Below, piece by piece: positions 1-64,000 of a stretch of 64,000 nucleotides of DNA. Under the pieces are notes generated by a model. It was not told the DNA's origin and made no database searches. It saw only the letters and a program-made list of their open reading frames with translations. The position numbers were made by a program, and so were the translations under genes. This stretch comes from a virus: positions 165,189-229,188 of IMG/VR virus record IMGVR_UViG_3300042691_055965; one strand, given 5' to 3'. The number at the start of each line of letters is the position of its first letter. Within the stretch, counting starts at the first letter, position 1.

Positions 1-708
1 ACAAATTTAATTGACAACAATGGAAAACCAATAACTGAACTATTTCTTACAATAGTAAACAGGGGTTATGCTGGTTGGTTCAATAAACCTGCACCAAACA
101 CAAATAAGGCAATAGATATTGGATGGGGATTTAACTTTCAAAAAAATAGTATAGATACTTGGTGGAATCACAATTCTTTGAATAATAAAGATAATATTAC
201 AACGGCATCTTATATTAATCAGGGGTATACTTTTTATTATAACAAATTTTTAAAGAAAGATGATGTCATAAAAGGTGATTTTTGTGAGTATAATGATTAT
301 GAACAAAAAGAATATGTTCTGTCACCAATATACCACAAATATTCAATAAATACAAATGTATTTTTTGACAATTCAACAAACGATTATCCATCAGGTTATG
401 TGTATCAACCACATAATAGTATTCCTATAAGGGTTTTTAGTGATTATGTAGAATCACAAAACGCAGAAAACGTGGCTAACGTTCCATTTTATTCGTATTT
501 TTCAGAAAAGACAAATCAATTTATTTGGAGAGATCTCTATAGTTATGGATATGTGGATAGTGAAAATTTGGGGTTAAACATACCGTTTACGAATGACGCT
601 CATTACCCTTTCAAAACTATAAACTTTTTGAATTACCCTGTTATTAGAGATGTGAACGCACCTACAACATCAGGGTATGAAGATCCAACAACTGACGATT
701 GTGAATAA
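1..708 (+). CDS. Phage structural protein, 5' end outside window
   Basis: The frame is open from the first base, so this is the last 235 codons of a longer gene whose start lies outside the window; the TTG at 178 is not a convincing start. The protein is rich in Asn, Tyr and aromatic residues, as expected of beta-rich virion proteins, and shows no motif I recognise. It heads a plus-strand run of tail genes, and the next gene begins inside its 3' end. The role as tail or baseplate component is inferred from context only. Confidence 0.7.
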   Translation, partial: TNLIDNNGKPITELFLTIVNRGYAGWFNKPAPNTNKAIDIGWGFNFQKNSIDTWWNHNSLNNKDNITTASYINQGYTFYYNKFLKKDDVIKGDFCEYNDYEQKEYVLSPIYHKYSINTNVFFDNSTNDYPSGYVYQPHNSIPIRVFSDYVESQNAENVANVPFYSYFSEKTNQFIWRDLYSYGYVDSENLGLNIPFTNDAHYPFKTINFLNYPVIRDVNAPTTSGYEDPTTDDCE

Positions 709-1564
709 TAATTATAGAAAAATAGTAACAATAAACGATGAATTTGTTAATATTCCATTAGAATTAACTTTTGATTTTGATGGTAGAAGTGAAGCAATTG
801 CTGAATATGAAAGTGAAGTTTTAAGGGAAATAATAAATCCACCACAGGATTTTGAAATAACAAGATTTGCACACCAAGACTATACCACAAACATTACTAT
901 TGGACAAAACAACCAAATCACAATACAACAACTAAGAACTTCAATTAATTATGAATTCTTTTTTTATGATTTTTTATCAGAAGTAAGTGCATCAACTACC
1001 AATAATTGGGCAATAGATTACCAAAACGCTTCTTTCACTGATAGTGAAATTTATTATTTTGCAAACAATTTTAAAGGAAGTTTTTTCAAATTAGATTTTT
1101 ATGACACTTACGAATCAGAAACACAAAGAATACTTCTTTCAGTAATAATTCCAACACAACAAGGACTAAAAGAACCTGGTTTGGTTGGACCAGTTTCTAA
1201 TCAAATTAGTGTGGAAGTAAAAAAACCTAAATTTGTTTTGGATTCACAAGGGGCAGATAAAGAAGGTTTTTATGTTTATTGGTTGAAAGATAAAAACTAT
1301 TTTCCACCTAATGAATTTTATGTAGGTGCAAAGTTTTTTAATGCTAAAAAGGGACAGTTTATAAGAATGATTAATGTTCCGCAATCAACATTTGTTGGTC
1401 CAAATGTTTTTAATGTTAACAAACAATTGAATTTTTACTACAAGTACATTTTAAATTATGATACGTATGAATATGCTGCGTATACTGAAACTGCAAATGG
1501 TACATTAAATAGAAGGGGGACTGTTTTTAATCCCATAAGATGGTATGAATATGTAAATCCGTAA
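677..1564 (+). CDS. Putative tail/baseplate structural protein
   Basis: The 295-aa protein has no recognised domain. ATG 677 overlaps the previous gene by 32 nt; an in-frame GTG at 701, close to the upstream stop, is an alternative start. The stop overlaps the next start (TAATG at 1562-1566), so the two are probably translationally coupled. The sequence is beta-rich and without signal peptide or membrane segment. The structural role is inferred from its place in the tail cluster. Confidence 0.65.
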   Translation: MKIQQLTIVNNNYRKIVTINDEFVNIPLELTFDFDGRSEAIAEYESEVLREIINPPQDFEITRFAHQDYTTNITIGQNNQITIQQLRTSINYEFFFYDFLSEVSASTTNNWAIDYQNASFTDSEIYYFANNFKGSFFKLDFYDTYESETQRILLSVIIPTQQGLKEPGLVGPVSNQISVEVKKPKFVLDSQGADKEGFYVYWLKDKNYFPPNEFYVGAKFFNAKKGQFIRMINVPQSTFVGPNVFNVNKQLNFYYKYILNYDTYEYAAYTETANGTLNRRGTVFNPIRWYEYVNP

Positions 1565-2646
1565 TGACACCTGAAAAAATAAATATTGTAATTTCACCTG
1601 AAGTTCTTTCTTCAGACATCGTTCAAGAAACATATAAAAATAACAATTTTGGTGTTTATGAAGGATTGTCCTACATTTTAAGTGGTGGGACGGGAAATAC
1701 TTCGTTATTGACGGGTTTGACTATTCCCGTATTACTTACCCAAAAAATAAATGACATCGGTTATTATTCACCATTTGAAGGTTTTTTGGATCAGATAGAC
1801 ACAGTGACAAATTTTATATATTCAGGTAATCCGATAAACCCATACAACGTTAAAATATTTAATTCATCATCTTATAATACATCGAGTTTTTTGAATAATT
1901 CGACATATAAAATTAATTGGGGTGACGGAAACGAAACTTCGGTTTTGGATATAACAAACAACTTACAAGAACACACATATAATACTGTTAGTCAAACATA
2001 CACAATAACACTAACACAAACAAATTCTTGGGGAATCACACAAGTTGAAAAAACAGTATCACTACCTTTTACTGGTGTTACAATAGATAATCAATTAGGT
2101 AATGTTACTTTCAATCAGTTAGGTGGAAATTGGTCAGCTACACCAATTAGTTACAATTATATATTCACGGGTGATTCTAATAACAATATAAACCAACAAG
2201 TTTCAAGTTATTATACACCTGTTCCTTTTTTAGTTTCAGGATATACCATTTCAAGTTTAAACCAATTAAGAAGGTACGGACCTCAATCATATACTGTTGG
2301 ATACATACAAACATTAGGTAATGGAAGTATTGGGTATGTGACTGAAATTAATAGTTCTTATACTGCCTATACAATTGATAATATATTATATTATGATTTA
2401 AGTAATGGGAAAACACTTTTTCTATTAAACTCTTCAGGATTTACGTCTAACGATATTGTGGTTTCTGGGTTAACCAAAAATGAATATCTATTGGATTTTG
2501 TTATGGATCCTGAAATACAAACAGACATTCTACTTGAACGTGGTAGATATTCTGCATTAGAATCTTTATTAAGATTGGGTGAAGTAGATAATATTGGAGA
2601 CATGGAAAGATATGGATATGGTTTTTTCCGAATTAATACAACTTAA
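1564..2646 (+). CDS. Virion protein with PKD-like domain
   Basis: The 360-aa protein contains a PKD-like (Ig-fold) segment at about residues 105-175: a WGDG motif, then HTY about 20 residues later, then alternating T/I/L strands ending in a Val-Ser-Leu-Pro segment. PKD domains mediate surface and carbohydrate interactions and recur in phage tail proteins. The start overlaps the upstream stop. The next gene follows after 36 nt that contain a TATTTATA motif. It is probably a tail or baseplate component; the exact position in the virion cannot be read from sequence. Confidence 0.65.
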   Translation: MTPEKINIVISPEVLSSDIVQETYKNNNFGVYEGLSYILSGGTGNTSLLTGLTIPVLLTQKINDIGYYSPFEGFLDQIDTVTNFIYSGNPINPYNVKIFNSSSYNTSSFLNNSTYKINWGDGNETSVLDITNNLQEHTYNTVSQTYTITLTQTNSWGITQVEKTVSLPFTGVTIDNQLGNVTFNQLGGNWSATPISYNYIFTGDSNNNINQQVSSYYTPVPFLVSGYTISSLNQLRRYGPQSYTVGYIQTLGNGSIGYVTEINSSYTAYTIDNILYYDLSNGKTLFLLNSSGFTSNDIVVSGLTKNEYLLDFVMDPEIQTDILLERGRYSALESLLRLGEVDNIGDMERYGYGFFRINTT

Positions 2647-2661
2647 AAAAACCACATAAAC

Positions 2662-2669
2662 TATTTATA
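2662..2669 (+). promoter_or_regulatory. TATTTATA late-type motif
   Basis: The motif lies 21 nt (first base to first base) before ATG 2683 of a tail gene. See the finding on this recurrent motif. Confidence 0.45.
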
Positions 2670-2682
2670 AAATAAAACAATA

Positions 2683-3591
2683 ATGGCACTTGGAGCTTAT
2701 GGTATAGTTAGACCGGCAGATGTTTCACCACAGGACGTTGAAATAATTTTGCATTACACACCATCAAGGGATGTAACTACAAATTTCGTATTAAAAAAAT
2801 TAAATGCAGCAAATATCTTAACACCATATTTTCACAATTCAAATACAGGAGGTAATGCAAATGTTGAAATCTTAGGTGGTTTATACAACTTAAGATTACC
2901 TGCTAGTGAATTCACAAATGTTGGAATTTATACCTTGTATATTCGTCCCGCAGAAATCAGAACATCGATTACGGATTGTGGTGTGTTATCGGCACTTCCA
3001 AACGTAAAAGGAATTATCATAGATGTTAATGATGTTCCACAACAGTTCAGAAATAAATTTGTCAACCAAGGTTTAGTAGGTTTTAGAATAGAGTACTTAA
3101 ATTCAGATGGAACAAAAATTCCTAATTTTTATAGAATCGTAACGTCTGCATTCTTTTGTGAACCTGTAATTTCGGATCAAACTAACACGTCACAGAAGGC
3201 TATAAGATACCGATATGTTGAAGGAAACAGTGATTTAATATTTTTAACACTTTCGCCTAGTTCATCACCAACAAACAAACCAAATGCGACACCATTTATT
3301 GGACAACCAAATCAAAATATTATAATTACAAATACATTTTTTAATCCAGTGACTATGGAGGTTCAAATTGCTAATTATGATATAGACACATTGGCGATTG
3401 CTTTGTATGGTAACCAAACTAAAAGTATTGATGATGGGATTTATACATTATACGACACTGCTGGAAATATATACAAACAATACAACTTATTTGAAGTTAG
3501 GGATAACTTTAATGAACTACTTTATGAAGTTAGACAAGATAGAGGTGCTAACATTGATTTTAGTAAAAACTTTACAAATATTATTAGTTAA
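2683..3591 (+). CDS. Tail/baseplate structural protein
   Basis: The 302-aa protein has no named domain that I can assign. The N-terminus (GAYGIVRPADVSP) and the mixture of short beta strands resemble structural proteins that sit beside the large baseplate protein in other T4-type phages of Bacteroidota. The stop overlaps the next ATG by one base (TAATGG at 3589-3594). A short overlapping frame at 3398-3604 is a shadow. Confidence 0.6.
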   Translation: MALGAYGIVRPADVSPQDVEIILHYTPSRDVTTNFVLKKLNAANILTPYFHNSNTGGNANVEILGGLYNLRLPASEFTNVGIYTLYIRPAEIRTSITDCGVLSALPNVKGIIIDVNDVPQQFRNKFVNQGLVGFRIEYLNSDGTKIPNFYRIVTSAFFCEPVISDQTNTSQKAIRYRYVEGNSDLIFLTLSPSSSPTNKPNATPFIGQPNQNIIITNTFFNPVTMEVQIANYDIDTLAIALYGNQTKSIDDGIYTLYDTAGNIYKQYNLFEVRDNFNELLYEVRQDRGANIDFSKNFTNIIS

Positions 3592-6572
3592 TGGCTCAAA
3601 ATAAATTCATATGTCCAAAACCCGCACCAGTTGGTTCAGGAACTTTTTCTGATGATTTAGTTGGATTTCAAGTGGTTGCTGGTGGAGGGTTGACGCAAGG
3701 AAACTTTCAGTATACTACGGCAGTTTTTGACAAGGTTAATCGAAGTTTTGGGACTGGAATTTTTTCAGAACCGTTCAACTTAGAAAACCTGAACATAGGG
3801 ACAATAGAAGAAACGAAGTTATTAATAAAAAAAAATTTTAGTGTTTATCCTAACTTTGATTTATCACAAATAACAAGTTTTTCTTTATATGGTTCACTTC
3901 AAAAAAGAATTTCAGCATCGGTAACAAAAATAATTAATTTTTTTCCTGCAGCAATTCAAATCGATCAACAAAACTATAGTTTAAATACTGGTTACACCGC
4001 TTTTAATATAGTTTATGATGGGGTAGCAGATGAAACGTCATTTGAAGTTGACGTACAGTTTTTTAAAAATCCATTCGATATTGATTACAGTATAAACGCT
4101 GCACAAAATATATCCACAAGACCTTTTAAAATTAGTGATTTTAGAAACCTTACAAAAAACTACGAAGGGTATTCATTATACACTACAGATTTAACAACAG
4201 AATATCAAATTTTAGATTTTGTTCCAACACAAACATTAACTGCTGGAACAATTCCTATTATTGTTAAGGGTAAACCATTTTCATCAACAACCACAACCCA
4301 AACGTTAATATTGAAACCAAATAACTTGAACACTGAAAAAATATTTCAAGATGCGTTTGATGAAGTTGAAGATTATTTGTTAAATAGGAATGGGTTTCCT
4401 AAATATAGTGCGAAATTCAAATATCCTGACTACGATAGTAATGGGAACTATATTATGATTAATAATATTGTTACATGGAAGTTAGATGGTGTTTGGAACT
4501 TGGATATTGTCACATCGAATTTTGACAATTATTTAACAACACTTCAAGATATTTCAGAAAGGTTAGATCAGTTTAAAACCAATTTGATAAGTAGGTTTTT
4601 AACTTCAGGTAGTTTGAAAGAATTTGATACTCCCGATCAAAGATTGGAAAAAGTCCTTCAAATTTATGGTAGAAGTTTTGATGAAACAAAAAAGTTTATT
4701 GATTCTTTAAGTAATATTACATCAGTAAATTATATTGTTGGAAACGATATTCCATCACAATTGTTAAGTAATTTAGCGAAAACATTAGGATGGAACACCG
4801 ACATTTCACCAATAACTAATGAAAAGTTATTGGAGTCAATTTTTACAACAACAAATGATGTAATTTATCCTGGACAATCTAAAGAACAAACACCCGCAGA
4901 ATTAAATTATCAGTATTATAGAAACTTAATTTTAAATTCTGCTTTTTTATTCAAATCTAAAGGAACGAGAAAATCAATTGAATACATTCTAAGGATGGTA
5001 GGTGCGCCTGAAGCATTAATTGAATTCAATGAATATATTTACATTGCTGATCAGAAAATTTCAACGGATGAATTTTTCGAAGAATACATTACAATATCGG
5101 GTGGTACTAAATATGTTGAAACACCTGCACTTTTATCAAATAATACTTTTAAAATATGGGGAGTTCAATATACTGCATTTACAACAAATGGGCAAATTTT
5201 CAATGTAAATACAGATTTACCTGACTACCCAATAGATACTGATACTGGTTTCCCTCAAAGAGCTGTTTACACTGATGATTATTTCTTTCAAAAAGGGTCA
5301 GGGTGGTTTGAAGTGACACCTGAACACCGTTCACCTGAAGAAATAAGTTATTCTACATCTGATTTAAATTCACAAATACCTGTCATAAATTCTGTCCTTA
5401 CACCATTTACCTATGGAAAAGAATATTTAGATAGGTATCGGTCTTTTCCATTTATGGATTTAGGATTCAACATTACAAAAGTAATTGATAACAAGAAAAG
5501 TTGGGTAACAAATCAAGTTGGTTTACGAAAAAATCTTCAAGATTTAGCGGCTACAAATTATATAATTGAAGATGATAGACTTGCAATAAATGTTAAAAAC
5601 ATGGAAGTTTATTTGAATATGGGACAAGGTATAACGTATGACATTTGGAATATGTCTTCCACATATGGTTATCCAATACCAAACAGTGGGTTTACTTCAC
5701 CATATCCATCACCAGGAAATATCGATTGGACATACATTGATCCTAAACCGAATCAAAAAACATTTTTTGAATTTGCTCAAAATTTCTTTAATAATTTCAT
5801 TAATGTAAGAAATAGACAATATATATCCGATGGTAAAACAGGCGGATACCCAACACTACAGTCAATATTTTGGAAATACATCAACAGTGATCAGTCGTTG
5901 AATATTCCAAACAACGAATTCACATATCAAAAAATGATTGATTTTACTTTGAGTTTGGGTGACTATTGGGTTAGATTAGTTGAACAATTTGTTCCGGCAA
6001 CCACTTTGTGGAATACTGGACAAAAAATGGATAACTCTATTTTTCACAGACAAAAATATGTTTGGAGACGACAAAGAGGGTGTACCGTCACACCTCTTGT
6101 TGTTCCATGTTTTCCATGTACATATAATGGTGAACCATACACATATGATTGCATCGATCAAACTACTACTTGTGAATTACCATTATTCGATCCAATAGAC
6201 GTGTTGACAGAAAGTACTTTACAAGTTACCAATAATCTAACAAATTGTAATTTCAATAACTTGGAATCCAATTGGTATGTTATAGTATCATTAACGAATT
6301 TGGTTACTAATCAAGAAGATATTTTAATTAATGAATATTTTTATACAGGATATGGTCCGAATGCTATAGATAATATAAACGGTAACCCATTGACATACTT
6401 TGATGTTATAAATGCAATAGACAATAAACTACAGTATTTATATCAATACGGATTGAATTACTATTTTAGTGGTGGTTCACTAATAATTAGTAATTCTTCT
6501 TGTTATGCGGATTTCACGGATAAACTACTAAATCTAAAAATAGGTTTGGACATTAATATTGTTTGTGCATAA
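3591..6572 (+). CDS. Large baseplate/tail protein
   Basis: The 993-aa protein has, around residues 440-480, a block reading FKSKGTRKSIEYILR followed by MVGAPE. This resembles the segment of P2 gpI-type tail proteins, which join the baseplate to the tail. Residues 230-400 hold helical segments with regular Leu and Glu. The C-terminal 150 residues carry a Cys-rich patch (CFPCTYNGEPYTYDC) and end in a separate beta-rich module. Size and position just before the fibre genes suggest a baseplate wedge or fibre-attachment protein. Family assignment is by partial motif only. Confidence 0.6.
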   Translation: MAQNKFICPKPAPVGSGTFSDDLVGFQVVAGGGLTQGNFQYTTAVFDKVNRSFGTGIFSEPFNLENLNIGTIEETKLLIKKNFSVYPNFDLSQITSFSLYGSLQKRISASVTKIINFFPAAIQIDQQNYSLNTGYTAFNIVYDGVADETSFEVDVQFFKNPFDIDYSINAAQNISTRPFKISDFRNLTKNYEGYSLYTTDLTTEYQILDFVPTQTLTAGTIPIIVKGKPFSSTTTTQTLILKPNNLNTEKIFQDAFDEVEDYLLNRNGFPKYSAKFKYPDYDSNGNYIMINNIVTWKLDGVWNLDIVTSNFDNYLTTLQDISERLDQFKTNLISRFLTSGSLKEFDTPDQRLEKVLQIYGRSFDETKKFIDSLSNITSVNYIVGNDIPSQLLSNLAKTLGWNTDISPITNEKLLESIFTTTNDVIYPGQSKEQTPAELNYQYYRNLILNSAFLFKSKGTRKSIEYILRMVGAPEALIEFNEYIYIADQKISTDEFFEEYITISGGTKYVETPALLSNNTFKIWGVQYTAFTTNGQIFNVNTDLPDYPIDTDTGFPQRAVYTDDYFFQKGSGWFEVTPEHRSPEEISYSTSDLNSQIPVINSVLTPFTYGKEYLDRYRSFPFMDLGFNITKVIDNKKSWVTNQVGLRKNLQDLAATNYIIEDDRLAINVKNMEVYLNMGQGITYDIWNMSSTYGYPIPNSGFTSPYPSPGNIDWTYIDPKPNQKTFFEFAQNFFNNFINVRNRQYISDGKTGGYPTLQSIFWKYINSDQSLNIPNNEFTYQKMIDFTLSLGDYWVRLVEQFVPATTLWNTGQKMDNSIFHRQKYVWRRQRGCTVTPLVVPCFPCTYNGEPYTYDCIDQTTTCELPLFDPIDVLTESTLQVTNNLTNCNFNNLESNWYVIVSLTNLVTNQEDILINEYFYTGYGPNAIDNINGNPLTYFDVINAIDNKLQYLYQYGLNYYFSGGSLIISNSSCYADFTDKLLNLKIGLDINIVCA

Positions 6573-9268
6573 TGGCTTGTATTTCGGGATTTACACTTGG
6601 TGGTTATTATAGTTATGTAGATTGTTGTGGTTTGGTTCAGGCGGGGGTTTCACCTGGACTTGAAAATGTTTGTGTAAGTGCATCAACTTCAGGAACATCA
6701 ATTGGGGTTTTACTTGATAGCGGTTCAACCTGTACGCAAAACTGTAATCAAGGACCTTTAAGTTATGTGTTTACTGTAACTGGGGTTTGTGGTAACCCAT
6801 CAGGGACTGTAACTATTCAATCTTTTGGTGGTATACCTCCGTATACTATTGATAATATTACTCCTGGAAGTTTATCAGCACAAACAAGTTCATCAGATAT
6901 CACTTTTACTGGTTTAACAGGTGGTACTTATGTCTTTAGATTAAATGACTCATTAGGTATACAAAATAATGAAATTTTATTTAATGTAGAAATTTCTGAT
7001 TGTTTTGTTGCGACAATAAATAATACAGATGGAACAACTTGTGGTAGCCAAAATGGTAGTTTTTCTATAGATGTAACTTCTACTGCCGCACCATATAATA
7101 TAGTTCTTTATAAAAATAATGCAATATTTTCGACATTTTTAACAAACACGGTTCCTTATAATGTTACATCATTAGATGAAGGAATATATTATGCAACTGT
7201 TTTTGATTATGGTATGGTAAGTGCCGTGACGGATAATGTTGTTATAAACCCAAGTAGTGGAACTACATTTGGTATATGGAAAGTTAATACATCTAACTGT
7301 GTACCTAATTCAGGAAAACTTGCGGTTACTGGATTGACAGGTAATGGACCTTATAGTTTTTTATGGTCTAATGGTGAAACAACACAAATTATTACTGGAC
7401 TTACTGTCGGAACTTACACAGTTACTGTCACTGATTTTTATGGTTGCGAAACTGTTGCGTCTGAAACGGTTGGTGTTGCTAATCCTTTAGGTGTAGGTTT
7501 AATTACTTCAGTTAACCCGTCTTGTTTTGATTCAAATGGTTCGATTACTGTTCAACTTACAGGAGGAACCGCTCCTTATACGATATCCGCTAATACAGGA
7601 TATCAAACTTTTACCTTAAGTGATACATTTACCGTACCAAATTTACCTACAGGTCCCTATAACATTTTGGTTAAAGATGCAAATCTTTGTCCTTTATTAG
7701 TAAACGCTTCTTTGACAACCGTAAATGGTTTTGACATTATAAGTACAAACATTACAAATACAACGTGTAATGGTAATGACGGTGAAGTGAATATTGTTTT
7801 AACTGGAATACCTCCATTCTTATTTCAATTAACAGCGCTTACAAACAATTCGATATCAACGCAATTTTCTTCAAATTTAAACACTACATTTAGTAATTTA
7901 AATTCGGGAAATTATTTATTGTCCATTTCAGGGCAATCAAGTGGATGTGAATTTATACAACCAATAACTATTCAAAATCAACAGAATTTCCAAGTTACAG
8001 CAACGACAATTGATAGTTCATGTGGAAGTGCTTCTGGATCGGTTATTATAGAAGTCGGAACAGGGTACACGTCACCTCTTGATTATTACCTTATTGACAA
8101 TCAAAATACTCAATCTATAATCGATTATCCTTTTTCATCTTTTACCTTCACATCTATTCTACCTGGAAATTATACAGTCCAAGTAGTTGATGGTAATAAC
8201 TGTACCGTATCAATTCCTGTCACAGTAGGTGCTGGTTCAAATTTTGTCAGTAACGTGATTACAACAAACTGTGTTTCAGGACAAGATGGTATTGCTCAAG
8301 TCGTCATATATGATGGGGTGCCGCCTTTTACTTATAGTTGGCAAGGAGTATTATCCGCTCAAACAGGTTCTACTGTTACAAATTTAAGTGGTGGTACTTA
8401 CACTGTTTCGGTTACAGATGCTAGTGGATGTACAAACTTTCATAATTTTACAATAGTATGTGGTTTCAATAGTTATAGTGGGTCGACAACATATCTTATA
8501 TGTGAAAGAGATTTTATCACAACAAGTGGAACTAAAAGAGGAATACCGGAAATGGTAAGTGAAGGTTTCTTGGATTTAACGACAGGGTACACTAATTGTA
8601 TTTTAAATTCAGCGTCCGTGACTTGTCAAATTACATTGAACGGAAGTGCGTTTACACAAACAATAGTTTTTTGGAATGACGCATCATGGCAAAGTGCAAT
8701 AGAAACAATATTAGGTAGTATTCCTGAAATAGGACAGTACGAAGTTAATTTATTAAATAATACTTTATATATAGAGTCAAATTGTCAGGGAGGAATTGAT
8801 CCATTAGGTGAAACTGATTTTACATTAGAATTGGTTGTAGATTATGACATTAGTTGTGCTGAAATTGCACCTACACCGACACCTACACCTACGCCAACAC
8901 CTACGCCAACACCTACACCTACGCCAACACCTACACCAACACCTTCGCCAACGCCTACTTATACATCAACAACGTGGTATTCTAATTCTGTTGTGTTTAG
9001 TACTGCAAACGCAACAAATCATTGTTTAACATTCCCTGATGATTGTAATGTGAATTTTTATACAAGTTCAGTGAGTTTAAATGTTGGTGATATTTTATAT
9101 GATGATCCATTACTGACTAATGATTCTGGAAATGTTGCGGTAAATTATGGACCATTTGGTGGTGGTTGGGGATGGATATATCTAACAGATACCTGTCCTA
9201 TATCAAGTACAATTTACCTCGTACAATTAAGAAGTAATGGTGAAATATTAGACATACAAACTTGTTAA
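6572..9268 (+). CDS. Tail fibre/adhesin with SprB-type repeats and Pro-Thr linker
   Basis: The 898-aa protein starts at ATG 6572 (MACISG), overlapping the upstream stop; an in-frame TTG at 6563 is less likely. It holds about seven tandem repeats of 70-90 residues with the SprB signature: a Cys near the start, a G-G/T-x-PPY/PFT block, and a GTYTVTVTDxxGC-like end. SprB repeats occur in the gliding adhesin of flavobacteria. A (Pro-Thr)n linker at about residues 766-796 leads to a C-terminal domain of about 100 residues, which is paralogous to the C-terminus of the gene ending at 15657. It is probably a receptor-binding fibre. Confidence 0.75.
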   Translation: MACISGFTLGGYYSYVDCCGLVQAGVSPGLENVCVSASTSGTSIGVLLDSGSTCTQNCNQGPLSYVFTVTGVCGNPSGTVTIQSFGGIPPYTIDNITPGSLSAQTSSSDITFTGLTGGTYVFRLNDSLGIQNNEILFNVEISDCFVATINNTDGTTCGSQNGSFSIDVTSTAAPYNIVLYKNNAIFSTFLTNTVPYNVTSLDEGIYYATVFDYGMVSAVTDNVVINPSSGTTFGIWKVNTSNCVPNSGKLAVTGLTGNGPYSFLWSNGETTQIITGLTVGTYTVTVTDFYGCETVASETVGVANPLGVGLITSVNPSCFDSNGSITVQLTGGTAPYTISANTGYQTFTLSDTFTVPNLPTGPYNILVKDANLCPLLVNASLTTVNGFDIISTNITNTTCNGNDGEVNIVLTGIPPFLFQLTALTNNSISTQFSSNLNTTFSNLNSGNYLLSISGQSSGCEFIQPITIQNQQNFQVTATTIDSSCGSASGSVIIEVGTGYTSPLDYYLIDNQNTQSIIDYPFSSFTFTSILPGNYTVQVVDGNNCTVSIPVTVGAGSNFVSNVITTNCVSGQDGIAQVVIYDGVPPFTYSWQGVLSAQTGSTVTNLSGGTYTVSVTDASGCTNFHNFTIVCGFNSYSGSTTYLICERDFITTSGTKRGIPEMVSEGFLDLTTGYTNCILNSASVTCQITLNGSAFTQTIVFWNDASWQSAIETILGSIPEIGQYEVNLLNNTLYIESNCQGGIDPLGETDFTLELVVDYDISCAEIAPTPTPTPTPTPTPTPTPTPTPTPTPSPTPTYTSTTWYSNSVVFSTANATNHCLTFPDDCNVNFYTSSVSLNVGDILYDDPLLTNDSGNVAVNYGPFGGGWGWIYLTDTCPISSTIYLVQLRSNGEILDIQTC
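8870..8959 (+). repeat. Pro-Thr coding hexanucleotide tract
   Basis: CCTACA/CCAACA-type units code for about 15 Pro-Thr pairs with one Pro-Ser. The unit length of 6 nt means gain or loss of units keeps the frame. Near-identical tracts occur at 14611-14769 and 15061-15138. Confidence 0.9.
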
Positions 9269-9269
9269 G

Positions 9270-9557
9270 ATGCCATATTCTATAGACATAACTTCTATGA
9301 GTGGTGGGTCAGCACCTGTCAGTTATTTCATTTGTGATGAAAATGGTAATAATTGTTCTTTTCTAGGTAATACTACAGGTGTTTATATATTACCCGCATT
9401 CTATCAACCTGCAACGACATTAATTGTTCAAGCAATAGACGGTAATAGTTGTTTATTATTTCAAGTAATAGTTTGTGCAGGACCTGAAACATTTTTACTT
9501 ACAACTGAAGATGGTTTTGTTCTTACAACAGAAGACGGTGACGGAATTTTATTCTAA
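9270..9557 (+). CDS. Small fibre-associated protein, paralogue A1
   Basis: The 95-aa protein starts one base after the fibre gene. It reads as a compact beta domain with an ICDENGNNC-like hairpin and a hydrophobic ..IVCAG strand, followed by a tail in which a short segment (LTTEDGxxL) is duplicated. The core aligns by eye with the 94-aa product at 9579 and the 99-aa product at 15659. It may be a fibre tip, chaperone or decoration protein. The function is unknown. Confidence 0.65.
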   Translation: MPYSIDITSMSGGSAPVSYFICDENGNNCSFLGNTTGVYILPAFYQPATTLIVQAIDGNSCLLFQVIVCAGPETFLLTTEDGFVLTTEDGDGILF

Positions 9558-9566
9558 ATTTTATCA

Positions 9567-9574
9567 TATTTATA
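9567..9574 (+). promoter_or_regulatory. TATTTATA late-type motif
   Basis: It lies 12 nt before ATG 9579, the most common spacing of this motif in the window. Confidence 0.5.
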
Positions 9575-9578
9575 TTAT

Positions 9579-9863
9579 ATGATAATTCAAATCACAGGAG
9601 TAACAAGTGGAACGTCGCCTTATGATGTCTACATTTGTGATCCAACAAATACAGGGTGTTTTTTGGTATCAGGGAGTACAGCGATACCACCAACTGTAAC
9701 TATTGATAGTGATTTATTTTTTCCTTATGAAAATATTGTCTATGTCAAGTTGATTGATGTTTTTGGTTGCACGTTAACAGAAACGGTTGTTTGTGGTGGA
9801 AAAATTTTCCAAGACGATTTTGGTTTTGCATTTATGGATGATACTTATTTTGTGTTTCAATAA
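9579..9863 (+). CDS. Small fibre-associated protein, paralogue A2
   Basis: The 94-aa protein shares its layout with 9270-9557 and especially with 15659-15958. The core is VYICDPTNTGC-like, followed by a ...DxFGC strand and a C-terminal FQDDFGFAFMDDTYFVFQ segment that matches FQDGDPFIFMDGTTYEFQ of the later copy. The repeated occurrence next to PT-linker fibre genes suggests that it is a subunit or assembly factor of those fibres. Confidence 0.65.
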   Translation: MIIQITGVTSGTSPYDVYICDPTNTGCFLVSGSTAIPPTVTIDSDLFFPYENIVYVKLIDVFGCTLTETVVCGGKIFQDDFGFAFMDDTYFVFQ

Positions 9864-9876
9864 ACTATTTTGATAC

Positions 9877-9884
9877 TATTTATA
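9877..9884 (+). promoter_or_regulatory. TATTTATA late-type motif
   Basis: It lies 15 nt before ATG 9892. Confidence 0.45.
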
Positions 9885-9891
9885 AAATAAA

Positions 9892-10905
9892 ATGCCAATA
9901 ACTTATCAATATTTAACCGATAGAACTTTTGCACCATCAAGTGCAATTACACCTAATGCGTTAATTCATATTGTAGATCCTAATGACATTTCACAAAACC
10001 CAGACGGTTCGTCATATAAAGTAGAATTAACAAATTTAACATCCATATTTGGTTCAAGTGGTGACACATTCGTAACAGGTGGAACATATTCTGCAGGAAC
10101 TGCAACATTCACAAATAATACTGGAGGAACATTCAATGTAACAGGATTTACGTTGGCATCAACTGGTGGTACAAATATTAATACAATTATAAGTGGTTCT
10201 ACTACTGTTATTAATTTGAATAATACCATAAATTTAACGGGAGTTACCGCAACTACAATAAGTGCAACAACATATCAAAATTTACCTGGTAGTTCATCGG
10301 CAAATTGTATAACTGAACTTTTTGTGGGTAGAATAAAACCATGTACAACAACTTTCACTGTAAGTGGTGTTACAGTACTTACAAATAGTCCGGGTAAAAA
10401 TCCTCTGAAAGTAGTTGCTTCTGGAAATAGTACTAGTGAACCTATTATGAGTGTTTCAGGAAGTAGTGGTGACTTATTTTCAGTAAAAGATAGTTTGACG
10501 GGAAATTTGTTTTCAGTAAACAACATTTCAGGAATCCCTATTATGGAAGTTTATGATAATAATAAAATGAAGTTGGGTTCATTTTCTTCACCAGCATCAT
10601 ATACTACAGTGAAATTTTTACCAACAACAGGTTTAACTGATGTCTTTTCTATTGATATTAGTGGAAATACGGGGGCGTGGTTTGACTATACTGTTGTAAA
10701 TGCAATAACACCAAGTGCCAGGGCGGGACAAATTATGGCAATTTTTAGTGCAAATACAGTAAACTATGTAGAATCAACAACAAGTAGTATTGGAGTTACA
10801 TCGGCAATTACTTTGAGTTTGTCTGCAAATTCAACAAACTGTATATTACAAACATCGGCAACCACTTTGGGGTGGGAAGTCAAAACAATAATAAGAAGTA
10901 TTTAA
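9892..10905 (+). CDS. Tail fibre-type protein
   Basis: The 337-aa protein opens with a conserved module (residues about 1-50) containing ALIHIVDPNDISQNPDGSSYKV. That module recurs at the start of the 15979-16506 product and is common in tail-fibre-like proteins of Bacteroidota phages. The middle is a Thr/Gly/Asn-rich stretch of short strands typical of trimeric beta-helical fibres. The C-terminal 130 residues look globular (FLPTTGLTDVFSIDISG). It is probably a fibre shaft and tip protein. Confidence 0.65.
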   Translation: MPITYQYLTDRTFAPSSAITPNALIHIVDPNDISQNPDGSSYKVELTNLTSIFGSSGDTFVTGGTYSAGTATFTNNTGGTFNVTGFTLASTGGTNINTIISGSTTVINLNNTINLTGVTATTISATTYQNLPGSSSANCITELFVGRIKPCTTTFTVSGVTVLTNSPGKNPLKVVASGNSTSEPIMSVSGSSGDLFSVKDSLTGNLFSVNNISGIPIMEVYDNNKMKLGSFSSPASYTTVKFLPTTGLTDVFSIDISGNTGAWFDYTVVNAITPSARAGQIMAIFSANTVNYVESTTSSIGVTSAITLSLSANSTNCILQTSATTLGWEVKTIIRSI

Positions 10906-10914
10906 TTTTGAATT

Positions 10915-11181
10915 ATGGACATTTTTGAAAACAGAAGATATATGATTATAAACTATAGTGAAATCGATAGTGTAGATTTTAGTCAAATATTTCAAACTTA
11001 CAAAGACGAATTAAGACTATCGTTAGATGGTACAAAAACTGTAATTAAATGGGACGGGGACACACCAAGTTCAGTTGAATCATTGATATATAAAGACGGA
11101 CCATATACCCACAAAGATATTGTTACGATTATGGTTAGTGATGAATGGACTGATAACTCCGAAACCCCAAGAATTAGGTAA
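10915..11181 (+). CDS. Small hypothetical virion-cluster protein
   Basis: The 88-aa protein has no recognised family. It is a single soluble domain with alternating strands (YMIINYSEID, TVIKWDG) and no Cys. It lies between a fibre gene (9-nt gap) and the LamG-like gene (11-nt gap), so it probably belongs to the same transcript. Confidence 0.6.
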   Translation: MDIFENRRYMIINYSEIDSVDFSQIFQTYKDELRLSLDGTKTVIKWDGDTPSSVESLIYKDGPYTHKDIVTIMVSDEWTDNSETPRIR

Positions 11182-11192
11182 TATTTAAGAAA

Positions 11193-11927
11193 ATGATAAA
11201 AGTAGGAGCAAAAGAAATAGTAAAAGAAGGATTGGTATGTTTTATGGATCCTGCAAACACGAGTTCATATCAACCAAGTGGTACAACATATTATGATTTG
11301 TCTAGTTTTGCTGCAAAAGCCGTTTTTCAAAATTTTGATACAAATAATAACTTCGATCCGAGTGACGGTGGTGGTAGTATAATTTTTGATGGTGTAGATG
11401 ATAGTATTCGTGTTTTTACATATGGTAGTGTAGGTATTACTAATAGTGCTGAAACTGACTCCTATTTATTTACTGATGAAGTAACATTAGAGGCGTTTGT
11501 AAAACCAACATCGTTTACTAGTCAACCTAACATAATAGGTAAAGGTACAAATTTAGGATATAGATGTAGATTTACGTCTGATCAAAGATTTTGGTTATAT
11601 TCTTCTAGTGGTGCTAGTATTAATAACATTCAAACCGCATCCAATTTGATAAACCCAAATGAATGGGTTCATGTTGTTGCGGTTTTTAGTCAGTCGGGTC
11701 TTTTTGCTTATGTAAATGGAGTGCTGCAGGCATCAAATTCACAACCATTTTTACCCGACATATTAAACCCAACGAGTATAGCTTGTGTATTACATTTTGG
11801 TAGATTTTGTAGTTCTGGTGAACTATTTGAAGGTAAAATGGGTATTATAAGGGTTTACCATGCGGCTCTTTCCGCTGATCAAGTACTATCAAACTTCAAT
11901 GCTGATAGGGATAGATACGGAATATAA
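11193..11927 (+). CDS. LamG/concanavalin-like lectin-fold protein
   Basis: The 244-aa protein has the layout of a Laminin_G_3 / LamG-like jelly roll across nearly its whole length: GLVCFMDPANTSSY near the N-terminus, then SIIFDGVDDSIRV, then TLEAFVKPTSF, then EWVHVVAVFSQSGLFAYVNG, and finally MGIIRVYHAALSADQV. These are the usual strand landmarks of the family. LamG-like domains bind glycans and are used in phage fibres and capsid decorations. A receptor-binding or decoration role fits its place among fibre genes. Confidence 0.75.
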   Translation: MIKVGAKEIVKEGLVCFMDPANTSSYQPSGTTYYDLSSFAAKAVFQNFDTNNNFDPSDGGGSIIFDGVDDSIRVFTYGSVGITNSAETDSYLFTDEVTLEAFVKPTSFTSQPNIIGKGTNLGYRCRFTSDQRFWLYSSSGASINNIQTASNLINPNEWVHVVAVFSQSGLFAYVNGVLQASNSQPFLPDILNPTSIACVLHFGRFCSSGELFEGKMGIIRVYHAALSADQVLSNFNADRDRYGI

Positions 11928-11990
11928 AATTATATATTTCTTTATACAATCTAACATTTATTAATTTTTCTATTTTCATAACATTCTAAT

Positions 11991-13187
11991 ATGAAAATAT
12001 TTGTACAAATTGCATCTTATCGTGATCCTGAACTTTTACCAACTATTAGGGATTGTATCAATAAGGCAAAATACCCTGAAAATTTAACTTTTGGTATCTG
12101 TTGGCAACGTGACGAAACAGAAACTTTGGAAGAATTTTTAAATGATTATAGATTTAGAATATTAGATTATCATTGGAGTGAAAGTAAAGGGCTGTGTTGG
12201 GCTCGAAGTGAAATACAAAAACTTTGGAAAGGGGAAGAATATACTCTACAATTAGATTCACATCATAGGTTTTTGAAAAATTGGGATGAAGAATTAATCG
12301 AAATGATGAACATGACAGGTTCGAAAAAACCAATAATTTCAACATATGCTGGAATGTATCAACCATCAGACGACAAGTTATTAAATTTTGAACCTTATAA
12401 AATGGTGGCATCTAATTTCACACCAGGTGGTACTATACTTTTTAGACCTCACGCAATCCCAAACTGGGAAACATTGGAAAAACCAATACCTGCAAGATTT
12501 GTCAGTGGACACTTTTTTTTCACAATTGGTAAACACTGTGAAGAATATAAATATGATCCAAACATATATTTTGCTGGTGATGAAATTAGTCTATCGATTC
12601 GTTCATTTACATTAGGTTATGATTTATTTCACCCATATAAGACAATTATTTGGCACGAATACACAAGGGAAGGTAGAACAAAACACTGGTCGGATTTCAA
12701 TGAGGAAAATAAAAATAAAGGTGTTGTTGAAAAACAATGGTGGGAAATGGATAATGAATCCAAAAGAAGATTGAGACATATGTTGCAAGAAGAAGATAAT
12801 AATATTGATCTTGGAATTTATGGGTTAGGAAATGAAAGGACACATAAAGAATACGAAGATTATGCTGGTATAAATTTTAGACTTAAAAAACTTCACCCCG
12901 AAACGTTAAAAGGTACAAATCCACCAATTAATGATACTACAGAATGGTATTTGGAAGAAGAAAAAACATATACCTATACTTTAGAAATACCCAAAACTGA
13001 AAATTTTAAATTCATATATATTGGTATAGAAAATGAAAAAGGTGATGTTTTATACAGACAAGATTTATTAGAATATCAAAATAAATTAGACATAACAATT
13101 AAAAGTTTTTCCAAACCACACAAATGGATTTATTGGGTAAACGATATCGATGGGAATTGGATTAATAGGGTAGATACAAATTTATGA
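11991..13187 (+). CDS. Glycosyltransferase, GlcNAc-transferase type (GT60-like)
   Basis: The 398-aa protein has a GT-A fold N-terminus: MKIFVQIASYRDPELLPTI, then a LDSHHRF motif at about residues 84-90 in place of the usual DxD, then TPGGTILFRPHAIP, then FAGDEISLSIR and a WHEY motif. This order matches the Glycosyltransferase (GlcNAc) family (PF11397), which includes the Skp1 hydroxyproline GlcNAc-transferase. The last 110 residues form an extra beta-rich domain. The start overlap with the next glycosyltransferase is ATGA. Its location between two Pro-Thr-linker fibre genes suggests a virion protein substrate, which is inference. Confidence 0.75.
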   Translation: MKIFVQIASYRDPELLPTIRDCINKAKYPENLTFGICWQRDETETLEEFLNDYRFRILDYHWSESKGLCWARSEIQKLWKGEEYTLQLDSHHRFLKNWDEELIEMMNMTGSKKPIISTYAGMYQPSDDKLLNFEPYKMVASNFTPGGTILFRPHAIPNWETLEKPIPARFVSGHFFFTIGKHCEEYKYDPNIYFAGDEISLSIRSFTLGYDLFHPYKTIIWHEYTREGRTKHWSDFNEENKNKGVVEKQWWEMDNESKRRLRHMLQEEDNNIDLGIYGLGNERTHKEYEDYAGINFRLKKLHPETLKGTNPPINDTTEWYLEEEKTYTYTLEIPKTENFKFIYIGIENEKGDVLYRQDLLEYQNKLDITIKSFSKPHKWIYWVNDIDGNWINRVDTNL

Positions 13188-13981
13188 AAATAGGAGCATT
13201 TTATCAGTCAGGACACAAGTTAGTTGCGTGTTATAAAGCATTGGAACAATTAAGAAAAGTATATCCTAATATACCTGTTGCTTTATATGAAGACGGTTCT
13301 AAAATATTGGAACAGGTAGCAAAAAAATTTAATTGTGATTATAAATGGATTGAACAACAAGGGACAAACCACCCTACATCTGGAAGGGTTTTTGTTAAAG
13401 AAGGTGGGCAAATTGATTGGCTACGAAGAATCTATGATGCTTGTTTGACAACACTAAAAGATGTTGAATGGGTGGTACACTACGAAGACGACGTTTGGTG
13501 TAGGTTTGAAATAACCAAACCACCAAAATTTGATATTTCAGGAGCCAATGGTCCATTATATACAAATGAATTATATTCATATTTAAAAAATAGATTTGAT
13601 GTTTACGATGAGTCAAGACATCATTGGAGTGAAAATGGTTCTTTACAAAGTTACGGTGCCTGTGGTGGTGCTATTTTTAATAGAGAAAAATTTATCTACA
13701 TATTTGAAAATATCGACAAAGTTCCGTGGGATTATATCTATAAATTGGATACCAGACCGATTGAGTGGTGTGATGCAACGCTTTCGTTTTTATTTCAGTA
13801 TTTTGGATTTACTAGTGGGGTATGGGAAGATTGGGCACAATACGATAGTAAAAATATAGGTAATTGGTGGGATAAAAGTGGTTGGTCGGTTCCTATGGAA
13901 GAACAACCTAATGTTGCTTTTATTCATGCGTATAAACATTATTATTGTTATAAACCTGAAGATATTGAAATAGATTTTTAA
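13184..13981 (+). CDS. Second glycosyltransferase-like protein
   Basis: The 265-aa protein shows GT-A-like features: an N-terminal MKIGAFYQSGHK strand, then VPVALYEDGS, a WVVHYEDDVW block with an EDD triad (about residues 99-101) in the DxD position, a GGAIFNREKF acceptor-site-like segment, and a late DATLSFLF / AFIHAYKHY region. Such small enzymes act in phage or capsular glycan modification. It is coupled (ATGA) to the GlcNAc-transferase-like gene, so both probably act on the same glycan. Donor and acceptor are unknown. Confidence 0.6.
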   Translation: MKIGAFYQSGHKLVACYKALEQLRKVYPNIPVALYEDGSKILEQVAKKFNCDYKWIEQQGTNHPTSGRVFVKEGGQIDWLRRIYDACLTTLKDVEWVVHYEDDVWCRFEITKPPKFDISGANGPLYTNELYSYLKNRFDVYDESRHHWSENGSLQSYGACGGAIFNREKFIYIFENIDKVPWDYIYKLDTRPIEWCDATLSFLFQYFGFTSGVWEDWAQYDSKNIGNWWDKSGWSVPMEEQPNVAFIHAYKHYYCYKPEDIEIDF

Positions 13982-14009
13982 AAAAATTTATGCAAATCAG
14001 ATTTTCAAT

Positions 14010-14017
14010 TATTTATA
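14010..14017 (+). promoter_or_regulatory. TATTTATA late-type motif
   Basis: It lies 19 nt before GTG 14029. Confidence 0.4.
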
Positions 14018-14028
14018 TATAAAAAAGA

Positions 14029-15657
14029 GTGCCAAATTTATTATTTGAAGGTTGTTGTTACGAGGGTTATCAGTATTTCACTGATGAAGCAGCTTGGATT
14101 GCAACTGGTGGAACCGCGACTACAGGACAAACATATCATTTTTCAGGTGACCCAATAGTTCCCGATGGTTGTTATACTATAGTATCGGCATTCACATCAG
14201 GTTTTACATCTGTATCATTTACAAATTTAGATGGTGTTTATACAACACAAACAGGATGTACCGATTCTTTGTGTTTGACAGGTGTTTGTTGTAGTAATGA
14301 TGTTTGCATTAACATTTCGGTTTCAACATATAGTGCGTATAGCGGTAATTATGTTGTTGCTGGAAGTTATAATTCTTACCCTTATTGGACAGGTGCAACA
14401 CAACCTGGGTATATTGGGTTCAATGGTACAAATTGGTGTCTTTCTGATTCACTAACCGGAACTTGTATTTTTTATGGGTCGAACCCAACATTATCAACTT
14501 GCCCTGATTTAGATACTTCAGTTTATAATACAGGAATTTGTCCACCTGTACCAACACCATTCGATCCGTGTGGTGCATTTGATTTTGATGTTTTAGTTGC
14601 TTGTGATATACCAACACCAACTCCAACACCAACACCGACACCAACACCTACACCGACTCCCACACCAAGTCCAACACCTAATTTATGTTCAGGATTTTCT
14701 GTGTCAATATCTTTTAGTGCTACAACACCTACACCAACACCAACACCAACACCTACACCAACGCCTACGGTTTATCCTTATCCAATAACTGGACAAAGTG
14801 TGACTTTTGTTATTGACGAAGGTTATTTTAATTGTGTTTCAATAAAACAATTACAGGATTGTGATAATGGTGAAACATATTTAGTTGCCGATCCTTTAAT
14901 TTTCCAATTATCGGCAATAACCACAGGCACTACGTTCTTGGGCGCTATAAATGGAGAATTCAAGTGTGTAACATATGTGGGTGATGTTTTGGGAAGTCCA
15001 TCCGATTTGTTAACATTTATATCACTTACATACAGTGGGGATTGTAGTTCATGTATCGCGCCAACACCAACTCCAACACCTACACCAAGCCCAACACCAA
15101 CACCGACACCTACACCGACACCTACACCGACACCAACATATAGTGCGAACACATCATTCGTGTTTACATCTTGTACATCAAATTCGATGATAATTCAAAG
15201 TTTGATTCCACCTACTAACATTTCTGTTGGTAACGTTGTAAAAAATAGTTCAGGAAATTGTTTCACTTATATTGGTTATTTTGTGAATTATACTCCACCA
15301 TCTGGGTTTATTTGGTCGACTATAAATTCATTTACGGGTGTTACTGCAACAACTTACACGACTTGTTTAGAGTGTTTGACACCAACACCAACACCTACAC
15401 CATTATTCAATACATATAACGGTAAAGGTGAATTCGGAGTATCGTGTCCTGTTTGTGAATTGACAAATGGTGGTACAAATGTGACTTTCTATAGGTCTTA
15501 TAGTACTTTATCTTTACAGACAGGGGATTATATTTATGAAGATACTGCACTTACCATACCTGTAATATTATCATACATTAAGTACGGTGGTAAAATATAC
15601 AGTGTTGATAGTAATGGTATGATAACAGAATTTTGTATAGTAAACGGTAATTGTTAA
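14029..15657 (+). CDS. Fibre protein with several Pro-Thr linkers
   Basis: The 542-aa protein starts at GTG 14029; there is no nearby ATG and a TATTTATA motif is correctly placed. Cys-rich beta modules ([26 protein letters not shown]) are separated by four Pro-Thr tracts, at about residues 194-216, 232-247, 345-370 and 450-458. The C-terminal domain ([22 protein letters not shown]) is paralogous to the C-terminus of the 6572-9268 fibre. The layout of compact domains on stiff PT rods fits a flexible multi-knob fibre. The Thr-rich linkers are plausible acceptors for the adjacent glycosyltransferases. Confidence 0.7.
14611..14679 (+). repeat. Pro-Thr coding tract
   Basis: CCAACA/CCTACA/CCGACA units code for alternating Pro and Thr with one Pro-Ser. 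This is the first of four tracts in this gene. Confidence 0.88.
14724..14769 (+). repeat. Pro-Thr coding tract
   Basis: This is the second tract, built of ACACCA/ACACCT units. Confidence 0.85.
15061..15138 (+). repeat. Pro-Thr coding tract
   Basis: This is the third tract. It is near-identical in unit composition to 8870-8959 in the other fibre gene. Confidence 0.88.
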
Positions 15658-15658
15658 T

Positions 15659-15958
15659 ATGGCGACATTTGTTACAGTAAACACAGCAACAGGACAGTTC
15701 CCAATAAATGTTTGGGTTTGTAATGATTGTACCACGGGGGCTACAAATATTTGTCAATACATAGACACAATTGATAATGTTGGTGAAATTCCGTTCACAT
15801 TTCAACTACCAACAATTTATGAAACAGCACTTTCATATTCCATCAAATTTATTGACAGTTTAGGATGTGAAGTGTGTGATGCTTATTCGACTTATAAACA
15901 ATTCCAAGATGGTGATCCATTTATTTTCATGGACGGCACAACTTATGAATTTCAATAA
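15659..15958 (+). CDS. Small fibre-associated protein, paralogue B
   Basis: The 99-aa protein starts two bases after the PT fibre gene. The layout is NVWVCNDCTTGATNIC, then FIDSLGCEVC, then the C-terminal FQDGDPFIFMDGTTYEFQ. This mirrors the 9579-9863 product, and the position relative to a PT fibre is the same. It is a paralogue within a duplicated fibre module; the function is unknown. Confidence 0.68.
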   Translation: MATFVTVNTATGQFPINVWVCNDCTTGATNICQYIDTIDNVGEIPFTFQLPTIYETALSYSIKFIDSLGCEVCDAYSTYKQFQDGDPFIFMDGTTYEFQ

Positions 15959-15978
15959 ACATTATATATATTAATTAA

Positions 15979-16506
15979 ATGGCAAGATTAACAGATAAAA
16001 CAACAGCAACTGCAGTAACCCAAAGTAGTTTAATTCACATTGTGAATACTAATGATGTTACACAAAATAGTGCGGGTTCATCGTATAGAGCCGATTTAGG
16101 ACAAGTAGCAAATGCGATTGGCGGGTATCAATATTATAGTGCCGTAACAATTACATCTTCAGATATATTAACTTCTAATTCAGTTCCTTTTGAAATATTA
16201 CCTAATCCTGGTGCTAATAGTTACTATGATGCTAAATTTATTATGGAATATACGTATAATACAACAGGATACGTTTCGGGTGCTGAAAGTGTTATTTCAG
16301 ACGGAGTAAATAGTGTTTATGCTTTGGGTGATTTGGCAAATTTTGTTACAGATACCGTAAATATCGTGCAAAGTATTGAAACCTTACAACCCGCAAAAAT
16401 GCAACCAAACAATCCTTTGTATTTCTTCACAGAAGTCGCGGATCCAACTACAGGTGATGGTGAAATACTACTTAAAATTTGGTATACAATAAGAACATTC
16501 GGATAA
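15979..16506 (+). CDS. Fibre-type protein with SLIHIVNTND module
   Basis: The 175-aa protein has an N-terminal module (SSLIHIVNTNDVTQNSAGSSYRADLG) that is the counterpart of the one in 9892-10905. The rest is a single beta-rich domain of about 120 residues. It lacks the long Thr/Gly shaft of its paralogue, so it is a short version or a distinct tip protein. It is followed after one base by the SprB-type gene. Confidence 0.65.
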   Translation: MARLTDKTTATAVTQSSLIHIVNTNDVTQNSAGSSYRADLGQVANAIGGYQYYSAVTITSSDILTSNSVPFEILPNPGANSYYDAKFIMEYTYNTTGYVSGAESVISDGVNSVYALGDLANFVTDTVNIVQSIETLQPAKMQPNNPLYFFTEVADPTTGDGEILLKIWYTIRTFG

Positions 16507-16507
16507 T

Positions 16508-18157
16508 ATGGCAGGATATACTGGAAATACTTGTGATATTTTAACCATCTTCCCAATGGGTTTGATTTGTAGTTCAACAAATGCGTATACTCCATTTACA
16601 AATGATGGTGCGATAACATTGTATATTACAGGAGGTACACCACCGTATACAATAAATTGGAGTAATGGTGCTCATTCACAAAATTTAACAAACTTACAAT
16701 CAGGAAATTACACTGCCACGGTAATTGATTACTATGGGGATTTTACAGCAACAACTACTTGTAATGTTGGATTTGATACTTTTTATTTAGAAAAATTCAC
16801 AAATTGTTTGGATTCAAACAATCAAATTTATTTTTTAGCAAATATTAATAATCAATACCAAGTTGATAAAGTTTATTCTTTAAGTTCACAACTTGGATGT
16901 TGGATTAGTGAAGGTTTACTTTTATATAGTGCTGAAACATATAGTAATTTTACAGCAACAACGGTTTCGGGACCTTTTGATACTTGTCCTGAATGTTTAC
17001 CAACAGTACCTGTGATTTTTAATACTTCTGGATTGTGTTTGACACTAACATCTTTTAATGTTGTAACACAAACACAATATTATTCAGGAGGTACAATCAA
17101 TGGATATCCGTCATGGACATCCAACACATCGAATGAAGTTATTTATTTTGATAACACACAATCTAAATGGAAAGTTTCTGGATGGACGGGTGGAGGTATC
17201 CCACAACTTCAATCAATACAAAGTCCACCAATCGGAGCTTGGACTGTAGTAGGGTTACCACAGTTATTGGCAGGTAATACTGCGGTTGCCGTAACACAAG
17301 GGGATTGTCAAGCAGTAATTGTTGCAAATATCAGTAGTACACCACCAAGTTGTGAAGGTGCAACCGATGGTTATATAAATGTAACATCGGTTATTGGCGG
17401 TACACCACCATATACATATTCATTAGTGAATGATCAAAATTTTTATCAAATATCAAATATATTCAATGGTTTGTCAGAAGGTGGTTATACAGTATATGTT
17501 CAAGACGTTTTTGGAAATATCACTATAAGTCAAGTTAATTTGAATTCTTTAGTTAGCCCAACATTATATACGTTGAATTTAGTTGTGCAACAAGTAAATC
17601 TTGGTAACAACTCGACAACAAACCAAACTAGAAATTGGACTTACCAAGTTACAGTATCACCAGCACTTCCAATAGGTAAACAGATCAATTTTGATATAAC
17701 ACACGTATCAACATCAATTTATGGAACAACCAACAATGGTTCACCTGTATTATCTTATACCCAATCAACAGGAACTACAGGTGGTGGACAATACTTAACA
17801 AGTACAACACCAACAACCACTTCTACTTCAGCAACAACTGTTGCATGTACCACATTAAATAATTACACACAACACGTAACAACTACAACCATAAGACAAT
17901 ATAACGCAAGGATAACAGGTACATTTGGAACGGATAGTGTTTTTGGTAACGTCACACAAAGTGTAACTGTTATAAATGGTGGAACACCATGTGCAGTATT
18001 CGGTAATATTAATGATAGTGTTTCAATAACAAATATACAATTGGTAAACCAAGCACCGTGTGAATTGGTGAACACAACCGTTCAACCCGTGTCTTTCGGT
18101 GTTTCTAAAACGGGAACACCTGGAATAGTTGGAAGTAATGTAAATGTGAGTGGATAA
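16508..18157 (+). CDS. SprB-repeat fibre/adhesin protein
   Basis: The 549-aa protein carries two clear SprB-type repeats, at about residues 20-80 (TGGTPPYTINWSNG...) and 278-345 (GGTPPYTYSLVNDQ... GGYTVYVQDVFGN). Between them lies a Cys-containing globular region with WISEGLLLYSAETYSNF. The C-terminal 190 residues are Thr/Ser-rich. The same repeat type occurs in the 6572-9268 fibre. A tail-fibre or host-adhesion role is inferred from the repeats and location. Confidence 0.65.
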   Translation: MAGYTGNTCDILTIFPMGLICSSTNAYTPFTNDGAITLYITGGTPPYTINWSNGAHSQNLTNLQSGNYTATVIDYYGDFTATTTCNVGFDTFYLEKFTNCLDSNNQIYFLANINNQYQVDKVYSLSSQLGCWISEGLLLYSAETYSNFTATTVSGPFDTCPECLPTVPVIFNTSGLCLTLTSFNVVTQTQYYSGGTINGYPSWTSNTSNEVIYFDNTQSKWKVSGWTGGGIPQLQSIQSPPIGAWTVVGLPQLLAGNTAVAVTQGDCQAVIVANISSTPPSCEGATDGYINVTSVIGGTPPYTYSLVNDQNFYQISNIFNGLSEGGYTVYVQDVFGNITISQVNLNSLVSPTLYTLNLVVQQVNLGNNSTTNQTRNWTYQVTVSPALPIGKQINFDITHVSTSIYGTTNNGSPVLSYTQSTGTTGGGQYLTSTTPTTTSTSATTVACTTLNNYTQHVTTTTIRQYNARITGTFGTDSVFGNVTQSVTVINGGTPCAVFGNINDSVSITNIQLVNQAPCELVNTTVQPVSFGVSKTGTPGIVGSNVNVSG

Positions 18158-18171
18158 AATAAGATAAAAAG

Positions 18172-18179
18172 TATTTATA
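18172..18179 (+). promoter_or_regulatory. TATTTATA late-type motif
   Basis: It lies 12 nt before ATG 18184. Confidence 0.5.
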
Positions 18180-18183
18180 AAAT

Positions 18184-20385
18184 ATGTCATACATAATCAA
18201 AACAACAAGTGGTTTAATAAATACAATTCTAACAGACGCTGCTAGGAAAAAAATATCGCAAGGAAACTTTAAGATTTCTTATTTTCAAGTAGGTGATAGT
18301 GAAGTGTGTTATGATTGTATTACAGGATTGAAACCAACCAATCTAAATGTTTTGATGCCACAATATAACGCACAAAACACAACACCGGCACCTGAAAGTA
18401 ATCGTTTACAAGTAAAGTATCCACTTTACGTAGACTCTACATCAGGAAGTACTTACGGTATACCTTTTGATTCATCATTTGTTGATAACATCTATAATAC
18501 TGCAGCACCAAGAGGATTTTTTAGTGGTAATGGTTTGACTTACAGTGCGTACACATCATCGGCATATACAATTACACCTAATTTTATTGTTGATAACACA
18601 ACTTTAAATTCAGGGACTACTTTAGTATTGTCTGCTAACACTTTAGATGTTACCGTTTCAGGAACAGTAACTCCTGGTATGATATTAAATTTATTTACAA
18701 ATAATTCTGTCACACCATTAAGTGGAAACGCACCATTATTTACTTATGTTGTTGTTGGAATAACTGGTGATACCTATTCGGCAAACACAGTTACAGTTGA
18801 AGTTGATAGACAATTACCTGACTTTTTGAATATGGGTTACACAGGAAATTCTATTGCCATTTTCTACCCATCTGGAATGACTGCTCTTTATGATTCCGTG
18901 ACACCTGCACCTTATTGGGCTACAAATGTAATTAATTTCGAAACAAATTGTGACGTATCACAAGCTGACGTTAAAATATGGAATATGAACATTCCATGGA
19001 CTGAATCGCCAGCTGGTTTATTTGTCAGTCAAAATTTGGATTACAATTCGTTCAAATCTACAGGATATACGGGTTCTAAAGAATATTTTGGTTACAATAG
19101 TGATACAGGACAAGTGGATACTGGAGGTGTTTATTTTGTGAACTCTCTTGGACAAAAAATAACGTTAAATCCATCAGATTCAAAGGCAGTTGCAATATTA
19201 CACTATACAAACCAAGCTATTGATAATTTTTATGGTGAAAAGTTCGCTCAACAAGAATATGATTCATCAAATCCGGGTGGAACAGGACAAGCAAGAAACT
19301 TTAAAATAAGTATTCCTTGGTTGATGTGGCATAAAAATTCAAATGGCACAATTGGAGAAGAATTTTTTACTGATCCAAGTGGGTTTACTTCAATTGACTT
19401 ATTTCAAGTTTATTATATCAAATCTAAAAAAGATGCGGAATTCAACAACCCTGGTATTAGATATTACTATCTTTGGGATACACATGCTAACATCGATGGA
19501 TACCCAAACAGAGTTGGTAAAGTTTTCCCTGACTTGAAAATGGTAATTTTTGATGATGATGAAATTGTTGCAGCAATGTCATATAAATCAAACAGAAGTT
19601 GGACATTACCAGCACCTAAAATAGGTACAATAATTCCAAATGCTTGTGAAGGTGTTCTTGGATTAGATGAGGGTTTATTAAGTGCTAACACACAAACCGC
19701 ATTCGTTACGTATAGATTTAATAATAGTGCTTTTACAAATTCATTACATTGTAATTATTACACTAATATTTCACCACAGTTAGTTGATCCTATTCAAACA
19801 ACCTACAATATATTTTTAAAATTTGGAAACGAATTTCCGTTTTTAGTTTCGGACGTTAGTACTATACCAACTGGATATACCGCAAATGAAATGAAAGTAT
19901 TGGTACAAAAAGTGGCATCAGGTACAACAAGACCTAATCCTACACAATGGAAAGAAATTGATGTAATGTCACAACTATCGGCAACTACTAGTAACAATTT
20001 TTTAACACTATCAGGTTTGACAGGAGCAACTATACAAATTACCAAAGATATGTATGATACTGCACCAACATACAACTTGAATAACTATATTGATTTACCA
20101 ACAGCGGCATTAAGTGGAATTACTCTTAATTTTGGGGGTGAATACTTTTTCTACGGTTCAATTCAAACGGATATTCAAGCAACAATATATGTGATGAATT
20201 ATCTATGTAATTTGGGACAAACACAGTTTTTAAGTTCAACCAATCCGACTTGGGATGGGACACCACCGTACATCACTGAAGTTGCTCTTTACAATGAAAA
20301 TAAAGAACTTATGGTTATTTCAAAGATACAATCCCCTGAAAAAAGACAGGGAATCCAACAGTATCCAGTTAAACTTGATTTTTAA
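18184..20385 (+). CDS. Large virion protein, tail/baseplate type
   Basis: The 733-aa protein opens with SYIIKTTSGLINTILTDAARKKISQG and a YFQVGDSE segment. It ends with TEVALYNENKELMVISKIQSP and a QQYPVKLDF tail. This N- and C-terminal pairing is familiar from large tail/baseplate proteins of T4-type phages of marine and Bacteroidota hosts, though I cannot name a T4 counterpart. The middle is beta-rich, with a W/Y-rich segment (IPWLMWHKNSNG). It is the last gene of the tail cluster. Confidence 0.6.
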   Translation: MSYIIKTTSGLINTILTDAARKKISQGNFKISYFQVGDSEVCYDCITGLKPTNLNVLMPQYNAQNTTPAPESNRLQVKYPLYVDSTSGSTYGIPFDSSFVDNIYNTAAPRGFFSGNGLTYSAYTSSAYTITPNFIVDNTTLNSGTTLVLSANTLDVTVSGTVTPGMILNLFTNNSVTPLSGNAPLFTYVVVGITGDTYSANTVTVEVDRQLPDFLNMGYTGNSIAIFYPSGMTALYDSVTPAPYWATNVINFETNCDVSQADVKIWNMNIPWTESPAGLFVSQNLDYNSFKSTGYTGSKEYFGYNSDTGQVDTGGVYFVNSLGQKITLNPSDSKAVAILHYTNQAIDNFYGEKFAQQEYDSSNPGGTGQARNFKISIPWLMWHKNSNGTIGEEFFTDPSGFTSIDLFQVYYIKSKKDAEFNNPGIRYYYLWDTHANIDGYPNRVGKVFPDLKMVIFDDDEIVAAMSYKSNRSWTLPAPKIGTIIPNACEGVLGLDEGLLSANTQTAFVTYRFNNSAFTNSLHCNYYTNISPQLVDPIQTTYNIFLKFGNEFPFLVSDVSTIPTGYTANEMKVLVQKVASGTTRPNPTQWKEIDVMSQLSATTSNNFLTLSGLTGATIQITKDMYDTAPTYNLNNYIDLPTAALSGITLNFGGEYFFYGSIQTDIQATIYVMNYLCNLGQTQFLSSTNPTWDGTPPYITEVALYNENKELMVISKIQSPEKRQGIQQYPVKLDF

Positions 20386-20390
20386 TCATT

Positions 20391-20996
20391 ATGGCAGAAA
20401 AAACCGATTTGAAGAATTCACCAAAAGTGTTAGGTCTTGATATTTCGACTAAAACTATAGGATGGTCTTTATTTGAAATTCAAACACAAGATTTATTAGA
20501 ATTAACACACTTTTCACCTGTAATCAAACCTAAACCTGAAGATAAAATTGAAGAACTTATATTGAAAGTTCATGCCTTTGAGGAAAAATTACAAGGTTAT
20601 AAAAATCTTGGTATTACAAAAGTGATTATAGAAGAACCATTATTAAATTCAAACAATATTTGGACAGTCGGAACATTGTTAAGATACAATTCAATGATTA
20701 CCAAATCAATTTATGATATTTTAGGGATTGTACCTAACTACATTTCTACATACAATTCAAGAAAGTTTGCTTGGCCTGATTTGGTACAAGAAAACGATAA
20801 AGGTAAAAGAGTTTTGTTTGGTGGGTTACCAAAAGATATCGACAAAAAAGAAATTGTTTGGAAAAAAGTATCAGACAAGGAGCCACAAATTACTTGGTTA
20901 TATACAAAAAATAACACACTGAAAAAAGAATGTTTCGACATGGCAGATTCTTATACTTGTGTTTTGGGGTATATGAAACAAGAAAAAATTTGGTAA
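20391..20996 (+). CDS. RuvC-like Holliday-junction resolvase/RNase H-fold nuclease
   Basis: The 201-aa protein has the four acidic positions of RuvC-type nucleases in order: LGLDISTKTIGW (first Asp, residue 16), VIIEEPL (Glu at about 80), and FDMADSYTCVLGY near the C-terminus (two Asp). The length fits RuvC and its phage relatives. It would resolve recombination junctions before packaging, and the downstream primase and gp46/47 genes fit this. An 83-nt gap with no clear promoter separates it from the next gene. Confidence 0.8.
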   Translation: MAEKTDLKNSPKVLGLDISTKTIGWSLFEIQTQDLLELTHFSPVIKPKPEDKIEELILKVHAFEEKLQGYKNLGITKVIIEEPLLNSNNIWTVGTLLRYNSMITKSIYDILGIVPNYISTYNSRKFAWPDLVQENDKGKRVLFGGLPKDIDKKEIVWKKVSDKEPQITWLYTKNNTLKKECFDMADSYTCVLGYMKQEKIW

Positions 20997-21079
20997 TATC
21001 ATCATAATAAACGATAACTAAAAATATCGTATAAATCCCCGATAATTGACATTTCATTCATAATTCTTATTTTTTATGT

Positions 21080-22018
21080 ATGAAAGAAGATTCACTGTTA
21101 ATTGATTTAATTGAAACCATTTTTGGTGAACCAAAAAGTGTGAACGAGTACAGTGGACAAATTTCAGTAGATTGCCCTGTTTGTTCATATGAAATCAAAG
21201 GATTAAGTAAAACTGATGGTAAGGGTAATCTAGAAATTAACTACCAACAACACGTTTATAAATGTTGGGCATGTGCAGAAACACATGGAACACATGGACA
21301 TTTAGGAAAATTAATCGATCAGTTTGGTTCAAAAAAAGATAAAAAAACATACAAGTTAATTCGTCCTGACAAGTTTGAAAAGAAAGAAAAAGTCTACAAG
21401 AAATTAGAACTACCAAAAGAATACAAAAAGTTTGAAGATATTCATCCCGTTCATATTCCAAGAAAAGAGGCTTTTAATTATTTGAAAAAAAGAGGAATCA
21501 CACAAGAAATTATAGATAAGTATAATATTGGACTTTGTGTTGAAGGTGATTATGCTGGAAGAATAATTGTACCATCATATAATAAAAAAGGTGAATTAAA
21601 TTTTTTTGTTTCAAGATCTTGGAACCCAAAATCAAAGTTGAAATATAAAAATCCTGAAGCGGCAAAAGACTTTTTGATTTTCAATGAAAGTCACATAGAT
21701 TGGAAAAAAGACATTTATCTTGTAGAAGGGGTGTTTGATTCATTTTTCTTAGATAACTCAATTGCGTTGTTAGGTAAATACGTAAATGATAATTTATGGG
21801 AAAAACTGTATTCAAAAGCAAAAAAAAATATAATAGTGTGTCTTGATGGTGATGCGTTTGAAGATGCTAAAAATATATATCAAAAATTAAATGGGGGTAC
21901 TTTGTACAATAGAGTAAAACTTGCTAAACTACCGAAAGACAAGGATGTTTGCGATTTGAAAGGTGAAATAAACCAATACATATTGGAAGAAAAAGATGAA
22001 TTTAAAATTAATTGCTGA
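21080..22018 (+). CDS. DNA primase (zinc finger plus TOPRIM)
   Basis: The 312-aa protein has an N-terminal zinc-binding pair, CPVC (residues 32-35) and CWAC (62-65). A helical linker follows, then a TOPRIM domain: LVEGVFD at about residue 214 with the catalytic Glu, and CLDGDAF at about 253 with the DxD. The size is close to T4 gp61 primase. It makes RNA primers for lagging-strand synthesis, presumably with a helicase encoded outside the window. The 3' end overlaps the RecB-type nuclease gene by 23 nt. Confidence 0.85.
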   Translation: MKEDSLLIDLIETIFGEPKSVNEYSGQISVDCPVCSYEIKGLSKTDGKGNLEINYQQHVYKCWACAETHGTHGHLGKLIDQFGSKKDKKTYKLIRPDKFEKKEKVYKKLELPKEYKKFEDIHPVHIPRKEAFNYLKKRGITQEIIDKYNIGLCVEGDYAGRIIVPSYNKKGELNFFVSRSWNPKSKLKYKNPEAAKDFLIFNESHIDWKKDIYLVEGVFDSFFLDNSIALLGKYVNDNLWEKLYSKAKKNIIVCLDGDAFEDAKNIYQKLNGGTLYNRVKLAKLPKDKDVCDLKGEINQYILEEKDEFKINC

Positions 22019-22853
22019 AGAAATAAGAAATATACTATTTGAAAAACAAAAAGAGTTTCAATTAACTTTCGAAGAAGACAAACATAAATATACTATGGTT
22101 GATTCGAAAGGGAAAATACGTGACGATTTTCCGTCTGTGTCAAAAGTAATGAAACTTTTCTATGATGAATTTCCAACAGAGGAGGCGGCATATAATAAAG
22201 CGAAAGGTGATCCATATGAAGCGGAAAGATTAATGGAAGAATGGGCTCTTGCGGGTAAGAATTCAACAAATATGGGAAGTAGGGTTCACTATGAATTAGA
22301 AATTGAAACCTTAAAAAGGTTCAAATTAAATAAAGAAGTTAGACAACCTTTATATGAATGTGATTTGGAACTTTTGATGAAGGGAGATAAAATGATTAAA
22401 GCGGGTAAAAAATATTTGGATTTGATGGAAGAACGAGGTGCGGTATTACTTGATACTGAAACAGTTTTAGGACACCCTGAATTAGGGTATACAGGACAAC
22501 CCGACAAAAATTGGTTGATGTTTAATAAAAACAGAACCGGATTTGGTATAGTAACAACGGATTGGAAAACAAATAAGAAAAAAAACTTTGAAAAAAACGG
22601 GTTCACAAAACCAATGAAAAATCCTTTTGAATACTTACCAAATAATGCACTTGGACACTATAATACTCAATTACCTTTCTATGGAAAATTATTACTTAAA
22701 ATGTTAGAAGGTACAAAATATGAAGGTATTAGTTACTATGGTTGTGTCATTGTACACTTAGATGAAGAAACCAATTTTACTGAACACAGAGTATCAAGGG
22801 ATGTGATTGATACAATTTTGAAAATGGACATGAGTAAGTACTTGAAATTATAA
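21996..22853 (+). CDS. PD-(D/E)XK (RecB/Cas4-type) nuclease
   Basis: The 285-aa protein shows the RecB-family order: SRVHYELE (His near residue 93), a TETVLGHPELGYTGQPD block with the GxxD Asp, VTTDWKTNKKK (D-x-K catalytic pair) and YNTQLPFYGKLL (QxxxY motif). Such nucleases process DNA ends. The first 16 residues (MNLKLIAEEIRNILFE) resemble the I/L-x-E leaders of other proteins here, but may be ordinary sequence. Confidence 0.75.
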   Translation: MNLKLIAEEIRNILFEKQKEFQLTFEEDKHKYTMVDSKGKIRDDFPSVSKVMKLFYDEFPTEEAAYNKAKGDPYEAERLMEEWALAGKNSTNMGSRVHYELEIETLKRFKLNKEVRQPLYECDLELLMKGDKMIKAGKKYLDLMEERGAVLLDTETVLGHPELGYTGQPDKNWLMFNKNRTGFGIVTTDWKTNKKKNFEKNGFTKPMKNPFEYLPNNALGHYNTQLPFYGKLLLKMLEGTKYEGISYYGCVIVHLDEETNFTEHRVSRDVIDTILKMDMSKYLKL

Positions 22854-22875
22854 ATAAAATAAATTATATTGAATT

Positions 22876-22965
22876 ATGGAATCGGAAATTGAATTTGCAT
22901 GGTGGTATAATACCACATGGGATAAACAAATTGGAAAAATAAAAGTTAATTATATATTAAAATGA
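22876..22965 (+). CDS. Very small hypothetical protein (29 aa)
   Basis: ATG 22876 opens a 29-codon frame (MESEIEFAWWYNTTW...) whose stop overlaps the next ATG (AATGA at 22961-22965). The ATGA coupling and the 22-nt distance from the upstream gene support a real small gene. No family is recognised. Confidence 0.45.
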   Translation: MESEIEFAWWYNTTWDKQIGKIKVNYILK

Positions 22966-23210
22966 AAATTTACATGACAAAAACTTATGAGGTTTATGAA
23001 TCATATGGACCTTTAGAAGTTAATTTAGAAGACTATCCTGAATTAGAAGGAAAAACAGAAGAAGATGTATTGGAATACTTAAACAGTATTATGTATGAAG
23101 AAAACATTAAGAATGGGAGTGAAGACACATTGGTTGATGAGTTTCAGTTTAATACTGAAATGATAAAACAAAAATATACTAACGAAGAAGAAGAAATCGT
23201 TAAATTTTAA
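22962..23210 (+). CDS. Small acidic hypothetical protein
   Basis: The 82-aa protein is strongly acidic, with several Glu clusters and a helical centre (EEDVLEYLNSIMYEEN). No family is recognised. It is followed after two bases by a zinc-ribbon gene. Confidence 0.6.
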   Translation: MKIYMTKTYEVYESYGPLEVNLEDYPELEGKTEEDVLEYLNSIMYEENIKNGSEDTLVDEFQFNTEMIKQKYTNEEEEIVKF

Positions 23211-23212
23211 TT

Positions 23213-23428
23213 ATGGATGAAATTATAAAACCTAAAATAGATTTAAGACAACAACCAACTGTTGAATGTGAAGGTTGTAAGTCTATCTTTTTCAAAGAAG
23301 TTGTAATTTTGAAAAAAGTATCAAAAATCCTAACAGGTGGTGGCGAAGATACAATTGTACCATTCCCAACATATTCATGTTCAGAATGTGGACATATCAA
23401 TGAAGATTTTAAAATATTTAACAAGTAA
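23213..23428 (+). CDS. Small zinc-ribbon protein
   Basis: The 71-aa protein has two CxxC knuckles, CEGC (residues 19-22) and CSEC (about 58-61), separated by 35 residues. This is the arrangement of a zinc ribbon. It ends in GHINEDFKIFNK. Such small ribbons often bind nucleic acid or act as transcription-associated factors; no specific role can be read. The stop overlaps the next start (TAATG). Confidence 0.6.
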   Translation: MDEIIKPKIDLRQQPTVECEGCKSIFFKEVVILKKVSKILTGGGEDTIVPFPTYSCSECGHINEDFKIFNK

Positions 23429-23574
23429 TGAATTTTGGAAAACTAACCATATCAGAAATTTATCCACATTTAAAACTGATTGCGGATATGTACGGATTCA
23501 GGTTAAACAGGGTTAAGGAATTTGATATGGTAAGGAAAATATTCATTAACCAATTTTATTGGAACACATTATGA
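23428..23574 (+). CDS. Small hypothetical protein (48 aa)
   Basis: ATG 23428 overlaps the zinc-ribbon stop, and the stop TGA 23572-23574 overlaps the next ATG 23571. The product is basic and amphipathic (ISEIYPHLKLIADMYGFRLNRVKEF). Coupling at both ends argues for a real gene. The family is unknown. Confidence 0.55.
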   Translation: MNFGKLTISEIYPHLKLIADMYGFRLNRVKEFDMVRKIFINQFYWNTL

Positions 23575-23810
23575 CACACAAAGAATTTTATATTTGGTTA
23601 GAAGGATATCTTTATGGTAAACTTGAAAATAAACATATAGACATTTCACCTATTGTTGAAAAAATGGGACAAGTTAAAGACGAAACAAAATTTGGTATTG
23701 CTGAACCATACAGAGTACCTATACCTGTAAATCCATTCCCAATACAGGACAACCCATACAAACCACCTTATGAAATATATTGTGGAAACAAAAATAAATT
23801 AGATGATTAA
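23571..23810 (+). CDS. Small hypothetical phage protein
   Basis: The 79-aa protein starts at ATG 23571 (MTHKEFYIWLEGYLYG), coupled to the upstream stop; an in-frame TTG at 23559 is less likely. The N-terminal EFYIWLEGYL segment followed by a Pro-rich C-terminus (VPIPVNPFPIQDNPYKPP) is a layout seen in small T4-type phage proteins. The 3' end overlaps the gp47-type gene by 8 nt. Confidence 0.6.
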   Translation: MTHKEFYIWLEGYLYGKLENKHIDISPIVEKMGQVKDETKFGIAEPYRVPIPVNPFPIQDNPYKPPYEIYCGNKNKLDD

Positions 23811-24582
23811 AAAACTTATACACTTTTCTGACTTACACATTCGTCTTTATAAAGATCACGACTTGTACAAGTCAATCTTAGAGACTGCAATCAACCAATG
23901 GAAAGAAATAAACCCTGATAGGATTGTATTTACGGGAGATTTGGTTCATTCTAAAAACCAAATGACTCCTGAACTAATTGAAATGGTTAGATGGTTACTT
24001 TTGGAATGTTCTTTTATTGCAAAAACAATCATTATACCGGGTAACCACGATTTTCTTGTAAATAATGTTGAAAGGTTAGACGCACTTACACCTGTCATAA
24101 GTTCGTTAAATAATGAAAACATAGTTTATTACAAAGACAGAGGGGTATATGAAGATGATAATATCAGTTGGTGTGTTTATTCACAATACCAAGGTAATGT
24201 ACCACCTGACTTAAACGATGCAAAAGGTATAAAAGTTGGGTTGTTTCATGGACCGATTCAGGGAATGAAAACGGATTTGGGGTTCGATTTTGGTGAAGAA
24301 GCGTATGATGTTGAAAAGTTCAACGGACTTGATATCGTATTATGTGGTGATATTCACAAAAGACAAGAGTTTAAATTCAAAACAGGAAAAGGTTATATGA
24401 TTGGTAGTCCAATTCAACAGAATATTGGGGAAAGTATCAGAAATCATGGTTTTGGAACTTACGATTTTGAAACCAAACAATATACATATACTGATTTGGA
24501 AAATCCAAAACCTTTTTTAAAGTTCACAATAAATAGTTTTGAAGACATAGAAAATGGAGCTGAACTTCTCAAAAATCTTTGA
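23803..24582 (+). CDS. Recombination nuclease subunit (T4 gp47/SbcD/Mre11 type)
   Basis: The 259-aa protein has the metallophosphoesterase motif series: HFSDLHI (residues 7-13), FTGDLVH (about 44-50), IPGNHDFL (about 76-83), then FHGP and LCGDIHKRQ with its terminal metal-binding His. A IGSPIQQNIGE segment is typical of SbcD/gp47. With the gp46-type ATPase downstream it should form the exonuclease that resects ends for recombination-dependent replication. Three genes lie between the two subunits. Confidence 0.88.
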   Translation: MIKKLIHFSDLHIRLYKDHDLYKSILETAINQWKEINPDRIVFTGDLVHSKNQMTPELIEMVRWLLLECSFIAKTIIIPGNHDFLVNNVERLDALTPVISSLNNENIVYYKDRGVYEDDNISWCVYSQYQGNVPPDLNDAKGIKVGLFHGPIQGMKTDLGFDFGEEAYDVEKFNGLDIVLCGDIHKRQEFKFKTGKGYMIGSPIQQNIGESIRNHGFGTYDFETKQYTYTDLENPKPFLKFTINSFEDIENGAELLKNL

Positions 24583-25246
24583 TAAAAAAATAATGCAGGC
24601 GGTGTCTGCATTTTGTAAATTAAATAAAATCGAAGATTATGAAATGTTTGTAAAAAAATGTTTTACAGATGGGTTCAATATTGAAAAGTACGGGCTTTTG
24701 GGAAAACCACTTAATGAAGGTGAAAAAGACTTAAAAATAGACGGGATTCGAGAAAAATGGGTGGAAAAGGAGGTAATTATTGAAAAACGAGTGGAAATTC
24801 CTGTTGAAGTAATAAAAGAAGTTGAAAAAATAATTGAAGTACCAGTTGAAGTTGTGAAAGAAATAGTAATAGAAAAAGAGGTAATAAAAGAAGTTCCTGT
24901 TGAAAAAATTGTCACAAAAATAGAGTATGTAAGTGACAAAAGTACCGAAGAAGAACTAATCAATAAGTTGAATAGTTTACAAGATGAAATGTCTAAAAAA
25001 GATGAAAAGTTAGACGAATTTAGACGTACTTTAGACATTTCTAGACAAACTTTAGCTGAACAATCAAATAATGAAAAGACAAACCTCCTTCAACAAACTA
25101 TACAAAATTTGAATAATGAAATAAGGGAATTAAAAAAAATAAATAAAGAATTAGAAAAAAAATTGTTAGAAACCCCAAGTCAACCTGGCGACATTTCCGC
25201 CAAGTTCTATGGTAGTTCTAACCTAAACGATGATATATACAAATAA
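24554..25246 (+). CDS. Coiled-coil protein with Val/Glu repeat, between gp47 and gp46
   Basis: The 230-aa protein has a helical N-terminus (about 1-70). Residues 75-125 are a repeat of V-E-[IV]-P-V-E-V-[IV]-K-E type, with at least four units. A long coiled coil follows (130-212), then a short tail. ATG 24554 overlaps the gp47 gene by 29 nt. The position between two subunits of a coiled-coil complex is suggestive of a partner, but no function is known to me. Confidence 0.6.
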   Translation: MELNFSKIFDKKIMQAVSAFCKLNKIEDYEMFVKKCFTDGFNIEKYGLLGKPLNEGEKDLKIDGIREKWVEKEVIIEKRVEIPVEVIKEVEKIIEVPVEVVKEIVIEKEVIKEVPVEKIVTKIEYVSDKSTEEELINKLNSLQDEMSKKDEKLDEFRRTLDISRQTLAEQSNNEKTNLLQQTIQNLNNEIRELKKINKELEKKLLETPSQPGDISAKFYGSSNLNDDIYK

Positions 25247-25247
25247 T

Positions 25248-25643
25248 ATGAATTTAGTAATTTGGGCAATGGTTGCCTACGGAATGACAAACATTTTAGT
25301 TTATGGATCTATTTTTAGTGGTTTAAGAAACGGAATACATAAATGGGGTAATGATGAATATTTACGATTTAATTTTTTAGGTAAATTTTTATCGGGATTG
25401 ATTGGGTGTGTATTATGTACAAGCACTTGGGTTGGGTTTTTTCTATCCATGGCTTATTTTTCACCAAATGTTGAAATAATTGGACTTAATAAAATATTAT
25501 CTGTATTCTTTGATGGTATGTTATCTGCTGGATTTGTGTGGGCAATAAATTCGGTTATTGAGTGGTTTGAAGAAAATCGACCATCAAATCAACCAATAAT
25601 TTTACCACCATCAAAAGATATACAAGGAAAAGAAAACGACTAA
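25248..25643 (+). CDS. Small membrane protein with Cys motif
   Basis: The 131-aa protein starts at ATG 25248, one base after the upstream stop; an in-frame ATG at 25230 lies inside the previous gene. Three hydrophobic segments are visible at about residues 3-24, 45-68 and 80-103, with GCVLCTSTWVGFF in the second. This motif occurs in small inner-membrane proteins of phages and resembles DUF1360-like proteins. The function is unknown. Confidence 0.6.
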   Translation: MNLVIWAMVAYGMTNILVYGSIFSGLRNGIHKWGNDEYLRFNFLGKFLSGLIGCVLCTSTWVGFFLSMAYFSPNVEIIGLNKILSVFFDGMLSAGFVWAINSVIEWFEENRPSNQPIILPPSKDIQGKEND

Positions 25644-25654
25644 TAATTTATAAA

Positions 25655-25909
25655 ATGGGAAAAAAGGCAAAAGAACACAGAAAAAGAGTGGCAAAAAGAA
25701 ATGCTAACATTAAACAACAAGAAAAGTATATTCAAAAGGTTTGGCAAGAAGCGTTTGAAAAACAAATGGAAGTGTTAAAAGAAAAGTTCGAAACCATGTC
25801 TGGTGACACTATGGAAGAACTTGTAGGATTATTAGAAGATGAGGAACATTTACAACAAGAAAACCAACAAGAAGAATCCGAGTCAGTTGAACCTGTTCAA
25901 GGAGAGTAA
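25655..25909 (+). CDS. Small charged helical protein
   Basis: The 84-aa protein has a very basic N-terminus (GKKAKEHRKRVAKRN), a helical middle and a very acidic C-terminus (EEHLQQENQQEESESVEP). No family is recognised. It ends 19 nt before the chosen start of the gp46-type gene. Confidence 0.6.
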   Translation: MGKKAKEHRKRVAKRNANIKQQEKYIQKVWQEAFEKQMEVLKEKFETMSGDTMEELVGLLEDEEHLQQENQQEESESVEPVQGE

Positions 25910-25928
25910 ACCATTTAATTTTAATAAA

Positions 25929-28262
25929 ATGAATAAAGATTTAGATTATTCTAAATTTGTCAACCCAGTCATTCAGGTGACTTGGGAAGACTATGCTGAA
26001 AACTTTACACAAGATAAAATAAAAAGTGTTAAACATTATTTTCAAAAAAAGTATAACACACCTAATGTGAATATCTTAACAAAAGTTAAGAACGTTAAAG
26101 AAGATGGTGAACAAACCGTAGATGTTTCTGTAAATATTATGGACGGAAACTATCAAGTTGATTTACTAAAACAATACTTAAAAAGTAAGGGATTAGAAGA
26201 ATATACTGAAAAAGTATTAAATCACAATAGAATTGTTGAAAATAAAATGCAAGAAAATGAAACAGATTCGTCTGTGTTCAAAAAGTGGTATATTAAAAAC
26301 ATTGAGTTTTCAAACTTTCTTTCGTATGGACAAAATCAAAAGTTGGATTTTGAAAAGTGTAACGGAATCACGGTTATTGAATCCAATCCACCTAACTTTG
26401 GTGGTAAAACTGTATTGAGTGTCGACTTATTATTGTTTTTGTTCTTCAATGAAACCACAAAAACAACAAAGGCGGAAGAAATATTTAACAGGTTTACAGA
26501 TGCAGATACAGTTTCAGTAAAAGGTGAAATCATTATTGATGGTGAAGAATACGTTATTATTAGAAACATTGAAAGAAAGATGTCCAAAAAAGGTGAATGG
26601 AATGTCAAAACTGAATTGGACTTCTTTAAGAAATTATCAGATGGTAGTCTTCAAAACTTCACAGGTGAACAAAGAAGGGAAACTGAAAAGTTTATCAAAG
26701 ATTCTATAGGTACAAAAGATGATTTCTTGATGACAATTTTGACTACCGCAACAAACCTTGAAGAACTAATAGATTCAAAACCAACCGCAAGAGGACAGGT
26801 TTTATCAAGATTTATGGGACTTGAATTTTTGAAAAGAAAAGAAGATATTGCAAAATCAATCTACTCTGATTTTTCAAAGTCAATGTTATCTAATCTTTAC
26901 AACACCGAAGAACTTAAATCCAAAAACGTTGATAATGAAAACCAAATTCAAGAACAAAAAACATTAGTTGAAGAAAAGACAAAAGAACTTGAAACAATTG
27001 AAGACAACATAACAAAGGGAAAACAATATCGTGATGATATGTTAAAGAAAAAACATACCAATATTGATAATGAATTAAGTAGATTGAACCCAAGTCAAGT
27101 AAAACAAGAAATTGAAGGACACGAATATCAAATTGAACAGACAAAAGTAAAACTTGGAGAACTTAACGTTGTTGAACCAACTGAGTTTTATAAAGAAACT
27201 GAACACGACAAGACTAAAGAAGAATATTCAAAACTTAATAAAGAGTTAATTCAGATTGAAACAAAAATAGAAGAGGTTGAAAAACTAAAGAGTTCTGTTG
27301 AGGGTGGAATCAAATGTGAACATTGTGGGATTGATTTGATGAATGCTAGTATTACACAACAAAAGATATCCGAACTTGATGGTTATATCAGTCAAAAAGA
27401 TAATGTTTGGACTACGATGCAGGTTTTATCAGGCATAGAACAAACTTTTGTTAGGTTGAAAAAAGAGTTTGATGAATATGAAAAAAACAAACTTATCAAA
27501 GAAAAGTATGATGCAACTATTGAAAATTATCAGTTAAAAATTGACGGACTTCAATCAAAGTTGACAGAGTATGATAAGATGTTGGATAAAATTAAAGAAA
27601 ATGAACATATTGATAGTATGTTGATTAAAGCGGATATAAGGTTATCCGATTTAGAAACAAGTAAAACCAATACTGTTCAAACAATTAATAATAGTAATTA
27701 CACCATCAAAACGTTAGAGGAAAACATCAAAAATAATTTGAACACCATTATCAAAATTGCAGAAGAGCAAGAAAAAGAAAAAATCCATAAGATTTTCTTG
27801 GATGCATATGGTAAGAACGGAATATCCAAAATCATAATGAAAACAATGATGCCACTTATCAATTCAGAACTTCAAAGATTGATGGAAGATAGTTGTTATT
27901 TCAAATTGGAAGTTAGAATCAGTGACAAAAATGAAGTAGAATTCATTATGATAGATAATGGTACTGGTGTTGAAAAATTAATGGCGTCAGGTTCAGGTTA
28001 TGAAAGAACGATAGCATCATTGGCATTGAGATCGGTTTTAAGTAAAATTTGTTCTTTACCTAAACCAAATGTTATAGTTTTCGATGAGGTATTTGGAAAA
28101 ATATCAAATGACAATTTGGAATTAGTGTCTGAATTTTTTGTCAAAATAAAAGATTACTTCGAAAAGATATTTTTGATTACACATAATCCGATGGTAAATC
28201 AATGGGCTGATAGTATAGTTAAAATTAAAAAAGAAGATAATATTTCAAAAGTTTATCAATAG
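25929..28262 (+). CDS. Recombination ATPase subunit (T4 gp46/SbcC/Rad50 type)
   Basis: The 777-aa protein starts at ATG 25929; the in-frame ATG at 25839 would overlap the previous gene by 71 nt. About 120 residues precede the usual Rad50 start (IEFSNFLSYG near residue 127). The P-loop near 155-163 reads NPPNFGGKT instead of the common GxNGxGKS. Two long coiled coils flank a zinc hook (CEHC near 462). Signature and Walker B motifs are SGSGYE and VIVFDEVFGK (near 714). It pairs with the nuclease at 23803-24582. Confidence 0.88.
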   Translation: MNKDLDYSKFVNPVIQVTWEDYAENFTQDKIKSVKHYFQKKYNTPNVNILTKVKNVKEDGEQTVDVSVNIMDGNYQVDLLKQYLKSKGLEEYTEKVLNHNRIVENKMQENETDSSVFKKWYIKNIEFSNFLSYGQNQKLDFEKCNGITVIESNPPNFGGKTVLSVDLLLFLFFNETTKTTKAEEIFNRFTDADTVSVKGEIIIDGEEYVIIRNIERKMSKKGEWNVKTELDFFKKLSDGSLQNFTGEQRRETEKFIKDSIGTKDDFLMTILTTATNLEELIDSKPTARGQVLSRFMGLEFLKRKEDIAKSIYSDFSKSMLSNLYNTEELKSKNVDNENQIQEQKTLVEEKTKELETIEDNITKGKQYRDDMLKKKHTNIDNELSRLNPSQVKQEIEGHEYQIEQTKVKLGELNVVEPTEFYKETEHDKTKEEYSKLNKELIQIETKIEEVEKLKSSVEGGIKCEHCGIDLMNASITQQKISELDGYISQKDNVWTTMQVLSGIEQTFVRLKKEFDEYEKNKLIKEKYDATIENYQLKIDGLQSKLTEYDKMLDKIKENEHIDSMLIKADIRLSDLETSKTNTVQTINNSNYTIKTLEENIKNNLNTIIKIAEEQEKEKIHKIFLDAYGKNGISKIIMKTMMPLINSELQRLMEDSCYFKLEVRISDKNEVEFIMIDNGTGVEKLMASGSGYERTIASLALRSVLSKICSLPKPNVIVFDEVFGKISNDNLELVSEFFVKIKDYFEKIFLITHNPMVNQWADSIVKIKKEDNISKVYQ

Positions 28263-28277
28263 TATTGTTTTTTATTG

Positions 28278-28285
28278 TATATTTG
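28278..28285 (+). promoter_or_regulatory. Candidate -7 box (TATATTTG)
   Basis: It matches the Bacteroidota -7 consensus TAnnTTTG, 21 nt before ATG 28299. No good TTTG lies 18-20 nt upstream, so this is a weaker site than the others. Confidence 0.4.
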
Positions 28286-28298
28286 AAAAAAAAGTAAA

Positions 28299-28994
28299 AT
28301 GACAGATAAAAAAATTTTGGTTAAGGATTTAGTTGTTCATTTAAAAAGAATGGATTTTGTAAAACACATGGTTGATTATATCAACAACGAAATTCCTTTA
28401 ACTATCTTTCCTATTGCAAAAAGAGAAGGGTTAACGATAAATGAATGGGTTAAGGATGTTGAGGATGATACAAAACAACATACTGTATTGACGACTACTA
28501 GAATATCATACGATGGTGTTAAATCATTTTTAGTGTATAGATTTAATAAAATCTTATCATCATATAAAGATGCGAATATTAAAGTACTCAAAATTGCTGA
28601 AGTTGAAAGTACCGATAATGAAGAAATTAAACATAAATCTTTTGACGCTATATTTGATTTTAATGGTGATATTATCATAATTGAGATAAAAGTAACACAA
28701 AGTGATTCAGGATTTACAGGTGCAACACACACAACATCAAAGGCTAATACTTATCTTTTAATTTCTTTAAAAGTTAACAGAAATAAAAAAGTAATAATAG
28801 ATGAAAAATATATTGATGGGGCATTTGCAATGTTGATTAATTTAGAAAAAACAGAATGGAAGGGGGAACCTAAAAAATCGAGTAGTTTTAGCTCATTTAA
28901 GTTATTATCAAAGGATAATCATGATGAAAATATTATTTGTGGTAAACTCAAAAAAAATAAAGTTAATAAAAAGATAATTTTTGAAAAAATATGA
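28299..28994 (+). CDS. Putative restriction endonuclease (PD-(D/E)XK type)
   Basis: The 231-aa protein has FDAIFDFNGDIIIIEIKVTQ at residues 115-134. This gives D116-x12-E129-I-K131, the spacing of a PD-(D/E)XK core with each acidic residue at the end of a hydrophobic strand. A Ser/Thr-rich segment (FTGATHTTSKAN) follows. The stop overlaps the start of a DNA methyltransferase (ATGA at 28991-28994), the classic layout of a type II restriction-modification pair. The specificity and even the restriction role are inferred. Confidence 0.55.
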   Translation: MTDKKILVKDLVVHLKRMDFVKHMVDYINNEIPLTIFPIAKREGLTINEWVKDVEDDTKQHTVLTTTRISYDGVKSFLVYRFNKILSSYKDANIKVLKIAEVESTDNEEIKHKSFDAIFDFNGDIIIIEIKVTQSDSGFTGATHTTSKANTYLLISLKVNRNKKVIIDEKYIDGAFAMLINLEKTEWKGEPKKSSSFSSFKLLSKDNHDENIICGKLKKNKVNKKIIFEKI

Positions 28995-29887
28995 ATGAAG
29001 TTATATTAGGTAACGCTATTGAAGTATTACAAAGATATGAAGATAACACGTTTGATTTGACGGTAACGTCACCACCTTACGATAACTTAAGAACGTATAA
29101 CGGGAAAATTAAGGATGAAGTCGTTTTTGAAGATGGATTTAGTTTTCCCTTTGTTGAAATGGCTCGTGAACTATATAGAGTTACCAAAAAAGGAGGTGTT
29201 GTGGTTTGGGTTGTAAACGATCAAGTAAAAAACGGAGGTGAAACTGGTAGTTCATTCAAACAGGCTCTTAAATTTATGGAAATTGGATTTACATTGTATG
29301 ATACGATGATTTATCATAAAAATGGTGCACCATTTCCTGAAACGGGTAGATATTCACAAGTTTTTGAATATATGTTCATATTAACAAAGGGTAAACCAAA
29401 AACCGTTAATCTTTTAAAAGATAAACCAAACAGATGGGCAGGGCATTCAAACTTTGGTGATCCGTCAAAAAGGGAAAAAGATGGAAACTTGAAAAAAGTT
29501 GATAAGTTTACTGTTGCTGAATTTGGAACAAGGTATAATGTTTGGTATATAAATAATGGAAAAGGGTTTTCATCCAAAGACGATATCGCATTTCAACATC
29601 CTGCAATATTTCCTGAATCACTTGCCGAAGATCACATTTTATCTTGGAGTAATGAAGGTGATTTGGTATTGGATCCGATGTGTGGCAGTGGAACAACATT
29701 GAAAATGGCAAAATTAAATAACAGAAATTATGTTGGAATCGACATCAATGTTGAGTATGTTGAGTTGTCAGAAAAAAGAGTAGAATCGGTAGTACCATAC
29801 ACTGAAGAAAATATAAATCCAAAGGTTAAATTTATATTATCTAAACAGGATGCATTGTTGAAAAGAAAAAGTAAAAAAGAAATTTAA
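28991..29887 (+). CDS. DNA methyltransferase, TSPPY type (putative R-M partner)
   Basis: The 298-aa protein has motif IV (VTSPPYDNLRTY, about residues 25-36) near the N-terminus and motif I (DPMCGSGTTLKMAK, about 232-245) near the C-terminus. This is the beta-class order of amino-methyltransferases (N4-cytosine or N6-adenine). It is translationally coupled to the putative endonuclease upstream. It could protect phage DNA from host restriction or form a complete R-M system. Confidence 0.85.
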   Translation: MNEVILGNAIEVLQRYEDNTFDLTVTSPPYDNLRTYNGKIKDEVVFEDGFSFPFVEMARELYRVTKKGGVVVWVVNDQVKNGGETGSSFKQALKFMEIGFTLYDTMIYHKNGAPFPETGRYSQVFEYMFILTKGKPKTVNLLKDKPNRWAGHSNFGDPSKREKDGNLKKVDKFTVAEFGTRYNVWYINNGKGFSSKDDIAFQHPAIFPESLAEDHILSWSNEGDLVLDPMCGSGTTLKMAKLNNRNYVGIDINVEYVELSEKRVESVVPYTEENINPKVKFILSKQDALLKRKSKKEI

Positions 29888-29888
29888 A

Positions 29889-29896
29889 TATTTATA
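29889..29896 (+). promoter_or_regulatory. TATTTATA late-type motif
   Basis: It lies 16 nt before ATG 29905, and may drive the 215-aa gene and the coupled sigma factor. Confidence 0.42.
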
Positions 29897-29904
29897 TATA
29901 GAAT

Positions 29905-30552
29905 ATGTTTGTGGTTAATAGAATTATACGTAAATTTGTTTTGTGGTTAACAACAAAGAAAATGAGTAGAAAAAAAACTAATACAAAACAAAAAAAAGAC
30001 CCCCAATATATGTTATTTGTTTTTGGGGATTTAGCCGAATCAAGTGAGGTTACACAATACATTTCTAGTCAATTACTTACAATTGTTAGTTCACAGTTTT
30101 TGAAATATACTTATGGTGAATATGGAATTGTTTTCAACTTTAGAAGTGATGAAACATTCGATGACTTGAAAGAATATGTTGATATGGCTCTTTCAGATTT
30201 AACCGACCAGTACTTCTTATTAGAAACAACAAAAAACTTTGAAATAAAAATGCCAAGAAAGATGAAAAAAGATTTCTTGAACATAGACAACCAATTAAGT
30301 AACGATATACCAATTGCGGGTTCTATTTCGAAAGAAGAAAAACCTAAATTTAATTGGGATGAGAAAAAAATTATTACTTTTGATTTTTTATTACCGGTAA
30401 TCAATCAAAATTTTGAAAACATAACAGAAGAAATAGTAGAAGAAGAACCGTCAATAGACGACATTTTAGATAAAATATCAGAGAGAGGAATAGATTCATT
30501 AACAAAAAGAGAAACAGAAATTTTAGAGAATTATGGAAAGAGAAAGAATTGA
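29905..30552 (+). CDS. Hypothetical protein with DUF6576-like C-terminus
   Basis: The 215-aa protein has a basic N-terminal 35 residues and a globular middle. Its C-terminal segment, SIDDILDKISERGIDSLTKRE, closely resembles the short helical DUF6576 motif found at the C-terminus of Bacteroidota rhomboid-family proteins. The 3' end overlaps the sigma factor gene by 20 nt, so the two are co-expressed. The function is unknown. Confidence 0.6.
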   Translation: MFVVNRIIRKFVLWLTTKKMSRKKTNTKQKKDPQYMLFVFGDLAESSEVTQYISSQLLTIVSSQFLKYTYGEYGIVFNFRSDETFDDLKEYVDMALSDLTDQYFLLETTKNFEIKMPRKMKKDFLNIDNQLSNDIPIAGSISKEEKPKFNWDEKKIITFDFLLPVINQNFENITEEIVEEEPSIDDILDKISERGIDSLTKRETEILENYGKRKN

Positions 30553-31348
30553 AGAAGTAAAAAACAGTAATCCTTTAAATCAGGATGAAATCCAAATTTA
30601 TTTGAAAGACATTCGAAAGTTAAAAGTAATGACACCTGAAAGGGAAAAGATTCTTTCAGAAAGAATCACGTCAAATAATTGTACAGCAAGAGAAAGGGAA
30701 CTTATCTATAAAGAACTGTTAGAGGGTAATTTGAGATTCGTGATTACTGTTGCTAAACAATATCAAAATCAAGGAATTGATTTATCTGATTTAATTGCTG
30801 AAGGTAATTTTGGTTTAATGAAGGCTATCAAAAACTTTGATTGGAGTAAAAAGAATCGTTTTATTTCATACGCAGTTTGGTGGATTAAACAATCTATCTT
30901 ACAATCACTTAATGAAAATTCAAGAACAATCAGACTACCAGTGAACGTTGTTCAAGATATGCAAAAAGAAAAAAGACAAATCGAAAATACAAATAAAGAA
31001 TTGTCTAGTAAGTTTGCAAATCTACCTAAAATTATAGATTTGGATATGCACATCAATGAAGATGGTGATACATTGATTGATGTTATAAAAAATGAAAATG
31101 TTGAATCCCCTGATGAAATTTTTTCTACACAAGATACTTTAAAAGAAAAAATGATGTCAATTATGTCTGTTTTGGATGAAAGAGAAAGAACAATAGTTGA
31201 AGATTACTATGGTTTGTCAGGAACACCAAGAACATTAGAAGACATTGGTATGGACTTTGGTTTAACAAAAGAAAGGGTAAGGCAAATTAAAGAAAAGGCA
31301 CTTCGCAAGTTAAGAAACGAATGTTCTGAATTATTTGATTATTTATAA
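30533..31348 (+). CDS. RNA polymerase sigma-70 factor (RpoD-like)
   Basis: The 271-aa protein has all main sigma regions: 1.2 (DEIQIYLKDIRKLKVMT), 2.1-2.4 (NLRFVITVAKQY, DLIAEGNFGLMKAI, FISYAVWWIKQSILQ), 3 (SRTIRLPVNVV) and 4 (DERERTIVEDYYGL, then the helix-turn-helix TLEDIGMDFGLTKERVRQIKEKALRKLR). The length is close to the short primary sigma factors of Bacteroidota. T4 uses a much smaller, divergent sigma (gp55) for late genes; here a nearly complete host-type factor seems to be carried instead. It may direct late transcription. Confidence 0.92.
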   Translation: MERERIEEVKNSNPLNQDEIQIYLKDIRKLKVMTPEREKILSERITSNNCTARERELIYKELLEGNLRFVITVAKQYQNQGIDLSDLIAEGNFGLMKAIKNFDWSKKNRFISYAVWWIKQSILQSLNENSRTIRLPVNVVQDMQKEKRQIENTNKELSSKFANLPKIIDLDMHINEDGDTLIDVIKNENVESPDEIFSTQDTLKEKMMSIMSVLDERERTIVEDYYGLSGTPRTLEDIGMDFGLTKERVRQIKEKALRKLRNECSELFDYL

Positions 31349-31353
31349 AAAAA

Positions 31354-31385
31354 TTTGGCAGAATCAAACCTTTATCATATCTTTG
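31354..31385 (+). promoter_or_regulatory. Bacteroidota-type promoter (TTTG-N20-TATCTTTG)
   Basis: TTTG 31354-31357 and TATCTTTG 31378-31385 are separated by exactly 20 nt, matching the -33/-7 consensus. It precedes ATG 31410. The sequence around the -7 box (31373-31395) is repeated without change at 31809-31831. Confidence 0.8.
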
Positions 31386-31409
31386 TATCACAAACAAAAA
31401 AGGTAAGAT

Positions 31410-31802
31410 ATGACGATGACTGAAAAAATTACAAAACTTCAAGAGTTGAACAAAGAAATTGGTTCAATCAAAAACAACTTCAAAACTGATATGTTCAATT
31501 TTATTATTGGGGAGTTCGAAAAAAGAGGTTTTGTAACTGATCCACGAGGTAAAGGGTTTGAAAGAGGATTATATAATCCTGAATTGAAAGTGTCAATTCA
31601 TGTTGGTAATATTTCAAATATGTCCGTAGGAATTTCTGTTATTGATATGGTAAATAATGGAATGAATTGGGGAACCGCATACAACTCGTTAACTAACGGA
31701 ACTGAAATCAGGTTTAATTATCTTAAAAATGATTTTGAAAAGTTTTACAACACAACTTTCAAAAATCGTGTAAAAAAATTGGAAGAAATTTTGGCAGATT
31801 AA
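31410..31802 (+). CDS. Hypothetical protein under its own promoter
   Basis: The 130-aa protein has helical ends around a central beta sheet with Gly-rich turns (RGKGFERGLYNPELKVSIHVG). No family is recognised. ATG 31416 is an alternative start. It has its own host-type promoter and stands alone before the small RNA. The -33 element of the next promoter lies inside its 3' end. It is probably an early gene. Confidence 0.6.
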   Translation: MTMTEKITKLQELNKEIGSIKNNFKTDMFNFIIGEFEKRGFVTDPRGKGFERGLYNPELKVSIHVGNISNMSVGISVIDMVNNGMNWGTAYNSLTNGTEIRFNYLKNDFEKFYNTTFKNRVKKLEEILAD

Positions 31803-31821
31803 AATCTCTATCATATCTTTG
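31790..31821 (+). promoter_or_regulatory. Bacteroidota-type promoter for small RNA
   Basis: TTTG 31790-31793 and TATCTTTG 31814-31821 are 20 nt apart. It shares a 23-nt identical core with the promoter at 31354, and no ORF follows, which implies an RNA gene. Confidence 0.8.
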
Positions 31822-31827
31822 TATCAC

Positions 31828-31976
31828 AAACGATGAGAGATTAGTCAATCATAATTTGTAACGGGAAGCTTACTCCTGGAGTCGTAAGTCGTCGTGACAC
31901 CGCGGTTAGTGTGTCGGGTTTAAATTCCTCGAATCGGACCGAAAAAAATTAAAAGGGTGGGTTTTCCCACCCTTTT
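31828..31976 (+). ncRNA. Candidate small structured RNA
   Basis: A roughly 150-nt transcript is expected between the promoter at 31790 and the terminator at 31951. No ORF of note is present. Visible stems include GCTTAC/GTAAGT around 31868-31889 (10-nt loop) and GACAC/GTGTC around 31896-31915. The segment is GC-richer than its surroundings. A GGTTTAAATTCC stretch recalls a tRNA T-arm, but no acceptor stem can be closed. The family is unknown. Confidence 0.55.
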
Positions 31977-31980
31977 ATAT
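31951..31980 (+). terminator. Intrinsic terminator
   Basis: An 11-bp stem (AAAAGGGTGGG / CCCACCCTTTT) with a TTTT loop is followed by an AT-rich tail. It ends the small RNA. Confidence 0.85.
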
Positions 31981-32015
31981 TTATATAATAATATTTTGGT
32001 GTCAGAATACATCAA

Positions 32016-32049
32016 AACAACCATAGTCAGAATACTATGGTTGTTTTTT
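32016..32049 (+). terminator. Intrinsic terminator
   Basis: A 12-bp stem, AACAACCATAGT / ACTATGGTTGTT, with a 6-nt loop is followed by a T run. It lies in the gene-free stretch 31977-32124, which otherwise shows only a 10-nt direct repeat (GTCAGAATAC at 32001 and 32026). Confidence 0.85.
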
Positions 32050-32124
32050 GTTAAGATGATGTTTTATTTTAAAAAATCCCTATTTGTTTTATTTTTTGAT
32101 ATTTATTGATTATATTTTACTATT

Positions 32125-33279
32125 ATGAATGAAAAATTCTTACCGTGGTTTCTTTTATTTTGTGCTCTTGGACTTTCGGGGACTGCCGCTTACTATAGTG
32201 TTGTAGGTTTAAGTATTGTATTTGTTGGTGTGGCAATACCAGTAATAATAATGGGAAGTTTTTTGGAAATTTCTAAAATTGCAATTGCCACATATCTACA
32301 CGAAAATTGGAAAAATACTTATGGTGCCTTGAAAATTTATATGACAATTGCGCTTGTAACACTTTCTATTATTACTTCATTAGGGATTTATGGGCTTTTA
32401 AGTACAGGATTTCAAGGAAACATTGCAAAACTTGAAATAAATGAAAAACAAGTAAAAAATGTCGAAGTAAAGAAAAAAAGATTTGATGAAATTAAAATCG
32501 AATTAACAAAAGAAAAAACAATCTTGGATGGTGACATAACTAAGTTGAGGGATGGTTTATCGAATAACACAACAACACAGACTGTAGATAGAAAAACTGG
32601 ACAGGTTATCACTAAGGCAAATAATGCAAATAGAAAATCATTTGAAGGACAATTAAAAGAAGCACAAGTAAGACGTGACACAATTGCAAAAAGAATTGAT
32701 GCAATGAATGATAGTATCACAAATCTTGAAGTCCAAATACTAAACATGGAGTCAGAAGAAATTTCAGGTAGTGAACTTGGTGCTATTAAGTATGTTAGTG
32801 AAATATTGGATTGGGACATCAAAAGAACTGCAAACTTATTTATATTGATTCTTATATTTGTATTCGATCCACTTGCCATTACTTTAGTTATTGCTACAAA
32901 TCAAGCATTTAAATCAAGAAGAAAAGTAAAAGAAGAACCAGAACCAACATCAACCCAAGAGGAAGAGATTTATCCCGTAAATACACCTGATTACCCCGTA
33001 AGTACCCCACTAGTTACCCCACAAGTTGAGGTGGACATTGATGTCCCCCACGAAAAAGAAACCAAACAAGCACCGACTAACTACCAAACAAGTACCGAGC
33101 AAGTAATTGAAGATACAATTGTTAAAAGTGTTGAAGTTACAGAAATACAAGAAGACGAAATAAAAACTGAAGACACAAAACAGGTAATAATAGAAGAATC
33201 AATCGATAATCAACCTAAAAAATTATCATACCTTAACAGAGATGGTTATGGAAAATCTTTACGAATTGACAGATTTTAA
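32125..33279 (+). CDS. Phage membrane protein with coiled coil
   Basis: The 384-aa protein has three N-terminal hydrophobic segments (about residues 5-28, 30-55 and 70-98). GSFLEISKIAIATYLHENW between them is a motif common to membrane proteins of large phages. A coiled coil follows (105-215), then a fourth segment (NLFILILIFVFDPLAITLVIA) and a disordered Pro/Glu/Thr-rich tail. It is probably an inner-membrane protein exposing its tail to the cytoplasm. The 3' end overlaps the amidase-like gene by 38 nt. Confidence 0.65.
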   Translation: MNEKFLPWFLLFCALGLSGTAAYYSVVGLSIVFVGVAIPVIIMGSFLEISKIAIATYLHENWKNTYGALKIYMTIALVTLSIITSLGIYGLLSTGFQGNIAKLEINEKQVKNVEVKKKRFDEIKIELTKEKTILDGDITKLRDGLSNNTTTQTVDRKTGQVITKANNANRKSFEGQLKEAQVRRDTIAKRIDAMNDSITNLEVQILNMESEEISGSELGAIKYVSEILDWDIKRTANLFILILIFVFDPLAITLVIATNQAFKSRRKVKEEPEPTSTQEEEIYPVNTPDYPVSTPLVTPQVEVDIDVPHEKETKQAPTNYQTSTEQVIEDTIVKSVEVTEIQEDEIKTEDTKQVIIEESIDNQPKKLSYLNRDGYGKSLRIDRF

Positions 33280-33853
33280 ATCAATCGGTTTAAACGATAA
33301 GAAAACACAAATTATTCTTGGGGACACAAGAAGAGATTACAAAAATTATATCAATTCATTAAAGTATAGGTATAACAAGAAAAATCCTTATTTACCAAAC
33401 TACGTCATTACCAAAAATGGTAAAATTTTTCAAGTAATTCCACCAAATGCTTATTCCAATTACATGGAAAAAGAATCTATTGACAAAAAGTCTATAATTA
33501 TTGTTTTGGAAAATATGGGTTGGCTCAAAAAAAATCCATTGGACAATACGTATACAAATTGGTTAGGTGATATTTATAAAAAGGAAGTTTTCGAAAAAAG
33601 ATGGAGAGATGAAATTTTTTGGGAACCTTATAATAAAAAACAAATAAAAACACTATCTGAACTTATTTTAACATTGTGTGAAAAGTTCAGTTTACCAAAG
33701 AATATGGTAGAAACAAATGTGATTTGTGATGGTGTTGAAAACATAAAAGGAATTACAAGTAAAAGTAATTTTGATATAACATATAAAGATGTTAACCCAT
33801 CTTTTGATTTTAAACTTTTAAAAAAATTAATACAAAATGATGAATCAATATGA
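33242..33853 (+). CDS. Amidase-like (endolysin-type) protein, zinc ligands not evident
   Basis: The 203-aa protein follows the layout of N-acetylmuramoyl-L-alanine amidase (Amidase_2/PGRP). An IILGDTRRD strand stands where the family has a metal-binding His. NYVITKNGKIFQVIPP, SIIIVLENMGWL, a PYNKKQIKTLSELI helix and a final DVNPSFDF block follow in order. The usual His ligands are replaced (GDT; GITSKSNFD), so activity is uncertain. Two spanin-like genes follow, so a lysis role is likely. ATG 33248 is an alternative start. Confidence 0.6.
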   Translation: MVMENLYELTDFKSIGLNDKKTQIILGDTRRDYKNYINSLKYRYNKKNPYLPNYVITKNGKIFQVIPPNAYSNYMEKESIDKKSIIIVLENMGWLKKNPLDNTYTNWLGDIYKKEVFEKRWRDEIFWEPYNKKQIKTLSELILTLCEKFSLPKNMVETNVICDGVENIKGITSKSNFDITYKDVNPSFDFKLLKKLIQNDESI

Positions 33854-34382
33854 CGAAATAAAATCTTTACTTAAAAGGTCTAGAATGTTAATGGAGCAAA
33901 CAGGTCCAATTAACATGGCTAAAAGTATTGAAGATGAAATCGAATCAGACACACAAGACACAAAAGAAGTCGATCCAGAAGAAGTAAAAAAAGAAAAAAG
34001 TAAAACGTATAGAATATCAGGTGGGTTACTAAGTCTTTATAGTAAAGACAAAAAAGATTTGGAACTTACATCAGAAGAAAAAAGTGCGTTTCAGGAAACT
34101 ATGGATGATTTTGTTGAAGATGTATCCAATCTAACGGAATTTGGAAAACTTAATGTTTATGAAAATTCAGTTGAATGGAGTGGTAAAATAATGGACGCTG
34201 ACATCGAATTTTTCTATACTATTGGTGAAGAAACAGGTGTTTATATCAATGGAGATATGATAAAACTTGATGATAAATTAGTAGAATTAATAAACAAACT
34301 AACCACTTTTTATGAAAAGTTCAAAACAAAGTGGGCTAAAGTTATAGGATTAAGAAAGAAAACAAAAGAACAAGAAAAATGA
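33837..34382 (+). CDS. Hypothetical protein with possible head-targeting leader
   Basis: The 181-aa protein begins with NQYDEIKSLLKRSRMLMEQ, a basic helix ending in L-M-E. This is similar to leaders on other proteins in this phage. A strongly charged linker (30-60) and a compact alpha/beta domain follow. No family is recognised. It overlaps the amidase-like gene by 17 nt and the spanin-like gene by 4 nt. Confidence 0.58.
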   Translation: MMNQYDEIKSLLKRSRMLMEQTGPINMAKSIEDEIESDTQDTKEVDPEEVKKEKSKTYRISGGLLSLYSKDKKDLELTSEEKSAFQETMDDFVEDVSNLTEFGKLNVYENSVEWSGKIMDADIEFFYTIGEETGVYINGDMIKLDDKLVELINKLTTFYEKFKTKWAKVIGLRKKTKEQEK

Positions 34383-34732
34383 AAAAATTTTTAACAGAAA
34401 ACTTCAGATACGTAATTTACGGGTTGATAGCCATTTTGGGTTTTTATCTTATTTCAGTGTGGATGAATCCAAAAGTTGATATGAGTGAACTTGACAAATA
34501 CAAATTAGATCAGTTGAATCAAAACATAAAAGATATTACAGATAATCAAAAGAAACTTGACAGTACTATTCAAAATTATAACAACGAATTAACAAAAATT
34601 GATTCAACCATATCACAAGTTAGAAATCAAAAAACAATAATTAAGGAATATTACAAAGGAAAAGGTGAAGAAATTGATACAATGACATCTTCACAGTTAG
34701 ATAGTCTGTTCCATAAAAGATATAGTTATTAA
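34379..34732 (+). CDS. Inner-membrane spanin-like protein
   Basis: The 117-aa protein has a short cytoplasmic start, one membrane segment (about residues 12-29) and a long periplasmic coiled coil (35-100). This is the topology of an i-spanin (Rz type). It lies directly before a signal-peptide coiled-coil protein and after an amidase-like gene, the usual order of a lysis cassette. No sequence-level match is claimed. Confidence 0.55.
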   Translation: MKKFLTENFRYVIYGLIAILGFYLISVWMNPKVDMSELDKYKLDQLNQNIKDITDNQKKLDSTIQNYNNELTKIDSTISQVRNQKTIIKEYYKGKGEEIDTMTSSQLDSLFHKRYSY

Positions 34733-34733
34733 T

Positions 34734-35141
34734 ATGAAAAAATTAATTTACATTCTAATAATGATTTTACCTTTTCCACTTTTGAGTCAGGTAAAAAAAG
34801 ACACATCTATGGTTTGTTTACCATATAGTGTGGCAAAACAAGTTGCTTTGGATTTGAATAAGTTGGATTCCATTATTGAAATCAACAATTTGACAAATGA
34901 AGAATTAAAGCAGACAGAAAGAAAAGTAATATATAAGGATAGTATTATTACGGTAATGAAAGAAAAAGAAGTCAATTATGAAACAATTATCACAAAAGAA
35001 AGAGAAAAGTTCAAAATTGTTGACGATCAAAACACTAACTTAAGAGATGAGTTAACAAAGGTAAGAAGAAGAAGAACCTTTTTGGAAATATTTGGAGGAG
35101 CGGTAATTGGTACATTAGGAGGAATATTAATATTAAAATAA
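34734..35141 (+). CDS. Exported coiled-coil protein, spanin partner candidate
   Basis: The 135-aa protein has a signal peptide (MKKLIYILIMILPFPLLSQ), a Cys at about residue 28, a coiled coil (38-105) and a C-terminal hydrophobic Gly-rich segment (FGGAVIGTLGGILIL). It could be the outer partner of the upstream i-spanin-like protein or a unimolecular spanin. No lipobox is visible next to the signal peptide. It starts one base after the previous stop. Confidence 0.5.
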   Translation: MKKLIYILIMILPFPLLSQVKKDTSMVCLPYSVAKQVALDLNKLDSIIEINNLTNEELKQTERKVIYKDSIITVMKEKEVNYETIITKEREKFKIVDDQNTNLRDELTKVRRRRTFLEIFGGAVIGTLGGILILK

Positions 35142-35390
35142 ATGGCACTTTCAAGTTCAGACAAAAAAGAAATAGAGTCGATTATTAGAAAAGAAATCAA
35201 AAGTTTCCTTAATGCTCCTACTGTAAAAAAATTTGAAGATAGTATTATAGAAAAAATTAAAAAAGATATGGAAAAAGGTAATTTAAGAGGAGACATTAAC
35301 GAGTATATCAGAAAGGCGTTTGTTGAATTTTATTATTTCCTTTGGAGTAAACGTTCCACTTGGGAAAATTCAATTAAAAATATAAAATGA
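35142..35390 (+). CDS. Small helical hypothetical protein
   Basis: The 82-aa protein is helical, with SSSDKKEIESIIRKEIKSFL at the N-terminus and an aromatic C-terminus (FVEFYYFLWSKRSTWE). This type is frequent in large phages near lysis or head genes. It starts directly after the preceding stop and overlaps the next start (ATGATG). The function is unknown. Confidence 0.6.
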   Translation: MALSSSDKKEIESIIRKEIKSFLNAPTVKKFEDSIIEKIKKDMEKGNLRGDINEYIRKAFVEFYYFLWSKRSTWENSIKNIK

Positions 35391-35860
35391 TGTACACCAA
35401 AAAGTTTATACAAAATTTAATTTCAGAAGCATTCAAAGAAACAATTGAAGCAACATCAACAGGTTCTTCAGGTTCATTTGAACCATTATTTGGTGATGTT
35501 GAAGAAGAAAATAATGAAGAAGAGTTCACCGAAGCCACATCATCAAGTAGTTCAGGTTCTTATGAAACTGCATCGTTTTTAGCAAAAGATTTAAAGAATT
35601 GGGGACCTTCAAAAAGAACACAAATACCTGGTGGACAGTTTGTTTCAGTAAAAGAAAAATGTAAAACTTTCCCTTATTGTAACCAAGGAATAGGTGCCCT
35701 TGAATTTTCTAATAGTAAAACTAAAGCAATAAAAAATTTAACGAAAAGAAAACCCAAAAAAAAGAGACCTTTAGATGAAGCAATTCACAATGTTTCTTTG
35801 AAAACGGGATTATCTGAACAGGAAATAAAAAACATAATATTATCGGTGATAAACCGGTAA
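35387..35860 (+). CDS. Putative virion protein with I/L-x-E leader
   Basis: The 157-aa protein starts TKKFIQNLISEAFKET; cleavage after LISE would fit the T4 prohead-protease rule. Two Ser/Gly/Thr-rich segments (EATSTGSSGSFEP; EATSSSSSGSYET) separate acidic stretches. The C-terminal region holds CKTFPYCNQG, a Lys/Arg-rich stretch and a helix ending IILSVI. Duplicated EATS-SGS segments are a feature of phage structural proteins, but I cannot name the family. Confidence 0.58.
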   Translation: MMYTKKFIQNLISEAFKETIEATSTGSSGSFEPLFGDVEEENNEEEFTEATSSSSSGSYETASFLAKDLKNWGPSKRTQIPGGQFVSVKEKCKTFPYCNQGIGALEFSNSKTKAIKNLTKRKPKKKRPLDEAIHNVSLKTGLSEQEIKNIILSVINR

Positions 35861-35876
35861 TTTATAAAATTGTTGA

Positions 35877-35884
35877 TATTTATA
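35877..35884 (+). promoter_or_regulatory. TATTTATA late-type motif
   Basis: It lies 12 nt before ATG 35889. Confidence 0.5.
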
Positions 35885-35888
35885 GGTT

Positions 35889-36986
35889 ATGGACAGAGAA
35901 ATATTAAATATAGTAAATAAAGTTTTGTCAGAAGAATTGTCTGGTAAAATTTCTAATGTAAAAAGAAAAATTTACGAAGGTAAAAAAATGTGTGAACAAT
36001 GTGGTTCAGCAATGAATGAAGGTGCGTGTAATGAATGTGGTTATATGGAAGGTGAAATGCAAGAAAAATTACATGGCAAACAAAAGAAAATTGATTTAAA
36101 CAAAAATAATAAAATAGATGCTGAAGATTTCAAACTATTGAGAAGAAAAAAGAAAAGACACACTAATGAAGGTGACGTTGAAGAAGGAAACGCATTTACA
36201 GGTGCACTAGAAAGGGCAAGAGAAGAAAATAAAAAAACATTTACAGTTGGGGGTAAAAAATTTCCAGTAAAAGAATCGGTATATAGAATAGACATTGACG
36301 GGGAAAAATACTTTTTCAATGAAAACGAAATGGTTGATGTTATTGAAAATATTGTTTTAGAAGAAAAGAAGAAGAAGAAGAAAACAACAACAAAAAAGAA
36401 AACGGTAGATCCAATCAAATTAACAAAAGATAATATTTCTAAGTCTGGTAAAGAAAATGAAGATTACATTGATAGTGTCATCAAAAAAATGAAAGATTAT
36501 CTTAAAGATGGTTCTAAAGGAAAATATGAAATGAATCCAAAAGATTTCCCAAGAGGTAATGGTGAAATTGAAAAGATGGAAAAAATGGCTTACATACCAT
36601 CAAATGCGGTACAAGATTACGTTGATAATTTTACAGCGGCTAGTTTGGAAAATTTAGATTACGATGGTATTTCACCAAACGAAGATTGGGTAGATGATTT
36701 AATGGTAGGTGCATCAAGAACAGGAAATAATCCTGAATGGGCAAATGCTGTTGAAACCCCAGCAAACAAAAAACGTAATAAAATCAGACAAGATAACTTA
36801 CTTGCAAAGATTAAAAGAAAGGCGTACAACAAGTCAGCACAACCAGTGGTTGGTGACAAGAGTGGTAGTGAAACAGATGCTGGATCTAAAATTTTGATGA
36901 AATTAGAATCTAAAGAAGAAACAAAAGTAATTAGCGACATCGAAAAAATGAAAAATTTGATGGAGTATCACAAAAAAACACAATAA
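35889..36986 (+). CDS. Putative internal/structural head protein with zinc knuckle and EF-hand-like loop
   Basis: The 365-aa protein starts DREILNIVNKVLSEE (L-S-E leader). Residues 35-52 hold CEQC..CNEC, a small zinc knuckle. A DLNKNNKIDAEDF loop at about 66-78 has the D-x-N-x-N-x-I-x-x-x-D spacing of an EF-hand/dockerin calcium site. Basic tracts (KKKKKKTTTKKK near 158-170) and a conserved-looking FTGALERAREENKKTF segment are also present. A head-internal or scaffold role is inferred from the leader, the late motif and the basic charge. Confidence 0.58.
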   Translation: MDREILNIVNKVLSEELSGKISNVKRKIYEGKKMCEQCGSAMNEGACNECGYMEGEMQEKLHGKQKKIDLNKNNKIDAEDFKLLRRKKKRHTNEGDVEEGNAFTGALERAREENKKTFTVGGKKFPVKESVYRIDIDGEKYFFNENEMVDVIENIVLEEKKKKKKTTTKKKTVDPIKLTKDNISKSGKENEDYIDSVIKKMKDYLKDGSKGKYEMNPKDFPRGNGEIEKMEKMAYIPSNAVQDYVDNFTAASLENLDYDGISPNEDWVDDLMVGASRTGNNPEWANAVETPANKKRNKIRQDNLLAKIKRKAYNKSAQPVVGDKSGSETDAGSKILMKLESKEETKVISDIEKMKNLMEYHKKTQ

Positions 36987-37025
36987 AATAGTTTAGATTT
37001 ATTACGACCCGTATTATTATTTAGT

Positions 37026-37517
37026 ATGACATTAGATAGTAATATGGGTCGTTTTTTCGATTGGTTAGTCAAACCAATGAATGATGACGATGTTATAGCT
37101 TGGAATTTAGCAAATAACATTACACCCGAATTAACCGAACTTTTCAGAGATTTTTGTTTTTCGTTTATCACGTTACTTAAAGACACATACTTAGGTGATG
37201 ACTTTGATACTAACACACAAACAAAAGTTGGAATGACTTTGGAACAAAAAAAAGGACATTTTTTGTGGTGTTGGAATAAAAACATAGAAAACTTCAAAAA
37301 AGAAAGTATCAACTTTAATTTTACAAATGGTGATGTGGAATTTTTTGAAGGGTTTTTCTTTGAAGTTTTTTATAATCAAACCGATAACAAAATAAAAGAA
37401 ACGATGGATGAATTTTTCAGACAAATATTTGAACGTCATGGTAAAAAGACAAAATCAGACATTGAAATATTCACAGACATTTATAAACTTTTGGAAAGAT
37501 CTTTGAAAACAGTATAA
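37026..37517 (+). CDS. Hypothetical phage protein
   Basis: The 163-aa helical protein has GRFFDWLVKPM near the start and many aromatic residues (FLWCWNKNIENF, EFFEGFFFEVFYNQ). This type is widespread in T4-type phages of Bacteroidota, without assigned function. A weak AT-rich inverted repeat follows at 37517-37540. Confidence 0.6.
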   Translation: MTLDSNMGRFFDWLVKPMNDDDVIAWNLANNITPELTELFRDFCFSFITLLKDTYLGDDFDTNTQTKVGMTLEQKKGHFLWCWNKNIENFKKESINFNFTNGDVEFFEGFFFEVFYNQTDNKIKETMDEFFRQIFERHGKKTKSDIEIFTDIYKLLERSLKTV

Positions 37518-37584
37518 AAGTTTATTTACTATTAAACTTTAATAATTTATGTTTAAAACAAAATAAAAAATAATATTAATAAAA

Positions 37585-37767
37585 ATGGAAACACTTGAAC
37601 AAATCAAATCTTTAGTTGAAACTTTAGTAGTTGATGCAACTAAATTTTATAATGGAAATAAGTCTGCTGGTGTTAGAGCAAGAAAACTTTCACAAGAATT
37701 GAAATCGGCAGCACAAAAATTAAGAACTGAAATTTTAAACGAAAGTAAAAAAGAAAAGGATGCATAA
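37585..37767 (+). CDS. Histone H1-like DNA-binding protein (Hc1 type)
   Basis: The 60-aa protein has the layout of Hc1/histone H1-like proteins of Bacteroidota: ...LVETLVVDATKFYNGNKSAGVRARKLSQELKSAAQKLRTEI. The key features are the Asp-Ala-x-Lys-Phe-Tyr segment, the AGxRARK block and a Lys-rich end. Such proteins coat and compact DNA. In a phage it might help condense DNA in the head or alter the host nucleoid. The 3' end overlaps a small membrane gene by 8 nt. Confidence 0.82.
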   Translation: METLEQIKSLVETLVVDATKFYNGNKSAGVRARKLSQELKSAAQKLRTEILNESKKEKDA

Positions 37768-37951
37768 TTTCTTCCCCGCATTTACTTGTTTCCTTTTCGT
37801 TTTTTCAATAATAGCCCTTTTAAGATTAGTTTTTAATTTTATTAGGGCTCTTTTTTCGGCACCTCCAAAACCTTTGGAATTGTCATTGTTAGAAACAACG
37901 ATATACGGGGTATTTGTATCATACATAATAACGTATTTAATTTTTATATAA
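37760..37951 (+). CDS. Small two-span membrane protein (holin candidate)
   Basis: The 63-aa protein has two hydrophobic segments (about residues 6-32 and 42-63) separated by a short Pro-rich turn (SAPPKPLE). Size and topology allow a holin, but it lies about 3 kb from the lysis genes. No family is recognised. Confidence 0.5.
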   Translation: MHNFFPAFTCFLFVFSIIALLRLVFNFIRALFSAPPKPLELSLLETTIYGVFVSYIITYLIFI

Positions 37952-37955
37952 AAAC

Positions 37956-38378
37956 ATGGTTTACAGTAATTTTATAAATAAAACAACTAAATATTTGAAG
38001 TCAGTAAGAGTATTGAAAAACTATGTAAGTTTTGATATGATTTTCCCTAAGACTTGGGTATTTCCAAAAAATTATCCACAAGGAATCGAAGTTTTAGTTA
38101 ATGAAAATGATGAAGCAACTATTCATTCATTTGTTTCAGAAAACACCAATGATTTGATTGACTCAATTGAAAAATTGATAGACACTCTTGTCAAAACTAA
38201 TATAGAAAGGGAAGAAAAAGAAAAACTTTTCAAAAGTAAAGTTCAAGAACTTAAAAGTATTTTTGATAAAGAAAAACTTGAAAACCTTAAAGGTTTAAAA
38301 TTTGATATCGAAGAATTTACAAAACTTTTAGAAAATGGAACAGAAAAACTTGACGCCGAAGTTGAAGAAAGAGCTTGA
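37956..38378 (+). CDS. Hypothetical phage protein
   Basis: The 140-aa protein has a beta-rich N-terminus (SVRVLKNYVSFDMIFPKTW) and a long helical second half with Lys/Glu periodicity (about 60-138). Its 3' end overlaps the next frame by 44 nt. Three small genes here overlap each other, as in a tightly packed phage operon. The function is unknown. Confidence 0.6.
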   Translation: MVYSNFINKTTKYLKSVRVLKNYVSFDMIFPKTWVFPKNYPQGIEVLVNENDEATIHSFVSENTNDLIDSIEKLIDTLVKTNIEREEKEKLFKSKVQELKSIFDKEKLENLKGLKFDIEEFTKLLENGTEKLDAEVEERA

Positions 38379-38547
38379 AAGTCTGATGGAAGAAAGAATG
38401 ATGTCAGAAAAAATTAACGAAAAAAATAAAATGATTTTTTCAGAACAACTGAAAAAGATGAACCCTAAAGAAATTAAAAATACAATTAAAGAAGAAAAGA
38501 AGATTAGTTTATGGGGGAGAATCAAGAGAGTTTTAGGAATGAACTGA
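38335..38547 (+). CDS. Small helical hypothetical protein
   Basis: The 70-aa protein is highly charged and helical, with EEKKISLWGRIKRVLGMN at the C-terminus. This amphipathic ending could sit on a membrane. It overlaps genes at both ends (44 and 37 nt). Its chain and composition look real, but overlaps lower confidence. Confidence 0.52.
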   Translation: MEQKNLTPKLKKELESLMEERMMSEKINEKNKMIFSEQLKKMNPKEIKNTIKEEKKISLWGRIKRVLGMN

Positions 38548-38729
38548 TAAAACTTGCAGAGTCCGTCGAAATATTAGAAAATAGTTTTATCGGTAAACAC
38601 AATATTGAAATAAGTGTATCATTAGACGAAAGTGATTTTTCTAACGTTAAAGATTATGTTAATGAAAAATCAAGTGATAGAATAATAATTTCTATTGGAA
38701 AAGTTAATTTTACCTTTTCGAAAAAGTAG
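38511..38729 (+). CDS. Small hypothetical protein
   Basis: The 72-aa protein has a helical first half and a beta second half ending in [15 protein letters not shown]. The 3' end overlaps the converging minus-strand gene by 20 nt. No family is recognised. Confidence 0.52.
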   Translation: MGENQESFRNELIKLAESVEILENSFIGKHNIEISVSLDESDFSNVKDYVNEKSSDRIIISIGKVNFTFSKK

Positions 38730-39354
38730 TCTTAAGTCTGTATAGTCTTTTTTTGTCAAATCCTTTTTCTTCTAAAACGCTATATATCCATTTTCTTTGT
38801 GTTATAGAAATATCACGTACAAACAACCCATCCATTCTATTATTTTCCATAAAATGACTTTGAAGTATATCTAAAAACCTTTCAGATTCATCAGAATCTT
38901 TTAATGAAAAAAGGGATACTGATGTTTCTATCTGTACACACAGTTTGTTATTAAGGGTGTAGACACTTTTAAATTCTTTATCATTCAGATACTTTTTTAA
39001 AAATTCATCGAACGAAATCTTTTTTTGTTCTTGCCAATCGAACAGAAGTTCTTCTACTTTATATTTTTTTATATCCAAAAAGACAAATTCGGGATTATCT
39101 AAGTTCACTGGTAAGTTCCTACCTAAGTCATCTGTTAAAAATAAAGAAGTCTGTATTTTAGTTTTATTTGTTAAAATTGCTAATTCGTAGTCTACAGGGG
39201 TTGCATTTTCAATTTTCTTATCAAAACAAATTTTATCATTTTCTTTAATTAATTGATTGAATTTTTCCCTGGCACTTTTTTCTGTTGCATAACGTTTGAT
39301 AATTTTTCTTTTTTTCTTATTCTTAAATAAAACTATTAAATAATTGTTTGCCAT
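38710..39354 (-). CDS. Hypothetical phage protein on minus strand
   Basis: The 214-aa protein has a basic N-terminus with [20 protein letters not shown] and an alpha/beta remainder with [11 protein letters not shown]. Its ATG (39354-39352) overlaps the ATG of the divergent dnaJ gene (39353-39355) on the other strand, so the two share no intergenic space. The 3' end converges on the small gene ending at 38729. The function is unknown. Confidence 0.65.
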
Positions 39355-40333
39355 GAAAAATTATTATGAAATATTAGGTGTTAATGAAAGTGCTTCGCAA
39401 GACGATATAAAAAAAGCCTATAGAAAATTAAGTAAAAAATATCATCCAGATGTAAACCCCAACGGGGAAGAAAAGTTCAAAGATATTACTGAAGCTTATG
39501 AAGTATTGGGTGATGAAAATAATAGAAGAAAGTATGACAACCGTGGATCTGGTGGTTTTGACATCAACAGTATGTTTGAACAAATGATGGGTGGAGGTAT
39601 GAGACAAAAACCAAAGGCACCAGATAAAGTTATGGAAATAGTCATTTCGCCACTTGATTCTTATTTCGGGGTTAAAAAAGACATCGATGTAACGTCACTT
39701 GATTGTTGTGGTGGGTGTAATGGTAATGGTGGACAAAGAAACACTTGTAATCACTGTAAAGGTTCGGGTTACATCACACAAAGATTTGGTATGGGACATT
39801 TTATGCAACAAATCCAAACAGGATGTCCTATGTGTAAAGGACAGGGGTCAGTAATATCCGTTGCCTGTAACACTTGTGGAGGTAGAGGTGTGACACCAAA
39901 AAAAGAAAAATTGAATGTAACAATACCTTCTAATGTCGATAATGGTGATTTTATGCGAGTAAAAGGAAGGGGTGATTATAATTTGAATGTAAGGGATAAA
40001 GGTGATATCATATTAAAGGTGATTATGGCAAATGATAACGACTTTGAAAAAATTGGAAGAGATTTGGTTTTCAAAATGAAGGTGACGCCTATTGATATTC
40101 TTATGGATACACCAATAGAAATTCCACATCCTGATGGAAAATTAAAAATACATTTACCTGATGTGTTTGATAGTGAAAAACCGTTGAGGGTTTCTAATAA
40201 AGGATACAAGTATTCTGATAGAAATGGTGACTTATATATAAAAGTTACTGTCACTAATAATAAAATTAGCAACAGTAAAATTGTGGAAGGATTAAAAGGA
40301 TTGTTAGAACAAACTGAAAATGTTCCTGATTAA
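39353..40333 (+). CDS. dnaJ: DnaJ (Hsp40) co-chaperone
   Basis: The 326-aa protein starts at ATG 39353 ([10 protein letters not shown]); the in-frame TTG at 39344 is not needed. The J domain (1-62) has the HPD motif at residues 31-33. A short Gly-rich linker follows. Four CxxCxGxG-type zinc motifs ([32 protein letters not shown]) occupy about residues 120-185, then the two C-terminal substrate-binding domains. It would work with host DnaK, perhaps in head or tail assembly. Confidence 0.93.
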
Positions 40334-40474
40334 TTCAATAGTGCCATAAGCAGATGATATTAACATATATACGGCAATTACTATCATCCATTTTTGTGAA
40401 GTACTAACCCCTTTTTTACAAGTTTTGCAACCTTCTTTTTTTGTTTCTTGTTGTAATGTTTCTATATTTTCCAT
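40304..40474 (-). CDS. Small membrane protein, minus strand
   Basis: The 56-aa protein starts at 40474 on the minus strand and ends in TAA at 40306-40304, overlapping the 3' end of dnaJ by 30 nt. It has [14 protein letters not shown] followed by one membrane segment ([15 protein letters not shown]). The CxxCKKG-plus-TM layout recurs in small phage proteins of Bacteroidota. A holin-like or membrane-anchor role is possible but unproven. Confidence 0.65.
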
Positions 40475-40522
40475 AATAAATAATTATATCTTAAATTATT
40501 ATATAAGTGAATAAATTTTAAG

Positions 40523-40554
40523 TTTGATTTGAACATAAAAATAAACTATATTTA
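40523..40554 (+). promoter_or_regulatory. Candidate promoter (TTTG-N20-TATATTTA)
   Basis: TTTG 40523-40526 and TATATTTA 40547-40554 are separated by 20 nt. The last base of the -7 box differs from consensus. It precedes ATG 40568 of the adenine methylase. Confidence 0.5.
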
Positions 40555-40567
40555 GATAAAAAAACAA

Positions 40568-41407
40568 ATGTTAAGTTATATAGGTGGTAAAAGTAAAATA
40601 GGTAAATGGATAGTCCCTTATTATCCAAAAGATATGGAAACGTATTTAGAAACATTTGGGGGGATGTATTGGTGTTTCTTTAATATGGACTTGAAAGAAT
40701 ACCCAAATCTTAAGAAAGTGGTTTACAACGACTTTAACCCGTTGAACTATAACCTTTTTAAATGTGTTCAAAATCCGACAGAATTATTAAAAGTAATTAA
40801 TTCAATAGAATGTCAACAGTTCGGGGTTGAAGTTACACCACCACAGATGAAAGAACAATTTTTAAGCTTTCAGACTGAAATTTTTAATGAAGGTTTCAGC
40901 GTAACCCCTGGTGATTATGAAGTAGCTGCTAAGTATGTTTATATTTTAACTCAAGTGTTTAGTGGTTCAAAACCAGAAACAAGTTCATTTATTGACTTGA
41001 AGGGTAAATACAAATCAAAATACCTTACGTTTAGGGATAAATTATCTAAACCTGATTGGATTGAACATTTCTTAAAAATCACAGACGTTGAAAACATGGA
41101 TTTTGCTGACGTAATCAACAAATACGATTCAGAATCCACATACATTTATTTAGATCCACCATATTGGAAAACGGAAGATTATTACTCGAATCATGATTTT
41201 GATAGACAAGATCACGAAAGATTGGCAAAAGTATTACACAACGTAAAAGGAAAATTTAGTCTTTCATATTATGACTTTGAACTTTTACATGAATGGTTTC
41301 CTGAAGACAAATACAAATGGGAAAAGAAACAATTTGCTAAAGCAGCTGCAGCAAAAAAGGGTACAAAACAAAATATGGGTGAAGAATTGTTGATTATGAA
41401 TTACTGA
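40568..41407 (+). CDS. DNA adenine methyltransferase (Dam/D12 class)
   Basis: The 279-aa protein has the alpha-class order: motif I LSYIGGKSKIGKWI at the N-terminus, FGGMYWCFFN, then motif IV YIYLDPPYWKTEDYY near residue 195. This is the D12 class that methylates adenine N6 (GATC in the best-known members). It may protect phage DNA or mark it. Other methyltransferases lie at 28991 and 50375. Confidence 0.88.
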   Translation: MLSYIGGKSKIGKWIVPYYPKDMETYLETFGGMYWCFFNMDLKEYPNLKKVVYNDFNPLNYNLFKCVQNPTELLKVINSIECQQFGVEVTPPQMKEQFLSFQTEIFNEGFSVTPGDYEVAAKYVYILTQVFSGSKPETSSFIDLKGKYKSKYLTFRDKLSKPDWIEHFLKITDVENMDFADVINKYDSESTYIYLDPPYWKTEDYYSNHDFDRQDHERLAKVLHNVKGKFSLSYYDFELLHEWFPEDKYKWEKKQFAKAAAAKKGTKQNMGEELLIMNY

Positions 41408-41457
41408 ATCAATAATTTTTATTACCAATCTAATATTTATTAATAAAACTAAAAGTA

Positions 41458-42828
41458 ATGGCATTAAGATTTACAACCCTTTTGAGGGATTTGATTATCG
41501 AAAATTCAAGATTCGATGTTTTATATGACAAATTTGTAAAACCAAAAAAAGATAGAAAACCGTCAATGACGTTTCAAATTCTTTTTGATATTATATCAGC
41601 GGATCCAACATCAAGAATACCTGAAGGTATGACTTCAGATAATGCAAATCCGCAGGACATGGAAAAGGTAAAAATTGGAAAATATACCCAATGGTTACTT
41701 AAAAACTATGCAACACCAAATATGCAAGTAATCGGAATTGAAGATCCCAATGATCCTGCAGTTAAAAGTGCGATTAAACGATATCAAGATATGTTTATGG
41801 AAGACTTGTACAAAGTTACAGGTGACTTAATGAAATATGAAAAGTTTAAAAATAGATTACCCCAAGAATATAGGGACATTAATAAATTAACACCATCTGA
41901 ACTTTATGATCAAGTAAAAGACTTTAGTTTAGAAAAAACAAAGGCGACTGCTGAAGAGAAAAAAGAAGCGTCTACCACTTATAAACATCCAGGTGCTGAA
42001 ATTGTGTACCGAGGTGGTAATTGGACTGTTGCAAAAATTTCAGATACCGGACAGTTAGGTAAAGATGCTGCTTGTTTTTATGGTGGTTATTATTTGGAAC
42101 CATCAAGAGGGGAAACTAGATGGTGTACGTCTTCACCGGGACTAACATGGTTTGATAGATATATTAAAGACGGACCACTTTACGTTGTTATTCCAAATTC
42201 GCCACAAAAATATACAGGTTCTATGGATACTGGTGAAAAATCAGGGTTACCCGCTTACAGATACCAATTCCATTTTCCATCAAACCAATATATGGATCCT
42301 GCAGATAGACAAATTAATCTTATTGAATTTTTGAACAGTCAAGAAGAAGGATTGAAACAATTCTTTAAACCTGAATTCATGAAAGGTTTAACAACTGCGG
42401 ATGGTAAGAAAATAGCAGTAAACTATCCTGATGACTCCGCATCCAAGTTCATTGCACTTTATGGATTCGAAGAATTTTTCGATAGTTTACCATCAGACAT
42501 TATTAGATTAGAATTTACTAAAAAAGGAAAAGATAGTTTTGAATTACCAATACCTGAAAGTTTAGGAAGATTTCAGCAACTTACATCACTTCATTTAGTT
42601 GGGTGCGTTTCCAAAATACCTGAAAGCATTTGTAACCTTAAAAAGTTACAGTTCCTTTCATTACCTGACAACCCAAATATGGAAATGTTACCATCTTGTT
42701 TGGCGGATTTACCTAATTTGAATTTGGTGAATTTGAGTAGATCGAATCCAGAAAAAACATTACCTGATTCGTTGAAACAAAGACAAGAAACGGATGAAGA
42801 TTTTCACGTATTTCCTCCTACGGCTTAA
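41458..42828 (+). CDS. Leucine-rich-repeat phage protein with head-leader-like N-terminus
   Basis: The 456-aa protein begins ALRFTTLLRDLIIEN (I-I-E leader-like). Residues 175-270 hold GGNWTVAKISDTG, then GETRWCTSSPGLTWF and DGPLYVVI; this W-C-T domain recurs in proteins of large phages. The C-terminal 90 residues contain about three leucine-rich repeats (LTSLHLVGCVSKIPESICNL, LQFLSLPDNPNMEMLP, LNLVNLSRSN). LRRs bind proteins, so an anti-host role after injection is conceivable. Confidence 0.65.
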   Translation: MALRFTTLLRDLIIENSRFDVLYDKFVKPKKDRKPSMTFQILFDIISADPTSRIPEGMTSDNANPQDMEKVKIGKYTQWLLKNYATPNMQVIGIEDPNDPAVKSAIKRYQDMFMEDLYKVTGDLMKYEKFKNRLPQEYRDINKLTPSELYDQVKDFSLEKTKATAEEKKEASTTYKHPGAEIVYRGGNWTVAKISDTGQLGKDAACFYGGYYLEPSRGETRWCTSSPGLTWFDRYIKDGPLYVVIPNSPQKYTGSMDTGEKSGLPAYRYQFHFPSNQYMDPADRQINLIEFLNSQEEGLKQFFKPEFMKGLTTADGKKIAVNYPDDSASKFIALYGFEEFFDSLPSDIIRLEFTKKGKDSFELPIPESLGRFQQLTSLHLVGCVSKIPESICNLKKLQFLSLPDNPNMEMLPSCLADLPNLNLVNLSRSNPEKTLPDSLKQRQETDEDFHVFPPTA

Positions 42829-42834
42829 ATAATT

Positions 42835-42866
42835 TTTGTATAATTCAAAATATTATTTTATCTTTG
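42835..42866 (+). promoter_or_regulatory. Bacteroidota-type promoter (TTTG-N20-TATCTTTG)
   Basis: TTTG 42835-42838 and TATCTTTG 42859-42866 are 20 nt apart. The site lies 21 nt before ATG 42887. Confidence 0.78.
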
Positions 42867-42886
42867 TTTAAATTAAAAGTTGTAAA

Positions 42887-43156
42887 ATGAAAAATTTAGA
42901 CATAGACATATACATGAGCAACTTCAAAGGGTTTTTTGAAAGAAACCCCGATCAGTTAAAAAAATTGATAGGAAACGCTAAACCTGAAAAGTTTTTCGAA
43001 GGTATTAGAAATATTGTTGAATCAAATTCCAAAGACGAAGAAAAACCACTTGAACCAACAAAGCAACAAATCATAGAGTTGGTGTTAAAGTTGAATGTCC
43101 CAAAAAAAATCCCAACTTATTTTAATCACCACATGGGTGATATTTGTTTGAACTAA
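42887..43156 (+). CDS. Small hypothetical protein, first gene of a transcript
   Basis: The 89-aa protein is helical, with NLDIDIYMSNFKGFFERNPDQLKKL at the start and a His-rich end (YFNHHMGDICLN). No family is recognised. It has its own host-type promoter, which suggests early expression with the PcfJ-like gene that follows 19 nt later. Confidence 0.6.
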   Translation: MKNLDIDIYMSNFKGFFERNPDQLKKLIGNAKPEKFFEGIRNIVESNSKDEEKPLEPTKQQIIELVLKLNVPKKIPTYFNHHMGDICLN

Positions 43157-43175
43157 TTTCATTTCATTTATAATC

Positions 43176-44816
43176 ATGGAAACAATATACAGACAGGAAA
43201 AAGTTTTATACTACACCGAGTTATTCAAAAATTACAATAAATTCCCTATTGAAACTAAACCAAAACCAGATAATGATTTTGACATTGAATACTATATAAA
43301 TTTCAAAAAAGGTTTTACTTATGAAAAGGGCAATGATACAGAAGAATGTTTTGTAAAAAACTACTCAAACCCATTTGCTTCTATTAGTATGTTAAGAAAA
43401 ACATTTGTAGTAGAAAAAAATGAAGACAAAATTTCTATGAAATTGTTTTCATACAAAAGATCGAGAGGATTAGAAAAAAAGTATTTCACAGTAAGAAGGG
43501 AAGTTAATTTTCTAACATTTTCATTTAAGACAAAAATGTTTTATAGTGGCTTCACAAATTTTAAGAAAAAAATAAAGTTAGGTGGAAGATTTAGAGTCAA
43601 TAGGACTAATTTGGTTAGTTTGGAAGTTTTTAATAATTTGACAAAAACATTTATAGATGATGATGTAAAAAAAGATGTGTTTAACAATTTCCTTGATGAA
43701 ATAATTAAAAGATTGAATTTGAAATTACAAGTTGATACTGACAATATTCCATCGAAATACTACCAAATTATTTTATTGAACAATAAAATTAAATTTCCTG
43801 ATTCTTACTTCAAATTTGCAGGTTTTTATTTGACAAAAAAAATCTTAAAAAACTTTGATTTCAATTTAGTAACATGGTTTATGAAAACAAATGAAATGAA
43901 AGGTACTAAAATCAGAAGATTACTTAATCGATATGATTTTTTAGATTTGAGCAATATTAAATTTTATTATGATTTATTAGGTGTGGATTTGTTCAATAAA
44001 ATCAAAGATGATGTTTTTTTGACTTCGACTTTAAGTGATGTGTACAATGGATCGAATTTTAGTACTCCTATTATAATATCAAAAAAAGAAAAAGAAAATA
44101 TTGTTAGTATTTTGAATACAACAACCACTAGTGAATTTACATTTTCGTTATTGGATCATTTTCAGTTCAAAAAAGATTTAGAAAAATATGGTGAATTTGT
44201 GAAAATAAATGCAAAAACACATGATGAATTTGTGGTTGAACATTCTGAATGGTCGTCATTGTTACAATCATACAGAACGGGTGTGGTAGATAGGTTTTAT
44301 GGTGATGATGCATATTTGGTAGAAAAACCAATCAAATACAATGATGAAACTTTTTATCCTGTATTACTAAAGAATACTGAACAATATGAAAATGAATCCA
44401 TGGTTCAGAAAAATTGTGTTAGAACTTACAGTGAAAAACCACATTGTTTTATAGTTTCACTAAGAAAGGGTGATAAAAATTCAAACATACGGGCAACGAT
44501 AGAGTTTCAATTTAGAAAAAAAGAACTTTTAAGAATACAGACATTAGGTAGATTCAATAAATTATTGTCAGAAGAATGGAATAGTCCGGTTGAAGAATTA
44601 ACAAATTTTGCAAATTATTTGTATCAAAAAGAATTTATCAAATTACCACGAATGACTAAAAAATACATGAATGGAAAAGTGAACGTATTACAATCTTCAT
44701 TTTTTGAAGTAGAAACAGAAAAGGGGGTAGTTCATAGAATGACACCAAGTTGGAGTGGACAAAACACTTTACAAGAAATAATAGTGGATTATCATTTTTT
44801 TGACGAACTGTATTAA
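43176..44816 (+). CDS. PcfJ-like domain protein
   Basis: The 546-aa protein has no recognised N-terminal domain. The C-terminal third (about residues 405-485) has MVQKNCVRTYSEKPHCFIVSLRKG, then RATIEFQF and LRIQTLGRFNK. This order matches the PcfJ-like family of mobile elements and phages (a Cys in NCV/HCVG, a SLR strand, a TIEF strand and a Gln/Arg-containing end). The biochemical role of PcfJ-like proteins is not established. It is probably early, given the promoter upstream of the operon. Confidence 0.7.
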   Translation: METIYRQEKVLYYTELFKNYNKFPIETKPKPDNDFDIEYYINFKKGFTYEKGNDTEECFVKNYSNPFASISMLRKTFVVEKNEDKISMKLFSYKRSRGLEKKYFTVRREVNFLTFSFKTKMFYSGFTNFKKKIKLGGRFRVNRTNLVSLEVFNNLTKTFIDDDVKKDVFNNFLDEIIKRLNLKLQVDTDNIPSKYYQIILLNNKIKFPDSYFKFAGFYLTKKILKNFDFNLVTWFMKTNEMKGTKIRRLLNRYDFLDLSNIKFYYDLLGVDLFNKIKDDVFLTSTLSDVYNGSNFSTPIIISKKEKENIVSILNTTTTSEFTFSLLDHFQFKKDLEKYGEFVKINAKTHDEFVVEHSEWSSLLQSYRTGVVDRFYGDDAYLVEKPIKYNDETFYPVLLKNTEQYENESMVQKNCVRTYSEKPHCFIVSLRKGDKNSNIRATIEFQFRKKELLRIQTLGRFNKLLSEEWNSPVEELTNFANYLYQKEFIKLPRMTKKYMNGKVNVLQSSFFEVETEKGVVHRMTPSWSGQNTLQEIIVDYHFFDELY

Positions 44817-44818
44817 TA

Positions 44819-45154
44819 ATGGAAGAAAAAGAAGAAATACCTAGCCACATTTTCGATAGATACCGTTCTATAAACAAATTTGAGTTTCATCCAAACATAG
44901 TAAGAACTAAAAACATAATAAGGGATGGTGTTGACGTATTAATCAAAAAAAACAAGTTACTTTGGACTAACTCAAATTATGATAAAGGGTATATACACAA
45001 TGAAGGTTTAATAGTTTGGGGAGTTGAATTTTTGTATTTCAAAAAATTAGATAATGACACTACTTATAAATTATACATTTTAACACAAGATATTACTAAA
45101 GTTGAAATGTTAATTTTCGGATTGAATAAATATTTCACAATAGATAAAATATGA
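44819..45154 (+). CDS. Hypothetical phage protein
   Basis: The 111-aa protein has an alpha/beta layout with KYFTIDKI at the end. It starts two bases after the PcfJ-like gene and overlaps the glutaredoxin gene by 4 nt (ATGA). No family is recognised. Confidence 0.58.
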   Translation: MEEKEEIPSHIFDRYRSINKFEFHPNIVRTKNIIRDGVDVLIKKNKLLWTNSNYDKGYIHNEGLIVWGVEFLYFKKLDNDTTYKLYILTQDITKVEMLIFGLNKYFTIDKI

Positions 45155-45438
45155 AAGTTGTTATTTTGTTCACAATGCAGGGTTGCCCCTTTTGTGGTAT
45201 GATTAAAGATGAATTTGAAAAAAATGATATCGACTATATTGAAAGAGATATCCAAGAACACAGAGAAGAATATAATGCGTTTAGTGAGGCAACAGAAAAC
45301 GATTTTCTTCCAGCATTTATGTTAATGACTTTTACAGATAAAGATGAGGTGCACAACGTCAAATTATGTGCACCTGATAGAGATTTTGAAGATATATTTG
45401 GTGGTGTTGAATTGGTAAAAGAATATCTATCAATATAA
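45151..45438 (+). CDS. Glutaredoxin-like protein
   Basis: The 95-aa protein is a compact thioredoxin fold: VVILFTMQGCPFCGMIKDEF with a CPFC active site at residues 12-15, an acidic helix, and an LPAFMLM segment with the cis-Pro. Phage glutaredoxins supply electrons to ribonucleotide reductase. No reductase gene is in the window, but T4-type phages usually carry one. The end overlaps the converging minus-strand gene by 9 nt. Confidence 0.85.
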   Translation: MKVVILFTMQGCPFCGMIKDEFEKNDIDYIERDIQEHREEYNAFSEATENDFLPAFMLMTFTDKDEVHNVKLCAPDRDFEDIFGGVELVKEYLSI

Positions 45439-46311
45439 TATAAGTTCAGAAACCAAGTCCAAATTTTGCCAGCAAGCTTGTTCATTTGTTGGGGTTAGTA
45501 CTTTTAGTAAATTACATTCGGAAAGATTCAAGTTATCATAAATTTCATTCATACGAAATGGAAACACATCTAGTATCAAAGATTCTAACCATTCTTGGTT
45601 TACTATAATTTTACTACCATTCAAGTTTAACGATACGTTTAAGTTATCTATTTCATCATAAAAAGAATTAGATTTTATTCCAATAACCAATTTTGACGAA
45701 ATCCCTTTTTGAAATAAATGGTTTTTAATGTAAAGAAGAAGGATGTGATAAAGTTTTTCATAGTTCATTGATAATCCATAAAATCTATCAGAAACGTAAA
45801 TTTCATTAGATAAATCTACTTTCAGTGTAGAGTAGTTTGGAAACTTTTCTTTAATTAAATAGTTAACTTTTTCAACATCCTTTGCGTCGCAATCAAACAA
45901 AATGGTTGAATTTTGTTCATCCAGTTGGCAATTAAAAAATAAGTCATTAGTCGAATGATACTTTACAAATTCATCAAAAGAATCATGTAAAGTATTTTTT
46001 TCAAAAACCTCTGACAAATTTAAAAAATTGAAAGAAAATGGTGAATTATATAGTAAAGTGTCAATTACCCTTAAATTTTCTACAGATTTTTTTGTTGATG
46101 TTTTTAGGTAGTTAGAAAATATATCAGTAATATTTAATACCGTGGTTGACGTAGTCCGCCCTTTTACTACAAAAAAATTCCCGACATTTACCACTGAAAT
46201 TTCAGTTTTAACGTCGGGAGATTCTTTTTGTAATTCGTCAACAATAAGATTTGCAAAAATATTACATAGGTTCTTACCGTCAAGGTAATTATAAAAACAT
46301 TTTAGATTCAT
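45430..46311 (-). CDS. Hypothetical protein, faint MetK-like N-terminus
   Basis: The 293-aa protein is on the minus strand. The first 70 residues (DGKNLCNIFANLIVDEL..SPDVKTEISVVNVGNFFVVKGRTTST) follow the layout of the N-terminal domain of S-adenosylmethionine synthetase, but the HPDK motif is changed to DGK. The rest shows no MetK active-site motifs. This is a weak structural resemblance, not an assignment. An inverted repeat lies just upstream of the start. Confidence 0.55.
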   Translation of the reverse strand: MNLKCFYNYLDGKNLCNIFANLIVDELQKESPDVKTEISVVNVGNFFVVKGRTTSTTVLNITDIFSNYLKTSTKKSVENLRVIDTLLYNSPFSFNFLNLSEVFEKNTLHDSFDEFVKYHSTNDLFFNCQLDEQNSTILFDCDAKDVEKVNYLIKEKFPNYSTLKVDLSNEIYVSDRFYGLSMNYEKLYHILLLYIKNHLFQKGISSKLVIGIKSNSFYDEIDNLNVSLNLNGSKIIVNQEWLESLILDVFPFRMNEIYDNLNLSECNLLKVLTPTNEQACWQNLDLVSELILY

Positions 46312-46314
46312 ATG

Positions 46315-46375
46315 TAAGTGTTTAATTTTTATTTTTTACAATCTTAAGTAAAAAAAAAATTACCCTAAACACTTA
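46315..46375. repeat. 10-bp inverted repeat (TAAGTGTTTA ... TAAACACTTA)
   Basis: The arms are at 46315-46324 and 46366-46375, and are perfect over 10 bp with a 41-nt AT-rich spacer. They lie between two minus-strand genes, directly before the start at 46311. This could be an operator or a leader hairpin. Confidence 0.5.
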
Positions 46376-46391
46376 ATTTTATGAACTTAAA

Positions 46392-46529
46392 TTATTTTTT
46401 ACTATAATATTTTTCTACAATCTTTGTTACAACATTCTTTACAGATTCATTTGTTTGTTGTTGAGTCTGTACTGGTTGTGGTTGAACCGTTTGGTTACCG
46501 TTGTTTTTATTTTTGCATCCGCAGCCCAT
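46392..46529 (-). CDS. Small Cys-containing protein (45 aa)
   Basis: The ATG at 46529 on the minus strand gives MGCGCKNKNNGNQTVQPQP and a helical end (VKNVVTKIVEKYYSKK). The MGCGCK start followed by a Gln/Pro linker and a helix is a pattern I recognise from small Flavobacterium phage and host proteins. The N-terminal Cys pair may bind metal or become modified. The function is unknown. Confidence 0.62.
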   Translation of the reverse strand: MGCGCKNKNNGNQTVQPQPVQTQQQTNESVKNVVTKIVEKYYSKK

Positions 46530-46603
46530 GATATTATTTTTTATTAGTTTATGTTTTTATATAAATATTTAATAATATAAAATAGTCATTTGTCAATAAC
46601 TTA

Positions 46604-46611
46604 TATTTATA
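46604..46611 (+). promoter_or_regulatory. TATTTATA late-type motif
   Basis: It lies 12 nt before ATG 46616. Confidence 0.5.
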
Positions 46612-46615
46612 TAAT

Positions 46616-47788
46616 ATGTCAATTAAAAACATCATAAAAAAAGTTTTATTAGAAGAAACTGAACAAAATCAGTGGGTTGAAGTCGATCCTCAAGATTATT
46701 TAGAATTACTAAAATACGTGGACGGAAACGGTGCTATGATTAGTAAATTACCACAATATAAAAACAAAAAAATTGCAATCAACGGGGATTTGAAAATAAA
46801 TTCAAATGATGTAAAAAACATTGATAGTATTGACTATGTTCAGGGTAATTTGGATATTAGTTATTCTGGTATTGAACATTTTGATAAAAGTAAAGTAAAA
46901 GGTAGTTTTTATAACTATAATTCAAAAATGTTTCATGAAGAAGAAAAAAAGAAATTACAAAAAAAATACGACTATTTAGAAAGTTTAAGACAAGAAGATA
47001 GTTGGGATGTTAAAAATGAAGAAGATGTTTCAGAAAGAACAGAAGCGTTATACCAACATTTAAAATCAGAAGGTCACCTTGGTGAAGATGAAGATAAATA
47101 TTTTATTTATCCTCTAAATTATGGAAGGACTAAAATGTATGAATGGTTGGGTGAAAACATCTTTCAAAGTGAATGGGAAGTTTATAGAGACGATGAGTTA
47201 GACGATGCTGCTTATGATTATGTTACGAATCTAATTGATGATGTTGGTTTAGATGCGTTCAGGGATTGGATTTATGAACAGAATTTAGATAAAGATGCTG
47301 TAAGACAATTTTATCGTGAATATTATGAAGATGTAGTTTATGATAATCCTGAAGAATATGGTGTTAAAAAACAATTATCATCAGAACAGATTAAATTCAA
47401 AGAAGTTTTTCAAAAAAAATTGAATAATTTGTATAATAAATTACAACAGGCAACAACTGAAGAAGAAAAAGAATCCTTAGAAGACAATATAAATAATACA
47501 AAAGAATTAATTCAAGATATTGATGATAATCCTGAAGGAGGTTATGATGAAGACGATATTGATGATGCGTTAACTAATTTGGCTGAAGATAGGTTGGATA
47601 ATTTTTTTGAAGATATCAAAAACTTTGGTTTCGAAAAAGACTTCATTTTAGATTATATAGATTTAAAAGGAGTAACAGAAGACGTTGTAAGACATGACGG
47701 ATATGGTGCACTATTAAATGGTTATGATGGTTCTGATGAAGAATATGAAATTAATGGAACCACTTATCATGTGATGAGACAAAATTAA
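46616..47788 (+). CDS. Acidic putative internal protein with I/L-x-E leader
   Basis: The 390-aa protein starts SIKNIIKKVLLEETEQ, a basic helix ending L-L-E. Residues 45-95 contain short repeats with a SIDYVQGNLDIS-type strand. The rest is very acidic and helical, with coiled-coil-like tracts around 258-300. No enzyme motif is visible. A late motif at ideal spacing and the leader point to packaging in the head; this is inference. Confidence 0.58.
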   Translation: MSIKNIIKKVLLEETEQNQWVEVDPQDYLELLKYVDGNGAMISKLPQYKNKKIAINGDLKINSNDVKNIDSIDYVQGNLDISYSGIEHFDKSKVKGSFYNYNSKMFHEEEKKKLQKKYDYLESLRQEDSWDVKNEEDVSERTEALYQHLKSEGHLGEDEDKYFIYPLNYGRTKMYEWLGENIFQSEWEVYRDDELDDAAYDYVTNLIDDVGLDAFRDWIYEQNLDKDAVRQFYREYYEDVVYDNPEEYGVKKQLSSEQIKFKEVFQKKLNNLYNKLQQATTEEEKESLEDNINNTKELIQDIDDNPEGGYDEDDIDDALTNLAEDRLDNFFEDIKNFGFEKDFILDYIDLKGVTEDVVRHDGYGALLNGYDGSDEEYEINGTTYHVMRQN

Positions 47789-47802
47789 TTACTTTACTGT
47801 GT

Positions 47803-47810
47803 TATTTATA
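47803..47810 (+). promoter_or_regulatory. TATTTATA motif
   Basis: It lies 34 nt before ATG 47837, farther than usual. Confidence 0.3.
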
Positions 47811-47836
47811 TTTCTTAATTTTTATCATCATTTAAA

Positions 47837-48586
47837 ATGGAAACAAATTGGATTTTACAAGAACCTATAGATTTAGAACATAAACAGTATGTCCTTTTAG
47901 ATTATTTACAAAAACTTGATAAAAATCTTAATAGCTTCAAACTTTATCCACAGTTTCAAGAAATTTCTTTACATTTAGCAAATATTAATCTTTTAGTTGA
48001 AAAAGGACAAATATTATCACTCAATAGGGTTTTGAAAGATCCTGATGATGAAATACTATTGTCTGATTTGGCTCCTAAAATTTTACCAGAGTTTAATGCG
48101 GACGAAATATTAGAAATATATAAGATTTGTCAGTATACATCACCAAAGTTAACGGACTACTTTAATCATGCAAAGGCGATTTGGGAAATAGTTAATGACA
48201 CAGTTTCGATTAATCCAATTCAAAACAGAAAAAAAATTGAACCAAAACAAGGTTTGTTTTATTTAGAGTATAACGACAAAACACTTTTGTATGAATTTAT
48301 ATTAAAACCAATCAAACGAGGTGTATCTGAAACAAAGTGTCATATTAAAAAAATATCAGAATGTGAAAAAAAGAATTTTGAAAATGTAATAAAACAAGTT
48401 AAGCGTCCTTTGATTAAAAACTTACAAGAAGAATTAGTACATAAAAATTTGATACTATTCAAAGTAAGTCATAATAACGCATTCCCACTTAAAGAAACAC
48501 TTTTACCGATAGTCAAAAGAAAAATTATGAATTATATGATTCAATCTAAAATTATTGAAAATAAAAGTTTGACTAATGGACTTTAA
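47837..48586 (+). CDS. Hypothetical phage protein
   Basis: The 249-aa protein opens with ETNWILQEPIDLEHKQYVLLDYLQKLD, a start that I associate with a conserved hypothetical family of T4-type Bacteroidota phages. The remainder is helical, with a short beta segment (GLFYLEYNDKTLLYEFILKP). The function is unknown. Confidence 0.62.
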   Translation: METNWILQEPIDLEHKQYVLLDYLQKLDKNLNSFKLYPQFQEISLHLANINLLVEKGQILSLNRVLKDPDDEILLSDLAPKILPEFNADEILEIYKICQYTSPKLTDYFNHAKAIWEIVNDTVSINPIQNRKKIEPKQGLFYLEYNDKTLLYEFILKPIKRGVSETKCHIKKISECEKKNFENVIKQVKRPLIKNLQEELVHKNLILFKVSHNNAFPLKETLLPIVKRKIMNYMIQSKIIENKSLTNGL

Positions 48587-48603
48587 TTTCTTATTTTTCC
48601 CAT

Positions 48604-48795
48604 ATGGGTTTTAATAAAAGATTTTTGAATAAAAAAAGTATAATCAATAATGTTCATGATATTTTAAGTTACCTTAATGTAGATGCTTTTTACATTAACG
48701 ATGACTTTTCCTATGATGTTTATCGATTGTACATTGAAGGTAAATCAGAAGAAGAAATACTAAAATACATTAATGAAAATAAAGATGAAGATTAA
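48604..48795 (+). CDS. Small hypothetical protein
   Basis: The 63-aa protein is helical with an acidic C-terminus (GKSEEEILKYINENKDED). It lies 17 nt after the previous gene and overlaps the glutamine synthetase frame by 23 nt if that gene starts at 48773. No family is recognised. Confidence 0.55.
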   Translation: MGFNKRFLNKKSIINNVHDILSYLNVDAFYINDDFSYDVYRLYIEGKSEEEILKYINENKDED

Positions 48796-50002
48796 ACTTG
48801 AATACGTGTGGCTTGACGGGTACACACCAGAACCAAACCTTAGAAGTAAAGTTAAAATAGTTAATCATGGCGATGTTAAAGACGCTATGATTACAGGTAA
48901 ATTTCCTATGTGGAATTTTGACGGGTCGTCCACCAATCAGGCGCAAACAGATAGTTCAGACTGTTTATTAAAACCAGTTCGACATTATATGATTGATACT
49001 TTGTCGACGGTATATGTTTTTTGTGAAGTTTTAAATGCAGATGGTACGCCACATCAATCAAATACACGTTCCAAATTAATTGGTGAAGAAAAAAATATTT
49101 GGTTTGGTTTTGAACAAGAATATTTTATTTTCGATAGAAAGAACAAATGTATTTTGGGGCATGACGAAAATAACTTGGAACCGCAAGGTAAATATTACTG
49201 TGGTGTTGGTGAATATGTTGCTGGTAGAAGTTTTGTAAATGAACACCTACATATGTGTTTGAATTATGGAATCGACATCACAGGAATAAATGCAGAAGTT
49301 GCACTTGGACAATGGGAATATCAAGTGTTTTCAAAAGGAAAATTAAAGGCGGGTGATGACTTATGGATGACTAGATATTTCTTACATAAAATTGCAGAAA
49401 AATACGATTACAAAATTGAGTTACATCCAAAACCTTTACAAAAAGGTGAATGGAATGGTTCAGGACTTCACACCAATTTTTCGACAGAAAAAATGAGGGA
49501 AAAAGGTGGTGAAGAATATTTCAAATCATTATTTTCAAGTTTAGAAACACGACATTGGAAACATATAGAAGATTATGGTTCTTCGAATGATTTAAGACTT
49601 ACTGGAAAATTTGAAACACAATCAATAAACAAATTCAGTTGGGGTATTTCAGATAGGGGTGCATCAATTAGGGTTCCACAAACAACAGCAAATGAATGGA
49701 AGGGATATTTGGAAGACAGACGACCTGCATCAAACGCCGACCCATATAAAATCATATATCAATTATGTGAATCAATCAAAAATGCTGAAGCAATTAATGA
49801 TATAAAACACAAAATGAATTTCAAAGGAAACTTTGATGAAATTATCAATAGATACAACGGTGTGCTTCAAACCGAAGAGTTATTGGAAGAATATCAAAAT
49901 GATGATAATTTTGAAGTGGAAAAAGAAACTATGGTAGAAAATAGAAATAATATATCAACAACAGAAATAGAATTTAATTTAAATGGAAATGACACTAAAT
50001 GA
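48773..50002 (+). CDS. Glutamine synthetase, type II (GSII)
   Basis: The protein is 409 aa from ATG 48773; ATG 48785 (residue 5) is equally possible. GSII landmarks are in order: FPMWNFDGSSTNQA (N-terminal beta-grasp), WFGFEQEYFIFD, GINAEVALGQWEYQV, GEWNGSGLHTNFS, SNDLRLTGKFETQSINKFSWG and GYLEDRRPASNADPY. All main catalytic positions appear kept. A C-terminal extension of about 60 residues beyond the usual GSII end is present. It would make glutamine from glutamate and ammonia, perhaps for nucleotide synthesis during infection. Confidence 0.9.
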   Translation: MKIKMKIKLEYVWLDGYTPEPNLRSKVKIVNHGDVKDAMITGKFPMWNFDGSSTNQAQTDSSDCLLKPVRHYMIDTLSTVYVFCEVLNADGTPHQSNTRSKLIGEEKNIWFGFEQEYFIFDRKNKCILGHDENNLEPQGKYYCGVGEYVAGRSFVNEHLHMCLNYGIDITGINAEVALGQWEYQVFSKGKLKAGDDLWMTRYFLHKIAEKYDYKIELHPKPLQKGEWNGSGLHTNFSTEKMREKGGEEYFKSLFSSLETRHWKHIEDYGSSNDLRLTGKFETQSINKFSWGISDRGASIRVPQTTANEWKGYLEDRRPASNADPYKIIYQLCESIKNAEAINDIKHKMNFKGNFDEIINRYNGVLQTEELLEEYQNDDNFEVEKETMVENRNNISTTEIEFNLNGNDTK

Positions 50003-50168
50003 GTTAAGACAAGAAAAGGAGTATGGTTATAAAAATCCATCAATTAGAAGTAACCAATCAGTAGATGATAAACACATCATTAATTTGGTAAAAAAATATC
50101 CTAATGATGCCGATCTAGGTAGGGAAGTAAGAAAATATTTAATCAACTTAGGGTTATATGGAAAATGA
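49983..50168 (+). CDS. Small hypothetical protein
   Basis: The 61-aa charged helical protein has a VDDKHIINLVKKYPNDADLGREVRKYL segment. It overlaps the glutamine synthetase end by 20 nt and the next gene by 11 nt. No family is recognised. Confidence 0.55.
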   Translation: MEMTLNELRQEKEYGYKNPSIRSNQSVDDKHIINLVKKYPNDADLGREVRKYLINLGLYGK

Positions 50169-50382
50169 ACAAGTAAACCACCCAAATCATTATGGTGGTG
50201 AAACAAACATTTACGAAGCAATCAAAGTAATTGATGCTTGGGACTTAGGGTTTTCACTTGGTAACACGGTTAAATATATTTCAAGAGCAGGCAAAAAGAA
50301 TAAAGATAAAGAATTGGAAGATTTAAAAAAGGCACTTTGGTATTTAAATCACCACATTGAAACATTAGAAAAAAATGATTGA
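50158..50382 (+). CDS. DUF3310 family protein
   Basis: The 74-aa protein shows the whole DUF3310 pattern: VNHPNHYGG, then YEAIKVIDAWDLGFSLGNTVKYISRAGKK, then a C-terminal Leu-rich helix (LEDLKKALWYLNHHIE). The family is common in phages and has been proposed to be nucleotide-kinase related, but its activity is not established. It overlaps the methyltransferase start by 8 nt. Confidence 0.88.
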   Translation: MENEQVNHPNHYGGETNIYEAIKVIDAWDLGFSLGNTVKYISRAGKKNKDKELEDLKKALWYLNHHIETLEKND

Positions 50383-51223
50383 AACAGGAAAAATTATAAA
50401 TGGTGATTGTATTGAAGTAATGAAAACATTACCTGAATGTTCTGTCGATTTGATTGTTACATCACCACCCTATGGTGTTGGAATTGATTACGACGTTCAT
50501 GAAGATGATGTACCATTTGATGAATATTTGGTGTTTGCCAAAAATTGGTTAACTGAAGCGTATAATCTATTAAAAGATGACGGTAGAATTGCTTTGAACA
50601 TTCCATACGAAATCAATAGACAGAAGAAAGGGGGAAGAATTTTCTTTGTTTCAGAAATGTGGCAAATAATGAAAGAAATTGGGTTTGGGTTCTTTGGTAT
50701 CGTGGATTTAGAGGAACAATCACCTCATCGAAGTAAGACAACTGCTTGGGGATCTTGGATGAGTCCTAGTTCACCATATATTTATAATCCAAAGGAATGT
50801 GTCATTTTGGCATACAAAAAACACCACATTAAAAAGGTGAAAGGCGAACCGCAGTGGAAAGGGACACCAACTGAAATTCAACAGGAGGATGGAACCATAA
50901 AAACTAAAGTTGTGTATGAAGAAACAGATAAGAAGGAGTTTATGGAGCTTGTTTTTGGTCAGTGGAATTACTTTGCAGATACTAAATCACTCACCAAGGC
51001 AACGTTTTCGATGGACATCCCAACGAAAGCAATCAAAATACTATCCTACAAAAACGATGTGATTTTAGATCCATTTGCCGGTAGTGGTACAACATTAGTG
51101 GCGGCTGAAGTGTTAGGTAGACGATGGTTAGGTATTGAATTATCACCAAATTATAGTGAAATTGCAAAAACAAGGGTTGAATATTTCAAAACATTACAAA
51201 CAATACAAGAACTCCCACTTTAA
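50375..51223 (+). CDS. DNA methyltransferase, TSPPY type
   Basis: The 282-aa protein has GDCIEVMKTLPECSVDLIVTSPPYG at the N-terminus (motif IV) and DPFAGSGTTLVAAEVLGRRWLGIE near the C-terminus (motif I). This is the beta-class order for N4-cytosine or N6-adenine methylation. No endonuclease candidate adjoins it, so it is a solitary methyltransferase. The terminator at 51214 overlaps its last codons. Confidence 0.88.
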   Translation: MIETGKIINGDCIEVMKTLPECSVDLIVTSPPYGVGIDYDVHEDDVPFDEYLVFAKNWLTEAYNLLKDDGRIALNIPYEINRQKKGGRIFFVSEMWQIMKEIGFGFFGIVDLEEQSPHRSKTTAWGSWMSPSSPYIYNPKECVILAYKKHHIKKVKGEPQWKGTPTEIQQEDGTIKTKVVYEETDKKEFMELVFGQWNYFADTKSLTKATFSMDIPTKAIKILSYKNDVILDPFAGSGTTLVAAEVLGRRWLGIELSPNYSEIAKTRVEYFKTLQTIQELPL

Positions 51224-51237
51224 AAGTGGGTTTTTTT
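51214..51237 (+). terminator. Intrinsic terminator embedded in gene end
   Basis: CCCACTT / AAGTGGG forms a 7-bp stem whose 3-nt loop is the TAA stop codon of the methyltransferase. Seven T follow. Confidence 0.85.
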
Positions 51238-51248
51238 ATTTTTGTAAC

Positions 51249-51256
51249 TATTTATA
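51249..51256 (+). promoter_or_regulatory. TATTTATA late-type motif
   Basis: It lies 12 nt before ATG 51261, directly after a terminator, so a new transcript must start here. This is the best single argument that the motif is a promoter. Confidence 0.6.
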
Positions 51257-51260
51257 AGTT

Positions 51261-53507
51261 ATGAAAATTATAATCACAGAATCGCAATACAGACAAATAA
51301 TTAAAGAATCAGGTATCAGGGATATTAAAAAAATCGCAGAAAGATACCCTAAAGCAAAAATTTACTTCCATCAAGACTTAGATGGTGTAACTACCGCAAT
51401 TGCAATGAAAAACTATCTTGAACAAAACGGCATCAAAGTAGTTGATGCTGAAGTGATTCAATATGGTGATAAAGAGTTTTCAGTTAAAAAACTTGACGCA
51501 GAAGGTGATGTGATGCCAGTGTTAGTTGACTTTGCACACGGCAAACCAATGTTTGTCATTCATACCGATCACCACGATACACAAGCTGGTGTTGAATCAG
51601 GAACTGCAACAAGTTTCAAGGCATCTAGATCGAATGTTGAAACAATATCCCAAACGATATCACCAAAAGATATTTTTCCATCTGATGACTTACTTCTTAT
51701 ATCTACTGTCGATTCTGCCAATTTCCTTGCACATGATATAACTTTTGACATGGTAATGAATTATATTTTCAAAATGGATAAGGATCAATCACTTCAAAGA
51801 AATAAAATGATGATGGGATTGGTGACAAACAAATTGTTACTTGCATTTAAAAACAAACCAAAATTTTTAGAAACATTGGTTATGAAAAGTAACCCATCTT
51901 TGTTAAGTATTTTAAATAATATTAGAGATATAATGAAGGTGGAAGGTTATGCTGAACCTGAAGAACTAGAACAAAACAAACAGAATTATATTGAAAAAAT
52001 GAAAGAATTCCCTAAAGTACAGGGTAAAGTTATTGTACAGTATGGTGGGGGTTCTATGACAAAACCAGGTTCATATGATAGATATACGCCGTTTAAGAAT
52101 AATCCTGATGCTGACTTCTTGGTAATTGCTTGGCCGACAGGAATTGTTCAAGCTTCTTGTAATGCATATAAAGGTGAACGTTCACTTAAAGGTGTTAATC
52201 TTGGTGAAATGAAAGATGAGGTTCTTAAAAAGTTTGAACCGGAATTAAGTAAATTAAAAATAAGTTTTGGTACATTAAAAAGAGTTTCTGAATCAAAGGC
52301 TGGTGAGGGTTCCGTTGGTTTTACTCTCAAAGATTTTTTAGCGATATATGGAAATGCACCATCATTGAAGATTGAAGGAAATAAAGAAGATACATTAAGT
52401 GAAATAAATAAACTTTCAGATAAGTTATATTCCACTTTAACTTTCGAAGAAAAAATGAATTTGGAAAAAGCCAGTGTTAATGGTATGGATGTCGTGAAAG
52501 CAAATTCAGGTGGACATAAATGTATTACAAACATTTCTGGTTTAAGTTATCTTTACACAAACATTAGAAGGTATAAAGATGACGAATTAAAGATGATACA
52601 AAAATATGGTGGATCAAACAATTTTGTTTTGGACATCCAAAGAAAGTTGAAGTCGATGAAAAAAAATCAAGAACTTACTGAAAAGCAAAAAACTGCAGCA
52701 GTAAACCAAATCAAAAAAGAAATAGAATCAGGAAGGTATAACCCAGACATAGACAATAAGGTAACATCATATGTAGATATGATTAAGAAAATTCAACAAG
52801 AGTTTGTAAAAGTACTTGAAAGTTATATAGAAAAAGAATCCATCAACGAAAATGTCGTTGAAAAAAAAAAGTACTATATAGACGATAGTGACATTAAAGG
52901 TGCGGGAAAAGGGGTATTTGCAAAAACAAATATCAAAAAAGGTGAACGTATCGGATTGCTTCACACAATAAAAAAAATGGGTGTCAATTATGATTTTACT
53001 GAATTGGGTAAAATGCATAATCATAGTGGTAAACCCACTTGTCATAATGAAAAAGTTGGAAATAAAAGATACTTAGTCGCATCCAAAGATTTAAAAAAAG
53101 GTGAAGAACTGACAACCAATTACAGATTACAACCAGATTTGGAACAACCAAAAGAAGGTTGGGGTAATTTGAAAGAAGAAAAAGAATTTAAACCACACAT
53201 AGATGGTTACCGTACATATTCACCATTCAAAGATTTGCCATACATAATAGTCAAAGGGAATGGTATTGACTGTGATAATATTGTTCATGACTTGGTTTTA
53301 GTAGGTGACAATAAAAAGGTTAAATACTGTAAAAAAAACACTGGAGTTTATAAAATTACAGGAGCAAGTAAAATTGTAGAATTACCTGTTGATAAAACTG
53401 AAGATGTTGAAGAAATATTTAAAAGTCCTGAAAATGTGGAACTGTGGGTTAAAGAAAAAATTAAATCAGTGGATAAAAAAGGGGAAATTAGAAGAATGAT
53501 GAATTAA
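51261..53507 (+). CDS. DHH phosphoesterase-SET domain fusion with head-leader-like N-terminus
   Basis: The 748-aa protein begins KIIITESQYRQIIKES (I-K-E leader-like). Residues 30-200 carry a DHH phosphoesterase core: FHQDLDGVTTA (HxDxDG), VLVDFAHG, HTDHHDT (DHH) and STVDSANF. Residues about 540-625 are a SET-type methyltransferase domain: GAGKGVFAKTNIKKGE, MHNHSGKPTCH (NHS motif), VASKDLKKGEELTTNYR. A further 100-residue C-terminal domain is unassigned. I know of no such fusion. If injected, it could cut a nucleotide signal or modify host proteins. Confidence 0.75.
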   Translation: MKIIITESQYRQIIKESGIRDIKKIAERYPKAKIYFHQDLDGVTTAIAMKNYLEQNGIKVVDAEVIQYGDKEFSVKKLDAEGDVMPVLVDFAHGKPMFVIHTDHHDTQAGVESGTATSFKASRSNVETISQTISPKDIFPSDDLLLISTVDSANFLAHDITFDMVMNYIFKMDKDQSLQRNKMMMGLVTNKLLLAFKNKPKFLETLVMKSNPSLLSILNNIRDIMKVEGYAEPEELEQNKQNYIEKMKEFPKVQGKVIVQYGGGSMTKPGSYDRYTPFKNNPDADFLVIAWPTGIVQASCNAYKGERSLKGVNLGEMKDEVLKKFEPELSKLKISFGTLKRVSESKAGEGSVGFTLKDFLAIYGNAPSLKIEGNKEDTLSEINKLSDKLYSTLTFEEKMNLEKASVNGMDVVKANSGGHKCITNISGLSYLYTNIRRYKDDELKMIQKYGGSNNFVLDIQRKLKSMKKNQELTEKQKTAAVNQIKKEIESGRYNPDIDNKVTSYVDMIKKIQQEFVKVLESYIEKESINENVVEKKKYYIDDSDIKGAGKGVFAKTNIKKGERIGLLHTIKKMGVNYDFTELGKMHNHSGKPTCHNEKVGNKRYLVASKDLKKGEELTTNYRLQPDLEQPKEGWGNLKEEKEFKPHIDGYRTYSPFKDLPYIIVKGNGIDCDNIVHDLVLVGDNKKVKYCKKNTGVYKITGASKIVELPVDKTEDVEEIFKSPENVELWVKEKIKSVDKKGEIRRMMN

Positions 53508-53568
53508 TCGTTTGACTAATTATCATTTTTGATTTATAATTACAAAAGAATTTAATCACATTAAAAAG

Positions 53569-53576
53569 TATTTATA
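53569..53576 (+). promoter_or_regulatory. TATTTATA motif abutting a start codon
   Basis: The last A of the motif is the first base of ATG 53576, so any transcript from it would need another start, or the match is fortuitous. Confidence 0.25.
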
Positions 53577-53722
53577 TGACAGAAACAACAAAAGAAGTTG
53601 AAAACGTTATTTACTCTTATGTAAATGACAGAAACGAAAAAGTATACACACCTAACTTGGAATTTGCCCACATTATGGCAAAAAAGTATGGTACTGATGA
53701 TGTCTTCGTCGAAAAAAATTAA
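53576..53722 (+). CDS. Small hypothetical protein (48 aa)
   Basis: The frame MTETTKEVENVIYSYVNDRNE... to stop TAA 53720-53722 has coherent composition: an acidic start, a central YTPNLEFAHIMAKKYG segment and an acidic end. It lies between the DHH-SET gene and the promoters of the long RNA. No family is recognised. Confidence 0.55.
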   Translation: MTETTKEVENVIYSYVNDRNEKVYTPNLEFAHIMAKKYGTDDVFVEKN

Positions 53723-53740
53723 AAAAATTTTACAAGGTAC

Positions 53741-53771
53741 TTGTCAAATCAAAATAAAAGACTTAACTTTG
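53741..53771 (+). promoter_or_regulatory. Host-type promoter, distal copy
   Basis: TTG 53741-53743 and TAACTTTG 53764-53771 are separated by 20 nt. It closely resembles the second copy about 100 nt downstream (both have a GTACTTG-CAAAT start, AAATAAAAG and TAACTTTGTAAAA). Confidence 0.72.
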
Positions 53772-53840
53772 TAAAAGATTTGAAACTAAAGGTGATGAAA
53801 GATACTCGTTGTCGAATCGAAAAAAAAAGTTCACAAAGTA

Positions 53841-53872
53841 CTTGACAAATAGAAATAAAAGTCGTAACTTTG
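53841..53872 (+). promoter_or_regulatory. Host-type promoter, proximal copy, of long RNA
   Basis: CTTG 53841-53844 and TAACTTTG 53865-53872 are separated by 20 nt. The expected start of the transcript is near 53878, just before a perfect hairpin. Confidence 0.78.
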
Positions 53873-53877
53873 TAAAA

Positions 53878-54834
53878 CAAATTCGGAAACGTCCGAAATC
53901 GTTCTTTGAAAATTGAATTATCCGTTCAGGAGTAAGTAATGAAACTGATAAAGATATTCGGCGGTGTATAGTCGTTAAATAAACCACGAAAGTGGGATAA
54001 AGTGAATCAGAAGTGTAACTGATTTGCGGTTTGGGTAACCGAACTTGAGTACACAAGCGGGATACCGTATAACCTTTAGTACCGAGGGCAACGCTGTAGG
54101 GAAAGTGGTTAGACGATTGGGCGATGTGGGTCGTTCGATTGAGGTGGGAACATCAATAGGAAGAACCCGTAGGAATATTGCAAAAAATAAGATTATCCAA
54201 TTTTATTATTGCGTTTTCCAATATGATAGGATACTTAAAACCGAAAGGTATGATAACAAACAGGTGGTGCTGACATTATCCTTGATAAACTCCTACCAAG
54301 GGGTTAATCACGAAGTAGTCTTGAAATATGGAAATGGGGACATTTCACGGAGTAGTTGAGTATCGATTCGTTCAAAAGATGGGTTGGCTCGGGTGGCGGA
54401 CCACTACTTCGAAAATCCACGACACAATACTTATGATTTAAAAAGTTGAATCAAATTAACTAAGAAAGCTATAAGGAAAAGTGTCCGTCAGGTTTGGATG
54501 AAAGGTGACTACATAGTAATGAGCTGTTCATTGCACACAGAGATCCCAAGTCAATGTGTAATTATCCGAAAAACCTTTAGTCCCGCAAGGACGAACTGGG
54601 GAGGCATCCTCGGAAAGAGTCAAGTAAGATGAGAGTAATTCAAACCTCAAGGAGTGGTTTACCTAAATAACCGTCATTGAGTTTTACTTTCCAAAAGAAA
54701 GTGGATACGAAGGGAAACAATAATACTTCTAAAGAAACTCACAAAAAACTGTAATCTCAGGTTTTTATTTTAGGTTAAAAATCTTATAAGGAATTTATTG
54801 GGGAAACAACAAATAGTTGCTTCCCTTTTTTTTT
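53878..54834 (+). ncRNA. Large structured non-coding RNA (about 950 nt)
   Basis: Between strong promoters and a strong terminator lies a gene-free stretch that is clearly GC-richer than the surrounding coding DNA. Perfect hairpins are visible: TTCGGA/TCCGAA (53882-53897), CCAC-GAAA-GTGG with a GNRA loop (53984-53995), AATCAG/CTGATT (54005-54024), CGGTT/AACCG (54027-54041), CTTG/CAAG (54044-54057), GTCC/GGAC (54580-54592) and ACTTTC/GAAAGT (54686-54702). A 37-38-nt element occurs twice (54065-54102 and 54566-54602). Size and phage setting recall the giant RNAs GOLLD and ROOL, but I cannot assign it. Confidence 0.75.
54801..54834 (+). terminator. Intrinsic terminator of long RNA
   Basis: GGGAA-A-CAAC / GTTG-C-TTCCC pairs around an AAATA loop, with one internal mismatch, followed by nine T. 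Confidence 0.9.
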
Positions 54835-54867
54835 ACCATAGAGGTATAAATTTTGAAAAAAATTATT

Positions 54868-55161
54868 ATGGAAATGTTATATTTTTCATTCGGGTTTCTT
54901 ACCGTAATTGCTTTGATATTCATCTGTGTTTTCATCGTGGGAATTATCAAAATCTTTAGACTTAAAAAGGAAGTTGATAATCAAAAAGAAACTTTAAGAC
55001 ATGAATTTGAATGGTTTAGTCGTTCATTACACGAAAAAGAACGTGATTGGAGGGAATCGTTGGATAGTGTTCACCGAAATATAGATAGGATAACACAAGA
55101 AACAATCAATTATATTGATAAAAAAATCGAAAAAACAAATAAACAAAAAAAAGAAAAATGA
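54868..55161 (+). CDS. Membrane-anchored coiled-coil protein
   Basis: The 97-aa protein starts at ATG 54868 (MEMLYFSFG); an in-frame TTG at 54853 is less likely. One membrane segment (about residues 4-30) is followed by a coiled coil to the end with regular His/Glu/Arg (LRHEFEWFSRSLHEKERDW, then DRITQETINYIDKKIEK). The topology is N-anchored with a long soluble helix, as in spanin-like or membrane scaffold proteins. The function is unknown. Confidence 0.6.
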   Translation: MEMLYFSFGFLTVIALIFICVFIVGIIKIFRLKKEVDNQKETLRHEFEWFSRSLHEKERDWRESLDSVHRNIDRITQETINYIDKKIEKTNKQKKEK

Positions 55162-55165
55162 TATT

Positions 55166-55192
55166 AATCCCATCATCTGATGGGATTTTTTT
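55166..55192 (+). terminator. Intrinsic terminator
   Basis: AATCCCATCA / TGATGGGATT forms a long stem with a tight loop, followed by seven T. Confidence 0.88.
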
Positions 55193-55203
55193 GTAGATTG
55201 ATA

Positions 55204-55211
55204 TATTTATA
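55204..55211 (+). promoter_or_regulatory. TATTTATA motif
   Basis: It follows a terminator and lies 50 nt before ATG 55254, farther than usual. Confidence 0.4.
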
Positions 55212-55253
55212 ATTAAATAACAAATAAATAAACAAAAAAATTGAAAAAAAGTT

Positions 55254-55733
55254 ATGAAAAGAATTGTTAGATTAACAGAATCAGATCTTGCAAGAATAGT
55301 CAAAAGAGTTATTAATGAAGGTAGCGAAAAAGCGGTATTGGATGCGGGTTGGAACAGGGACGCAACAAAAATGGCAGTTGCATTCGGTACTCCCACGGCA
55401 TCTGATGGGGGTGTATCATCTGGAATCCAAGGTGTAAAAGTAGTGTTTGATGGGCTTATTTATAATGCATCCAATAAAGTAACATATGAAGGAAAAATGG
55501 CGTTCTATGGTCGTTGTGACAAAAATGGTAACCCTGGTGCTATGTCAGGTGTTGATTTGAATGATGTACTGAGTGGAGGTTCATATTATCTTTTCGGTTA
55601 TGGTGGAAAAGTTGACACCGTTGCTAGAAATTGGTGTAAAACAAAGACAGGTGTTAAACCAACAGGTTATGTAGATTCCGATTTTGTTAGTATGGCAAAA
55701 GAAGATATGGCTAAAGGACTTAAAAGATCTTAA
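55254..55733 (+). CDS. Putative internal head protein with LTES...VINE leader
   Basis: The 159-aa protein starts KRIVRLTESDLARIVKRVINEG, the clearest example of the leader seen on many proteins here. The following domain is Gly-rich with beta strands (GIQGVKVVFDGLIY, GKMAFYGRCDKNG) and two Cys. No enzyme motif is recognised. Cleavage after I-N-E would leave a mature protein of about 137 residues. A terminator follows immediately, so it is a single-gene transcript. Confidence 0.62.
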   Translation: MKRIVRLTESDLARIVKRVINEGSEKAVLDAGWNRDATKMAVAFGTPTASDGGVSSGIQGVKVVFDGLIYNASNKVTYEGKMAFYGRCDKNGNPGAMSGVDLNDVLSGGSYYLFGYGGKVDTVARNWCKTKTGVKPTGYVDSDFVSMAKEDMAKGLKRS

Positions 55734-55750
55734 AAACAAAACAAAATGAA

Positions 55751-55777
55751 AAAAATCCCCTACTTGGGGATTTTTTT
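55751..55777. terminator. Bidirectional intrinsic terminator
   Basis: AAAAATCCCC-TACTT-GGGGATTTTTTT has A and T runs on both sides. It lies between convergent genes ending at 55733 (+) and 55781 (-). Confidence 0.88.
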
Positions 55778-55780
55778 ATT

Positions 55781-56206
55781 TTAAAAGAATGCTACTTTAG
55801 TAGTATTACCACTTTTATATTTAAAAACCAAATCACTCTTGAATTTAGTGTTAAGACTGATTAAACAAGTGACGTTTCCAAAATCCTCAGTATTGATGTC
55901 AAATTTAACATAATCATCTGTTGTAACTAAATTATTTATTACTGAAACTTTTTTAATTCCTTCATTTTCACCGACATATCTGTGAACGAAAGTTTTATTA
56001 TCCAAATCAATTTCGTAATGATTAAATCCTTCAGTCCAAACGGTATTTTGGGAATTTGGACCATTCTGTAATAAAGTTGATAAACTAGTTTTGGAATTGG
56101 AATAGTCCATTTTGTAAAAACCAAACCCAACAAAATTGAATTGTGTTTGACAAAAAGAAATAAAAGACACGAACAAAAAAGAAAGATTCAAAAAAATAGT
56201 TTTCAT
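55781..56206 (-). CDS. Exported protein with signal peptide
   Basis: The 141-aa minus-strand protein has a signal peptide (KTIFLNLSFLFVSFISFCQ) of the Flavobacteriia style, ending in a Cys-Gln that could also be a lipobox. The mature part is beta-rich (VWTEGFNHYEIDLDNKTFVHRYVGE). It has its own host-type promoter on the minus strand. A periplasmic or envelope role during early infection, such as superinfection exclusion, is conceivable but not shown. Confidence 0.65.
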   Translation of the reverse strand: MKTIFLNLSFLFVSFISFCQTQFNFVGFGFYKMDYSNSKTSLSTLLQNGPNSQNTVWTEGFNHYEIDLDNKTFVHRYVGENEGIKKVSVINNLVTTDDYVKFDINTEDFGNVTCLISLNTKFKSDLVFKYKSGNTTKVAFF

Positions 56207-56243
56207 GTTTTCAGTTTTAAATGATTAATAAAATATTACAATA

Positions 56244-56274
56244 CAAAGATATATTAATTTTTCACATAAACAAA
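56244..56274 (-). promoter_or_regulatory. Host-type promoter (minus strand)
   Basis: Read on the minus strand: TTTG 56274-56271, 19 nt, TATCTTTG 56251-56244. It drives the exported-protein gene. Confidence 0.72.
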
Positions 56275-56297
56275 AAAAAATTAATTTTTTATTTCAT

Positions 56298-56328
56298 TTT
56301 GCCAAATCAAATATTTTTTCTAAATTTG
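56298..56328 (+). promoter_or_regulatory. Host-type promoter next to start codon
   Basis: TTTG 56298-56301 and TAAATTTG 56321-56328 are 19 nt apart. The ATG at 56333 is only 4 nt past the -7 box, so the mRNA is probably leaderless. It is divergent from the promoter at 56244-56274. Confidence 0.72.
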
Positions 56329-56332
56329 TTTT

Positions 56333-56722
56333 ATGGAACACGTAAAGAAATTTGGTAAATCAATTGCAGATAAACAGGTAAAGTTTGCTAAAAAATATTT
56401 CAAAAAAACTACCTTACTTTTTGATAAAAAAATCCCATATTACAATGAATTGAATAATAGTGTTTTGAAAATCAAAAACATTAGAAAGTATAGGCACAGT
56501 TGGGGTGCTGAATATGGTTATGTTTATGAAATTGACTTGATTGTTGATTTAAGTAACAATGAATATAGCTATTCATTTACTAATGAAAAGGCGAACAGAA
56601 GAAAAAGAAGATACAATTCTTGGTATAGAGATAAGTTTCAAGACAGACTTATGGAAGAATTGAAATATTTCGAAATAACAAATATAGTAGTATCAAAAAT
56701 AGAGTACAAAAAAATTGATTAA
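56333..56722 (+). CDS. Small basic hypothetical protein
   Basis: The 129-aa protein is very basic and aromatic (FAKKYFKKTTLLFDKK, RKYRHSWGAEYGYVYE, RRKRRYNSWYRDKF). No family is recognised. An own promoter with a leaderless layout suggests early expression. The composition would suit nucleic-acid binding. Confidence 0.6.
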   Translation: MEHVKKFGKSIADKQVKFAKKYFKKTTLLFDKKIPYYNELNNSVLKIKNIRKYRHSWGAEYGYVYEIDLIVDLSNNEYSYSFTNEKANRRKRRYNSWYRDKFQDRLMEELKYFEITNIVVSKIEYKKID

Positions 56723-56749
56723 TTGAAAAAAGTTTTATAATTTTACAAC

Positions 56750-57016
56750 ATGGCACAAGTAAAACAAGTAACAGTAATACATCCTAAGTTTGGGGAAATA
56801 TTGAATGAATCTTTTTTGGATGAAGTTCAGTTCAAAATCTTTCTTACAATGTTACATAGTTCATTGGAAATGAATCAGAAGTTGACATCATTCAATGGTA
56901 AAGACTTTTTGATTCATATACCAAACGACATATTAAAAGAATGTTTAATTATCGGAAACACAAAGGAGGTCTCTATGGCTGAAGTAGTATCGGCAAAATC
57001 TAAAATAGAGTCCTAA
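56750..57016 (+). CDS. Small hypothetical protein
   Basis: The 88-aa protein has an N-terminal strand (VKQVTVIHPKFGEIL), a helical core and a C-terminal ..NTKEVSMAEVVSAKSKIES helix. It probably shares the transcript started at 56298 and ended by the terminator at 57081. No family is recognised. Confidence 0.6.
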   Translation: MAQVKQVTVIHPKFGEILNESFLDEVQFKIFLTMLHSSLEMNQKLTSFNGKDFLIHIPNDILKECLIIGNTKEVSMAEVVSAKSKIES

Positions 57017-57080
57017 CAGTTTCTTTGTTTATCTTCAAAACAAAGTGGTGGAAGTTAGATTCACATTCCGTGAACGACCC

Positions 57081-57112
57081 AAAAAAGGTGAGTGTAGTTG
57101 CTCACCTTTTTT
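57081..57112 (+). terminator. Intrinsic terminator
   Basis: AAAAAAGGTGAG / CTCACCTTTTTT with an 8-nt loop is followed by a T run. It lies before ATG 57135 and rules out the longer upstream start at 57045. Confidence 0.88.
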
Positions 57113-57123
57113 TGTTTTAAAGG

Positions 57124-57131
57124 TATTTATG
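57124..57131 (+). promoter_or_regulatory. TATTTATG, one-mismatch late-type motif
   Basis: It lies directly after a terminator and 11 nt before ATG 57135. Confidence 0.4.
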
Positions 57132-57134
57132 TAT

Positions 57135-57689
57135 ATGAAAACATTAATATCCGAAAATATGAATTACCATTTGGATAATGGTATTCCACTAACTGAAAAC
57201 GTATTCAGACCTTTTTCGCCTGAATTTTTTAACTTGATTAATGAGGCAAGAACATTATATAATAAAGGTTTAATTGATGTTGACAATGAAGAAAAGTGGA
57301 TTGTGGAATCTGACTTTGGAAAAAAAATAAGATTGTCAAATGGTAAAGTTGTAAGACTTGAAGTACCCATTTTGGAAAATAGTATTAACGAAGCAGAATA
57401 CAAAGGAAGAAAAGTTCAACTTGGTAGACCGATGCGAAACACTGGTGGAGGAAAAAAATATGTGGTTTATGTTATGAACCCATCAACAAGAAAAGTTAAG
57501 AAAATAAGTTTTGGTGATGTTCACGGTGGATTAACTGCGAAAGTTTCTAACCCCAAAGCAAGAAAGGCATTTGCTTCAAGACACAACTGTAAAGCAAAAA
57601 AAGATAGAATGACTGCTGGTTATTGGGCGTGTAGAATAAATAGGTATGGACATCTTTGGGGTGGTAAAACATACGGTGGATATTGGTGA
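57135..57689 (+). CDS. DUF5872-like phage protein with I/L-x-E leader
   Basis: The 184-aa protein starts at ATG 57135, after the terminator and late-type motif. The leader KTLISENMNYHLDNGIPLTEN offers I-S-E and L-T-E cleavage sites. The C-terminal 85 residues follow the DUF5872 pattern: KVQLGRPMRNTGGGKKYVVYVMNP, then FGDVHGGLTAKVSNPKARKAFASRHNC, then TAGYWACRINRYG. This domain recurs in virion genes of large phages. The mature protein is basic. The stop overlaps the next ATG. Confidence 0.7.
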   Translation: MKTLISENMNYHLDNGIPLTENVFRPFSPEFFNLINEARTLYNKGLIDVDNEEKWIVESDFGKKIRLSNGKVVRLEVPILENSINEAEYKGRKVQLGRPMRNTGGGKKYVVYVMNPSTRKVKKISFGDVHGGLTAKVSNPKARKAFASRHNCKAKKDRMTAGYWACRINRYGHLWGGKTYGGYW

Positions 57690-58249
57690 TGAAAATTATA
57701 CTTACAGAAAAACAATTGAAAGAAATGAAAGAAGATCTTCATTCTGAAAAAAAAATAAAACTTGTCAATAAGTTTTATCAGCAAGGGTTTTCATATCAAG
57801 AAATTTCAAATTATACATCTTTACCGTTGGGGGAAGTTGTGACTCTTTTAAAGGATTACGATATGGAAATCGATTGTAAAATGGCGTATGATTTAATCAC
57901 CACCCTTTATGATAAAACAGATTTATTTCGCAAAGTAGTTCGTACAGAAAATTACACACTTGAGTTTTTTTTCAGTAAAATGGAAGGAGCAATTGAATAT
58001 AGTTACGAAACTGAAAAATATGGATTATACGGTTATGGAACACCGTATTGGAATCAAGAATGTTACCTCCCTATCGAAAATGTTGAAATTACTGATAATG
58101 TCAACGGTGAGACTGAAGACTATGAACCATATTCTAAAATAGATTTACCAAATAGATTTGATACCTTATCTGAATTACTTGATTGGTTTAATAACGATTA
58201 TTTTAAAATAATGAAAAAAACCCTTGAACAGTTTTCAAAAGATTATTAA
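57689..58249 (+). CDS. HTH-containing protein with leader-like N-terminus
   Basis: The 186-aa protein starts at ATG 57689 (TGATG overlap); the in-frame TTG and GTG upstream are within the previous gene. It begins KIILTEKQLKEMKEDLHSE. Residues 24-60 look like a helix-turn-helix (KLVNKFYQQGFSYQEISNYTSLPLGEVVTLLKDY) similar to sigma region 4 or resolvase-type HTHs. The rest is acidic alpha/beta. A DNA-binding internal protein is a possible reading. Confidence 0.58.
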   Translation: MKIILTEKQLKEMKEDLHSEKKIKLVNKFYQQGFSYQEISNYTSLPLGEVVTLLKDYDMEIDCKMAYDLITTLYDKTDLFRKVVRTENYTLEFFFSKMEGAIEYSYETEKYGLYGYGTPYWNQECYLPIENVEITDNVNGETEDYEPYSKIDLPNRFDTLSELLDWFNNDYFKIMKKTLEQFSKDY

Positions 58250-58251
58250 CA

Positions 58252-58527
58252 ATGAAAAAACATTTACCCTTCAAACAAAAAAATATTGACGAAAAAAAAA
58301 TTAGAACGTTCGATGAAAATATCGATCCGATTGAATTGAAATGGCACAGGGATAAAGAAGATAGAAAAGTTAAAATAATTGAGTCAACAAATTGGAAATT
58401 CCAAATGGATAATGAATTACCAAAATTATTGAAAAAAGGTGATACATTAGTCATTCCAAAAGAAACATTCCATCGTGTAATCAAAGGTGATGGTAATTTG
58501 GTAATTGAGGTTGAATTTATTGATTGA
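58252..58527 (+). CDS. Small cupin-like protein
   Basis: The 91-aa protein has ELKWHRDKEDRKVKIIESTNWKFQMDNELP followed by KKGDTLVIPKETFHRVIKGDGNLVIEVEF. The last block has the cupin-style P-x-x-x-x-H turn between strands. Similar small proteins are common in Bacteroidota phages. Metal or sugar binding is possible; no function is established. Confidence 0.65.
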   Translation: MKKHLPFKQKNIDEKKIRTFDENIDPIELKWHRDKEDRKVKIIESTNWKFQMDNELPKLLKKGDTLVIPKETFHRVIKGDGNLVIEVEFID

Positions 58528-58532
58528 ATTGA

Positions 58533-58540
58533 TATTTATA
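58533..58540 (+). promoter_or_regulatory. TATTTATA late-type motif
   Basis: It lies 13 nt before ATG 58546. Confidence 0.5.
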
Positions 58541-58545
58541 ATATT

Positions 58546-59013
58546 ATGCATAGAAGTTTTATAATTAGTGAAGAAGAAAAGAAAAGAATTTTGATTCAAC
58601 ATCAAAACGCAACTAGTTCGTTATATTTGAATTTGAAAGAAGGAACAGAAACGATTTCTTTAGATGATATGCAAAAGTTCCTTAATGATACAAAAGAAGA
58701 AATACTTCAAACATTTGATTCATTGGATTCAAATAATTTGCAAACAGAAAAACTTAATTTGAAAAAAAAGATAGAATCAATTTTGAATCAAATAAAATTT
58801 GTTAATGGTGCAAAAATCGATCAACAAAAATTAAACAATATTGTAAAAGATACTGAAAGGTTAAAATTGCTTTTAGATAAATTGGATTTAAAAAACATAA
58901 AACAAATCAAAACGGAATTTCAAACCTCATTTTCATCATTATATGCATTAATTGCTGATGAAATTAAAAAGGCAAACCTCAAAGGAAAAATGATAACACA
59001 ACAAACATCATAA
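58546..59013 (+). CDS. Coiled-coil protein with I-S-E leader
   Basis: The 155-aa protein starts HRSFIISEEEKKRILIQHQN. This LTEEEK/ISEEEK-type leader is a second form of the N-terminal element. The rest is almost entirely helical with heptad patterns (LNLKKKIESILNQIKF, LKLLLDKLDLKNIKQI). No family is recognised. It is a late-motif gene and probably virion-associated. Confidence 0.58.
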   Translation: MHRSFIISEEEKKRILIQHQNATSSLYLNLKEGTETISLDDMQKFLNDTKEEILQTFDSLDSNNLQTEKLNLKKKIESILNQIKFVNGAKIDQQKLNNIVKDTERLKLLLDKLDLKNIKQIKTEFQTSFSSLYALIADEIKKANLKGKMITQQTS

Positions 59014-59015
59014 AA

Positions 59016-59315
59016 ATGGGAAAAATTATTATAACAGAAAAACAATTAGAAAATGTCATAAGAACAATCAAGGAAGAACATAAAGAAGGTTCATACATGG
59101 CAAAGCAACAACTTTTCACAATAGCAACACTTGCTTACAAAATGTGGGAAATGTTGGAAGATGAAGAAACTTTGGAAGATTGGATGGAAACAAAAATTGC
59201 ACAATCAGAACAATCCATTTCATCAGTTGTTAAGTCCTTTATGTATGATGAAGCAGAAGAAAGGATGAAAGGAAACAACCAAATAGATTTAGACGATTTG
59301 GTAATTGGAAAATAA
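59016..59315 (+). CDS. Small protein with IITE...IKE leader
   Basis: The 99-aa protein starts GKIIITEKQLENVIRTIKEEH, a leader ending I-K-E. It continues with a helical acidic domain (ATLAYKMWEMLEDEETLEDWMETKI, then IDLDDLVIGK) seen in small phage proteins. It starts two bases after the coiled-coil gene and is followed by a terminator. Confidence 0.6.
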   Translation: MGKIIITEKQLENVIRTIKEEHKEGSYMAKQQLFTIATLAYKMWEMLEDEETLEDWMETKIAQSEQSISSVVKSFMYDEAEERMKGNNQIDLDDLVIGK

Positions 59316-59321
59316 TTTGAA

Positions 59322-59347
59322 CCCTCTTGATTGACAAGGGGGTTTTT
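59322..59347 (+). terminator. Intrinsic terminator
   Basis: CCCTCTTG / CAAGGGGG forms an 8-bp stem (one T-G pair) with an ATTGA loop, followed by TTTTTATTTTT. Confidence 0.87.
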
Positions 59348-59364
59348 ATTTTTATATTTATTTT

Positions 59365-59544
59365 ATGTACGTAATAATCAAACACCTCAGATCGGCATCA
59401 GGAAATAAAAAAGTTCCTGTTATTTTATTAAACACAGAAAGTGAAATTTGGGAATTCAATTCTTTTGAAGAAGCAGAAAAAATGAAAGACATATTCCAAA
59501 CCAATTCAGATTCTGGATATACTTACGAAGTAAAAAAAATATAA
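59365..59544 (+). CDS. Small hypothetical protein (59 aa)
   Basis: ATG 59365 follows a terminator and a near-match late motif (TATTTATT, 10 nt upstream). The product has two beta strands (YVIIKHLRSASGNKKVPVILL), a central Phe-Glu-Glu-Ala-x-x helix (FNSFEEAEKMKDIFQ) and a final strand. This is a compact fold common among small phage proteins. No family is named. Confidence 0.62.
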   Translation: MYVIIKHLRSASGNKKVPVILLNTESEIWEFNSFEEAEKMKDIFQTNSDSGYTYEVKKI

Positions 59545-59546
59545 TT

Positions 59547-59639
59547 ATGGAAGATTTATTTGAAATGATGCATAATGAATTCATTAATTCAGAATTATTT
59601 GAACAATTTATGTTCGAACAATCACAACATCAGTGTTAA
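59547..59639 (+). CDS. Very small acidic protein (30 aa)
   Basis: The frame EDLFEMMHNEFINSELFEQF... starts two bases after the previous stop and ends before the late motif at 59653. Helical and acidic composition and tight spacing support it, but the length makes this uncertain. Confidence 0.42.
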   Translation: MEDLFEMMHNEFINSELFEQFMFEQSQHQC

Positions 59640-59652
59640 TCGAAAAGTGATA

Positions 59653-59660
59653 TATTTATA
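59653..59660 (+). promoter_or_regulatory. TATTTATA late-type motif
   Basis: It lies 13 nt before ATG 59666. Confidence 0.5.
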
Positions 59661-59665
59661 AGGAT

Positions 59666-60604
59666 ATGTCATTATCAGATAATAAAATTATATCTTTAGG
59701 TAAAGTATTATTAAATATTGCTAAAGAAGAGTACGGACAAGATTTAATTACTCTACGTAAATTCTATACGTTATGTCAATCTGTTGAAATGGCACAAACC
59801 ATCTTGTCTTCAACTAATTTGATGTCAGACAAAGTAAAAACAATATATTCAGCATTTTTCATACAATCTAATAAAACAAAAGAGGAAATTACAAAATTAA
59901 TTAATGATTTATATTTTGTAACAATTGATTTTTACGATGACACAGGTTATATAGAAAATGAATGTTCAAGTTGCTATGGTGATGGATACCAAGACTGTTC
60001 TAATTGCGAAGGTACAGGAAAAGAATATTGTAGAACTTGTGATGGGGATGGTGGAATAGATTGTGATAGTTGCGGTGGTGGTGGTACAGAAGATTGTAGA
60101 CATTGTGACGGTAAAGGTACAGAAACAGAAGAAGACGAAGAAGGTGATGAAATAGAAGTTGAATGTGTTATTTGTGATGGTTCAGGTGTAGAAAAGTGCA
60201 GAGATTGTTCGGGGAGTGGAAATTTTGAGTGCCCAAATTGTGAAGGGAGTGGAAATGAAGAATGTGGTAGTTGTGATGGGGGTGGAAATGAAATGTGTGA
60301 CGAATGTGACGGTACAGGTGAAACAAAAAGTGAAGAAGAATTTTATAATATTACAAAACGACAATATGTTACAGTTGGAAACCTGATTGAAAAATATGAT
60401 GGTGAAATTATGTTATATGAAATATTTGAAGAAAAAGATTCAAATTTTGAAATGTTGGTAGATGAATTAAATTTATTTTCTTCGATTTATTACGACGATA
60501 TACCTGCAGATGAAAGAAATAATTCAGCTGATGTTGAAGATTATTTTGTTGAAATAGTTGATGTATTAAAATTGGAAAGAGTTAACAAGAGATTAGCTTT
60601 TTAA
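59666..60604 (+). CDS. Protein with ten CxxCxGxG zinc motifs, no J domain
   Basis: The 312-aa protein has a helical N-terminal domain (about 1-95). Ten successive CxxCxGxG-type motifs fill residues 98-225 (CSSCYGDG, CSNCEGTG, CRTCDGDG, CDSCGGGG, CRHCDGKG, CVICDGSG, CRDCSGSG, CPNCEGSG, CGSCDGGG, CDECDGTG). An acidic helical end follows. DnaJ normally has four. There is no J domain and no C-terminal DnaJ substrate domain. It may be a zinc-rich chaperone, scaffold or zinc store. Confidence 0.8.
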   Translation: MSLSDNKIISLGKVLLNIAKEEYGQDLITLRKFYTLCQSVEMAQTILSSTNLMSDKVKTIYSAFFIQSNKTKEEITKLINDLYFVTIDFYDDTGYIENECSSCYGDGYQDCSNCEGTGKEYCRTCDGDGGIDCDSCGGGGTEDCRHCDGKGTETEEDEEGDEIEVECVICDGSGVEKCRDCSGSGNFECPNCEGSGNEECGSCDGGGNEMCDECDGTGETKSEEEFYNITKRQYVTVGNLIEKYDGEIMLYEIFEEKDSNFEMLVDELNLFSSIYYDDIPADERNNSADVEDYFVEIVDVLKLERVNKRLAF

Positions 60605-60615
60605 TAAACCCACAA

Positions 60616-60623
60616 TATTTATA
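60616..60623 (+). promoter_or_regulatory. TATTTATA late-type motif
   Basis: It lies 19 nt before ATG 60635. Confidence 0.42.
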
Positions 60624-60634
60624 AATAAAAATAT

Positions 60635-61243
60635 ATGAAATCGAGATTAACTGAATCAGACATAAGAAGAATAGTCAATAAAACTTTGTTTGAGATGAAC
60701 CACGATGACGATGACTTTGAAATGAATCATTCGATGGGAAGAGATGAAGAGTGGGGTGAAACCGACAAAGGAGAACAAAAACTTCAAGATTTGTTAGATG
60801 AAGCAAGAGATATATTGGAAAATGAATGTGGATTTACATTTGAAGAATTAAATCAAATGGATGAAATGGATGTTGCAACTGCATTGGAAGAAAATGCTGA
60901 AAAGTGTGAAGAAACGGAAACACAATACATTTATATGTTAGTTGATCAGATTATTGATTTGTTATATGAAGAAGGTTTCGAAGGTGACTTGGAAGAAGGT
61001 TTTGATGACGAAAGAACAAAAAGACACTACGACGATTATTCACCAAAGACATATAGAAGAATGCCAAAAAACATATTTCAACCAGGTGCTGAAGACCCTG
61101 AAGGAACAATGTTAATGAAAAGAGACGACGATGAAGAATATAACGCACATTTTGAAGACGATTTCAATTTTGATGATTTTCTTGACAAAGATGATGAAGA
61201 CAAAGAAGATTGGGATTACGATGATGAAGAATTTGAATATTAA
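60635..61243 (+). CDS. Very acidic protein with LTES...LFE leader
   Basis: The 202-aa protein starts KSRLTESDIRRIVNKTLFEMN, the same leader pattern as 55254 and 61946. The body is extremely rich in Asp/Glu, notably the last 70 residues. An acidic internal protein could act as a DNA mimic or a counter-ion carrier in the head. No domain is recognised. Confidence 0.62.
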   Translation: MKSRLTESDIRRIVNKTLFEMNHDDDDFEMNHSMGRDEEWGETDKGEQKLQDLLDEARDILENECGFTFEELNQMDEMDVATALEENAEKCEETETQYIYMLVDQIIDLLYEEGFEGDLEEGFDDERTKRHYDDYSPKTYRRMPKNIFQPGAEDPEGTMLMKRDDDEEYNAHFEDDFNFDDFLDKDDEDKEDWDYDDEEFEY

Positions 61244-61246
61244 TAA

Positions 61247-61271
61247 AAAAAGTCGGTTATACCGACTTTTT
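61247..61271. terminator. Bidirectional intrinsic terminator
   Basis: AAAAAGTCGGT-TAT-ACCGACTTTTT lies between convergent genes. The minus-strand stop lies inside the second arm. Confidence 0.88.
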
Positions 61272-61853
61272 CATTAATAAGTTGTTTAGTTTATAATATC
61301 CAATAAATACCAAACCACCAATAATACCGTAAAAGTGTCCTACTGCGGTAAAGTTTAATTCAGGAGAAGGTTTTAATGAGATTAATGTGTCAAAAATAAA
61401 GACAACAGAAAGGAATTTTAATTTATTATCATTAGAAAAGAAAAGAAAAACTGTCACTATTGTTGCAACAAAACCTGAACTACCCACCAAAGAATCATCA
61501 CCTTGTAAAACAAATAGAACGTTTATTAATATGACGTTAACGACAATACTTATTACCAACATTATCAGGTAGTTAGTTTTACTAATCATATTTTCAAGTT
61601 GAGATGAAAATATTATAAAGAAAGAAAGATTCCACAACAAATGGGTTGGTTCTTGAGCATGAAATAATGGGTAAGTTAAAACTTGATGAAGTTGAAATTT
61701 TGGAGAATCAAATGAATGTAAAGCAAGTGAATTCATCAACACCTGACTTATTGGTATTATAACAAAAATGGACAACAAGTAACAATAAACTAAAATTTTT
61801 GAAATTTTTGTAGTAATGTTATCTGACTTTCTGATAAAAATTATGTTTTTCAT
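61257..61853 (-). CDS. Rhomboid-family intramembrane serine protease
   Basis: The 198-aa minus-strand protein has six hydrophobic segments. The rhomboid landmarks are present: HLLWNLSFF (H-x-x-x-N in the second segment), LVGSSGFVAT (G-x-S-G with the catalytic Ser, about residue 123) and AVGHFYGIIGG (catalytic His, about 170). The length is at the short end for rhomboids. It would cut host or phage membrane proteins in the inner membrane. It is the only such gene in the window and may block entry of other phages. Confidence 0.82.
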   Translation of the reverse strand: MKNIIFIRKSDNITTKISKILVYCYLLSIFVIIPISQVLMNSLALHSFDSPKFQLHQVLTYPLFHAQEPTHLLWNLSFFIIFSSQLENMISKTNYLIMLVISIVVNVILINVLFVLQGDDSLVGSSGFVATIVTVFLFFSNDNKLKFLSVVFIFDTLISLKPSPELNFTAVGHFYGIIGGLVFIGYYKLNNLLMKKSV

Positions 61854-61879
61854 TTTTCTAATTTTTTTGGTTTGAAATA

Positions 61880-61887
61880 CAAATATA
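61880..61887 (-). promoter_or_regulatory. Candidate -7 box (minus strand, TATATTTG)
   Basis: It matches TAnnTTTG upstream of the rhomboid gene. The upstream TTTG at the usual distance is not clear. Confidence 0.4.
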
Positions 61888-61909
61888 GTGTTTTTTTTTA
61901 ATCAAGATA

Positions 61910-61917
61910 TATTTATA
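61910..61917 (+). promoter_or_regulatory. TATTTATA motif
   Basis: It lies 36 nt before ATG 61946, farther than usual. Confidence 0.35.
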
Positions 61918-61945
61918 TAAAAAATAAAAAAAGAAAAAAAATATT

Positions 61946-62392
61946 ATGAAAAGAAAAAAAATAATTAGATTGTCGGAGTCACAATTGACAAAATTTATTA
62001 GACGTGTTGTGAATGAAGCTGCAGTATCAACTCAAGATGCTGCGGAAATTAAAAAAGGAACCGCAGCTGGAAATGCTTGGGTAGATTGTTCGATTGCTGC
62101 AAAAATATATAATTCACAAGGATATATTTATGATGATTTATTTATGTTACGCGACGCTCTTGCAGAGATTAAAGATAAAGCTCAATATTACCGAGTGGAA
62201 GAATGTTTGGAAAGTATAAGTGATGGTGACTATGATGATATCATCGATTACATTAATAACTTTGCTGCGGGATTGGAATTAGGTAGGGCTAATATACCTT
62301 ATCATATTCAACGATTACTAGGTAATTCAGAAATGGAAAGATTGAATACCGAAAAAACTTTTGGTGATTATTTCTATAAAGCGGGTGCGTAA
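61946..62392 (+). CDS. Putative internal protein with LSES...VVNE leader
   Basis: The 148-aa protein starts KRKKIIRLSESQLTKFIRRVVNEA. Its leader aligns with those at 55254 and 60635; the final residues V-N-E depart from strict I/L-x-E. The rest is a helical alpha domain (AAEIKKGTAAGNAWVDCSIAAKIYN, then DDIIDYINNFAAGLELG). No family is recognised. It is followed by a terminator. Confidence 0.6.
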   Translation: MKRKKIIRLSESQLTKFIRRVVNEAAVSTQDAAEIKKGTAAGNAWVDCSIAAKIYNSQGYIYDDLFMLRDALAEIKDKAQYYRVEECLESISDGDYDDIIDYINNFAAGLELGRANIPYHIQRLLGNSEMERLNTEKTFGDYFYKAGA

Positions 62393-62431
62393 TAGTCCTC
62401 ACTAAATAGAAATTAATTATAATTTATTATT

Positions 62432-62460
62432 AAGACTCCCTTTTTGGAGTCTTTTTTTTT
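62432..62460 (+). terminator. Intrinsic terminator
   Basis: AAGACTCC / GGAGTCTT with a CTTTTT loop is followed by a long T run. It overlaps the -33 region of the next promoter. Confidence 0.88.
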
Positions 62461-62487
62461 GATGTCAAATTATTTTTTGTATCTTTG
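62458..62487 (+). promoter_or_regulatory. Host-type promoter next to start codon
   Basis: TTTG 62458-62461 and TATCTTTG 62480-62487 are 18 nt apart. ATG 62492 follows 4 nt after the -7 box, so a leaderless mRNA is expected. It also shows that the longer in-frame start at 62444 is not used. Confidence 0.72.
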
Positions 62488-62491
62488 TGAT

Positions 62492-62989
62492 ATGAAAAAC
62501 AGACTACCATACGAAATGACATCAAAGGCAATCAAGGGATATTCTAATTCTGCAATTGCCAAAGGAGAAACAAAAGATTGTGTTGTCAGGGCATTTGCTT
62601 CTTCATTCGAAATTCCTTATGATGTTGCTCACGAATATGTTGCGACACACTTCAATCGTAAACCACGATGTGGGACTTTTGGAACATCTCTTAAGTTGGT
62701 TAAAATGGCAAATGAGGAAGTTGTTGTAAACCAAAAAAAAGTTTATTTAGTTGGATACCGATTTACCCCATCAATGTTTGGAACATTGTCATATGATGTT
62801 AAAGTCAAAGGTGAGGTTAAAAAACGAAATATGACGGTTGGAACATTTATTAAGAAAAATCCAATTGGGACATTTTTTGTTATAGTTTCAGGACACGCAT
62901 TCACAATCAAAGATGGTGTTGTTATCGGAAACTATGAAGATTCAGTTAAAATAAAAAGAGTAATGAAATGTGCATTTGAAATTAAATGA
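62492..62989 (+). CDS. Papain-like cysteine peptidase-fold protein
   Basis: The 165-aa protein starts at ATG 62492. KGETKDCVVRAFASSFEIPYDVAHEYV holds the likely catalytic Cys (about residue 31) at the start of a helix. GTFFVIVSGHAFTIKDGVVIGNYED holds the likely His (about 142), with the Asn of GNYED as a candidate third residue. This Cys-helix then GHA-strand order is that of C39/papain-like phage proteins. It might cleave host or phage proteins early in infection, given the host-type promoter. Confidence 0.68.
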   Translation: MKNRLPYEMTSKAIKGYSNSAIAKGETKDCVVRAFASSFEIPYDVAHEYVATHFNRKPRCGTFGTSLKLVKMANEEVVVNQKKVYLVGYRFTPSMFGTLSYDVKVKGEVKKRNMTVGTFIKKNPIGTFFVIVSGHAFTIKDGVVIGNYEDSVKIKRVMKCAFEIK

Positions 62990-63020
62990 TATTTCAAAAT
63001 ATGTATTGTAAAACAATCAT

Positions 63021-63176
63021 ATGAAAAATATACTACCTTGGTTCTTGTTATTGATATTATTTTTTAATACATTTTTCAGTATATACATCGATAATATTGT
63101 TGCAACACTTGGATGGACGGTTGCAAGCTTATTACAAATTAAAAATTGCATAATAAAAGAAAATGAAAACATTTGA
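63021..63176 (+). CDS. Small membrane protein (51 aa)
   Basis: ATG 63021 opens KNILPWFLLLILFFNTFFSIYIDNIVATLGWTV..., with one or two membrane segments and a basic tail. The 3' end overlaps the next gene by 14 nt. PWFLLL starts of this type are common in phage membrane proteins (compare residues 6-11 of the 32125 product). Confidence 0.52.
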   Translation: MKNILPWFLLLILFFNTFFSIYIDNIVATLGWTVASLLQIKNCIIKENENI

Positions 63177-63447
63177 CGATATAGAATTCAAAGAACATTC
63201 AGCCGGTGATGGGTATCATGGAAAAATATTCTTTGATAATGGATATGGTGTGTCAGTTGTTAGATTCAAAATCAATGGACGATACGGATCTTACACTAAT
63301 ACTGACAATCAATGGGAACTTGCGGTTCTTTTTGGTAATGAAAATGAGTGGGAAATAACTTATAATACACCCATCACAAATGATGTTATCGGTTATTTAT
63401 CTTCTGATGAGGTAACTGAAATTATGAAAAAAGTTCAAGAACTTTGA
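63163..63447 (+). CDS. Small hypothetical phage protein
   Basis: The 94-aa protein is beta-rich, with FKEHSAGDGYHGKIFFDNGYGVSVVRF and YTNTDNQWELAVL, ending in a short helix. This family is frequent in T4-type phages, without function. It is followed directly by a terminator. Confidence 0.62.
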   Translation: MKTFDDIEFKEHSAGDGYHGKIFFDNGYGVSVVRFKINGRYGSYTNTDNQWELAVLFGNENEWEITYNTPITNDVIGYLSSDEVTEIMKKVQEL

Positions 63448-63477
63448 AAAAACACTTCACGGGGTGTTTTTTTTTTT
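63447..63477 (+). terminator. Intrinsic terminator
   Basis: AAAAAACAC / GTGTTTTTT with an 8-nt loop is followed by a T run. Confidence 0.82.
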
Positions 63478-63532
63478 GTTCAAAGGTATATTTACTTATA
63501 TAAGTAGCATAATCTGATTTAATTAAAAAAAA

Positions 63533-64000
63533 ATGAATTTAAACGAACACATCAAAAGAATGAAAACCCTGTTCAATGCTGAACATGGAATAGTAAAACC
63601 ATTAGTTTCTGAACAGGTAGCAAAATACGAACGATTACCAACATTCAAAACTTTTTCTGAATACTGTACATCTACAATTACACCAAGGGAAACTGCGGAA
63701 TATGTCGAAGAATTGAAAAATATGGGATTTAAATGTGTTGGTAGTGTCCAAATGTTAGAACCAAATTATCCTTCATCGGATCCAGAAAAACAAGCAAGAA
63801 CAATTACTTTAATGAAACCAATGCCATTAGATGGTGGTACTTTATATATAGATTTACACGAAGTAAAATTTATACATCCTGTGAGTACTTTTGGATATTA
63901 TGTAGAATATGCCAGTGGACGTGGAGAAGAAGGAAACGTAGAAGGAACAGAAGGTGTTAAGGATTTAGAAGAAAGATTGGACGCTGAATTCAGAAAATAA
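63533..64000 (+). CDS. Putative virion protein with I/L-x-E-like leader
   Basis: The 155-aa protein ends with TAA at the last three bases of the window. The N-terminus NLNEHIKRMKTLFNAEHGIVKPLVSEQ is a leader type known to me from many Bacteroidota phage proteins (an EHIxRM helix, then GIxKPLxxEQ) and offers a V-S-E site. The rest is an alpha/beta domain (ETAEYVEELKNMGFKCVG) with a Glu/Gly-rich end. No function is known. Confidence 0.6.
   Translation: MNLNEHIKRMKTLFNAEHGIVKPLVSEQVAKYERLPTFKTFSEYCTSTITPRETAEYVEELKNMGFKCVGSVQMLEPNYPSSDPEKQARTITLMKPMPLDGGTLYIDLHEVKFIHPVSTFGYYVEYASGRGEEGNVEGTEGVKDLEERLDAEFRK

What the first reader, a model, noticed from the sequence alone, without database searches (positions are those of the whole stretch)
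11991..13981. Possible fibre glycosylation module
Two coupled glycosyltransferase genes, one of the type that includes a hydroxyproline GlcNAc-transferase, sit between two genes whose products carry long Pro-Thr rods. A phage that sugars its own fibre linkers would gain stiffness or mask them from host defences. Enzyme type and position are seen; the substrate is inferred.
Basis: inference. Interest (0 to 1): 0.7.

Follow-up and report, generated by a model that had tools for sequence, protein, structure and literature searches.

The report
Phage mucin-like sugar-coating gene cassette
This phage carries a swappable set of sugar-attaching enzymes, led by a relative of the enzyme that starts the sugar coat of the Chagas parasite's mucins, right beside the gene for a threonine-proline rod protein, so it probably sugars its own particle.

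Summary
ORF 11991-13187 is a PF11397/GT60 enzyme with an intact DxH motif; ORF 13184-13981 overlaps it by 4 nt and is modelled as a GT-A glycosyltransferase. The next gene (14029-15657) encodes three Pro-Thr rods; a second rod gene lies five genes upstream. In relatives GT60 is usually followed by changing sugar enzymes (HtrL/YibB, GT10, GT34, carbamoyl- and methyltransferases, UDP-galactopyranose mutase and others), next to the same rod protein or another Thr/Pro-rich protein. Between this phage and a close relative the DNA from inside GT60 to the rod-gene start is replaced. GT60 lies beside Thr/Pro-rich genes more often than random neighbours in other phages and, weakly, in bacteria. XacN1, one of three isolated phages found with this enzyme, has reported glycoproteins and Thr/Pro-rich genes. 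No prolyl-hydroxylase-type family was found, so threonine (as in T. cruzi mucins) is likelier than hydroxyproline. Best reading: a phage-encoded mucin-type O-glycosylation cassette with exchangeable outer sugars. Against: many Thr/Pro-rich phage proteins occur without GT60 (all 12 GT60-less clade records inspected), other jumbo-phage sugar-gene clusters have been read as host-polysaccharide systems, and no glycan is shown here.

The parts
11991..13187 (+). GT60-type (PF11397) glycosyltransferase, 398 aa; proposed initiating polypeptide alpha-GlcNAc-transferase; first enzyme gene of the cassette
   Evidence: Pfam PF11397 E 2.1e-67; phrog_24687; D89, S90 and H91 invariant in 21 of 21 aligned rows; DxH in place of DxD is the GT60/GT27 mark (PMC7185993, passages read)
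12255..12263 (+). DSH (DxH) motif, residues 89-91 of the GT60 enzyme
   Evidence: alignment A4, 21 of 21 rows
13184..13981 (+). second glycosyltransferase, 265 aa, GT-A fold, nearest to GT31-type structures; proposed to extend the first sugar
   Evidence: overlaps GT60 ORF by 4 nt; E101-D102-D103 invariant in 22 of 22 rows; best model pLDDT 86.8; Foldseek E 2.2e-9 to B3GalT5; VIA-align Z 12-14 to CHSY3, B3GalT5, C1GalT1, B3GNT2; next to GT60 in 29 of 30 loci
14029..15657 (+). Pro-Thr rod protein, 542 aa: Cys-rich beads joined by rods; proposed acceptor
   Evidence: directly downstream (47 nt); rods 1 and 2 seen by eye in 25 of 25 aligned rows, rod 3 missing in L118, L119 and L130; model confident at about 271-345, 370-450 and 460-540, low in the rods and most of 84-268
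14611..14679 (+). rod 1 (residues 195-217)
14722..14769 (+). rod 2 (residues 232-247)
15061..15138 (+). rod 3 (residues 345-370)
6563..9268 (+). SprB-repeat protein, 901 aa, with a 30-aa Pro-Thr rod; possible second acceptor
   Evidence: PF13573 SprB E 9.8e-18; rod at residues 770-799; in many relatives the homologue shows no such run
8870..8959 (+). rod of the upstream protein
12300..14034 (+). segment replaced between this phage and relative L102 (about 79% identical DNA on both sides; only an 85-bp match inside)
   Evidence: blastn breaks; GT60 residues 1-103 82% identical, later blocks 43%, 49% and 26%
11193..11927 (+). Laminin_G_3 (lectin-like) protein directly upstream; virion-type neighbour
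   Evidence: PF13385 E 1.2e-20; phrog_8510 'virion structural protein' E 3.3e-19

Best explanation
A phage-encoded mucin-type O-glycosylation cassette. The GT60 enzyme adds a first sugar, probably alpha-GlcNAc from host UDP-GlcNAc, to threonines of the Pro-Thr rods of the neighbouring virion protein; the GT31-like second enzyme extends it. In related phages the first gene usually stays and the later genes are exchanged, so each phage would carry its own outer glycan on a conserved Thr/Pro-rich scaffold. Shown: gene content, motif, predicted fold of enzyme 2, conserved placement, cassette exchange. Inferred: activity, donor sugar, that the rods are the acceptor, that the rod protein is in the particle, and the benefit (more likely a changeable mask or recognition surface than stiffness alone).
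For: (1) GT60 family match and DxH motif. GT60 and GT27 share polypeptide Ser/Thr glycosylation (PMC7185993, passages), and T. cruzi TcOGNT1 makes GlcNAc-alpha-Thr on mucins that can then be extended with Gal and Galf (PMC9472816, passages). (2) In the clade a Thr/Pro-rich ORF lies within 1.5 kb of GT60 in 40 of 40 loci, 7 of 7 after 75% dereplication; random genes of the same loci give 26.6 and 4.5 (P 0.027 for the 7). (3) The slot between GT60 and the rod gene holds changing sugar enzymes of different families. (4) Exchange of that segment between close relatives. (5) Loci without a clade-marker hit, dereplicated: Thr/Pro-rich ORF within 1.5 kb 15 of 41 against 9.7 expected, simulated P 0.004; immediately adjacent 11 of 42 against 4.6, P 0.001. 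Leaving out 4 loci that share another structural gene with the clade: 9 of 38 against 3.5 (P 0.001) and 12 of 37 against 7.7 (P 0.014). Bacterial genomes, adjacent: 5 of 34 against 2.2, P 0.03. (6) Isolated phages: the enzyme is found in 3 of 50,697 records; all three (XacN1, RAS14, CM1; the last two look like one type) hold the (PT)4 pattern, 0 of 7 jumbo phages without PF11397 do; [quoted passage not shown] (7) Tail sheath, tail tube and baseplate wedge matches lie upstream in the same record.
Against: Of 19 GT60-bearing records outside the clade, 11 lack the strict (PT)5 pattern. Immediate adjacency inside the dereplicated clade is only 2 of 7 against 1.5 expected, because other cassette genes intervene. 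Clade loci share descent, so counts there are not independent. 26 of 41 dereplicated non-clade loci have no Thr/Pro-rich ORF within 1.5 kb. In XacN1 and RAS14 the enzyme is not next to the Thr/Pro-rich genes but in a region with DNA polymerase (annotated in XacN1), and which XacN1 proteins are glycosylated I could not see. Four clade records have a GT29-type gene instead. Polymorphic glycosyltransferase clusters in other jumbo phages have been read as makers of diversified outer polysaccharide such as O antigen (PMC7824862, passages). No biochemical data for this phage.
Confidence: 0.66

Rival explanations
1. The enzymes glycosylate virion proteins, but on folded domains or on other particle proteins (baseplate, tube, capsid); the Pro-Thr rods are only flexible linkers.
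For: Thr/Pro-rich linkers are common without GT60. Mycobacteriophage glycans sit on capsid and tail-tube C-termini (as cited in PMC12619734, passages read).
Against: In the clade the constant partner of GT60 is a Thr/Pro-rich gene, and it recurs on one or both sides in other phages; the known Ser/Thr activity of GT60 is on Thr-rich mucins.
Confidence: 0.15
2. Host-surface modification: the enzymes alter host LPS, capsule or exopolysaccharide, for example to exclude other phages.
For: Polymorphic glycosyltransferase clusters of jumbo cyanophages, differing even between related viruses, have been read this way (PMC7824862, passages). Families such as GT10, GT11, GT25, GT29, carbamoyltransferase and UDP-galactopyranose mutase also occur in surface polysaccharide pathways (general knowledge; families). 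Phages are known to change host serotype (PMC12619734, passages).
Against: Placement between structural genes with an exchange breakpoint at the start of the rod gene; GT60 is a polypeptide-glycosylating family.
Confidence: 0.11
3. DNA glycosylation: the enzymes decorate hypermodified phage DNA.
For: Some GT60 homologues lie near DNA polymerase; phage GTs that glycosylate DNA are known (cited in PMC12619734; PMC9614988, passage).
Against: No thymidylate synthase/hydroxymethylase family (PF00303) in the record, though it may be incomplete; location among structural genes; linked O-methyl-, carbamoyl- and sulfotransferase families beside Thr/Pro-rich genes in relatives.
Confidence: 0.04
4. Hydroxyproline route: prolines of the rods are hydroxylated and GT60 acts as in Skp1.
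For: Skp1 Gnt1 is GT60 (PMC6939170, passages); rods are about half proline.
Against: No 2OG-Fe(II) oxygenase family found in the 229-kb record with PF13640, PF13661 or PF03171; a host hydroxylase would be needed.
Confidence: 0.04

Closest known systems
CAZy GT60 / Pfam PF11397: Trypanosoma cruzi TcOGNT1-type UDP-GlcNAc:polypeptide alpha-GlcNAc-transferase
   Same: GT60-type profile and DxH motif; a Thr/Pro-rich candidate acceptor; further sugar enzymes in the same cassette, including UDP-galactopyranose mutase in one relative
   Different: Phage-encoded and presumably cytoplasmic instead of Golgi; acceptor would be a phage protein; activity untested; TcOGNT1 itself was not aligned here
Skp1 hydroxyproline GlcNAc-transferase Gnt1 (GT60)
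   Same: Same CAZy family; polypeptide glycosylation
   Different: No prolyl-hydroxylase-type family found in the record; no Skp1-like acceptor sought
Xanthomonas phage XacN1 ORF334 and XacN1 glycoproteins
   Same: Homologous GT60 (42% over 78% of the query); glycoproteins reported; Thr/Pro-rich ORFs in the genome
   Different: GT60 not next to the Thr/Pro-rich genes; which proteins are glycosylated not seen
Mycobacteriophage virion glycosylation (Freeman et al. 2023; seen only as cited in PMC12619734; the paper itself was not held)
   Same: Phage particle proteins carry glycans; read there as a shield
   Different: Targets there are capsid and tail-tube C-termini; no GT60-led exchangeable cassette or mucin-like rods in the passages I saw
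Polymorphic glycosyltransferase clusters of jumbo cyanophages (PMC7824862, passages read)
   Same: Variable sugar-enzyme clusters that differ between related jumbo phages
   Different: Read there as outer polysaccharide (O-antigen-type) systems; no rod-protein partner in the passages; families not compared
Virus-run glycosylation of giant viruses and chloroviruses (PMC9614988, two passages and listing; PBCV-1 as cited in PMC5852040)
   Same: Virus supplies its own glycosyltransferases for structural proteins
   Different: Eukaryotic viruses; 'GT60' and 'mucin' do not occur in that review's main text
Moraphages, large aquatic phages mostly of Bacteroidota (PMC12619734, passages read)
   Same: Large aquatic phages; four core orthogroups are putative glycosyltransferases
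   Different: Whether the window belongs to that lineage was not tested; the passages do not link GTs to a rod protein

Membership tests
PF11397 / GT60 | profile match over the curated cut-off | tested here: met
   228.5 bits against 21, E 2.1e-67; that PF11397 corresponds to GT60 is recalled
PF11397 / GT60 | DxH in place of DxD | tested here: met
   D89-S90-H91 invariant in 21 of 21 aligned rows; rule from PMC7185993
PF11397 / GT60 | transfer of alpha-GlcNAc to a polypeptide | not testable with these tools
   needs enzyme assay
T. cruzi-type mucin O-glycosylation | Thr/Pro-rich acceptor | tested here: inconclusive
   a Thr/Pro-rich gene is adjacent and within 1.5 kb in 40 of 40 clade loci, but association is not proof that it is the acceptor
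T. cruzi-type mucin O-glycosylation | extension enzymes acting on the first sugar | tested here: inconclusive
   second GT in the window and varied sugar enzymes in relatives; acceptor specificity unknown
Skp1 hydroxyproline pathway | prolyl 4-hydroxylase (2OG-Fe(II) oxygenase) | tested here: not met
   PF13640, PF13661, PF03171: 0 matches in G000; the record may be incomplete and a host enzyme is not excluded
Skp1 hydroxyproline pathway | Skp1 acceptor | not tested
   not searched
GT31 (second enzyme) | GT-A fold like B3GalT/C1GalT1/CHSY | tested here: met
   Foldseek E 2.2e-9 to B3GalT5; VIA-align Z 14.3, rmsd 3.2, 196 aligned to CHSY3 and Z 12.6, rmsd 3.8, 188 aligned to C1GalT1; LgtC (Z 12.0) and blood-group/alpha-1,3-Gal enzymes (Z about 11) are close, so the family within GT-A is open; GT family numbers recalled
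GT31 (second enzyme) | sequence membership of a GT family | tested here: not met
   no Pfam match at E<=1, no PHROG match at E<=0.1, no PDB sequence match at E<=1
Phage DNA glycosylation system | hydroxymethyl-base synthesis (thymidylate synthase family) | tested here: not met
   PF00303: 0 matches in G000; the record may be incomplete
Phage virion glycosylation | sugar on particle proteins | not testable with these tools
   for XacN1 others report at least two glycoproteins (PMC5852040); nothing for this phage

The most novel reading that the evidence does not exclude
A widespread GT60-led mucin-type O-glycosylation system of phages (and some bacteria) in which a conserved initiating enzyme and conserved Thr/Pro-rich scaffold proteins stay while the outer-sugar genes are swapped as a cassette, giving phages exchangeable glycotypes on their tail structures, as serotype-like masks or recognition surfaces.
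Probability: 0.5. Interest if true: 0.85.

Novelty: new variant of a known kind. Interest (0 to 1): 0.72.

Why it matters
[quoted passage not shown] Here an enzyme of a family with known chemistry sits beside a candidate acceptor with 31 rod threonines, and the pairing recurs in many phages, so a single co-expression test could show a mucin-type system in bacterial viruses. Exchange of outer-sugar genes at one slot suggests selection on glycan identity, which would bear on adsorption, recognition and phage immunogenicity, and would give new peptide-glycosylating enzymes.

Tried and rejected
Hydroxyproline route: three 2OG oxygenase families searched in the whole record, none found. DNA glycosylation: thymidylate synthase family absent. 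Solved-structure sequence searches for both enzymes gave nothing. The clade marker protein (18184-20382) has no match in the 50,697 phage records. The second enzyme has no match there either. The rod-protein model is poor overall (pLDDT 66.6); its best viral matches are mostly uncharacterised proteins at very low TM-scores, so no function is read from them. Strict co-dependence of rods and GT60 was considered and rejected. An early impression that L141 and L155 lack rods was wrong: my first filter missed rods broken by other residues. 'Non-clade' first meant only no hit to two clade profiles in the stretch; a later check found 4 of 42 such loci sharing another structural gene with the clade, and the test was rerun without them. 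Papers: 'PF11397' + phage gave 0; phage + mucin-like + glycosyltransferase + tail fiber + threonine 0; bacteriophage + virion glycosylation + O-glycosylation + glycosyltransferases 0; a Pro-Q search one unrelated paper; two broader searches were seen as listings only, apart from PMC5852040, PMC7824862 and PMC9614988 (passages). This covers only the open-licence library.
Full report
WHAT IS THERE. The window is the last 64 kb of a 229,188-bp IMG/VR virus record. ORF 11991-13187 (398 aa) is a PF11397 'GlcNAc' glycosyltransferase (E 2.1e-67). ORF 13184-13981 (265 aa) overlaps it by four bases; the rod protein 14029-15657 starts 47 nt later, and these genes and their neighbours are on the + strand. 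The rods of the 542-aa protein are 23, 16 and 26 residues long and hold 31 threonines. In an alignment of 25 rows (window plus 24 relatives) rods 1 and 2 are kept between Cys-rich beads in all 25; rod 3 is missing in L118, L119 and L130, and in L141 the rods are broken by other residues (by eye). The upstream rod protein (6563-9268, SprB repeats) is five genes away. Upstream in the same record lie tail sheath, tail tube and two baseplate-wedge matches, and two neighbours of the cassette match 'virion structural protein' families. A fibre identity for the rod protein is inferred.

ENZYME 1. GT60 is the family of the Skp1 hydroxyproline GlcNAc-transferase (PMC6939170, passages) and of T. cruzi TcOGNT1, which makes GlcNAc-alpha-Thr on mucins that can be extended with Gal and Galf (PMC9472816, passages). 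Its DxH motif (PMC7185993, passages) is invariant in 21 of 21 aligned rows. No prolyl-hydroxylase-type family is found in the record, so threonine is the better guess for the acceptor residue.

ENZYME 2. No family match, no PDB sequence match. The best model (pLDDT 86.8; the five range from 63.5 to 86.8) is a GT-A fold; after realignment the nearest structures are CHSY3, B3GalT5, C1GalT1 and B3GNT2 (Z 12-14), which as I recall are GT31 extension enzymes, with LgtC and blood-group-type enzymes close behind. It sits next to GT60 in 29 of 30 loci found; the exception is a distant relative (29% identity) on a 4.9-kb contig (L032).

THE SLOT. A clade search with the 733-aa neighbour gave 80 loci (the best 80 of 163). 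GT60 was found in 41 of the 80 fetched stretches. Of 23 further records tested (of 39 loci without a hit), 11 have it elsewhere in the record: in nine it lies about 0.2-7.7 kb upstream of the fetched stretch, ahead of further sugar enzymes and a Thr/Pro-rich gene; in two it is far from the clade gene. After GT60 come changing genes: the GT31-like enzyme, HtrL_YibB (PF09612), GT34, GT10, GT11, GT25, carbamoyltransferase, FkbM and rhamnosyl O-methyltransferases, UDP-galactopyranose mutase; a sulfotransferase match is weak in L144 (below cut-off) and clear in L083, outside the clade. GT60 is not always the outermost sugar gene: in L216 an FkbM-type gene lies further upstream. Four clade records (L113, L119, L126, L129) have one cluster of genes at this place on the opposite strand, GT29-type in L113 (the one scanned), and no PF11397 in the 30-53 kb held. 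In most cassettes the run ends at the rod gene or at another Thr/Pro-rich gene, up to 2,574 aa with 287 TPT/PTP triplets; in L222 and L223 the Thr/Pro-rich gene lies upstream of GT60 and the downstream end was not fetched.

EXCHANGE. Against relative L102, the flanking proteins are 56-93% identical (rod protein 84%, clade protein 93%), GT60 only 47%, and the second gene has no match; an HtrL-cluster gene stands there. DNA identity of about 79% stops inside GT60 (window 12299) and resumes at 14035, six bases into the rod gene, with one 85-bp match between; GT60 residues 1-103 are 82% identical, later blocks 43%, 49% and 26%. Against L036 the pattern is reversed: both enzymes are 82-83% identical while flanking proteins are 44-85% identical and two have no match. 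So the cassette moves on its own.

ASSOCIATION TESTS. Thr/Pro-rich ORF = 60% P+T+S in a 40-residue window (own threshold). Within 1.5 kb of GT60: clade 40 of 40 loci, 7 of 7 dereplicated, against 26.6 and 4.5 for random genes of the same loci; other phages 38 of 84 against 20.3, dereplicated 15 of 41 against 9.7, P 0.004. Immediate neighbour: other phages dereplicated 11 of 42 against 4.6, P 0.001; bacterial genomes 5 of 34 against 2.2, P 0.03; clade 2 of 7 against 1.5, not significant. Four of the 42 other loci share a further structural gene with the clade (L437, L470, L478, L481); without them 9 of 38 against 3.5 (P 0.001) for the neighbour and 12 of 37 against 7.7 (P 0.014) within 1.5 kb. 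Loci with Thr/Pro-rich genes on both sides of the cassette include L445, L480, L440 and L468; bacterial examples include Jiulongibacter sediminis (Thr/Pro-rich ORF, GT60, carbamoyltransferase) and a Prosthecobacter MAG contig with GT60 beside a GT29-type gene; whether the bacterial loci are prophages was not tested. Of 19 GT60-bearing records outside the clade, 8 hold the strict (PT)5 pattern and 11 do not. The random-gene control is rough: loci are short and phages share descent.

ISOLATED PHAGES. The enzyme is found in 3 of 50,697 phage records: XacN1, RAS14 and CM1. All three hold the (PT)4 pattern, which is absent from seven jumbo phages without PF11397 (RaK2, K64-1, 121Q, GAP32, phiKZ, G, 201phi2-1). 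The seven were chosen by me from memory (nine tried, two not held), and RAS14 and CM1 look alike, so this is in effect two against seven. XacN1 has Thr/Pro-rich ORFs 232-237, 384 and 325 and RAS14 has two over the threshold. The XacN1 authors report at least two glycoproteins and suggest the phage enzymes may make them (PMC5852040, passages); I could not see which proteins. They did not observe tail fibres.

AGAINST. Of 80 viral loci chosen by a (PT)6 pattern, 6 contain GT60. Twelve of 23 clade records tested lack PF11397, and all 12 have Thr/Pro-rich ORFs in the fetched stretch, including two long records (270 kb, 169 kb). Rods therefore do not need GT60 in the same record, as far as these records go. 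In XacN1 and RAS14 the enzyme is not beside the Thr/Pro-rich genes. Variable glycosyltransferase clusters of jumbo cyanophages have been read as outer-polysaccharide systems (PMC7824862, passages).

MECHANISM. I judge most likely that GT60 primes rod threonines and the second enzyme extends the sugar. That the later genes change while the first gene and the rods mostly stay argues that the outer sugar is what varies under selection; stiffness would need no such variety. These steps are inferred.

NOVELTY. Virus-run virion glycosylation is known (mycobacteriophages, chloroviruses; as cited in the papers above). A GT60-led, exchangeable mucin-type cassette in phages was not found in my searches, which cover only open-licence papers. 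I file it as a new variant of a known kind.

Noticed in passing
L218-L221 (relatives of the window phage), Thr/Pro-rich genes after the cassette: The very large Thr/Pro-rich proteins (up to 2,574 aa) begin with a shared segment that by eye resembles a Hint/intein-type start; not tested by profile.
   Followed up: no
L113, L119, L126, L129, minus-strand ORF upstream of the rod gene: A minus-strand gene cluster, GT29 (sialyltransferase family) in the member scanned (L113), at the cassette place in four clade records; the same family lies beside GT60 in a Prosthecobacter MAG (L343).
   Followed up: partly
window 9270-9557, 9579-9863, 15659-15958: Three small paralogous proteins (94-99 aa) of one cluster that recurs in most clade loci, often in tandem, sometimes with a Pro-Thr rod.
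   Followed up: no
L360:3942-4862: Jiulongibacter sediminis has a second, shorter GT60-like ORF (by eye) on the other strand, next to the Thr/Pro-rich gene.
   Followed up: no
XacN1 AP018399.1 124048-133104: Six consecutive Thr/Pro-rich ORFs (232-237), annotated hypothetical, in an isolated phage whose paper reports no visible tail fibres but glycoproteins.
   Followed up: partly
window 14823-15152, minus strand: A 109-aa ORF with a Gly-Val repeat overlaps the third rod and reads its antisense strand; taken as an artefact.
   Followed up: partly

Follow-up and report, generated by a model that had tools for sequence, protein, structure and literature searches.

Here we show, at the level of sequence, that positions 53841-54834 of the analysed window (64,000 nt, positions 165189-229188 of a 229,188-base virus record) hold a GOLLD RNA with both of its domains and the known contacts of the GOLLD cage, headed by tandem host-type promoters, a leader hairpin and a boxA motif, and closed by a terminator. 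GOLLD is among the largest non-coding RNAs of phages and its cage structure has been solved; to our knowledge, no function has been assigned to it. The way this gene begins is the way a ribosomal RNA operon begins, and we consider it very likely that it is expressed like one, where its expression, the binding of factors to boxA and the formation of a cage are what we infer from the sequence. An rRNA-style boxA leader on GOLLD has apparently not been reported before.

Identity and extent of the RNA

According to the first-pass annotation, the phage has a long, structured, non-coding RNA of unknown family, with no basis for assigning it to GOLLD; an Rfam search and covariation in related contigs were proposed as checks, and conserved protein coding was named as a refutation. 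The outcomes of all three strongly support a structured non-coding RNA, but the family is a known one: positions 54348-54763 match the Rfam GOLLD model (RF02032) over its full length (model 1-416 of 416; 313.7 bits against a cut-off of 150; E 5.9e-89), on the plus strand like all features of the gene given below, and the Rfam search found this single copy in the whole virus record. By this match, the RNA at 53841-54834 is GOLLD, a new member of a family already known. ROOL gave no Rfam match in the stretch, neither at the gathering cut-off nor at E<1, and group I/II introns and rRNA gave none in 53400-55300 up to E 1, so that these identities were rejected. The layout of a conserved 3’ domain and a less conserved 5’ domain is that of GOLLD, and the predicted transcript measures ~950 nt, compared with a size criterion of at least ~800 nt. 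Furthermore, the single-strand fold of the stretch beats that of shuffled sequences (z -3.5), and its G+C content of 0.36-0.40, against about 0.23-0.37 in the flanks, agrees with the earlier remark that it is GC-richer than its surroundings. The absence of a credible ORF was likewise borne out: in 45 of 46 relatives, in-frame stop codons interrupt the best frame inside the RNA (104 aa, 54045-54359), and many of the differences in length are not multiples of three, so that protein coding was rejected.

Since RF02032 covers the conserved 3’ domain only, separate proof was required for the upstream half of the RNA. We aligned 47 loci over the leader and the 5’ domain (53960-54347), which yielded a fold of 20 predicted helices with compensatory changes in 84 of 103 predicted pairs. 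Of the cells in these helices, 97.5% are paired, versus 79.9% after shuffling, and the covariation score reaches 0.596, versus 0.242 when shuffled and 0.08-0.11 when the partners are slid. Helix 2 is the GNRA hairpin already noticed at first sight (53984-53995), with an invariant GAAA loop (53988-53991) kept in the 47 aligned loci, 100% pairing, and compensatory changes in 3 of its 4 pairs. Pattern scans found 66 viral contigs carrying both domains. When 81 non-redundant GOLLD loci were chosen from viral contigs by the 3’-domain pattern alone, the profile detected the 5’ domain in 78, which makes it the standard companion of the 3’ domain in these viruses rather than something special. As judged from covariation and from this company, the remainder of the ~950-nt predicted transcript is the GOLLD 5’ domain.

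By blastn, two ~640-kb uncultured phages share both halves of the RNA. Two contigs are other pieces of the same phage (L159 and L160, 99.99-100% identity), and the next closest relative is 88% identical over the RNA (L172). No plasmid relatives were found, and a pattern scan of bacterial genomes gave four matches, which we regard as chance since none has an Rfam GOLLD match. The virus is large and, judging from promoter type and relatives, its host probably belongs to the Bacteroidota. Many related contigs keep, next to GOLLD, a neighbourhood with an N6/N4 DNA methyltransferase; in the window, such a gene lies at 50375-51223. The gene directly upstream of GOLLD (51261-53507) encodes a SET domain (E 7.9e-9) and a sub-threshold DHH-like N-terminus, and a phage-encoded glutamine synthetase is found at 48773-50002 (Pfam Gln-synt_C, E 4.9e-21; Gln-synt_N).

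In its published structure, GOLLD forms a 14-mer shell whose chains are joined by a set of named contacts (PMC12286853). We mapped these names onto the Rfam stems by inference, with L22 x J17/22 anchoring the numbering, and on this mapping the contacts of the cage appear to be kept with covariation. For the inter-subunit kissing contact B7 (L20 x J13/15), the GG at 54475-54476 pairs with the CC at 54546-54547 in loop L20, the two pairs being GC 42/TA 5 and GC 24/CG 23, and every row has standard pairs. The self-complementary dinucleotide of L21a (54585-54586), which forms the symmetric contact B8, is GC in 37 loci and CG in 7, while the hairpin is missing in 3; this GC/CG switch has been published (PMC12286853). 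In the published pseudoknot between J17/22 (AGG, 54650-54652) and L22 (CCU, 54662-54664), the central pair is GC 40/AT 7. A further pseudoknot strand (54395-54400) forms six pairs with 54484-54489, each of which occurs as several pair types among the loci. Apparent covariations of single pairs between the 5’ and 3’ domains were numerous, and stacked ones alone were retained. One of these is a long-range contact between a GUGG loop of the 5’ domain (54126-54129) and CCAC at 54417-54420, whose four pairs are 100% standard in 47 rows, with several pair types; it would join the 5’ domain to the edge of the linker by base pairs, within the same chain or between different ones. The linker itself (54421-54472) is A+T-rich and variable, with 30-55 nt among relatives, and its counterpart is disordered inside the cage (nt 497-538 in env-38; PMC12286853).

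Promoters, leader hairpin and boxA

The two similar host-type promoters recognised at first reading were both recovered by a pattern scan as TTG-N20-TAACTTTG, the Bacteroidota housekeeping type. The proximal promoter P2 (53842-53872) reads TTGACA ... TAACTTTG, with TTG at 53842-53844, TAACTTTG at 53865-53872 and a predicted start near 53879. The original limits of the RNA gene proved good, with the upstream promoter P1 (53741-53771; TTG 53741-53743, TAACTTTG 53764-53771, and the same 20-nt spacer) lying ~100 nt further upstream. The pattern TTG-N20-TANNTTTG occurs 9 times in the window versus 2.9 expected, a number reached in 0 of 100 shuffles, and in 55 of 75 loci a copy of TANNTTTG is found at most 60 nt ahead of boxA. 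Such tandem promoters are reminiscent of P1 and P2 of rRNA operons. P1 belongs to a duplicated promoter module that is also present in relatives. Downstream of it lies the leader segment GATGAAAGATACTCGTTGTC (53794-53813); a closely similar segment directly precedes boxA in five other loci (L062, L311, L334, L337 and L342), suggesting that promoter/leader modules are swapped or stacked. In L091, near 3235, the GOLLD leader is preceded at a distance of ~240 nt by a second set of promoter, hairpin and boxA, which looks like a duplication of leader modules. At the other end of the gene, the terminator was confirmed as a 10-pair hairpin (54800-54826; -11.8 kcal/mol, z -3.1) followed by a T run up to 54834. 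Elsewhere in the window, a phage-encoded factor of the sigma-70 family is found at 30533-31348 (Pfam regions 2 and 4), with promoter-like sites TTGGCAGA...TATCTTTG just downstream of its gene, at 31355 and 31791.

Between P2 and the 5’ domain, a small leader hairpin, TTCGGAAACGTCCGAA (53882-53897; -6.4 kcal/mol, z -2.4), occupies the place of the hairpin that precedes boxA in rRNA leaders. Its counterpart in relatives is TCGGAAANGTCCGA or TCAGGAAAAGTCCTG, with compensatory changes relative to the copy in the window, and in 71% of loci, versus 10% of shuffles, the 32 nt ahead of boxA reach a folding energy below -4 kcal/mol. The hairpin is followed by the putative boxA antiterminator motif GTTCTTTGAAA (53901-53911), ~30 nt after the -7 box of P2, which fits the core G[T/C]TCTTT[A/G]A within the predicted transcribed leader; an 11-mer scan found it once in the window versus 0.26 expected. 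As such, the order of two tandem Bacteroidota-type promoters, a small hairpin and GTTCTTTGAAA gives the gene the same start as an rRNA operon.

This arrangement is conserved. A boxA-like 9-mer is found 340-620 nt upstream of the 3’ domain in 76 of 81 GOLLD loci, compared with 5/77 and 5/73 (about 7%) in control zones of equal size (Fisher p about 1e-31), where the zone was set after a first motif scan and part of the 81 loci overlaps the discovery set; many loci from a later scan, new to the set, show boxA likewise. The core GTTCTTTGA is nearly invariant in 75 loci, while its flanks vary. The five loci in which boxA is missing are L011, L013, L313, L376 and L378. For the GOLLD of Acinetobacter phages (L013 and L014), the motif scans found no boxA, and L013 does have the 5’ domain. 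In L376, three 37-nt repeats with a spacing of 66 nt form a CRISPR-like mini-array (3840-4008) upstream of the GOLLD 5’ domain, between duplicated promoter-like repeats (3453-3614) and GOLLD.

The same motif heads ribosomal RNA in the presumed host group. Where the gamma-proteobacterial boxA consensus is GYTCTTTAANA (PMC5725501), rRNA operons on Bacteroidota plasmids carry GTTCTTTGAA[A/T] 122-223 nt before 16S in 7 of 8 cases. Within this probable host group, leaders with the motif were found in Persicobacter, Aureibacter, Segatella, Prevotella and Hymenobacter, and the Segatella examples have a hairpin before boxA; the Flammeovirga leader has no better copy than one with 2 mismatches.

boxA on other stable RNAs and alternative explanations

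The phage also carries a tmRNA gene outside the window (C1 45278-45697, minus strand; L137 5278-5697; Rfam RF00023, 97.3 bits, cut-off 47), and this gene is directly preceded by a boxA, AAGTTCTTTGAAAATAT. A slightly longer pattern, KTTCTTTGAMANWWT, which misses the GOLLD copy found by the 11-mer scan, has its single site in the whole record directly before the tmRNA gene. In an independent scan of viral contigs for the 17-mer GTTCTTTGACATATTGG, 61 of the 111 distinct contexts have the start of a tRNA no more than 80 nt downstream, against a base rate of 4.3%, and in 21 more it lies beyond 80 but within 400 nt. Contigs in which it heads tRNA arrays include L072, L084, L098, L132 and L186-L299. 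The presence of the motif before tRNA arrays and tmRNA indicates that, in these phages, it introduces stable RNAs and is not a part of the GOLLD fold.

This bears on the alternative that survives best, which takes the RNA as an ordinary GOLLD whose conserved GTTCTTTGA belongs to the RNA fold, pairing with another segment or another chain, and is no site for NusB and S10. That it falls within the transcript, with a spacing to the 5’ domain that changes rather little, would fit such a role. However, GTTCTTTGA is unpaired in the covariation-based consensus, lies between about 400 and 525 nt from the 3’ domain depending on the locus, and heads not only unrelated tRNA arrays and tmRNA, but also the 16S leaders of the host group. 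We therefore regard a role in the fold as improbable, and prefer the reading as an antitermination leader.

Several boxA motifs are followed by sequences other than known RNAs. One unclassified sequence is common to five contigs (L228 from 7062, plus strand; L284, L256, L237 and L259), with a consensus fold of -55.5 kcal/mol versus -20.7 +/- 4.5 kcal/mol for column shuffles and compensatory changes in 16 of 64 pairs; no Rfam match was found for it in these contigs, and it is possibly a new ncRNA family. In L208 (2036-3230, a 413-kb virus) and L249, ~1.1 kb without a known RNA separates boxA from the first tRNA of a large array; its consensus fold beats column shuffles, from two sequences only, and parts of it occur in L218, L262 and L296. 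From boxA onwards, L205 (minus strand, boxA 3044-3060) and L270 (from 12463, plus strand) have ~1.1 kb in common (nhmmer E 1e-149), a part in which no Rfam match was found. A permuted tmRNA (Rfam RF04321) lies at 6425-6701 on the minus strand of L218, a contig with a boxA-bearing tRNA array.

Many relatives of this GOLLD sit among tRNA genes, often beside tRNA-Met or tRNA arrays, and in several a tmRNA is no more than 2.7 kb away, which is a pointer to translation. If the cage served to deliver tRNAs of the phage, carried within the transcript or next to it, this could account for the adjoining tRNA genes. Against this, no tRNA genes were recognised in the window or in the rest of the 229-kb record, so that tRNA cargo cannot be general, although the record may be incomplete; that a GOLLD-bearing record should have a tmRNA and no recognised tRNAs limits the idea. 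Moreover, the linker has only 30-55 nt in this RNA and its aligned relatives, which is too short for a tRNA. A role as tRNA carrier is therefore unlikely, slightly more so than one of boxA in the fold. Nearness to tRNA islands has been described for GOLLD as frequent and not as required, and phage ICP1 likewise lacks tRNAs and has its own ~800-nt ncRNA (PMC7567579).

A still smaller chance is given to GTTCTTTGA acting as a promoter element in the DNA, or as a processing site of stable RNAs, instead of an antiterminator. In 12 of 108 tRNA-array cases, boxA directly follows a terminator hairpin and its T run with no room for a promoter between (in L072, L186, L194, L200, L204 and L281-L283), and its role there may be a different one from antitermination; GTTCTTTGACATATTGG also contains TTGACA. 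By inspection, however, no -10 box follows this TTGACA at the right distance, while a Bacteroidota -7 box lies ~30 nt upstream of the motif in 55 of 75 GOLLD loci, and rRNA operons carry the same sequence at the known position of boxA. That the gene is a decayed, functionless GOLLD is hardly credible: one Lactobacillus brevis prophage is reported to produce phage without need of its GOLLD (PMC7567579), but promoters, boxA, terminator, all domains and contacts are intact here, and covariation across relatives shows continuing selection.

Proposed mechanism and comparison with known systems

If the GOLLD gene is expressed like an rRNA operon, host RNA polymerase would start at P1 and P2, and the nascent leader would present boxA to NusB and S10 (NusE), which would bind and stay with the polymerase together with other Nus factors. 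The polymerase modified in this way would keep Rho off the ~950-nt untranslated transcript. Furthermore, the 5’ end would be tethered during transcription, which may help the two-domain RNA to fold, as has been proposed for rRNA, and the chains would then assemble into the GOLLD cage through L20, L21 and the 5’-domain contacts. The weakest step is the last one, that the cage acts on the translation apparatus during infection by holding or hiding ribosomes or their parts, which we put forward only tentatively and with considerable doubt.

The leader shared with rRNA operons suggests how such huge RNAs are made. A boxA before rRNA and CRISPR arrays raises the output of long untranslated RNA, and its addition raised the RNA of a CRISPR array about tenfold (PMC7862264). 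For rRNA, Nus factors have been proposed to be RNA chaperones, and it is disputed whether the Nus complex of E. coli mainly antiterminates there (PMC4807359). On balance, we think it probable that phages of the Bacteroidota place the antitermination leader of the host’s rRNA before their stable-RNA transcripts in general, whether these are GOLLD, tmRNA, tRNA arrays or certain structured RNAs that are unclassified. The Nus-modified polymerase responsible for ribosome synthesis would thus also transcribe and fold the giant cage RNAs, and during infection these may be in competition with rRNA for it. As such, the conserved boxA leader is a concrete and testable statement on the transcription and folding of GOLLD, which it ties to rRNA synthesis, and GTTCTTTGA after a promoter is a sequence tag by which stable-RNA genes of phages can be located without knowledge of their family.

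Compared with the GOLLD RNAs of Kretsch et al. 2025 (PMC12286853), the phage RNA agrees in the full-length match to the 3’ domain, the two domains, the size and the variable linker, and keeps the L20 x J13/15, L21a and L22 contacts. It differs in coming from a record without recognised tRNA genes, and in its Bacteroidota-type promoters and rRNA-type boxA leader; boxA is never mentioned in that paper, and searches of open-access text found no mention of a boxA linked to GOLLD. ROOL, which forms an octameric cage (PMC12286853), is likewise a large phage RNA, but one to which the stretch has no Rfam match. The ~800-nt orf-less transcript of ICP1 (PMC7567579) is similar as a large, abundant ncRNA of a phage without tRNAs, whereas ICP1 is a Vibrio phage and an assignment to GOLLD was not made there. 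A boxA before CRISPR arrays (Stringer et al. 2020, cited in PMC12691694 and PMC7862264), with the sequence GTTCTTTAAAA in Legionella, is a parallel insofar as a long untranslated RNA other than rRNA uses boxA, although the downstream RNA and the host are different and the boxA of GOLLD is borne by a phage. The closest likeness is to the rRNA leader that binds NusB and S10, where a promoter, a hairpin and GTTCTTTGAA[A/T] also precede a long, structured, untranslated RNA; in the phage, the RNA behind the putative boxA is GOLLD and not 16S.
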